A stretch of DNA of 32,208 nucleotides. Source: Treponema sp. (GTDB lineage Bacteria; Spirochaetota; Spirochaetia; Treponematales; Breznakiellaceae). The translations under genes were made by a program, and so were the position numbers. The DNA lies in contig JAIRRB010000035.1 in NCBI GenBank assembly GCA_031256195.1, positions 1 through 32,208 on the forward strand, read 5' to 3'. Shown in pieces: positions 1 to 32,208 of the stretch (positions are counted from its first letter, which is position 1; each line of letters starts with the position of its first letter). The notes beneath the pieces are model-generated. The model was not told where the DNA came from, ran no database searches, and saw only the letters and a list, made by a program, of their open reading frames with translations.

Positions 1-147
1 CTCTATCCCCTCAGTGACACTTCGCATAACCTCCAGCTGATTAACATGCCCCTACCTCTGTAAAATATCGACGCCAAACCCTTAATTAACCCTTCTCAAA
101 CATTTTCTTTATGCCAAAATCTTTCCCCCCTCTCTTCCAAACTCAAA

Positions 148-624
148 ATGCTATCCTTTTTTTATTTCCTGGTGTACTATATCTCCATGCGTTCGCTGGC
201 CCTCTCCCTCTTTACTCTTGTCATCAGCCTCATAGACGCAAAAACGTTCAGAATACCGGATGCTCTACTGTTATCCTGCTTTATCGTACTTGTCTTCCTT
301 GATCTTTCCCGCCCTGCTCAATTCTCTTTCTTTTTTGAACATTGCTTGACCGCCTGTTTCTGGTGTGCCGTCTTTTACTTCATTTATCAATACTCAGGTG
401 GACTGGGATGGGGAGATGTAAAATATGCCGCTCTGCTCGGATATGCCCTCGGCCTGGAAAAATCCTGCATTGCCTTCCTCTTTACCGCTTTTAGTGCTAT
501 ATTCATTTATGGTATAGGAATAGGTATTTTGGGGTGGAAAAAATCAGCTAAACTGCCCTTTGCTCCATTTTTGAGTTTCGGTACGCTGGCGGCTGAATTT
601 TTCAAAATCGGTTTGAGGGAATAA
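148..624 (+). CDS. Minimal prepilin peptidase (A24 family, GspO/PilD catalytic core only)
   Basis: 158 aa multi-TM protein with SLIDAKTFRIPD (first Asp region) and GGLGWGDVKYAALLG (GxGD motif); no N-terminal methyltransferase/Zn-Cys domain; first gene of the gsp operon. Confidence 0.85.
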   Translation: MLSFFYFLVYYISMRSLALSLFTLVISLIDAKTFRIPDALLLSCFIVLVFLDLSRPAQFSFFFEHCLTACFWCAVFYFIYQYSGGLGWGDVKYAALLGYALGLEKSCIAFLFTAFSAIFIYGIGIGILGWKKSAKLPFAPFLSFGTLAAEFFKIGLRE

Positions 625-629
625 CAGCT

Positions 630-2792
630 ATGAAAAATGGCCGCACTCTGATAGGCGTACTTCTTTTTCTTGTTCTGCCTTGGACGCTCATGGGGCAAAC
701 CATTAAAAAAATGGATTTCCGCAACCAGAGTATCAGTGACATTTTGATGGTTCTGGCAGATATGGGCAACCAATCCATCATCATTGACCCCAATGTGACG
801 GGAACAGCTACTTTTTATTTTAGTGACTCCGAATTTGAAGAAGCGCTGTTCCAATTTATTGATGCCTGCAACCTGTTTTGCGAAAAACGGAATAATGCGT
901 ATTATATCTCTAAAATACAGATCAGCGTGGCAAACGACCTTGTTTCCGTCCTGGCCGAAGATGTGGACATTGAAATGCTGATAAAAACCATTTCCCGAAA
1001 CGTTGGCAAAACCATCGTTTTTGACACGCTGCCGCGGGCTGTCATCAGTATCCATTCACAACAGGTCAAATTAAAGGATGTTCTGGAAATCATCATCAAA
1101 AAATACGCGGAATATTCGGTACAGGAAGAAAACGGCGCTTTTTATCTCAAGCGCACGGAATCAACGTCAAGCAGCCCGGACCGTCTTGGTTCCAATGCAA
1201 TCAGAAAAGACGGCGATCTGTATACCATGGAAATTCAGCGAGCCTCTTTTTCTGCAACTATTGCCCTTCTGTTCAAAACAGCCGGAAGAGAATACTCCAT
1301 GCTGCAGCGGGCCGACTCCACATTGGACAACCTGTACTTTGAAAGGAAGCCTTTTAACCAACTCCTTCGGCTGGTACTTGAACAGGCAAACTGCGATTTT
1401 ACGGAAAACAATGACATTTATTATATCTTTGAAGTACAACGGCGAGACATCTTAAAAAATTACAAAGAGATAATGGTAATTCAGATGCAGAACATTTCAG
1501 TCGAAGAAGCCGCAAACCTTCTGCCATCGGATTACAACAGCGCTTCTTTTCTTAAAATAAATAAAAACGCCAATTCAATTTATCTTACCGGCAGCACAGA
1601 GGAACTTCAGCCTATTGCCAATTTTCTGACCATGCTTGACGTACCGTCAAAAGATAAGTCTATTTTGCGTTTTGAGCTGCAATTTCTGAAAGTTACTGAT
1701 TTCCTCTCGCTCCTCCCCAAAGAACTTATCGCCGCAGGCCCTCTGGTAATACCCGATACCAACGCATTTGTAGTCAGCCTGACCGATGATATGACGGAAA
1801 AATATAATTCCTTTATTGGACTGGTTGATAAAAAAAACGTGGGAATGCCGATTCGGTTAAAATACATCAAAAGCGAAGAACTGGTTCAAAATTTGCCGCC
1901 CTCCGTACAAAAAGAGGAAATCATAGTCTCGGTAGACCCCAGTTTGGTATTTTACCGGGGTACCGATGAAAAACGGAACAAATTTCTTGAACAATTAAAA
2001 CTCATCGATCAACCAAAACCACAGATTCGCTATCAGCTCCTGGTAATCCAATATCAGCGGAACGATAATATTAACTGGAACAGGTCTCTTACGATAAACG
2101 GAAACCCGCTGAACAATCATACCGACATAAAATCAGGTATGTTTTCCAATCTGCTCAATGTCCAATTTGATGTCATATCGGGCCTTGGTCCGCAGATGGC
2201 CTTCCAGTTGAATCTTCAGTTGGGAGAGGATAGAGCCAGGGTGCTGGCGGATACAACATTAAATGGATTATCCGGACAGGAAATAAAATTTGAAAATACC
2301 AATACCTTCCGTTATCGTGACACTACCATCGATCCTGAAACAGGAAGGCCGTTTTACACAGGGGTAACCAGAGAAATACGAAGCGGACTTGTGCTGGGAA
2401 TCAACGGATGGGTTTCAGGTGATGGTATGGTAACCATGAAAGTCAACGCGGCGGTTTCAAAACAGGATGAAAGCGGGGCCAATGCCAGTGCAACGACCAA
2501 TCCGCCGCCAACTTCGGAAAGGATAGTGAACACCCAGGTCAGGACAAAATCGGGAACACCTATTGTTATTGGAGGTTTGCTGCAAATAGAAAAGGTTGAG
2601 TTAATACATAAAACCCCGCTTCTGGGCAGTATCCCAATCCTTGGGAGGCTCTTTCAGGATATAACCATATCGGATATTACCACAGAAATGGTTATCTATA
2701 TAATACCTAACGTACATCTTGGGGACAATTCACCGCCGAATTATTCAAGACGTTGTGAAGATTTATATAAAAAATATATCCTCAGCGAGTAA
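630..2792 (+). CDS. gspD: Type II secretion system secretin GspD
   Basis: 720 aa; signal peptide, N0-like start, repeated N domains and C-terminal secretin core (VNTQVRTKSGTPIVIGGLLQIEKVELIHKTPLLGSIPILGRLFQ). Confidence 0.93.
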   Translation: MKNGRTLIGVLLFLVLPWTLMGQTIKKMDFRNQSISDILMVLADMGNQSIIIDPNVTGTATFYFSDSEFEEALFQFIDACNLFCEKRNNAYYISKIQISVANDLVSVLAEDVDIEMLIKTISRNVGKTIVFDTLPRAVISIHSQQVKLKDVLEIIIKKYAEYSVQEENGAFYLKRTESTSSSPDRLGSNAIRKDGDLYTMEIQRASFSATIALLFKTAGREYSMLQRADSTLDNLYFERKPFNQLLRLVLEQANCDFTENNDIYYIFEVQRRDILKNYKEIMVIQMQNISVEEAANLLPSDYNSASFLKINKNANSIYLTGSTEELQPIANFLTMLDVPSKDKSILRFELQFLKVTDFLSLLPKELIAAGPLVIPDTNAFVVSLTDDMTEKYNSFIGLVDKKNVGMPIRLKYIKSEELVQNLPPSVQKEEIIVSVDPSLVFYRGTDEKRNKFLEQLKLIDQPKPQIRYQLLVIQYQRNDNINWNRSLTINGNPLNNHTDIKSGMFSNLLNVQFDVISGLGPQMAFQLNLQLGEDRARVLADTTLNGLSGQEIKFENTNTFRYRDTTIDPETGRPFYTGVTREIRSGLVLGINGWVSGDGMVTMKVNAAVSKQDESGANASATTNPPPTSERIVNTQVRTKSGTPIVIGGLLQIEKVELIHKTPLLGSIPILGRLFQDITISDITTEMVIYIIPNVHLGDNSPPNYSRRCEDLYKKYILSE

Positions 2793-2796
2793 TGGT

Positions 2797-4272
2797 ATGG
2801 AAAAAATAGACCTTAAAAAAATTGATTTTTCTGCTTTTCAGGGAGGGGCTTATTCGCGGGAATTTATGAGCCGAAATGGCGTAGTAAAGCTGGATGAGTC
2901 CGAAAACCAGGTAAAAGTGGCAATTGCAGACGGAGGCAACAGTGATATTACCACCTATATTGAAGGTTATCATATTCCCAAAAAAGTTATTTTCTATTCC
3001 GTTAGTAAAGCGGATTTTGCTGCATTCATAGGCGAGACAACCAACATTGACGCGGCGCTGGAACAGACAAAAGGAAATCGGGAAAAAAAATATACGCTTG
3101 ACACCATAACACAGGACGCGCCCATTATTAACATCATTAATGGCATCTGCATTGATGCAATCCGCCTTGAAGCTTCAGATATCCATATTGAAGCCCAGTC
3201 TGATTATATTCAAATTCGCTATAGGATTGACGGAGTTCTGCAAATATCAAAAAAAATTGAAAAATCCATTTTTTCATCCGTCTCGAACCGCATCAAAATA
3301 ATGGCCGGCCTTAATCCCCTGGAACAACGGCTGCCCCAGGATGGCCGCATGACCGTAGCTGTCGGCGGAGAAGACATTGATCTTCGGGTTTCCATAATTC
3401 CCACCACAAATGGGGAATCTATAGTCCTGCGAATATTTAATAAATCCGCAAAGTTGTTAAACCTCGATGAACTGGGGTTTGACACTGATGACCTTAAACG
3501 AATTCGAACCAGTGTTGATCAGCCCAATGGTCTGATTCTCCTTACCGGTCCCACCGGGAGCGGAAAAACAACGACTTTACATGCGCTTTTGGGAACTTTG
3601 GCCGTAAACGAACTAAAAATTGTCACGATTGAAGACCCGGTGGAACAGCTTATCTCCGGCATAAACCAGGTTCAAATAAATGAAGAAATAAATCTCTCCT
3701 TTGACGGGATGCTTCGCCGCGTACTCCGGCAGGACCCCAATGTCATCATGGTCGGAGAAATTCGGGATGCGGTTACCGCGGAGTTGGCGCTGCGTTCCGC
3801 CCTGACAGGCCATCTTATTCTATCTACCCTCCATACAAACGACAGCGTTTCGGTTATTGCCCGACTGGAAAATATGGGGTTAGAACCATATCTCATTGCT
3901 GCAGTACTGCGTTGTGTGGTTGCCCAGCGGTTGGTTCGTAAAGTATGTCCCCACTGCGCAAAACAGACTCCTGTTCCCAAAAAAATACGGGAACGTATGA
4001 AAAAGTACGAAATTGTTGCCGGGTCATCCATGCTGGTACCGAGCGGCTGTGAGTCGTGCGGACAGACCGGGTATCGCGGACGTACGGTGATTAGCGAGAT
4101 TTTACAGATCGATTCGGAAATCACCGAGATGATAATTAGGCAAAAACCCGCATCTGCTATTCTTCGTTATGCTGAAACTGCCGGAATGAGCAGCATGGCC
4201 GCCGATGCTCTGCAAAAACTGGTTGATGGGGTTACCACCCTTTCTGAAATAGAACGGGAGGTTATGCTGTAA
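2797..4272 (+). CDS. gspE: Type II secretion ATPase GspE
   Basis: Walker A GPTGSGKTTTLHALL, VMVGEIRD, and the CPHC...CESC tetra-Cys element. Track ORF starts at 2719 inside gspD; ATG at 2797 just after the gspD stop is the likelier start. Confidence 0.94.
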   Translation: MEKIDLKKIDFSAFQGGAYSREFMSRNGVVKLDESENQVKVAIADGGNSDITTYIEGYHIPKKVIFYSVSKADFAAFIGETTNIDAALEQTKGNREKKYTLDTITQDAPIINIINGICIDAIRLEASDIHIEAQSDYIQIRYRIDGVLQISKKIEKSIFSSVSNRIKIMAGLNPLEQRLPQDGRMTVAVGGEDIDLRVSIIPTTNGESIVLRIFNKSAKLLNLDELGFDTDDLKRIRTSVDQPNGLILLTGPTGSGKTTTLHALLGTLAVNELKIVTIEDPVEQLISGINQVQINEEINLSFDGMLRRVLRQDPNVIMVGEIRDAVTAELALRSALTGHLILSTLHTNDSVSVIARLENMGLEPYLIAAVLRCVVAQRLVRKVCPHCAKQTPVPKKIRERMKKYEIVAGSSMLVPSGCESCGQTGYRGRTVISEILQIDSEITEMIIRQKPASAILRYAETAGMSSMAADALQKLVDGVTTLSEIEREVML

Positions 4273-5471
4273 TGCCTCATTATCAATGTTTGGTGTACGA
4301 TACAAAAAGGAAAAAAACAAAAATAATGAGGAACGCCACCAATGAAAAGGAATTGGCGCTTTCATTCAGTGAAAACGGACAATACCTTATTTCCTGTAAA
4401 ATTGTCGAAGAAGTTAACTTATTCAAAACAAAAAAACATTTTAACAAGAAAATTATTCTTGAGTTTACTGATATAATGGCCAGCCTTTTACGGGCAGGAT
4501 TAACGCTTCAGGACGCCCTTGATTTATGCAGCTCAATTTCAGTTAACGCGAAAACATCTGTACTCAGCAAAACCATACTTGATGGTTTGAACCGGGGAAT
4601 GCCTTTTTATGAGGTGCTCAAAATATATACTTCCTCTTTTTCGCCTCTCTATCGTTCACTCATACGTCTTGGGGAAAAAACAGGTTCTGTTGGATCAGTA
4701 TTTTCCCGAATTAGTTCGTATTTGCAGGCCGAGAAGAAGATTCGCGGCAAACTGGGAAACATTCTCTGGTATCCGCTTTTGATTCTCGGTATCGCGGTTA
4801 CAGGATGCTTTGGGATAATTTTCTATGTCATGCCAAGAATGACCGATATTTTTTCCGCCTTCAATAACAACATAGCTGAAACAAACATCACACTGGACAA
4901 TATCTACCGTTCATTGTGGATATCTCTGGGGATCATAATAATTTTTGCAGTCACGGCGCTTTTCATTTTCATTTTTCGTCGAATGTCAAAATCATTTGCC
5001 TTTTTTATCGATGCGGCAGTCCTTTCGCTTCCTCTGGTTGGCCCCTTTATTCAGTCTCTGCAAACGCTTGATTTTTCATTTGCCATGGAAATGTTGACAG
5101 GCTCCGGCATAACCATAAACAATGCCCTCAAGGAATCAGCGGATGTCGTTACAAATCGGGCGTTCAGCAATGCCATACTTGAAGTATATGAGAAGATACT
5201 GCGGGGAGAGAAGCTTTCCTCTTCGTTTCTGGATAATAAGGCGTTTCCGGAATATATTGGAACATGGATGGCAGTAGGGGAAAAAACCGGTGCGGTAGAG
5301 CCGGTTTTTTCCCAGGTTCGAACATTTTTCCAGGCGGATGTCGAACATGGTTCCGAACGCCTGATGGGAATAATCGAACCTGCTTTAACCCTGCTTATCG
5401 GAATAATGGTACTGATACTTATAATCCAGTTTGTACTGCCAATTTTTTCACTTTATGGTAGAATTATCTAA
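4272..5471 (+). CDS. gspF: Type II secretion inner-membrane platform protein GspF
   Basis: 399 aa with duplicated T2SSF domains; start overlaps gspE stop (TAATG). Confidence 0.92.
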   Translation: MPHYQCLVYDTKRKKTKIMRNATNEKELALSFSENGQYLISCKIVEEVNLFKTKKHFNKKIILEFTDIMASLLRAGLTLQDALDLCSSISVNAKTSVLSKTILDGLNRGMPFYEVLKIYTSSFSPLYRSLIRLGEKTGSVGSVFSRISSYLQAEKKIRGKLGNILWYPLLILGIAVTGCFGIIFYVMPRMTDIFSAFNNNIAETNITLDNIYRSLWISLGIIIIFAVTALFIFIFRRMSKSFAFFIDAAVLSLPLVGPFIQSLQTLDFSFAMEMLTGSGITINNALKESADVVTNRAFSNAILEVYEKILRGEKLSSSFLDNKAFPEYIGTWMAVGEKTGAVEPVFSQVRTFFQADVEHGSERLMGIIEPALTLLIGIMVLILIIQFVLPIFSLYGRII

Positions 5472-5482
5472 GGAAGGATATT

Positions 5483-5926
5483 ATGAAGAAGCACATATCG
5501 TCAATTCATGAGAATGGATGGACATTCATGGAAACCATCATTGTCATTGCCATAGTTCTCATCTTGACATCATCAGTGGGATACATGGCTATCCAATACC
5601 TTGACAAGGCCCGCGTCGCCACAGCCAAAAGTCAGATTGAATCTTTTTGTACCGCTCTTGAATCCTACTACATCGACTGTGGCAGATACCCGACCGCCGA
5701 ACAGGGTTTACAGGCGCTATGGCAAAAACCGGTCATACAGCCCATAAGTGATAATTGGGCAGGACCGTATATTTATAAAAGCATCCCAAAAGATCCCTGG
5801 GGGAATTCTTATGAATACACAGCCCCTGGGCACAATGGGCTGCCTTATGGCATCCGATCCTTTGGATCAGATGGCAAAGAGGGAGGAGAGAAAAATGATG
5901 CGGATATCACCTCTTGGGGTGAGTAA
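5483..5926 (+). CDS. gspG: Major pseudopilin GspG
   Basis: Prepilin motif ENG^WTFMETIIVIAIV with Glu+5; YYIDCGRYPTAEQGLQALWQKP and DPWGNSYEYTAPG are GspG hallmarks. Confidence 0.93.
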   Translation: MKKHISSIHENGWTFMETIIVIAIVLILTSSVGYMAIQYLDKARVATAKSQIESFCTALESYYIDCGRYPTAEQGLQALWQKPVIQPISDNWAGPYIYKSIPKDPWGNSYEYTAPGHNGLPYGIRSFGSDGKEGGEKNDADITSWGE

Positions 5927-6101
5927 AGAAAACGGTTATGTGCTGTTGCGGAGTTTACTGGCCCTGTTTATCGTAGTTCTCTGTTTTGCTTCGGTGTTGG
6001 CAGGAATTACCGTATTTTCCCATCGCAGCGCTGTCCTGCTTGAACAAACAGAACAGGAAATTCAAACCAGAAATGAAGCAGTCAGAAATATACTCAGATA
6101 A
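5895..6101 (+). CDS. Very short pseudopilin (GspI/H-like position)
   Basis: Track ORF starts at 5748 inside gspG; ATG at 5895 follows a gggaggagag SD. Protein MMRISPLGVSKENG^YVLLRSLLALFIVVLCFASVLAGITVF..., 68 aa with prepilin-like N-terminus. Confidence 0.7.
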   Translation: MMRISPLGVSKENGYVLLRSLLALFIVVLCFASVLAGITVFSHRSAVLLEQTEQEIQTRNEAVRNILR

Positions 6102-6504
6102 AGTAACCCATTGTTGTGGATTCACGTTAATGGAAACATTGGTATCCATTGCGTTAATTTTAACCCTTAGTTATTGTATCATTGTTGCGTTCTCTGTCGC
6201 TACCAGAGCAAATTTGAAATCCATGGTCGCCATTAGAACTGCCCATAAAATACTGGAAACAGACCGCTTTATTCGTGAAATGACAGATTCCCTGCATGTT
6301 CCTTATTGGTTAAAACCGGAAGAATCAATTGCGGAATTTAAAAATGAATTATGGCGTTCAAGAGCGGGAAAATATATACAGGAAATTACCACTTTATATG
6401 ATTCTTCAGGTTTGCCAAGGGGTGTTACAGTAGGTTATACTATAGGCGTCAGACACATAACAACATCAGCCCTATTTCCTTTTTTACAAGTTACGGAGAA
6501 ATAA
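6073..6504 (+). CDS. Pseudopilin, GspJ-like
   Basis: ATG at 6073 gives MKQSEIYSDKVTHCCG^FTLMETLVSIALILTLS (Glu+5). Track start at 5986 is probably too early. Confidence 0.75.
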   Translation: MKQSEIYSDKVTHCCGFTLMETLVSIALILTLSYCIIVAFSVATRANLKSMVAIRTAHKILETDRFIREMTDSLHVPYWLKPEESIAEFKNELWRSRAGKYIQEITTLYDSSGLPRGVTVGYTIGVRHITTSALFPFLQVTEK

Positions 6505-6506
6505 AA

Positions 6507-7427
6507 ATGAAAAGAGAAGAAGGAGCGGTAGAATTAGGGGCAGTAATCATCCTTTTTTTTGTATCGGCTATATTTGCAGGTTCAGTATTGTTTATTCAGG
6601 CAAACATGACCTATTTCAGAAGAAACAGTTTTGAACAGGAAGAAAAAATAAAAGCGGAAAATATGTTAAAGGAAATCGTGCGATCATTCCAACCGTTGAA
6701 AGGCTACGACTATGATGCCGTCAATAATCCGTTACTTTTGGATTTACAGAACAAATATGCCGATTACAATCTTGCAATCATGGATATTTCAAGCGGTTAC
6801 CATCTTGATTTTCTGACCGATAGTGATTTGCATGATACAAGACTAAGAGAATTCCTTTTTCGTAATGGAAACCCTTCTGAATTTATTGCATGGCGAAACA
6901 GTCATGGATTATCAACCGTTAAAACGGCATGGAGAAGTTTTTTACGGGATGAAGCGTGGGATTCCTGCGTTTCGTACGGTTGGATACATACCTCACAGAC
7001 AGATTCTTTTGCTTTCAGTGTTGTAAGCGCATCGTATAAAACCGGCGACTTAAAATCCCTTTTTCCGCTGGTAAATCAGATGCCGCTCATAAATGTGAAT
7101 ATGGTTTCTCCGGACATCATTACCCCGCTTATCATGCGGCCGGTCTTTGAAGTTAAGAAACCTTCAGAAAAAGCAGAAACGCTCAAAAACAAACTGCTGC
7201 AGGGACAGGTTATACTTTCCGATCTGTCATCATATTTGGAAATCCCCAAAAATCATGCTTTGTTTACATATCTTGGTACAAAGACCGCATTTTGGAGAAT
7301 TATTTTTTGCTATAGGTCGGGAATGTATGTTGAGGCGGTTGTCGCCGCAATTCCGAAAAAAGATGGTGGTATACAGGAAATTGCACAATATATACTGATA
7401 GACAGGAATATACGCTATGAGCTATAA
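6507..7427 (+). CDS. GspK-like minor pseudopilin
   Basis: 306 aa; MKREEG^AVELGAVIILFFVSAIFAGSVLF, large exported domain, K position in operon; no Glu+5, as is usual for GspK. Confidence 0.75.
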   Translation: MKREEGAVELGAVIILFFVSAIFAGSVLFIQANMTYFRRNSFEQEEKIKAENMLKEIVRSFQPLKGYDYDAVNNPLLLDLQNKYADYNLAIMDISSGYHLDFLTDSDLHDTRLREFLFRNGNPSEFIAWRNSHGLSTVKTAWRSFLRDEAWDSCVSYGWIHTSQTDSFAFSVVSASYKTGDLKSLFPLVNQMPLINVNMVSPDIITPLIMRPVFEVKKPSEKAETLKNKLLQGQVILSDLSSYLEIPKNHALFTYLGTKTAFWRIIFCYRSGMYVEAVVAAIPKKDGGIQEIAQYILIDRNIRYEL

Positions 7428-9186
7428 AACAAAAAATAGCGCCATGCTGCCAAGACCGTCATTTTCCCTCTTTATTTTGGATTTACCCCGTTTGAGAGGG
7501 AAAGCGCTGGAAAACGCCGCACGGAATTGTTTGGTTGGCCTATACCCTGACAATCTTGGTGATCGTCCCCTGGTTATAAAGCGTAATAACCAGAAAAAAA
7601 GATCGTATCTTGTTTTTGTACTGAATCCGGCGCTGCCTTATAAACCGCTTCCCGTTTCCACATTGTTTGCCATGAAATATTTTTGCAGGGGAAACGCCAG
7701 TGTGCTTTTCATGGAATCAAATTGGATGGAATTCATCCTGATTGAAAATGGGGCGCTTGTAAAATCAGAAGTAAAAACAAGAGATGCCGCTATTTCCGAA
7801 GAAACCATTATTCGGTTCTTTGGCAAAGAGAATAATCAACAACCCCGCCCTGAAGGGCAGGGTATTAAACCCCTCAGCGCGAATAAAATTGATGTTTTCT
7901 GTCATAAAAATGATGTTCATCTGTTTAGCGATAACAAACACAATTCTGATATTATTATACACATTCTTGAAAATGAATTGGGTAAATTCCCTTTGTATAC
8001 CTATTCAATCTTTGATCATCTTTCCATTGCAAAAAGAATACAAAGATTTTTTTTAATATTTTTTTCACTATTGGTTATGGGAGGAATAAGTTACAATATT
8101 TACAATCAGCATCAAATGAATAAAAAAGAAATCTTGCGTACCAAGTTACTGGAAGAAGAAGAAAAATTGCACTCCGAAGCAGAACAAAAGGACAGGATGC
8201 AGGTTCTGACATTGCAGGAACGCTACCGCCAGCTTGTGGAACATAAAACTGCCGGTCCCTATGAAACCATGGATACTATTTCCCGTTGTTTGGATGACAA
8301 AGCGCGAATCAGTTCCATTACGATTAAAGATGGGTTTTTTCAAATGGAAACTCAGGCTTCCGATTCTTTGGAAATTCTTAGAGTATTTGAAGATACCGTT
8401 AAAGTACAAAACCCCATGCTACAGCAAATTCATCCCTTAAAAAACGGGGAGCGTTTTACCATTAGCGGTACCGTTTTGTCAGAAAAAGAAAGCATCGATA
8501 CTTCACTTTCCACGAAGGAGCAGATAGTTATTCTGGAAGCGCTTATTGTTAAAGAAGAAAACAAAAACCATGGAAAGCTGCGTCCTTCGGATTTTGGTGT
8601 TAATATTCGGGGACTATTGACAAAGTGGAGATGTTCCATTAACGCATACCAATATTTAACAGTAGAGAACGATCGGGAAATCGAATTTTCAATCAAAGCA
8701 ACAAGCGGTAATTTTTTTAGTTTTCTTCGGGAGGCATCAATAAACAATAACGGATGGATATTTACCCTGGTACAAATTCGTAATCTAGCACCCCAGAATG
8801 CCGTAGACGGGCTTTTCAGGGTAAGGGCGGAAACAGTTGTTGAAGATGGGACGGATACCATTGAACCATATAAGGAATCCCCGGTAACCGGTATAAGCCG
8901 ACATTTTTTTATTCCTCCCCCTCCGCAGCCTCAAGTGATAAAAGCATCTCCCTTGCCCATTCCTCCTCCTCCGCAGGTAAAGCCTGAACCAGCTCCATGG
9001 CTTGCGTATATCGGGGTTACCAGTGATTATACCGGAAGCCAGTTTATTTATGTAAAAAATACCCGAAACGGGGCCATGTTGCGGCTGGAAAATATCGCTG
9101 AAGGGGAAAACCGATATATAATAACGCCAATGGGAACCATAGAAGCGCAAATTGAAGGAAAATTATACGAAATCACGAGGAGGTGA
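7417..9186 (+). CDS. GspL-like assembly-platform protein with PilN/O (GspM)-like periplasmic part and GspC/PilP-like C-terminus
   Basis: 589 aa; cytoplasmic domain, single TM (FFLIFFSLLVMGGISYNIYN), coiled-coil and ferredoxin-like segments, Pro-rich linker (PPPPQPQVIKASPLPIPPPPQVKPEP), then PWLAYIGVTSDYTGSQFIYVKN...ITPMGTIEAQIEGKLYEI. Overlaps gspK-like by 11 bp. Confidence 0.65.
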   Translation: MSYKTKNSAMLPRPSFSLFILDLPRLRGKALENAARNCLVGLYPDNLGDRPLVIKRNNQKKRSYLVFVLNPALPYKPLPVSTLFAMKYFCRGNASVLFMESNWMEFILIENGALVKSEVKTRDAAISEETIIRFFGKENNQQPRPEGQGIKPLSANKIDVFCHKNDVHLFSDNKHNSDIIIHILENELGKFPLYTYSIFDHLSIAKRIQRFFLIFFSLLVMGGISYNIYNQHQMNKKEILRTKLLEEEEKLHSEAEQKDRMQVLTLQERYRQLVEHKTAGPYETMDTISRCLDDKARISSITIKDGFFQMETQASDSLEILRVFEDTVKVQNPMLQQIHPLKNGERFTISGTVLSEKESIDTSLSTKEQIVILEALIVKEENKNHGKLRPSDFGVNIRGLLTKWRCSINAYQYLTVENDREIEFSIKATSGNFFSFLREASINNNGWIFTLVQIRNLAPQNAVDGLFRVRAETVVEDGTDTIEPYKESPVTGISRHFFIPPPPQPQVIKASPLPIPPPPQVKPEPAPWLAYIGVTSDYTGSQFIYVKNTRNGAMLRLENIAEGENRYIITPMGTIEAQIEGKLYEITRR

Positions 9187-9192
9187 CAAGAA

Positions 9193-9753
9193 ATGAACAA
9201 AATTATTTTGGTGCTCTCTCTGGCAGCGCTATTGGCCGACTGCCGGTCTATCTCGGTTCCCAAACGTGCGATACAGGATGCAGGCATGATATATGCCATG
9301 GTTTACGATTACGAGAATACCCCGGTATATGGTGTCACTGTTTTTATCGATGGAAAAAAGTATACAGAATCCGATTTACAGGGACGTTTTGTTCTGGAAT
9401 TCAGAAAAGGCGGCAAATACACTATCAGATTGGAAAAATCGGGCTATGAACTTATAGAAGATACTTTTACCTATGACCCCATGAATGTATTTTATTTCAA
9501 GATGGTAAATGCGTCTCAACTGTTATCTCAGGCAGAGGAAGCTATGGAGCAATATGCATACATGGAGGCGGAAGAGTTGATAAACCGTATGCTTAATCTG
9601 GAACCCAACCGTCCGGACATACTATATTTTCAAAGTATAGTCCTGTATCGTCAGGGACGCAAAGCTGAAGCAAGAGTAATACTTGAAAATTTGCAAAGCG
9701 GGGGAATAGACGGAAAATATATAAAGGAGTTTTTGGATAAACTATCTGATTAA
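9193..9753 (+). CDS. T2SS-linked putative lipoprotein with carboxypeptidase-regulatory-like fold and TPR-like C-terminus
   Basis: Signal peptide with possible lipobox (LLADC), GMIYAMVYDYENTPVYGVTVFIDGKKYTESDLQGRF, helical repeat end; last gene of the operon. Confidence 0.65.
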   Translation: MNKIILVLSLAALLADCRSISVPKRAIQDAGMIYAMVYDYENTPVYGVTVFIDGKKYTESDLQGRFVLEFRKGGKYTIRLEKSGYELIEDTFTYDPMNVFYFKMVNASQLLSQAEEAMEQYAYMEAEELINRMLNLEPNRPDILYFQSIVLYRQGRKAEARVILENLQSGGIDGKYIKEFLDKLSD

Positions 9754-9883
9754 TCAGGAATCCCAGAGTCCATAAATAATTTTCTATTCAAACGTTATGC
9801 TGCCAAGGAAAAGAAGTATTGGGCGATCTGACACACAAAGACAAGTTCCACATAAAAGACGCCGTTGTACCTCGTATGCGCAT

Positions 9884-9993
9884 GACGAACCCCGCCGCAA
9901 GCAGCGGGGTATCGTCGTTCTTAACTCCTCCTCTGTGAAAGTTTCTCACTCTTTCACTCACCGGGTTTGGAGTTAAGGCGCCGGTTCTTCCGG
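9884..9993. repeat. Cluster of nested inverted repeats between the T2SS operon and tRNA-Lys
   Basis: GACGA-ACCCCGC...GCGGGGT-A-TCGTC (9884-9916); CTTAACTCC (9920-9928) with GGAGTTAAG (9969-9977) enclosing GTGAAAG (9935-9941)/CTTTCAC (9951-9957); CCGG-TTCTT-CCGG (9981-9993). Confidence 0.7.
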
Positions 9994-10034
9994 TGGTCTT
10001 AATCTAATTCTATGTCCTATAAGGACTTACAAAA

Positions 10035-10107
10035 TGAGCCGTGCAGGATTCGAACCTCCGACCACCGCCTTAAAAGGGCGATGCTCTACCGACTGAGCTA
10101 ACGGCCC
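10035..10107 (-). tRNA. tRNA-Lys (anticodon TTT)
   Basis: Minus strand GGGCCGTTAGCTCAGTCGGTAGAGCATCGCCCTTTTAAGGCGGTGGTCGGAGGTTCGAATCCTGCACGGCTCA; 7-bp acceptor stem, D and T loops, CTTTTAA anticodon loop; CCA not encoded. Confidence 0.95.
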
Positions 10108-10192
10108 AAAACAGCACCGCGTCAAGCGGTGTTATTTGAAACAAATCAACCGGCCCCGGCACCAAAAACAGTTACCATGACCCGTAATGTAA

Positions 10193-10255
10193 GCCCGCCT
10201 TCAGGCGGGCGACAGTGCCGCTGAAATAACGGCTTGAGGGTTCCCGTAGGGAACC
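10193..10255. repeat. Two strong short hairpins
   Basis: GCCCGCC-TTCA-GGCGGGC (10193-10210) and GGTTCCC-GTA-GGGAACC (10239-10255). Confidence 0.75.
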
Positions 10256-10410
10256 TGCGTACCACCAAATATGACAAAAACGACCAAATTTGTCAATAGA
10301 GCGCATTGGATTTTTTACCACGGCGGGTACAGGGTTCCGGCAAGAACAGCCGTCCCAGTCAAAGGCGGGATTCATCAGGTTTACGCCAATGTCAACAAGA
10401 TTTGCCAAGG

Positions 10411-10995
10411 CTACTTCTTTGTGGTAACCGGTTTAATATCGCCGTAAATTTTTTTGGTCAGTTCAGGGGAAGTATACCACAGCATAACCGGATCACCCTC
10501 GCGGGCGTTTACTTTTAAGCACACATAGCCGCTGGGAAGATTCCATGCGCTTTCATAGGGACGCAATTCCCTGACAATTCCGTCAAAAAGATAGGTAGGG
10601 CCAAAACGATCCCGCAGTTCCTGCCGTACCTCGCTGTAGCAACGCATAAGTTCGTCCGTGGTATAGGTAAGAAAGTAGTACGTCCCCCCCTGTAGTCCCG
10701 ATTGGGAAAAATAGGCCAGCATATAGGTAGTATACCCGTTTACCTCAACATTTTCCCAAGCAAGGACAGTAAGTCCGTGATCTTCCCACTCTTCCCGCAA
10801 GAGCGGTTTTCCCATCTTTTTTATCACGTCCGCCGTGCTGGTTCCCCAGGAAAAACCGTGAAAGGTGACCTTGGTCTCATAACTGGCAGGTTCTTCGACT
10901 TTATTATTTTTGTCCGCGGCGGATAAAACGGCAAGCGGCAAAAGGAACATAAACAAGAATTTTTTGATGCTATACCCCCATATATTACTGTTCAT
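10411..10995 (-). CDS. Hypothetical exported protein
   Basis: 194 aa with N-terminal signal/TM (KKFLFMFLLPLAVLSAA); no recognised domain. Confidence 0.7.
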   Translation of the reverse strand: MNSNIWGYSIKKFLFMFLLPLAVLSAADKNNKVEEPASYETKVTFHGFSWGTSTADVIKKMGKPLLREEWEDHGLTVLAWENVEVNGYTTYMLAYFSQSGLQGGTYYFLTYTTDELMRCYSEVRQELRDRFGPTYLFDGIVRELRPYESAWNLPSGYVCLKVNAREGDPVMLWYTSPELTKKIYGDIKPVTTKK

Positions 10996-11065
10996 GCTCC
11001 AGTTTCAGTCACCACAATATGATTTCTGATACTTCTTTCAAGCATTGCTGGTATTTTTTCCGTTA

Positions 11066-13057
11066 TTATCGGGTTTTGTCAAGGGAGAGCGTGAAAGAAA
11101 CCCGCTCCGCAATGCCGCTGCCGTCCAGCTTGTTGTCCCGAAGCAATTCAGCCCTGGTCCCCAGAGCGCGGCCGTTAATGGCAAAATCTTCCTCAACTGC
11201 CAGCACCAGGATTTCCGCCCGGCATTTCCGGCAGCGGGCCAGGGCCGCGGCATACTCGCCAAATCCCCCGGATTTTATCCCTTCCTCAATAAAGACAGCC
11301 GCATCGTAACGGTTCAATATTTCCGCCAAATAATCCTCATCAACCGGTTTCAGGAAACGAAGGTTGTACAAATCCGCCTGAACCCCTGCGGCCTGAAGTT
11401 TTTCCAGGGCGTCAAGCGCCTGAGGATACAGGCTTCCCGTAAAAGCCAGACAGATGCGGCTGCCTGCCGTTTGCCGCAGCCACACTCCCCTGCCCTGCTC
11501 CACCGGAAGGGAAAAAGCAGGCAGTTCCGCCAGACAGGGGGCTTTGGGATAACGTATCATCGCCGGACTGTTAAGGCGCAGGGCATAATCCAGCATGAGG
11601 CGCAATTCACGTTCGCTTGCCGGGGCAAGAATCGTCATTTGGGGAACGGTGCGGAACAGGGCTATACCAAAAAGACCCTGATGGGTCTCGCCGTCACCGT
11701 CAACAAAACCGCTGCGATCCAGGGCAAAAAGAGCCGGAAGATTTTGCAGCGCAACGTCATGGATTATCTGGTCAACCGAGCGCTGAATAAAGGTTGAATA
11801 AATCGCCGTTACCGGCCTGAGGCCCTGCGCCGCAAGACCGGCGGCAAAGGTTACCGCATGAGATTCGGCAATACCTACGTCAAAAAAACGGTTCGGATAC
11901 GCTTTTTTAAAAGGAAAAAGTCCGGCGCCCTTTTCCATAGCGGCAGTTAACGCGACAATACGCTTGTCATGTCCGGCAAGGTCAAGCAGGGCGGCGCCAA
12001 AAACATCGGTAAAAGACAGCGTGGTTCCGTTATGCGTAACGTTATTCGCTTCGGCGGCATCGGCATTGCCGTTGGCGCCACCTTCGGCGGCGGCGGCACC
12101 AGTGGTGGCGAGGCCGCCGCTGACCGAGAAGGCCCCGACTCCGTGATAATTTCCCGGATCGTCTTCGGCAAAACCGTAGCCCTTGCCTTTGCGGGTAATC
12201 ACATGAATCACCACCGGCCGCTCAAGCTGCCGCACATCTTCAAACACCCGCGCCAGACTTTGAATATTATGGCCGTCAATCGGCCCGACATACTCAAAAC
12301 CCAGATCGACAAAAAAATTGTCGGTGTAAAACACCGCCTTAACCGCCCGTTTCAGCCGCACGACCATATCGAAAAAAGCATCCCCGACATAGGGAATTTT
12401 TTTGGCCATGGAATCAAAGGAACGGCGGAAACGCTGATATTTCGCCTTCATCGAAAGGCGGCTTAAATATTTGGAAAGCCCTCCCACATTGGCGCTGATT
12501 GACATTTTGTTGTCGTTAAGGATAACGATGAGGGGAAGCTCAAGATGCCCCGCATGGGAGAGGGCTTCATAGGCAAGCCCGCCGGTTAACGCCCCGTCTC
12601 CGATTACCGCAACCGCCCGGGAAGGGCGCGCCTTGCCCCTGCCTCCCAGTATCCGCTCCGCGGCAAGCAAGCCCGCGGCGGCGGAAATGGCAGTTGAGGC
12701 ATGGCCGGTATTAAATACATCGTGGGGGCTTTCTTCCCGTTTGGGAAAGCCAGCCAGCCCCTGCGCCTTGCGCAGTCCGGAAAAAGCGGCAAAGCGCCCG
12801 GTAAGCAGTTTATGCGCATAGCACTGATGCCCCACATCCCAGACTATTTTGTCGTGCGGCGAAGCAAATACCCGGTGCAGGGCTATACTCAGTTCCACCA
12901 CCCCCAGATTCGAGGCAAGGTGTCCGCCGTTTTGCGCTACCCGGTCAACAATAACTTCCCGTATCTCAACCGCCAACCGATCCAGTTCCCTGAAATTGAG
13001 TTTTTTTAGATCAGCCGGACCGTTAATGCCAGACAAAAGGGAGACCATATTCAACAT
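11066..13057 (-). CDS. dxs: 1-deoxy-D-xylulose-5-phosphate synthase
   Basis: 663 aa; GGHLASNLGVVELSIALHRVF, WDVGHQCYAHKLLTGR, GDGALTGGLAYEALS, FDVGIAESHAVTFAAGLA, DRSGFVDGDGETHQGLFGIA. Confidence 0.96.
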   Translation of the reverse strand: MLNMVSLLSGINGPADLKKLNFRELDRLAVEIREVIVDRVAQNGGHLASNLGVVELSIALHRVFASPHDKIVWDVGHQCYAHKLLTGRFAAFSGLRKAQGLAGFPKREESPHDVFNTGHASTAISAAAGLLAAERILGGRGKARPSRAVAVIGDGALTGGLAYEALSHAGHLELPLIVILNDNKMSISANVGGLSKYLSRLSMKAKYQRFRRSFDSMAKKIPYVGDAFFDMVVRLKRAVKAVFYTDNFFVDLGFEYVGPIDGHNIQSLARVFEDVRQLERPVVIHVITRKGKGYGFAEDDPGNYHGVGAFSVSGGLATTGAAAAEGGANGNADAAEANNVTHNGTTLSFTDVFGAALLDLAGHDKRIVALTAAMEKGAGLFPFKKAYPNRFFDVGIAESHAVTFAAGLAAQGLRPVTAIYSTFIQRSVDQIIHDVALQNLPALFALDRSGFVDGDGETHQGLFGIALFRTVPQMTILAPASERELRLMLDYALRLNSPAMIRYPKAPCLAELPAFSLPVEQGRGVWLRQTAGSRICLAFTGSLYPQALDALEKLQAAGVQADLYNLRFLKPVDEDYLAEILNRYDAAVFIEEGIKSGGFGEYAAALARCRKCRAEILVLAVEEDFAINGRALGTRAELLRDNKLDGSGIAERVSFTLSLDKTR

Positions 13058-13139
13058 CTTATAAAAAGTATATCCCTTTTTTGTTTGATTTCAGTAAAAG
13101 CGCGAGAATCGCCACAACGAAAGTCTCAAACGATTCCCA

Positions 13140-13229
13140 TTATTTGTTCTTGTGTCTGTTTTTCCGCAATTTTTTCTTGCGTTTATGAGTGGCAATTTTT
13201 CGCAGTTTTCTTTTTCTTCCGCAGGGCAC
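13140..13229 (-). CDS. 29-aa basic AURKAIP1/COX24-type (bacterial small-ribosomal-protein-like) peptide
   Basis: GTG start preceded by AAGGAGAT SD; translation M(V)PCGRKRKLRKIATHKRKKKLRKNRHKNK*, matching the remembered conserved xGKKRKxxKxxTHKRKKRLRKNRHKxK pattern. Not in the ORF track. Confidence 0.85.
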   Translation of the reverse strand: MPCGRKRKLRKIATHKRKKKLRKNRHKNK

Positions 13230-13312
13230 TTCAAATCTCCTTGTATCAAAGATAGAAACAGTATGGGGCAGGATGAAAAAAAGGTCAATAGGGTATAAAA
13301 GGAGATGTCCGG

Positions 13313-13744
13313 TTATTCGGACAAAATAATATCTTTGATGAGGAAAAATACCAGCACTGCCAGCCCAAAAAATGCGGCTATCATTTTAATGACCGTGTCG
13401 GAAACAAATTCCGGGTTTGCGGCATAAAGAACCTTCCCCGCGGACATTTCAAAACGTGCGGCGACATTCAACCCCTTGATACGGACAAATTTTTCATCTC
13501 CCGTACCATAACCAAGCTGCCGCGCATATACCGACATCGTATCCTGATCATTCAAAATGCTGTTTTTGGTATTATAGAAGTCCTGTTTGATATTTTCCAG
13601 ACTGTTCCGGTTTTCCACCAGCCTGAGATGTTCCGCCTCAAGATGCTTCCGTGCGTACAGGCCGTTTTGCCCCAGAAAAAAGGAAAAAAAAGCATATACC
13701 ACAAATGCCGTCCAGAAAACGAGCATATACCGCATGAAACGCAT
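13313..13744 (-). CDS. Septum formation initiator (DivIC/FtsB-like) membrane protein
   Basis: 143 aa; N-terminal TM, coiled coil (HLEAEHLRLVENRNSLENIKQDFYN), conserved RQLGYGTGDEKFVRI end, second TM. Confidence 0.65.
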   Translation of the reverse strand: MRFMRYMLVFWTAFVVYAFFSFFLGQNGLYARKHLEAEHLRLVENRNSLENIKQDFYNTKNSILNDQDTMSVYARQLGYGTGDEKFVRIKGLNVAARFEMSAGKVLYAANPEFVSDTVIKMIAAFFGLAVLVFFLIKDIILSE

Positions 13745-13774
13745 TGCTTAATTATCGACAATTTTGGCCCGAAA

Positions 13775-14626
13775 TTAACGGTTTTCCAGGCGGGAAAGGG
13801 CTTCCGACGCCGCCGCTTCGTTTCCCAGAGCGCGGAAAATCTCCGCGGAACGTAAATAGGCGGTACGAGCCGCGTCGCGGCTGCCCATTTTGTGGTATAC
13901 ATCGCCCAAAGCGCGCCAGTCGGAGGCCAGTCCCCAGGAATTTTCAACGCGGCGGTCAAAAGCGGCGGCGTTTCCCAGGGCCTCCAGCGCCCCGCTGTAA
14001 TTGCCGGAAAGGGAACGGAATGAGGCAATCATATACCAGTCATAGGCCGCCAACTCAAGAAACAGGTCTTTTTCATGAATTTCCAGACTGCGCCGGACTG
14101 CGGCTTCCGCATCGGCATAACGGCCCAGTTCTTTTTCCACAAGACCCATGACCGCCCATGCAAAAGCAACGGAAAACCGGTCCGATTTGATGATATCTAA
14201 AGCCCGCTGTACCTCATCCCGCAGGGATTGAGCGGCGGTTTTTCCACCTGCCGACAGTAGCTTTCCCCGCGCCAGATGAACACGGCTCAATGCGGCCCAT
14301 TCAGCGTTTTTCGCCCGTTCCGCCTCGGTCAGGGCCTCATTCCAGCCTGCTACGGCTTCCTCCCTGCGGCCCAGCGAGAAAAGCACATTGCTCTGGGAAA
14401 GTCTGGTACGAACCCGCAGGCCCGAATCATCGGCGGCAATGGCAAGCCGCACTGCTTCATTAAGCAGTACCAGGGCGGTCTCAAGACTGCCCCTATCCGC
14501 CTGTTTGTTGCCCAGTTCAAGCTGCGATTCCGCCTGCTTGCGCAGATTATACGTATCACCGGACTTTTTGGGCTGCGAAGAACAGGCGGAAATAAAGAGC
14601 AGCGCCCATAAAATCGTTGTTTTCAT
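13775..14626 (-). CDS. TPR-repeat lipoprotein
   Basis: Lipobox-like LLFISACSS, multiple TPR-like repeats (ALVLLNEAVRLAI..., ALEALGNAAAFDRR...). Confidence 0.75.
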   Translation of the reverse strand: MKTTILWALLFISACSSQPKKSGDTYNLRKQAESQLELGNKQADRGSLETALVLLNEAVRLAIAADDSGLRVRTRLSQSNVLFSLGRREEAVAGWNEALTEAERAKNAEWAALSRVHLARGKLLSAGGKTAAQSLRDEVQRALDIIKSDRFSVAFAWAVMGLVEKELGRYADAEAAVRRSLEIHEKDLFLELAAYDWYMIASFRSLSGNYSGALEALGNAAAFDRRVENSWGLASDWRALGDVYHKMGSRDAARTAYLRSAEIFRALGNEAAASEALSRLENR

Positions 14627-14637
14627 GCCATCTCCCG

Positions 14638-15624
14638 TTAAAATTCCATATCCCTGACAGCGGAGCCGCCGGTATGCGCTTCATTCTGCGTGGGCACCCC
14701 CCCCCTGAGCAAGGGATTGTTGGTAACGGCGACAGCCGCATCCTGTATAGTTGCGATAACCACACGCAATTCCGCAACCATTGCCGCAAGCTGGGGAAGC
14801 TGGGCCGGAATAAATTCAGAAGTTTTATCCAAATTCTGTAAAATACCGGCAAAAGCGTCAAGCGATTTAACCAAATCCTGGTACACATTGCCTTCGGAAT
14901 CGAGAATTGCAGCTATTGAGCCGTCAGGATTGGCAAGTTTTTCGGAAAATCCCTGGGCATTCACCAGGATAGGTTCAATCTGTACCATAATCCCGTTAAG
15001 ACTGTCTTCAATATTGGCAGGTATCTTGTTGGCCATCTGCTCCAGTCCCCCCATAGTCCGCCCCAGACTGGTCCGTTCAGTTCCTTCAAAAGCCTCCTGC
15101 ATATCCGTAAGCAGGGCATTTAAGGAAGCCAATATAGCGCCGGCGTTGTTCATAATACTGTCCTCAGGGTCAGGACGCACCGCAAGCCCCAGCGCCAGCA
15201 GTTGTTTTCCTTCGATTGAATTGACTGTGGGAATAACCTCGCCTTCGGAGATAAGTTCTGTTCCCGAACCCGGAAAAAATATAAATTGATTCCCCCCCAG
15301 GCTGCTGATAGGGCTGACGATAATGTCAACCAGAGACCCTTTTTTAACCCGGTCAATATAGGTGTCAAAAATGGTAAAACGCACTTCAACCTGATCCCCC
15401 ACCAAATCAAACGATTTGACGCGGCCAATGGTAAAGCCCTTGTACTGGATCGGCATATTCTTGTTCAGGCCCGCTGCCGTCGGAAAATAAGTTCTGAAAT
15501 GATAGTCGCGGGAAAACCAGCGTTGATTTGATCCCAGCATGAATATGACAAAAACCAATACGACCATGGCCAATATAATGAAGCCCCCCACAATCTGATC
15601 GGCAAAACGAATGGATAATTTCAT
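14638..15624 (-). CDS. MlaD/MCE-domain lipid transport protein
   Basis: N-terminal TM followed by MCE domain (YHFRTYFPTAAGLNKNMPIQYKGFTIGRVKSFDLVGDQVEVRFTIFD) and helical tail. Confidence 0.88.
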   Translation of the reverse strand: MKLSIRFADQIVGGFIILAMVVLVFVIFMLGSNQRWFSRDYHFRTYFPTAAGLNKNMPIQYKGFTIGRVKSFDLVGDQVEVRFTIFDTYIDRVKKGSLVDIIVSPISSLGGNQFIFFPGSGTELISEGEVIPTVNSIEGKQLLALGLAVRPDPEDSIMNNAGAILASLNALLTDMQEAFEGTERTSLGRTMGGLEQMANKIPANIEDSLNGIMVQIEPILVNAQGFSEKLANPDGSIAAILDSEGNVYQDLVKSLDAFAGILQNLDKTSEFIPAQLPQLAAMVAELRVVIATIQDAAVAVTNNPLLRGGVPTQNEAHTGGSAVRDMEF

Positions 15625-16355
15625 GTAGCCATTCCCTTTTCAATATAGCGGCCAAGGTCATCATCGCCGTCAATTTGTTCTTTGGTCAGCCTGAGGAATA
15701 TCTGTCCCTCCAAAATCATAACCACAATGTCAGCCAGATCACGGATTATCTGTATATCATGACTGACAAAAATTACCGAAGCGCCTCTGTTTTTCAAATT
15801 TTTGACCATGTTAACCAAGCGCTGCGCGGCGCCTTGATCCAGAGATTCGGTCCATTCGTCCAGATACAGCAGTTGAGGGCGGCACATCATGGCGCGGGCA
15901 AAAGCAAGGAGTTTCTGTTCTCCCATGGACAGGAGAGCAGGCCGTATACCCAGGTCTTTTTTGTAACCCACTTCAGTCACCACCGATTCAATCCTTCTTT
16001 CCCGTTCGGCTTTGGACATTGCCGGAAAATGTACACGCAGGGGAAGTTCCAGAGTCTGAAAAAGATTCTGATTTTCCCACAATGCGGAATCCTGAAAAAC
16101 TACCGCGGCTTCCCGCCTGAACATAAGGTTCTCCTGCCGGCCCATACGGGCAATGTTCCTGCCTCTGAACAACACCTCGCCTTCATTGGGGGTAACAAGC
16201 CCGGCGGCAAGTTTCAGCACCGTACTTTTACCGCTGCCGGAGGGCCCTATCAGGGCAGTGGTCTTTCCCTCCTCAAAATGGAATGAAAGACTGCGAACCA
16301 GCCTTCTGTTCTGCGCCGAAAAAGAGATATCCTTCATTTCAACGATACACGACAC
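15621..16355 (-). CDS. MlaF-like ABC transporter ATP-binding protein
   Basis: Walker A GPSGSGKST, Q-loop VVFQDSALW, Walker B LLYLDEW, H-loop VSHD. Track start at 16427 lies inside the permease gene; GTG at 16355 (MSCIVEMKDISF) is the likelier start. Confidence 0.85.
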   Translation of the reverse strand: MSCIVEMKDISFSAQNRRLVRSLSFHFEEGKTTALIGPSGSGKSTVLKLAAGLVTPNEGEVLFRGRNIARMGRQENLMFRREAAVVFQDSALWENQNLFQTLELPLRVHFPAMSKAERERRIESVVTEVGYKKDLGIRPALLSMGEQKLLAFARAMMCRPQLLYLDEWTESLDQGAAQRLVNMVKNLKNRGASVIFVSHDIQIIRDLADIVVMILEGQIFLRLTKEQIDGDDDLGRYIEKGMAT

Positions 16356-16372
16356 TACAGCCTCTCGTACTG

Positions 16373-17236
16373 TTACGCCAATGCTACATAATACATGGTT
16401 ATAAGGATAATATCCACCACTATACATCCGGCAAAGGCATTGCTGACCGCCCGTAATCCCGCAATGGGAACCTCAGTTCTGGCCCGTTCCACATTCAGCC
16501 CCTCGGTTATGGCCCCAATGGAAATAATAATCCCAAAAGCGGCGCTCTTGATGGTCGAAATAAATATATCCAGAACTGTTAAATTCTCCAGCAAATTACT
16601 GAAATAATAGTCGGCAGGCAGGGCGTTAAATATCCGCGCAACCGCATAGGAACCGGCCAGCCCAAATATGGAAAAATAGATGTTCAACAGTACCAGGGAT
16701 ATGGTTACGCCGAGGAAGCGGGGGACGGCCAAATGTTCAATGGGGTCTACACCTACGGATATATACGCTTCTATCTCATGGCCAATAACCATACCGGCGA
16801 TTTCGGTGGCAATGGCGGTGGCCGAGCGGGCGCTGACAATGAACGCCGTCAACAGCGGCCCCAGTTCTCTGGTTATAATAATAATCAGCAGGGAATAAAT
16901 AAGCTGCTGCTGGGAAATCCGCTCCAGGTAAGGAAGGCCGATAACATTAACCGCCGCCCCGATTCCCAGGGCAAGCAGGCTGGAGATACCCATTGCCTGC
17001 ACAAAGGTAAACAGAATCTGCATCACCAGAATCCGCGCTGAAATATGCCAGCGCCTGGCAAAAGAACCTATCGCCTTGAGCGTCCGGGCAAAAAAACCCA
17101 AGTTATAAAAAAGCTGCCGTATACCGGCAGATAAATCCCCCATAGGGTGATTATATACCATAACATAGAAAGAGGTTAATACCCATAATTCGCTCAAATC
17201 CGCTTCCCAAAAACCGCCCTTTTCGTCCTTTGACAA
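16373..17236 (-). CDS. MlaE-like permease
   Basis: 287 aa; typical MlaE pattern ITRELGPLLTAFIVSARSATAIATEIAGMVIGHEIEAYISVGVDPIEHLAVPRFLG. Confidence 0.92.
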   Translation of the reverse strand: MSKDEKGGFWEADLSELWVLTSFYVMVYNHPMGDLSAGIRQLFYNLGFFARTLKAIGSFARRWHISARILVMQILFTFVQAMGISSLLALGIGAAVNVIGLPYLERISQQQLIYSLLIIIITRELGPLLTAFIVSARSATAIATEIAGMVIGHEIEAYISVGVDPIEHLAVPRFLGVTISLVLLNIYFSIFGLAGSYAVARIFNALPADYYFSNLLENLTVLDIFISTIKSAAFGIIISIGAITEGLNVERARTEVPIAGLRAVSNAFAGCIVVDIILITMYYVALA

Positions 17237-17278
17237 AATCAGCCCAAAAGCGGAAGATAATCACCATGAGAGGAAATA

Positions 17279-17680
17279 ATGATAAACGGAATAAATCATA
17301 TTACCATTTCTGTAAAAAACATAGATACTGCATTTTTGTTTTATAAAAATATATTGAAATTAAAACCGGTAATGAAATCAAACAGAAGCGCCTATTTTTT
17401 AGCCGGTAAAATATGGATAGCTGATCAGAAAGAAAATTATGTATTATCGGAAAATTATTCCCATATATGTTTTAATGTATCCAAAAGACATTATAAAAAT
17501 TTTGTGGAAAAAATAAAAGAAAATGAAATAAAAGAATGGCAGGAAAATAAAACAGAAGGAGATTCATTATATATTATGGATGGCAGCGGAAATAAACTGG
17601 AAATACACTTTTCCGGATTAAAAGAAAGAATAAAATATGGTAAAAAATATTTTGGAAATGAAACAAAGTGGTTTATATAA
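17279..17680 (+). CDS. VOC-superfamily protein resembling fosfomycin thiol transferases (FosA/FosB)
   Basis: INHITISVKNIDTAFLFYKNIL, YSHICFNVSKRHYKNFV, EGDSLYIMDGSGNKLEIHFSGLKERI; three candidate metal ligands (H, H, E) at expected spacing. Confidence 0.75.
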   Translation: MINGINHITISVKNIDTAFLFYKNILKLKPVMKSNRSAYFLAGKIWIADQKENYVLSENYSHICFNVSKRHYKNFVEKIKENEIKEWQENKTEGDSLYIMDGSGNKLEIHFSGLKERIKYGKKYFGNETKWFI

Positions 17681-17743
17681 AATTACCTGGTTGGCAATAA
17701 TATTTATAATACAAGAAGAAAATCGAAAAAAGTATTTTGCATC

Positions 17744-18329
17744 TTGAAATTCACCCCCCCCCCCCCCCCAATAATTGGTATAATTATAAAAGGAGAAAAA
17801 GGATGTTTCGAAATATCTCTAGATGAAATTTCGGCGCTGTCTCATTACTTTAATCTTATGCTTGATAAAATAAAAAAGCTGATTATTATCATCAAACAAC
17901 AGGCAAATACACTGTCAGGCATCGGAAAAGAACTTACTTCCCACATGACAGAAACATCCTCCGCCGTAAACAATATCGACTCGGCTATCCAAAGCATTAA
18001 CGGCAAAGTGATTAATCAGAGCGCCAGTGTTACCGAGACTAACGCAACTATGGAACCGATCACTTTAAATGAACAAATTTGGGGCGATTGACGGCGCTGT
18101 CAGAACCGTTGCAGAACAGGAGGAAAACATTCGCAATGCCATGGAGGAACAGAGTCAGGGGAGCAGGCAAATTCTTGAGGCCATCGGTCAGTTAGGTGAA
18201 ATAACCCGGCAGGTAAAAAACGGCTCGCTTGAAATGCTCGAAGGCAGCAATGAGGTAATTAAAGAGGGTAAAAACCATAAAGGTATTAATACCTTAATAA
18301 ATGAGGTTTCACGGTTCAAGGTGGAGTGA
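17744..18329 (+). pseudogene. Degenerate methyl-accepting chemotaxis protein
   Basis: Fragment 1 (17744-18091) has HAMP-adjacent LSHYFNLMLDKIKKLI and ETSSAVNNIDSAI...QSASVTETNATME; fragment 2 (18069-18329, other frame) has NKFGAIDGAVRTVAEQEENIRNAMEEQSQGSRQILEAIGQLGEITRQV...VSRFKVE. Sensor domain and hairpin tip absent; frameshift between fragments. Confidence 0.85.
17754..17769. repeat. 16-nt poly(C) homopolymer tract
   Basis: tca followed by 16 consecutive C then aataattgg. Confidence 0.95.
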
Positions 18330-18412
18330 TAGCGTGCAAAATCCCGGGGAAACAGGAAGCGGCCATCCCCTTAATTAAGTGATTTTTGACCTTAAAAATA
18401 CACTTTTTCGTC

Positions 18413-18441
18413 TTGATACATTCACGCTGAAATGATACAAT
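18413..18441 (+). promoter_or_regulatory. Sigma70-like promoter upstream of the HEAT-like exported protein
   Basis: TTGATA - 17 nt - TACAAT; downstream SD aaggag before ATG 18483. Confidence 0.65.
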
Positions 18442-18482
18442 ATTCCCTATAAACACGGTACACCAGAAAAGGAGTATTAAAG

Positions 18483-19652
18483 ATGAAAAAACACCTTATT
18501 TTTTTGTTGATGATTACGGCGGCAGTTTCGGGTTTTGCGGCTGATCAGGACGTGGCTGTATATGAGATTCACTACAATGCCGCACTGAGCTATGCAAGCC
18601 AACTGGTTATTCTTCAGGATATGGCCAAGACGCAGCCGTCAGACGCGAATGAATTTTACACAAAGGCATTGCGTAAACTGGTTGCCGAATACAGCAACAT
18701 CAAGGACGACAACGAGAAGAAAGCCGCTGATGAGCAGGCAATAATCCTCGCGGCCCAGCTTGGAGCGGGAAAACATGCCCCGGCTGCTTCGGACCTGTGG
18801 CAGGTCGCCAATAGATTTGAAGCGGCGATGGCAAGAGCCGAGGCCATGATGGCGTTGGGCAATATCCCCGCCCCGGCCTATATTCCCCAGATAATCCGCG
18901 TCCTGGAAAGCATGAATGTCAAACCAACGCCCAACCGCCTTTATGGGGAAAGGATTGCCAATGGCGCGATTATCGCGCTGGAACGGTATCAGGATCCATC
19001 CGGTTATCTCCCGGTATTTTTTGCGTCAATAGGCTGGTATGCTCCCATTGTCCGGGAACAGGCGACAAAATCGCTTGCCATCATTGCCCAGGACCCTTCA
19101 TCCTATATGATGGATGTTGTCAAAAAATCGTCATACAACCATTATGCCAAATTCGCCGCTTTGAAAAATACTGAAGCAGCCGCGATAGACAACAAAAAGA
19201 AAGTGGAAATCGCGGTAGAAGCGCTTAACCAGGGCTGGAGAAGCAATAACAGGAACGAAGAAATAAAGATAACCCTTGCGGAAATGAGGAAGCTGGCAAT
19301 TAACATGATCAACCGGTACAAAAGCGATAATCAGGCGATATACCAGCTTTTGGAACGGAGTTGTACCCAGGGCGGTTTAGATGAAAAATTTTCCGCTATT
19401 GCAACGCTCGCTTCTCAGGGAACCGAAGAATCTTCCAAACGCCTGTCAAAGTTACTGGTGGATTTAAACAACAAACGATTACGCAACAATATCGATCAGG
19501 AAGACGAACAGTTGGTTCGGGCGGTCATTCCCGCTCTTGGTCAATTAGGTCTCGCTCAAAGCCGGTCAGCCCTCAGCGCCGTTGGCGCTTCCAACTGGCC
19601 CCCGGCGGTGGTAAAACTCGCCGATGAAGCGCTTGACCAGCTGAAACGCTAA
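18483..19652 (+). CDS. Exported HEAT-repeat-like protein
   Basis: 389 aa; signal peptide (LIFLLMITAAVSGFAA) and repetitive alpha-helical segments typical of HEAT proteins. Confidence 0.7.
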   Translation: MKKHLIFLLMITAAVSGFAADQDVAVYEIHYNAALSYASQLVILQDMAKTQPSDANEFYTKALRKLVAEYSNIKDDNEKKAADEQAIILAAQLGAGKHAPAASDLWQVANRFEAAMARAEAMMALGNIPAPAYIPQIIRVLESMNVKPTPNRLYGERIANGAIIALERYQDPSGYLPVFFASIGWYAPIVREQATKSLAIIAQDPSSYMMDVVKKSSYNHYAKFAALKNTEAAAIDNKKKVEIAVEALNQGWRSNNRNEEIKITLAEMRKLAINMINRYKSDNQAIYQLLERSCTQGGLDEKFSAIATLASQGTEESSKRLSKLLVDLNNKRLRNNIDQEDEQLVRAVIPALGQLGLAQSRSALSAVGASNWPPAVVKLADEALDQLKR

Positions 19653-19661
19653 AGAATTTTA

Positions 19662-19707
19662 ACCACGGAGGAATACCCCCTGTTATTGCTCCGTATAACT
19701 CCGTGGT
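19662..19707 (+). terminator. Possible stem-loop terminator
   Basis: ACCACGGAG (19662-19670) / CTCCGTGGT (19699-19707) right after the 18483-19652 stop; no strong U-run. Confidence 0.4.
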
Positions 19708-19735
19708 GAAAAATCTAAAAGTGTATGATTCTCAA

Positions 19736-20218
19736 TTATCTGTTTAAAATTAGATCATCAAGATCGCTAAATTCCGGCGCTTGCTCGTAAAAGGGGCGTT
19801 TGTTTTTTGCGTTTATTGCGTCAATATCTTTTACTCTGTTGTACAATTCAGAAACCAGGTTGGCAAAAAGTTCAAGATTGGCGGAAAAAGCGTTCACCGC
19901 CATGTCCCGCAGCACCTTATCCGGACCGCTTGCACCTCCGTCGCTCAAGCGCCGGAGGGAAGGGGCGACATCACGGCGGGTAGCGACAATAAACCGCGCG
20001 GTGGCGGCAATTTGACGGTACATTTCATCAAGGTGAAACCCCTCGTAGCGGTGCTGCTCAAATTTTTCAGTCAAATTTTCGACGTTATCCCAGGTTGTCT
20101 TGTCCAGCGGCAGCTGCAACAGGGCAGGCCGAATATAGCGGTTTGATATATTAGTTTTGTAATGCTCGCCAACACGTTCAATCAGGCGCATAACTTGAGC
20201 ATCTTTTATCTGGTCCAA
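19736..20218 (-). CDS. Hypothetical alpha-helical cytoplasmic protein
   Basis: 160 aa uninterrupted ORF without signal peptide; no recognised domain. Confidence 0.65.
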   Translation of the reverse strand: MDQIKDAQVMRLIERVGEHYKTNISNRYIRPALLQLPLDKTTWDNVENLTEKFEQHRYEGFHLDEMYRQIAATARFIVATRRDVAPSLRRLSDGGASGPDKVLRDMAVNAFSANLELFANLVSELYNRVKDIDAINAKNKRPFYEQAPEFSDLDDLILNR

Positions 20219-20293
20219 AATGCCTCCTCAACAGACACAATTTACAAACACTTCCATTTTTACTATAATGGTTTTTGGGCAGATTGACAAGTA

Positions 20294-21565
20294 ATGAAGG
20301 ATAAAATGAGGATGATTTGTACACAACGGTCAATTTTACCCCTGTTGCTGGCATGGGCGGCGCTGAGCGCCGTTTCCTGTTCTTTCGGCAGCGACAAAAC
20401 CGCTATACTCTGGTCGGACCGGCCTGAATTCGCTTTTTATGGCGAATATTTTAATGCGGAGCAGAATCAATACAAAATTGAAACCCATTATTATGACTTT
20501 CCCGCTCAAAAACTGAAGGAAAGCGGCGCCAGCCCTGACATTGTTGTGGGGAGCTGGCTAAAAGGCGTTTCGGTGCGGGTTTTTTTCAGGCCGCTGGACA
20601 GTCTGTATAAAAAAAACGCCTTTTTTCAAAATGACTTTTATCCGCGGCTTCTGTCCCTGGGAAATATCGAAGGAAAACAATACCTGCTGCCGGTAGCATT
20701 TAATGCCCCGATGGCGATTTTTGCCCGCGACAAGGGGGAACAGCTTTCCAATCCTTTTACCATCGGTTTTAACGAGATGAAAAAGCTGGGGAAAGATTTT
20801 AACGCCGAAATCGGCGGCGTATATGCCAAAATGGGTTTTTCTCCTTCATGGGATGATAATTTTCTGTTTAGCATGGCGGCGCTGTACCATACTTCATTCA
20901 GGGAGGCTGACCCCATTGCCTGGGATTCTCCGGCTCTTGACCGGGCGATGAGCTTTGCTTACGACTGGGTATGCGAAGCCAATACCAATATTCAGGCGGT
21001 GGATGATTTTACCTTCAAATATTTTTACAATCCTCCGGCGACGCTTGCCCTTTCGGGACGGATATTGTTTACCTGCATGGACAGCGACAATTTTTTTACT
21101 CTGGTGGAAGACCAGCAGAACAAACTCGATTTTCGCTGGCTTGCCGAGCAGGATGTTATACCGCTTACCGAAAGAACGGTCTATCTTGGCCTGGCTAAAA
21201 AAGGCAAAGCGCCCAAAGCCGCCGAGGCTTTTCTCCGCTGGTTTTTCAGCGCGAACACCCAGCGCAATCTTCTTGAAATAAGCCGGCAAAACCGGATGTC
21301 TGAAACATCCTTTGGCATCAGCGGGGGCTTTTCCGCCATGCGTCCGGTTACCGAGCAGGTCTTCCCCCAGTTTTATCAGGGCCTGCTGGGTCATATGCCC
21401 CCGGCGGAATTTCTTTCACCCGCCCATGTGCTTCCCGTTAACTGGATGTCCCTGAAAGAACGGGTCATACTCCCCTACCTTCACGACCGCGCCCGCCAGC
21501 CGGACAATGAAGGGATTCACCAGTTAGAACGCCGCCTGGCGGATTGGCTGCGGATTAACAGGTAA
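20294..21565 (+). CDS. Extracellular solute-binding lipoprotein (family 1 sugar-type)
   Basis: Lipobox SAVSCSFG; SPDIVVGSWLKG, YLLPVAFNAPMAIFARDKG, KAAEAFLRWFFSANTQ typical of ABC sugar-binding proteins. Confidence 0.78.
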   Translation: MKDKMRMICTQRSILPLLLAWAALSAVSCSFGSDKTAILWSDRPEFAFYGEYFNAEQNQYKIETHYYDFPAQKLKESGASPDIVVGSWLKGVSVRVFFRPLDSLYKKNAFFQNDFYPRLLSLGNIEGKQYLLPVAFNAPMAIFARDKGEQLSNPFTIGFNEMKKLGKDFNAEIGGVYAKMGFSPSWDDNFLFSMAALYHTSFREADPIAWDSPALDRAMSFAYDWVCEANTNIQAVDDFTFKYFYNPPATLALSGRILFTCMDSDNFFTLVEDQQNKLDFRWLAEQDVIPLTERTVYLGLAKKGKAPKAAEAFLRWFFSANTQRNLLEISRQNRMSETSFGISGGFSAMRPVTEQVFPQFYQGLLGHMPPAEFLSPAHVLPVNWMSLKERVILPYLHDRARQPDNEGIHQLERRLADWLRINR

Positions 21566-21630
21566 TACATACCCCGCCACAATCAACAGCCTCATTCTGA
21601 AACGCTTTTTTATTTTTCTGACACTTCGCG

Positions 21631-22233
21631 CTAATAAAGATTATTGTTCATATCCAAAGTTTCTTTTCTGCCATCAGCAAAATTCAATACAATCCTGTCA
21701 CGATTAATTATTGTTAGTATAATCTCCAGAGTTTCACCTTTTTCTAAATTATGTTCCCATGGTTGAAATATAATGGTGAGTTTATTTCCAGATAATGTCC
21801 AAGTGCCTCTCCGAGCATGGCCTGCTTCTTTTCTGCCAGTACTCACAATATGATCGGGCTCAAAATCCCAATAATCCCTTACCTCTCGGTCAGTATTCCA
21901 GTACCCAAGAACTGGCTCAGTATCATCGGGCATTGTGGCTGATAAATAACCTCCAAAAACCCAAAACCATCCATTGCGGCTACATCTATACCAATAATCT
22001 GTTATTCCATCAATTGTTACCTTGCTATCGCTCTTTTCAGACACATAAACTCTTGTACCATGTAAAAGAGTACCAATCTTTTCACTTGAAACAGACGGCG
22101 ATCCTCTTTTATTTAACCCATCTTTTGAGTTAACATACTTAATACATGGAAATTCTTTAGCAAATATTACACAAGAACATAATACGAAAATACAAACAAT
22201 AAGTCCCCGTTTACTATTCATAAGAAACCTCAT
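21631..22233 (-). CDS. Exported protein with bacterial SH3-like domain
   Basis: Signal peptide; KDGLNKRGSPSVSSEKIGTLLHGTRVYVSEKSDSKVTIDGITDYWYRCS resembles SH3b. Confidence 0.65.
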   Translation of the reverse strand: MRFLMNSKRGLIVCIFVLCSCVIFAKEFPCIKYVNSKDGLNKRGSPSVSSEKIGTLLHGTRVYVSEKSDSKVTIDGITDYWYRCSRNGWFWVFGGYLSATMPDDTEPVLGYWNTDREVRDYWDFEPDHIVSTGRKEAGHARRGTWTLSGNKLTIIFQPWEHNLEKGETLEIILTIINRDRIVLNFADGRKETLDMNNNLY

Positions 22234-22298
22234 TATATAACGTTGATGGATTCATTCCTGTTAAACATCTAGCTCGCTGTCGGTGACAGACACCCCCC

Positions 22299-23735
22299 TT
22301 ACACAAAAAAATCTCTCCCGCTGCCGCAGCGTATCTTTTCTACATTCTCAACAGTCTTCATGCGTACTTCTTCATTGGCAATATGGGGGATTTCTTTTTC
22401 AATGGCGGCGGTGGATTTTTCCCTGAAAGCGTCATCGCCGTAATCCATGGAATATTCGCTCAGGGTCATCAGGGCGTTGGGAAGGCAGACGTTTCCAATC
22501 TGGCCCGATTTTGCCAGAGACATAAATCGGTCACCGGTTCTGCCGCTGCGGTAACAGGCCGTACAAAAACTGGGCAGGTAACCGTCGTCCATTAATTCAG
22601 AAACAATCTCAAGGGCGCTGCGGTCATCGTTGACAAAAAACTGGGGATTTGCCGTTTCATTGCACTCTCGTTTCGCATAACCGCCGACCTCGGTACTGGA
22701 ACCGGCGCTGACCTGCGATATTCCCAGTTGCAGCAGTTTTTTCCGCATTTCATGACTTTCTCTGGTTGAAAGAATCATTCCGGTAAAGGGAACGGCGATA
22801 CGGATAATGGCGACGAGTTTCGCAAAAGTTGCATCATCTACCAGATGGGGAAAATCGGCAATATTCATTCCTGCCGCCGGACAAAGACGGGGAACGGAAA
22901 TGGTATGAAAGCCGACATGGTATTTTTCTTCCAGATGCTCGTTATGAATCATCAGGCCCAAAACTTCAAAATAGGGGTCGGCCAGACCAAACAAAACGCC
23001 GCCGCCAACATCGTCAATTCCCGCTTCCTGGGCGCGGTCAAAGGCGGTCAGATGCCAGGCAAAGTCCTTTTTCGGCCCGGCAAGATGAACACGGTCATAC
23101 GTTGGCTCATGGTATGTTTCCTGAAAGAGAATATAAGTGCCGATACCCGCCTCATGTAACTTGCGGTAGTTTTCGGTTGTTGTTGCGGCAATATTTACAT
23201 TAACACGGCGAATTTCGCCATTTTCAAATTTCATACCGTAAATGGTTTGAATGCAGTCAAGGATGTAGCCGATAGGGCACTCCTTCTCTGATTCACCGGC
23301 CTCAAGCGCAAGCCGCTTATGCCCCATTTTTTCGAGTATTTTGACCTCTTCCCGCAGTTCGTCCATCGTCAGTTTACGGCGGCCAAAACCATGTCCACAG
23401 TTAAAACTGCAATAGGCGCAGCGGTTCACGCAATAATCGCTGACGTATAACGGGGCGAACATGACAATCCGGTTACCGTAGATATGCCGCTTTATCTCAC
23501 CGGCTATATTAAAAATCCGTGCAAGGTGATCGGGGTTTTTATTAACCAGCAGGGCGGCAATTTCGCGGTGATTAAGCCCCTGGAAACGCTCCGCCTTGTC
23601 CAGCGAGCGGCTGACGGCTTCGTCACCGGCATAGCCTGCCTCTCCCAGCAGATTTTCAACATACTCACGGTTGATAAAATGGGTACCCATGTTCTCCAGT
23701 ATAGCGCGGTAAACGGCACTTGTCATTAGGCTCAT
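22299..23735 (-). CDS. hydG: [FeFe]-hydrogenase maturase HydG (radical SAM)
   Basis: 478 aa; radical SAM motif CVNRCAYC, VGFHTISVPRLCPAAG, C-terminal CTACYRSGRTGDRFM separating HydG from ThiH. Confidence 0.93.
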   Translation of the reverse strand: MSLMTSAVYRAILENMGTHFINREYVENLLGEAGYAGDEAVSRSLDKAERFQGLNHREIAALLVNKNPDHLARIFNIAGEIKRHIYGNRIVMFAPLYVSDYCVNRCAYCSFNCGHGFGRRKLTMDELREEVKILEKMGHKRLALEAGESEKECPIGYILDCIQTIYGMKFENGEIRRVNVNIAATTTENYRKLHEAGIGTYILFQETYHEPTYDRVHLAGPKKDFAWHLTAFDRAQEAGIDDVGGGVLFGLADPYFEVLGLMIHNEHLEEKYHVGFHTISVPRLCPAAGMNIADFPHLVDDATFAKLVAIIRIAVPFTGMILSTRESHEMRKKLLQLGISQVSAGSSTEVGGYAKRECNETANPQFFVNDDRSALEIVSELMDDGYLPSFCTACYRSGRTGDRFMSLAKSGQIGNVCLPNALMTLSEYSMDYGDDAFREKSTAAIEKEIPHIANEEVRMKTVENVEKIRCGSGRDFFV

Positions 23736-23791
23736 TTTTTATCTATTATGGAAATTTGGTGAGATATTAAGTTGGACGGGAGTAGTCAATA

Positions 23792-25801
23792 ATGAACGCA
23801 ATACTGCCGTATATTACCGGCCTCATGGGCATTTTGCTGATACTATCTATCGCGGCCCTGATGTTGCTATACCGCGCAAAGGTCCAACTTGCGAAAACAC
23901 TGGAAGAAGAAAAAAACCGGCATCGAAAAGAGATTCATTGGCTGACATCCATACTTGACTCGGTAAGCTCTCCCATTACCGTCACCAATAAAAATATGGA
24001 GTGGACTTTTGTCAACAAAGCGGTTGAGCAATTTCTGAACGTAAAACGGGAAGACATAATAGGCTCGCCGTGCAGCCGCTGGGGAGCCAATATCTGTAAT
24101 ACTGAAAACTGCGGCGTTACCAGGCTGAAAAACGGTTACCGGGAAACATATTTTAAACAGTTCGGCAATGAATACCATGTGCTTGTTTCCTATTTGTACA
24201 ATGAAAAAGGCGAATTGGACGGGCATGTCGAGATGGTCTATGAAGATACCGCCGTCATAAACAGGGAAAAAAAGAAATTTGAGGCATTGGCTCACTGGTA
24301 TGAATCCATTCTTGACGCTATACCGGTTTTTATTTCTGTTACCGACACGGATATGCACTGGACATTTATTAACGCGACGCTTGAGCATGATTTGGGTGTA
24401 CAACGAAAAGACGTTATCGGTAAACATTGCAGCTATTGGGGATTAACCCATTGCAATACCGGTAATTGCAGCATAGAGCGCGCAAAGAACGGTATGCGCC
24501 AGACCTATTTTTCACGGGGAAACATGTCCTGCCAGGCCGATGTCCGGATACTCAGGGACTTAAAGGGCGAAATAATGGGGTATCTGAAACTGGTACAGGA
24601 TATTACCGAACTGGAACAGATGACGAAACAGCAGACGGAGGTAGAAGCCGCCAGCCGCGCCAAGTCGGCGTTTTTGGCCAACATGAGCCACGAAATACGC
24701 ACGCCGCTTAACGCCATTATCGGCATGACAACCATAGGAAAATCCGCCGCCGATCTTGAACGCAAAGATTACTGCTTTGACAAGGTAACCGACGCATCAA
24801 CGCATTTGTTAGGTGTCATTAACGACATTCTTGATATGTCAAAAATTGACGCCAACAAATTTGAACTTTCGCCGGTAGAATTTAATTTTGAGAGAATGAT
24901 TGCGCGGGTGATTGATGTCATTAACTTCCGTGTGGATGAAAAACAGCAAAAACTCACGGTACACATTGATACAGCAATTCCCCCAACCCTGATTACCGAT
25001 GACCAGCGGCTGGCTCAGGTCATTATCAACCTTTTGGGAAACGCGGTTAAATTTACGCCGGAACACGGCTCTATCAACCTTGACGCGCGGTTTTTGGGAG
25101 AAGAAAACGGCTTATGCACCCTGATAATTGAGGTAAGCGACACGGGAATCGGAATCAGCGCCGAACAGCAAAAACACCTGTTCAACTCGTTTCAACAGGC
25201 TGATTCCGTTACGGCGCGCCGGTACGGAGGTACCGGATTGGGCCTTGCCATTTCCCAAAACATTGTCAGGATGATGGGCGGAAAAATTAAAATTAATTCC
25301 GATCCCGGAAAGGGTTCCGTTTTTACCTTTACGATACAGGTGAAAAAAGGCGTTGATACCCATAATGAGACGAACGATTGTCCGGTCAGTGAAATGCCTG
25401 ATATAACCGGCATTTTTTCAGGATACCGTGTTCTTCTGGTCGAAGATGTGGAAATAAACCGCGAGATAGTAAGAACCTTGTTTGAGCCGACACTCCTGGA
25501 AATAGTTGATGCCGAAAACGGGATACAAGCGGTGAGCGCATTCAATGAAGCGCCGGATGCCTATGATTTGATTTTCATGGATATACAAATGCCCGAAATG
25601 AACGGTTATGAGGCAACGCAGTGTATTCGGGCCCTGGACACACCGAAAGCCAAAACTATTCCGATAATTGCCATGACCGCCAATGTGTTTCAGGAGGACA
25701 TTGCAAAGTGCATGGATGCCGGCATGAACGGCCATGTCGGAAAACCCCTGAATTTCAACGAGGTTCTGAACAAACTGCGCTCTTTCCTGAATTTTAAGTA
25801 A
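23792..25801 (+). CDS. Hybrid sensor histidine kinase with two Cys-rich PAS domains and a receiver domain
   Basis: N-terminal TM; PAS1 [14 protein letters not shown] and PAS2 [15 protein letters not shown]-box [20 protein letters not shown]-box [12 protein letters not shown] boxes [16 protein letters not shown], receiver [13 protein letters not shown]...[17 protein letters not shown]. Confidence 0.93.
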
Positions 25802-27065
25802 AGGTCTGCACCAGACAATACCGTTTTTTGCCTGCCCGTAAAATCAATTCCCCTTCCGCGTTAAGCCGGTCTGCGCCGATAAGGGCCGCTACATCGCCGA
25901 CTGCTGCAAGTTCGCCACCAGAGCTGGCGCCGCCATTGGCGGCAGACACAAAGGCCCCGCCCTGCTGAACCAGGCGGCGGGCTTCGCTTTTACTGGGGGC
26001 CAGCGCCGCATCACAGAACAGGTCTACAATAGGGTAACCGGCTTCAAACGCGGCGCGGGGAAGTTTGGCCTGGGGCATGGCGGATTTGTCGCCGCCTGAA
26101 GCGCCGCCGCCAAAAGCGGCCTGCGCTCCGGCAAGGGCCCTGTCCGCTTCATCTTTACCATGAATCAGGGCGGTTACTTCCCAGGCAAGGCGTTCCTTGG
26201 CCTTGTTGGGGTTTATGTCCGGCACGGTCAGGGCTTCACATTCTTCGACAGGCAGAAAAGTAAACATCAGCAGAAAACGGCGTATGTCCGCATCCTGCAC
26301 ATTGCGCCAATACTGAAAAAAGTCGTAAGCGCTGGTTAGCGCCGGGTCGAGGAACAACGCCCCTTTTTCGGTCTTGCCCATTTTTTTGCCGTCCGCGGTA
26401 GTGATCAGGGGGAAGGTCATGCCGAAAACTTCCGCCCCCTCAACACGGCGAATCAATTCCACACCGGCGACAATGTTGCCCCACTGGTCGTCGCCGCCAA
26501 TCTGCAGGCGGCATCCGCAGCGGCGGTACAGTTCCAAAAAGTCATAACTTTGCAAAAGTTGATAATTAAATTCAATAAAAGAAAGGCCGGTTTCCATCCG
26601 CATTTTGTATGCCTCAAAACTCAGCATACGGTTCACCGAAAAATGACTGCCAATATCCCGCAAAAAGTCGATATAGTTAAGACCGGCAAGCCAGTCTTTA
26701 TTATTTGCCGTCCATGCGCTCGTGTCGTCAAAGCTGACAAAGCGGTCAAGCTGATTTCGGATGGACTCAGTGTTGGCATCCAGTTGCTCATAACTCAGCA
26801 TTTTTCGCATTTCGGATTTTCCCGAAGGATCCCCAATCCGGGCAGTACCGCCGCCCAGCAGAGCAATTCCCTTATGACCCGCATCCCTCAGATGCCGGAA
26901 GGCAAAATAGGGAACCATGTGGCCGATATGCAGACTCCCGCCGGTAGGGTCAGTGCCTTCGTAAAATATAACCGGCCCCTCGTTCATCAGTTGGGAAAGG
27001 CCCTCTGTGTTGGTGCATTGCTGAAAAAAACCCCGCGCCTTTAAATTCTCAATCGCCGGATGCAT
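25794..27065 (-). CDS. tyrS: Tyrosyl-tRNA synthetase
   Basis: 423 aa; [51 protein letters not shown]-terminal S4-like domain. Confidence 0.95.
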
Positions 27066-27172
27066 TATTCCTCCAGTGGAACAGTATACTGTTTTTTCCG
27101 GTTATAAGCCAAGCCGGTGGCTGTTACCGCATATACCAGCAGGGGGCGGCGCTACGGGAGTTTACGCCCATG

Positions 27173-28387
27173 CTATATATCAAAATGAGCTTGATCGGTA
27201 ATGTGCGCTGTTTCTATATTCAGCACCCTGATATTAAGTTTGCGAGCGCTGCTTGCGCCGCTTATCCAGCAGAGTACCGCGTATTGCGCGCCCAGTTGAT
27301 GGCCTATCGAAACGGCTGAATTGTCGTCCACGTTTCCAGACAACTGGAATTCCTGTTCAGCGTTAATCAAAGCCTGACTCGAACGGTCAACTACCTTTAA
27401 ATTTCCCGCCTGAACAACGGATGTGATTATCTGATCTACCGCATCATTAAGCATGGAGCGTTCAGTAGATTTTGTTTGCATAATCATGATAACTGCGCCG
27501 GAGGGCAGTTTTGAATTGAGCACATCGGCTGCATTTTTTACCGCCTTCACAGCCAATCCGGTTCTTTCACTGTCAATCTGGGCCATTTGGACGCTGACGG
27601 CGGCATCGCTTTCGATAGCCTGCCTGAGGATGTCGGCATTTACCCCGGCGGCAACACTGCCGTATCTCTCGGCAATTTCATCGTATTGCCTTATAGCCTC
27701 CTGATATTCGCCATTCTTGACAATGGCCAGAGCCATCTTCATCAGTTGCTTCACCGTTTTGTCTTTTAAGGTTTCATTCATCAATGTGCGATTCGTACTG
27801 ACAACCGTCGGGACAATATCCTGCTGTAGGCTTCTCATTTGAGAATCAACAATTTTTTTCGCAAGTGTCAGCGCATCAGCCAGATTGGCATACGATTCCG
27901 TACTGGAGTCGCTGCTTGAACCCTGTTTTGAAACCTGTCCGAGTTCCATACCGGTCCTTGAACTCCTAACGCCGTACACAAATGCCACCGAGACCTTGCG
28001 TGTATAGGTGATGGTAACAATGGTGTTCCCGTTTTTATCTGTCCTTTCATGCGGAGTCTGCGATTCTTCCGATGCGACGCTCCTTAACTCACCGAAGAAA
28101 ACCCCGTCCGCATTGGGATCGGCCGGGGCTACGATAATAAATTTTCCGGTAGCCGGAATCATTGACTTCGCCCGATCTGTCAGATGCTGCGTAAGCTGCG
28201 CGCCCAGAGAGCCGCCAACCCCGCTTTTATTTTCAAAATCCCTGATACCCAGACTCTTTACGGTGTTCATTCCACTTATGGTAGGCATTCTTACCGACTT
28301 GATAGGTACTGATGTGGCGCAGCCCGCCAAACTTAACATGATTACCGCCTTAACGGCGATAATTCCCCATTTTGTCAGGCTCTTCAT
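27173..28387 (-). CDS. Lipoprotein with CsgG/LpoB-like C-terminal domain
   Basis: Lipobox LSLAGCATS; C-terminal DQIITSVVQAGNLKVVDRSSQALINAEQEFQLSGNVDDNSAVSIGHQLGAQYAVLCWI resembles CsgG/LpoB. Confidence 0.7.
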   Translation of the reverse strand: MKSLTKWGIIAVKAVIMLSLAGCATSVPIKSVRMPTISGMNTVKSLGIRDFENKSGVGGSLGAQLTQHLTDRAKSMIPATGKFIIVAPADPNADGVFFGELRSVASEESQTPHERTDKNGNTIVTITYTRKVSVAFVYGVRSSRTGMELGQVSKQGSSSDSSTESYANLADALTLAKKIVDSQMRSLQQDIVPTVVSTNRTLMNETLKDKTVKQLMKMALAIVKNGEYQEAIRQYDEIAERYGSVAAGVNADILRQAIESDAAVSVQMAQIDSERTGLAVKAVKNAADVLNSKLPSGAVIMIMQTKSTERSMLNDAVDQIITSVVQAGNLKVVDRSSQALINAEQEFQLSGNVDDNSAVSIGHQLGAQYAVLCWISGASSARKLNIRVLNIETAHITDQAHFDI

Positions 28388-28517
28388 GGAACCCTCCTCT
28401 TACATCCAGCCTTCCGGCTGGTAAGTTTTGCCGCGTTTCAGTATACCCGGTAAGGCGGGGTTGTTACAGTAGGCGGATTTTTATGCGGTTCACTTTATGT
28501 CTTTAAGAGTTTAACCA

Positions 28518-28922
28518 TTATTCGTAATCCTTGTGGATCACAAACATAAATTCATAATCATAAGAACCGTAATGAATTGAATTATTGTCAGTCGCATAAC
28601 GTATTGCTATCATACCATTTCTTTCAAGTGAGGCAATAAAGTCGTCAACCTGCGAGCCAAACCCTCTGGCTCGCATAGAATTTTTTACATCACCAATTGA
28701 TTGATTTATAAAACTCATCCCCACACTGGTACTCTCTTGCTTTTTTACATATTCAAGAGCGCTTTTACCTGAATAAATGAAAAGCATACTGTAGGTACTT
28801 GAAGAAATGCCATAATATGACACCTTATAACCTTCTTCCCATTCATTACCGCACCCAACAACCATCATTCCGAATACCAGTGTCATTACCAGCATTCCCA
28901 ACCAGAACCTTTTGTTTACCAT
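28518..28922 (-). CDS. Small lipoprotein sharing a leader with neighbours
   Basis: MVNKRFWLGMLVMTLVFGMMVVGC lipoprotein signal; unrecognised mature domain; SD aaggag. Confidence 0.75.
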   Translation of the reverse strand: MVNKRFWLGMLVMTLVFGMMVVGCGNEWEEGYKVSYYGISSSTYSMLFIYSGKSALEYVKKQESTSVGMSFINQSIGDVKNSMRARGFGSQVDDFIASLERNGMIAIRYATDNNSIHYGSYDYEFMFVIHKDYE

Positions 28923-28935
28923 TTGTTTTCTCCTT

Positions 28936-28953
28936 CACTTTGGCGACAAAGTG
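28936..28953 (-). promoter_or_regulatory. Hairpin immediately upstream of the SD of the 28922 lipoprotein
   Basis: CACTTTG-GCGA-CAAAGTG directly adjoining the SD; same stem recurs at 32026-32043. Confidence 0.6.
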
Positions 28954-29243
28954 TATAAAAAATTAAACAGCTCATACGAGCCATTTTATCCAAATAAACC
29001 GCCGTCAGGCGGGCCGCAAAATTAATTTACGCCTAAAATGCCATATACTTTTAGATTTTCACTCAATTCCATGAACTGTTGAAAAATCATCCTATAAGGT
29101 TCATTTAATTTGTATTATTACATTTTCATGGTGTTTTGTCAAGCATTTTAAGACCTATTATGATTATATTATGTATTTTTTCTGATATTTTCGGCATTTT
29201 AGGCTGTTTTTTGTGTTTTTCAAGTCATTTAGACTAAAGGTGT

Positions 29244-29570
29244 ATGGAAATAAAGACACTTTTTGGGTTAAATCTGAAACGCTATCGAAAAGAAAAGCGT
29301 TTTTCGCAGGAACAACTGTCAGAAAAAATAGACATATCGGTTAAGCACTTAAGTAAAATCGAAAGGGGATTAACGTTTATATCCGCCGACCTCCTTGCAA
29401 AAATATCAAATAATCTGGGGGTTTCTGTCGCTCGTTTATTTTGTATGGAAAATGAAAATATTTATGATGATAATGTATTGAAAAAATTTGACAGGATAAC
29501 AGAGGAACATCTTATAAGAGCAATGGAAGGAATAAAAGGTGATATAAGGAAAAATGAAATAGACGGTTAA
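29244..29570 (+). CDS. XRE-family HTH transcriptional regulator
   Basis: FGLNLKRYRKEKRFSQEQLSEKIDISVKHLSKIERGLTFISADLLAKISNNLGVSVARLF, a Cro/CI-type HTH. Confidence 0.9.
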   Translation: MEIKTLFGLNLKRYRKEKRFSQEQLSEKIDISVKHLSKIERGLTFISADLLAKISNNLGVSVARLFCMENENIYDDNVLKKFDRITEEHLIRAMEGIKGDIRKNEIDG

Positions 29571-29722
29571 ACTCAAAAGAGACACCATACGCACCCCGCA
29601 AAACCGCATTTTAATGCTCCTTGTTTGTGGTGTATTTTCATGCTATATTTACCTTATGATGCCGTGACGCCGTATGGCGGCGCTTAAATCCATTCCGCTC
29701 ATCACGCGGACCGGAGGGACGC

Positions 29723-29962
29723 ATGAGCGTTACTCAAACCGTAGAAATACCCGCCAATCATCGGTTGATCCTTGACGTACCCCGCGAAGTACCGGCGGGG
29801 CCGGTTATTCTTACTTTTACTCCGGCAAAGTACGGAAGTAATCCCCGAACCGCTGCCCCTGACCGCAAGCCTATTTCGAAATATTTTGGAATTCTTTCTC
29901 CAAACGTTTATGGTGATGGTGTGGCTTATCAGCGAAATATTCGGGATGAGTGGGATGAATGA
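29723..29962 (+). CDS. VapB-like antitoxin candidate
   Basis: 79 aa; placed directly upstream of and overlapping a PIN/VapC-like start; C-terminus ISKYFGILSPNVYGDGVAYQRNIRDEWDE resembles VapB-type antitoxin tails. Confidence 0.5.
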   Translation: MSVTQTVEIPANHRLILDVPREVPAGPVILTFTPAKYGSNPRTAAPDRKPISKYFGILSPNVYGDGVAYQRNIRDEWDE

Positions 29963-30071
29963 AAGCCGTTTTGTACTTGATACCAATGCGGTGATTTTTC
30001 TTACTACAAGGGGTAATGTAATACCATCCGGCCTTGAATGGCCCGGTTTTAAAACTAAAAACATAGGTTAA
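29955..30071 (+). pseudogene. Truncated PIN-domain (VapC-like) toxin
   Basis: MNESRFVLDTNAVIFLTTRGNVIPSGL keeps the N-terminal PIN motif (LDTNAVI) but ends at 38 aa. Confidence 0.6.
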
Positions 30072-30109
30072 TATAACTTCCTTATTTCTCATTCTCCCTG
30101 TAAACAAAC

Positions 30110-30142
30110 TGTCCGCCGTCTGCTATGGCAAACAGGCGGACA
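30110..30142. terminator. Hairpin between convergent genes
   Basis: TGTCCGCC (30110-30117) / GGCGGACA (30135-30142), between the VapC remnant and the minus-strand lipoprotein; no clear U-run. Confidence 0.4.
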
Positions 30143-30191
30143 AGTGTGGTTACATATTTATGTATGTCGTAAAACCTGTTAAACCAGAGAA

Positions 30192-31013
30192 TTACCAGTC
30201 ATCGGAAGGCGGTGTACTGGAATTATTAAACGCTATCTGGTATGTACCGCTCGTGGAAGAATCGTACTGAAATACACTACCTTGTGTTACCCTTACATAG
30301 TAGACCTGTCCGTTCGTTACTATTAAAGGTGTGTAATTATTACCTCTACCACTGCGCAAGTTGCTTGCATTACCAAGCGCATCACCGGAATTTGAATAAA
30401 GTCGAATATCCATATTATCCATTGTTCCGAAAATGACATGAAAATATTGTGTACTTGCGTTTGCAGTGAACTTGAACCACTGCTCACCGTTAACCAATAT
30501 ATTCCCATCTGCCCATACTCCAGTGTAAAGACTAACCGCTACGTCAAAAGTGCCGGGCGTAAATTGTACGGAATTGAACGTTATTCGGTATGTACCGCTC
30601 GTGGAAGAATCGTACTGATATACAGTACCTCGTGTTATCTTTACATAATACACCTGTCCGCTTGATACCGAAAAAGATTCATAATTATCACCTCTACCAC
30701 TACGCAAATGGAGTGCATTACCAAGCGCATTACCGGAATTTGAATAAAGTTGTATATCCATATTATTCATCGTTCCGAAAATGACGTGAAAATATTGCGT
30801 ACTTGCGCTTGCAGTGAATTTGAACCACTGCTCACCGCCATCTGGAACAGTACCATCGCTCCAGACATTGGCAGTAAGTTCGATTGCGTTTTTTGGGGTT
30901 TTATTGCCACTATCATCATCATTGTCATCTGTTGGAACATCACACCCAACAACCATCATTCCGAATGCCAGTGTCATTACCAGCATTCCCAGCCAGAACC
31001 TTTTGTTTACCAT
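30192..31013 (-). CDS. Lipoprotein with two tandem PPC-like beta-sandwich repeats
   Basis: Start taken as ATG at 31013 (SD aggaga) rather than 31031; leader MVNKRFWLGMLVMTLAFGMMVVGC; two ~116-aa repeats each containing GEQWFKFTA.ASTQYFHVIFGTM.NMDI.LYSNSG.ALGNA..LRSGRG.NY. Confidence 0.8.
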   Translation of the reverse strand: MVNKRFWLGMLVMTLAFGMMVVGCDVPTDDNDDDSGNKTPKNAIELTANVWSDGTVPDGGEQWFKFTASASTQYFHVIFGTMNNMDIQLYSNSGNALGNALHLRSGRGDNYESFSVSSGQVYYVKITRGTVYQYDSSTSGTYRITFNSVQFTPGTFDVAVSLYTGVWADGNILVNGEQWFKFTANASTQYFHVIFGTMDNMDIRLYSNSGDALGNASNLRSGRGNNYTPLIVTNGQVYYVRVTQGSVFQYDSSTSGTYQIAFNNSSTPPSDDW

Positions 31014-31040
31014 TTGTTTTCTCCTCGTCATTAAAATATT

Positions 31041-31056
31041 ACTCTATATTTAGAGT
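31041..31056. promoter_or_regulatory. Operator-like dyad 1
   Basis: ACTCTA-TATT-TAGAGT. Confidence 0.65.
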
Positions 31057-31074
31057 TGTCTTTAGTATATTCCC

Positions 31075-31090
31075 ACTCTAATTTTAGAGT
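31075..31090. promoter_or_regulatory. Operator-like dyad 2
   Basis: ACTCTA-ATTT-TAGAGT, same half-sites as dyad 1, 34 bp away; 8 bp before the XRE start codon. Confidence 0.65.
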
Positions 31091-31098
31091 CAAGCGGT

Positions 31099-31305
31099 AT
31101 GGAGAAGGAAACAGAAAAAATTTTAGAAAAAATTCGCCAAAAAAGGCTCGAAAAGAAACTTTCGCTACTCCATTTGGCACAGGAGCTGGGTATTTCACAT
31201 AGCCATTTATATTATATTGAAAGCAAGAGGGTGATTCCTTCGATTGATGTTATTGTAAAAATCGCCAAAGCATTGGATTTTCCCTTAAATGATTTATTGG
31301 ACTAA
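31099..31305 (+). CDS. Small XRE-family HTH regulator
   Basis: 68 aa; KKLSLLHLAQELGISHSHLYYIESKRVIPSIDVIVKIAKALDFPLNDLLD. Confidence 0.9.
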   Translation: MEKETEKILEKIRQKRLEKKLSLLHLAQELGISHSHLYYIESKRVIPSIDVIVKIAKALDFPLNDLLD

Positions 31306-31344
31306 TTGACTGGTTTGCCGTATTTTCGGGTTTTACTGGATGAG

Positions 31345-31466
31345 GGTATCATACCGCAGGGTTCGTCAACAATAGTTGACACGCCCTGTACCCGCCTGAC
31401 AGCTGAAAGCGGTCAGGTCTTCCGCAACAGAGCTCGAACCATAGGTTCGGCGGGGTATTATACCCC
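31345..31466. repeat. Array of five short inverted repeats
   Basis: GGTAT-C-ATACC (31345-31355); GTCAAC-AATA-GTTGAC (31365-31380); CCTGAC...GTCAGG (31395-31417); CGAACC-ATA-GGTTCG (31435-31449); GGGGTAT-T-ATACCCC (31452-31466). Confidence 0.8.
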
Positions 31467-31494
31467 TCAGCACGAATAAATCTTTTACGCCGTA

Positions 31495-32013
31495 TTACGG
31501 TTCATCAGGCTCTTTCTTCCCGCTTTCACCATGATCACCTTCAGTTCCCCACCATTGAGTCACAATGAAGATTACCGTTGTGCCTTCAACTTCCAGTGTA
31601 CCCTTATATGCGTCATAGTAATCCCCTATTGCACGAGACACAGACCCCTGCGGCGGCGGCATAACTGGATCCTTATCACCAGTTCCGCCTCTATCCATAA
31701 ATGCCAGTGTCCAGTTATTGCCAGAAATGGTCAATTTTTGTTTACCGTTATCATCACTATACCATACGCCGCTCAGCAATACTCCGCCGGCGCCTTCCTT
31801 GATAAATGTCACCTGATTGGCTTTATGAAAATCTTCTTCTATGAATATCTTCGTATTGTTATCCGACAATATTCCCGTCATGGGCAGGTATTCACCAGGT
31901 TTTACCGCAATCCAATGCGGAGTTTTATTTGAGTCTTCATCACACCCAACCACCAGTATGGTGAAAACCAGCGCCATTAGCAGTATTCCCAACCACAACA
32001 TTTTGTTCGCCAT
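31495..32013 (-). CDS. Lipoprotein with related leader peptide
   Basis: Start taken as ATG at 32013 (SD aaggag) rather than GTG at 32028; MANKMLWLGILLMALVFTILVVGCDED leader; unrecognised mature domain. Confidence 0.75.
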   Translation of the reverse strand: MANKMLWLGILLMALVFTILVVGCDEDSNKTPHWIAVKPGEYLPMTGILSDNNTKIFIEEDFHKANQVTFIKEGAGGVLLSGVWYSDDNGKQKLTISGNNWTLAFMDRGGTGDKDPVMPPPQGSVSRAIGDYYDAYKGTLEVEGTTVIFIVTQWWGTEGDHGESGKKEPDEP

Positions 32014-32025
32014 TTCTTTCTCCTT

Positions 32026-32043
32026 CACTTTGGCAACAAAGTG
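32026..32043 (-). promoter_or_regulatory. Hairpin upstream of the SD of the 32013 lipoprotein
   Basis: CACTTTG-GCAA-CAAAGTG; identical stem, loop differing by one base from the 28936-28953 copy. Confidence 0.6.
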
Positions 32044-32208
32044 TACATTATGCGTTTGAATTCATAAAAAAATGGCCCTTAATACCAGAGGTTCTTGACT
32101 AGCACTTTTCCGATATTTTGAACAGTTTTTGAAAATAGGCAACTGATCATCGGTATAAATGACCGATTTTTCAATGATTTAACCCTCTTTTGAGCAGTTT
32201 CTACGATT

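Follow-up and report, generated by a model that had tools for sequence, protein, structure and literature searches.

The window analysed here, a stretch of 32,208 nt from a Treponema sp., carries an array of three lipoprotein genes read on one strand, with two divergent XRE/HTH_3 regulators on the other and predicted control elements between them (Table 1). Both regulators pass the curated HTH_3 cut-off of 23 bits, with scores of 51.7 and 49.8. The mature domain of gene 1 has no match among curated families, while that of gene 2 scores as PF04151 (E 2.5e-6) and contains a 294-nt internal repeat of 83% identity; as predicted, no two of the three genes have mature parts that align.

Table 1. Features of the lipoprotein gene array, in positions of the window
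Feature	Position	Strand	Remarks
Gene 1, lipoprotein, 134 aa	28518..28922	-	Leader MVNKRFWLGMLVMTLVFGMMVVGC
Leader block copy 1, SD to Cys	28852..28934	-	81/83 vs 30943-31025
5′UTR hairpin CACTTTGTCGCCAAAGTG	28936..28953	-	Immediately 5′ of gene 1 SD; class-A UTR
XRE/HTH_3 regulator 1	29244..29570	+	Divergent to gene 1; Pfam HTH_3 E 8.7e-14
Small ORF, then truncated PIN-like start	29723..29962	+	Sequence inspection only
Gene 2, lipoprotein, 273 aa	30192..31013	-	Leader MVNKRFWLGMLVMTLAFGMMVVGC; two tandem PPC-like repeats
Leader block copy 2, SD to Cys	30943..31025	-	SD breakpoint (trio test)
Predicted palindromic operator ACTCTAAATATAGAGT, gene 2-proximal	31041..31056	.	Exact pattern match
Candidate gene 2 promoter	31064..31093	-	Consensus reading
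Predicted palindromic operator ACTCTAAAATTAGAGT, distal	31075..31090	.	
XRE/HTH_3 regulator 2, 68 aa	31099..31305	+	Divergent to gene 2; Pfam HTH_3 E 3.4e-13
Gene 3, lipoprotein, 172 aa	31495..32013	-	Leader MANKMLWLGILLMALVFTILVVGC
Leader block copy 3	31943..32025	-	76% to copy 1
5′UTR hairpin CACTTTGTTGCCAAAGTG	32026..32043	-	Before gene 3

The original prediction described a near-identical block that leads genes 1 and 2, and this block was independently recovered as repeat family D2. It extends, as proposed, from the Shine-Dalgarno (SD) sequence AGGAGAAAA to the lipobox Cys codon: read on the coding strand, identity begins at AGGAGAAAACAAATG in the SD and stops at the TG of the Cys codon, and both flanks differ. 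A 21-nt core pattern (up to three mismatches) occurs twice in the window, compared with 0.01 occurrences expected by chance, and the diverged third copy announced for gene 3 was found over the full 83 nt. The companion claim of different 5′UTRs is correct where genes 1 and 2 are compared. Genes 1 and 3, however, share a UTR hairpin segment with 97% identity across 29 nt (28927-28955 and 32017-32045), so that gene 1 is a mosaic. In all 77 leader genes collected, the leader runs through a hydrophobic stretch to a terminal [GAS]C; with a positive n-region, a hydrophobic h-region and the lipobox Cys, these are predicted to be Sec/signal peptidase II substrates, lipid-modified at the Cys. Acidic residues occupy 25-49% of positions +1 to +6 after the Cys, compared with 11%.

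The block is not confined to the genes of the window. The genome of origin holds nine copies at BLAST E ≤ 0.001 and, with a nucleotide model, 25 matches at E ≤ 0.1; among genomes sampled as one consensus genome per species, the same model finds matches in all 40 of the genus and in 142 of the 200 of the family, with almost none in the rest of the order. The genomes that carry it are those of termite-gut Treponema. The 77 leader genes fall into 50 groups by mature protein, with Pfam domains that include fn3, PPC, BspA LRR (LRR_5), F5/8C, FGE-sulfatase and lipocalin, of which fn3, PPC, BspA LRR and F5/8C are, by family assignment, of extracellular type.

Could such a set be a single, much-duplicated lipoprotein family whose signal peptide is conserved while its mature parts diverge fast? 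Some mature parts are indeed related (17 of the 50 groups have 2-5 members) and tandem neighbours carry similar leaders; nevertheless, ordinary paralogy is improbable, and the mature domains proved not to be ordinary paralogues. They belong to different Pfam folds, and where they are homologous, at 52-74% identity, the leaders are similar only at background level: mature parts 74% identical have leaders at 0.62-0.68 (L090/L144), those at 66-69% have leaders at ~0.6 (L126/L137/L138) and those at 52% have leaders at 0.61-0.63 (L121/L132). Closely related mature domains often come with different leaders and different XREs, and conversely none of the 16 XRE pairs at ≥55% identity adjoins related mature parts. 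In trio tests, the closest similarity of gene 1 changes at its SD from gene 3 to gene 2, and that of gene 2 changes, likewise at its SD, from L101 to gene 1 (permutation p 0.0002 in each case). Another leader gene, L227 in genome G022, matches the window solely over 30939-31306, from the XRE stop to the Cys codon, between non-homologous flanks. Identity breakpoints concentrate, as had been anticipated, at the two ends of the block, the SD and the Cys codon; some junctions precede the ATG or fall within the leader. Taken module by module, these alignments show separate histories for the XRE head, the leader and the mature domain. Mantel tests of leader against XRE and of leader against mature part were not significant, which modularity predicts and which noise in short sequences also fits.

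A second alternative, at slightly longer odds than paralogy, is convergence by selection alone: genes of unrelated origin would have arrived at one sequence that serves in sorting or translation, in the manner of the YSIRK motif, with no exchange of DNA. Conservation at the protein level is strong, a sorting role is plausible and an acidic tether after the Cys is common, but the synonymous codons point elsewhere. Across genomes and unrelated genes, Val at -8 is encoded by GTA in 47 of 54 cases and Val at -3 by GTT in 43 of 46; the identity of codons for the same residue reaches 0.613 in leaders, against 0.454 ± 0.005 in position-shuffled leaders and a baseline of 0.354 ± 0.008 from mature codon usage. 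Since each position has its preferred codon even when the proteins are unrelated, the leaders descend from common DNA. The near-identity in the window, moreover, takes in the SD and its spacer. Among pairs whose mature parts are unrelated (2884 in all), mean identity is ~0.4-0.78 between SD and Cys and 0.27-0.29 outside; other lipoprotein signal peptides gave 0.40, compared with 0.66 (n = 11). The DNA comparisons show the leader to be one homologous block on unrelated exported proteins, which selection may maintain but does not create.

The leader had been suggested to be mobile or gene-converting. Its exchange independently of the mature proteins is borne out, but self-mobility is not supported, and neither are an integron or a dedicated recombinase. 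No transposase or recombinase family was found to recur within 4 kb of leader genes, and the recombination mechanism is consequently read from patterns in the sequence. In this sample of one consensus genome per species, no switching within a strain was seen. Leaders are more similar within genomes (0.691) than between them (0.654; none of 2000 permutations reached the within-genome value), an excess not taken as proof of gene conversion, since it could be due in part to genome composition or to local tandem duplication; the data do not separate gene conversion from plain recombination.

Assembly of the genes by site-specific recombination, through integron cassettes or a phase-variation invertase, is as improbable as convergence. 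It was brought to mind by a conserved palindromic element, GTTATGTGCCATAAAA...TTTTATGAATTTAAACGCATAA, that starts sharply 5′ of some leader genes; integrons do exist in Treponema (PMC3607928), the vpma/vsp loci use Xer1 (PMC2268961) and IntI-like tyrosine recombinases occur in the genus at sub-threshold scores. The integron hypothesis was ruled out, however, by the polarity of the element (GTT...AAC, opposite to the AAC...GTT of attC), by the lack of an integron integrase (TIGR02249) above cut-off in any of the 40 genus genomes and by the literature, in which no integron is reported in two termite isolates (PMC3607928). Breakpoints also lie at several places rather than at one site. The window itself holds no close copy of the left arm of the element.

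The regulators had been described, together with toxin-antitoxin debris, as interleaved with the lipoprotein genes; they are not debris and form a statistically strong partner module. A divergent XRE gene lies just upstream of 37 of 67 leader genes and downstream of 4 of 74 (upstream in other genera, 7 of 18), so the shared modules include the XRE gene, operator, UTR and leader. As 30 of the 67 have no XRE within 500 nt, the partnership is common and not obligatory. XRE-1 homologues adjoin different exported proteins, and even those partners of its relatives that have no leader look exported (14 of 18, compared with 20% among control genes; Fisher p 1.3e-6) under a home-made strict signal-peptide rule applied to partner proteins cut to 60 aa; a looser hydrophobicity rule was dropped for its 51% background. 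A type II toxin-antitoxin arrangement, with an XRE antitoxin and a co-directional toxin gene that overlaps or abuts it, was discarded, the partners being divergent and exported; the small ORF downstream of regulator 1, which has no family match, is probably a toxin-antitoxin remnant outside the module.

Autoregulated Cro/CI (XRE) pairs combine a small HTH_3 protein, a divergent promoter and twin palindromic operators over the -35 box. The XRE head of gene 2 has this layout: its candidate promoter (-35 TTGACT at 31088-31093, -10 TATACT at 31064-31069, 18-bp spacer), kept in relatives, has a -35 that overlaps the distal operator, and the predicted twin operators, 34-35 bp apart, are paired in five genomes. 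Unlike in Cro/CI pairs, this one head precedes six different exported proteins in six genomes, recurring with other cargo in G007, G008, G013, G022 and G037, and leader genes often have different heads. The idea that every XRE-leader spacer contains operators was abandoned: the ACTCTA pair alone is convincing, and palindromes in the other spacers exceed shuffled sequence by a small margin (7.05 vs 6.1). Prophage-type lysogeny modules, in which a repressor adjoins a superinfection-exclusion lipoprotein, would explain why a lipoprotein gene stands beside an XRE/CI-like repressor that has twin operators, and why XRE-1 shows sub-threshold similarity to the RstR family, but are very improbable, given that none of the 77 mature proteins has a PADLOC match, that the window array matches no phage, plasmid or Rfam record at the sensitivity used, that no phage gene family recurs among leader-gene neighbours and that the mature folds are of adhesive or carbohydrate-binding types.

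The three lipoprotein genes of the window are thus quite probably part of a large, mosaic repertoire of exported proteins in one family of termite-gut spirochetes, tri-modular and locally repressed, with the SD-to-Cys block as one joint. Each unit would comprise up to three exchangeable modules: an XRE head (small XRE repressor, divergent promoter and operators), a leader (SD through lipoprotein signal peptide to Cys, sometimes with a 5′UTR hairpin) and a variable mature domain. The XRE would act at the twin operators to repress the lipoprotein gene divergent from it. Gene conversion and recombination, whether homologous or by short homology, would generate new combinations with the leader/SD block as the joint, helped by the clustering of leader genes. 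After Sec export and lipidation, the proteins would be displayed on the cell envelope, most likely at the surface, perhaps guided by the acidic tether. A bolder version, tentative and rather unlikely, holds that the block is maintained as the joint for recombination in combinatorial surface display, whereby a pool of private repressor/operator heads is joined to a pool of surface domains through leader homology, yielding new regulated surface proteins within populations; this would be a recombinase-free counterpart, across the family, of antigenic-variation loci.

In sequence organization, the closest precedent is the vpma locus of Mycoplasma agalactiae with the vsp locus of M. bovis, whose genes conserve the 5′UTR and N-terminal regions and otherwise have no significant homology (PMC2268961). 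The leader genes share with them conserved 5′UTR and signal-peptide DNA on lipoprotein genes with differing mature parts. However, vpma/vsp form one locus with a single promoter, where the Xer1 recombinase acts in the 72 nt 5′ of the start codon (PMC2268961), whereas leader genes are dispersed genome-wide in many species, many with a private, divergent XRE gene for a putative repressor, and no Xer-type recombinase at the locus or fixed recombination site was found. As with YSIRK, surface proteins of many kinds within a lineage bear one characteristic signal peptide, which makes a common export route conceivable; YSIRK, in contrast, is a protein motif of cell-wall-anchored proteins, while the present leader is near-identical DNA that includes the SD, with a predicted lipid-modified Cys as anchor. 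The cassettes of Treponema chromosomal integrons (PMC3607928) likewise form a modular repertoire with conserved DNA at gene boundaries, but leader genes are scattered and their conserved block, besides lacking attC polarity and an integrase over cut-off, takes in part of the coding region.

Across the family, the promoter/repressor, the translation-plus-export signal and the functional domain offer a concrete example of modules exchanged separately, with junctions resolved to the base, so that how bacteria give a new protein its regulation and export becomes testable. The 83-nt block can also serve as a marker for the surface lipoproteins of uncultured termite spirochetes, a repertoire that for the most part lacks functional annotation.

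The 5′UTR hairpin is conserved in other genomes with weak covariation. It was rejected as a structured regulator, since only one pair of its conserved stem has changes on both sides, and is for that reason regarded as a minor feature. Further 5′ of the gene 3 hairpin lies TTTATGAATTCAAACGCATAAT, which is conserved elsewhere too.

Comparison of the sequences demonstrates that the lipoprotein genes with the leader have a block of DNA in common, that boundaries lie between their modules and that the modules disagree in their histories. As originally noted, the blocks of gene 1 and gene 2 are near-identical, agreeing at 81 of 83 positions; the match opens at the SD (AGGAGAAAACAAATG) and closes with the TG of the Cys codon. 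A repeat finder recovered the same pair, plus a third copy at 76%. The window, one entire contig, stems from a draft genome that is 81% complete and in 249 contigs. BLAST detected nine leader copies in it at E<=0.001, and a nucleotide model of 90 positions, made from 37 leader copies, gave 25 matches at E<=0.1.

Features of the leader-gene region in the window
Feature	Position	Strand	Remark
Lipoprotein	27173-28387		weak LpoB/DUF3280 similarity; adjoins the array
Gene 1	28518-28922	-	lipoprotein with leader
Leader copy 1	28852-28934
XRE-1	29244-29570	+	divergent to gene 1
Small ORF, then truncated PIN-like start (FVLDTNAVIFL)	29723-30071		between modules; likely a toxin-antitoxin remnant
Gene 2	30192-31013	-	lipoprotein with leader
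PPC-like domain of gene 2, duplicated in tandem	30225-30866		294 nt, 83% identical
Segment aligning with L227	30939-31306		XRE stop to Cys codon
Leader copy 2	30943-31025
XRE-2	31099-31305	+	divergent to gene 2
Gene 3	31495-32013	-	lipoprotein with leader
Leader copy 3	31943-32025

Across 2884 leader-gene pairs with unrelated mature parts (the protein after the lipobox Cys), identity is 0.27-0.29 upstream of the SD, climbs at the SD, lies at about 0.4-0.78 across the leader and is back to background within about 20 nt past the Cys, save for a residue of acidic codons; acidic residues occupy the first three post-Cys positions in 49, 39 and 39% of proteins, compared with 11% further along. Where the amino acid agrees, leader codon identity is 0.613, against 0.454 +/- 0.005 when codons are shuffled within each leader among same-residue positions and 0.354 +/- 0.008 when they are taken from the mature part. 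Over the last 48 nt, identity is 0.66 for the leaders but only 0.40 for 11 further signal peptides of lipoproteins at the same loci. Judged from the sequences, the leaders are alike through common descent, not convergence.

About 88 leader genes were read out; grouping the 77 that scored above 35 bits by mature part gave 50 groups, of which 33 have a single member. Pfam domains of the mature parts (fn3, PPC, BspA-type LRR, F5/8C, FGE-sulfatase, CIA30, lipocalin-like and others) mostly have one member apiece, and PADLOC gave no match among the mature proteins. The window's own genome also has a related leader start on a protein that is not a lipoprotein (L007, MANKRFWFVLLIAILVLGSAFAQS). One leader-bearing lipoprotein family (..FQRGSGGDTTILLRQGLDFDQAFREVAFLLNRHGFE..), found in many genera of the bacterial family (L121, L132, L155, L162, L164, L166, L169, L170 and L173), could serve as an orthologue set to date leader swaps. 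At L181 (G183:C100), some 2 kb separate two identical, inverted copies of the leader gene, which may be a palindrome produced by the assembly.

Mature homologues often have leaders no closer than those of unrelated genes, as in the sets L090/L144 (mature identity 74%), L126/L137/L138 (66-69%) and L121/L132 (52%). Gene 1 has its UTR hairpin in common with gene 3 (97% over 29 nt) and its leader with gene 2, while gene 2 has XRE, operators and UTR in common with L101, from another species, and its leader with gene 1; both switch points lie at the SD (permutation p 0.0002). In L111/L132 and L101/gene 2, identity extends over XRE, UTR and leader and ends at the Cys; it wanes ahead of the ATG in L105/L121 and drops out within the leader in L112/L130.

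XRE regulators are the sole gene family widely recurring near leader genes (36 loci, 20 genomes). A divergent XRE lies upstream within 500 nt at 37 of 67 leader genes (7 of 18 in other genera), and a downstream XRE, within 1500 nt on either strand, at 4 of 74; two of these four are the window's own, facing the next leader gene. Mature parts are unrelated in 16/16 XRE pairs that are 55-90% alike, and the XREs are distant in all five related-mature pairs in which both genes have one. Genes facing XRE-1 relatives also encode exported proteins: by an approximate, rule-based call, 14 of 18 partners without the leader are exported, versus 20% of control genes. In L208, one such relative adjoins a sequence (MITNITSRDSQSQREVRNQDGTTRIVTTYRRDVTLAFTYEIKSSRTNMTIGSVTKRGETS) related to the window's weakly LpoB/DUF3280-like lipoprotein.

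The palindrome ACTCTAwAwwTAGAGT occurs in nine genus genomes, its reversed control in none. Five genomes have an exact pair at 34-35 bp spacing, one copy overlapping the -35, next to the same small XRE (67-70 aa when intact; cut short in G008); a sixth, G007, has one exact copy and one near-copy. The cargo facing this head (XRE and twin operators) differs in each of the six genomes and is always an exported protein: three have the leader, one is a lipoprotein whose signal peptide is of a different kind, and the remaining two have signal-peptidase-I type signals. Other leader copies aside, L227 aligns with the window over the tabulated segment only, and the flanks of the examined heads do not match the window.

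BLAST matches the leader block in 20 of 40 genus genomes, the nucleotide model in all 40. At E<=1e-6, the model scored 142 of 200 genomes and 43 of 59 genera in the family; an order scan gave 93 positive genomes, and the only one from outside the family is marginal (6.7e-7). Since positives include the single-contig genomes G069 and G080 (99-100% complete), the leader itself is no MAG assembly artefact. Almost all of the named relatives that share the core are MAGs of Treponema; their isolate names, in our own reading of the codes, point to termite-gut surveys.

Each XRE would repress the adjoining leader gene, recombination would run through leader/SD homology and the proteins may be displayed on the cell surface; with one genome per species, gene conversion and crossing-over are not separable. 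A search for a site-specific recombination system (integron-integrase model, conserved upstream element, gene families near leader genes) found none. The nearest precedent is Mycoplasma vpma/vsp, where conserved 5'UTR and signal-peptide DNA accompanies differing mature parts and a Xer recombinase works upstream of the start codon (PMC2268961); in contrast, the leader-gene system has neither recombinase nor single locus, and adds predicted private repressors and family-wide spread. No paper describing it was found in a literature search that covered only a minority of subscription journals.

Tyrosine recombinases of about 400 aa (e.g. G023:C3:1659-2465, G038:C217, L047-L052) occur singly in many genus genomes, with only weaker matches in the window's own, and fit the integron-integrase model at both ends, the middle part missing. 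Upstream of leader genes (L004, L005, L020, L021, L041, L053), unrelated sequence gives way sharply to a conserved element that is partly palindromic, TTATGTGCCATAAAATCTGAAA...TTTTATGAATTTAAACGCATAA; this element is a candidate UTR, promoter element or MITE-like element. The window's own genome has four exact copies of TTATGTGCCATAAAA, each ahead of a leader-like gene for an exported protein.
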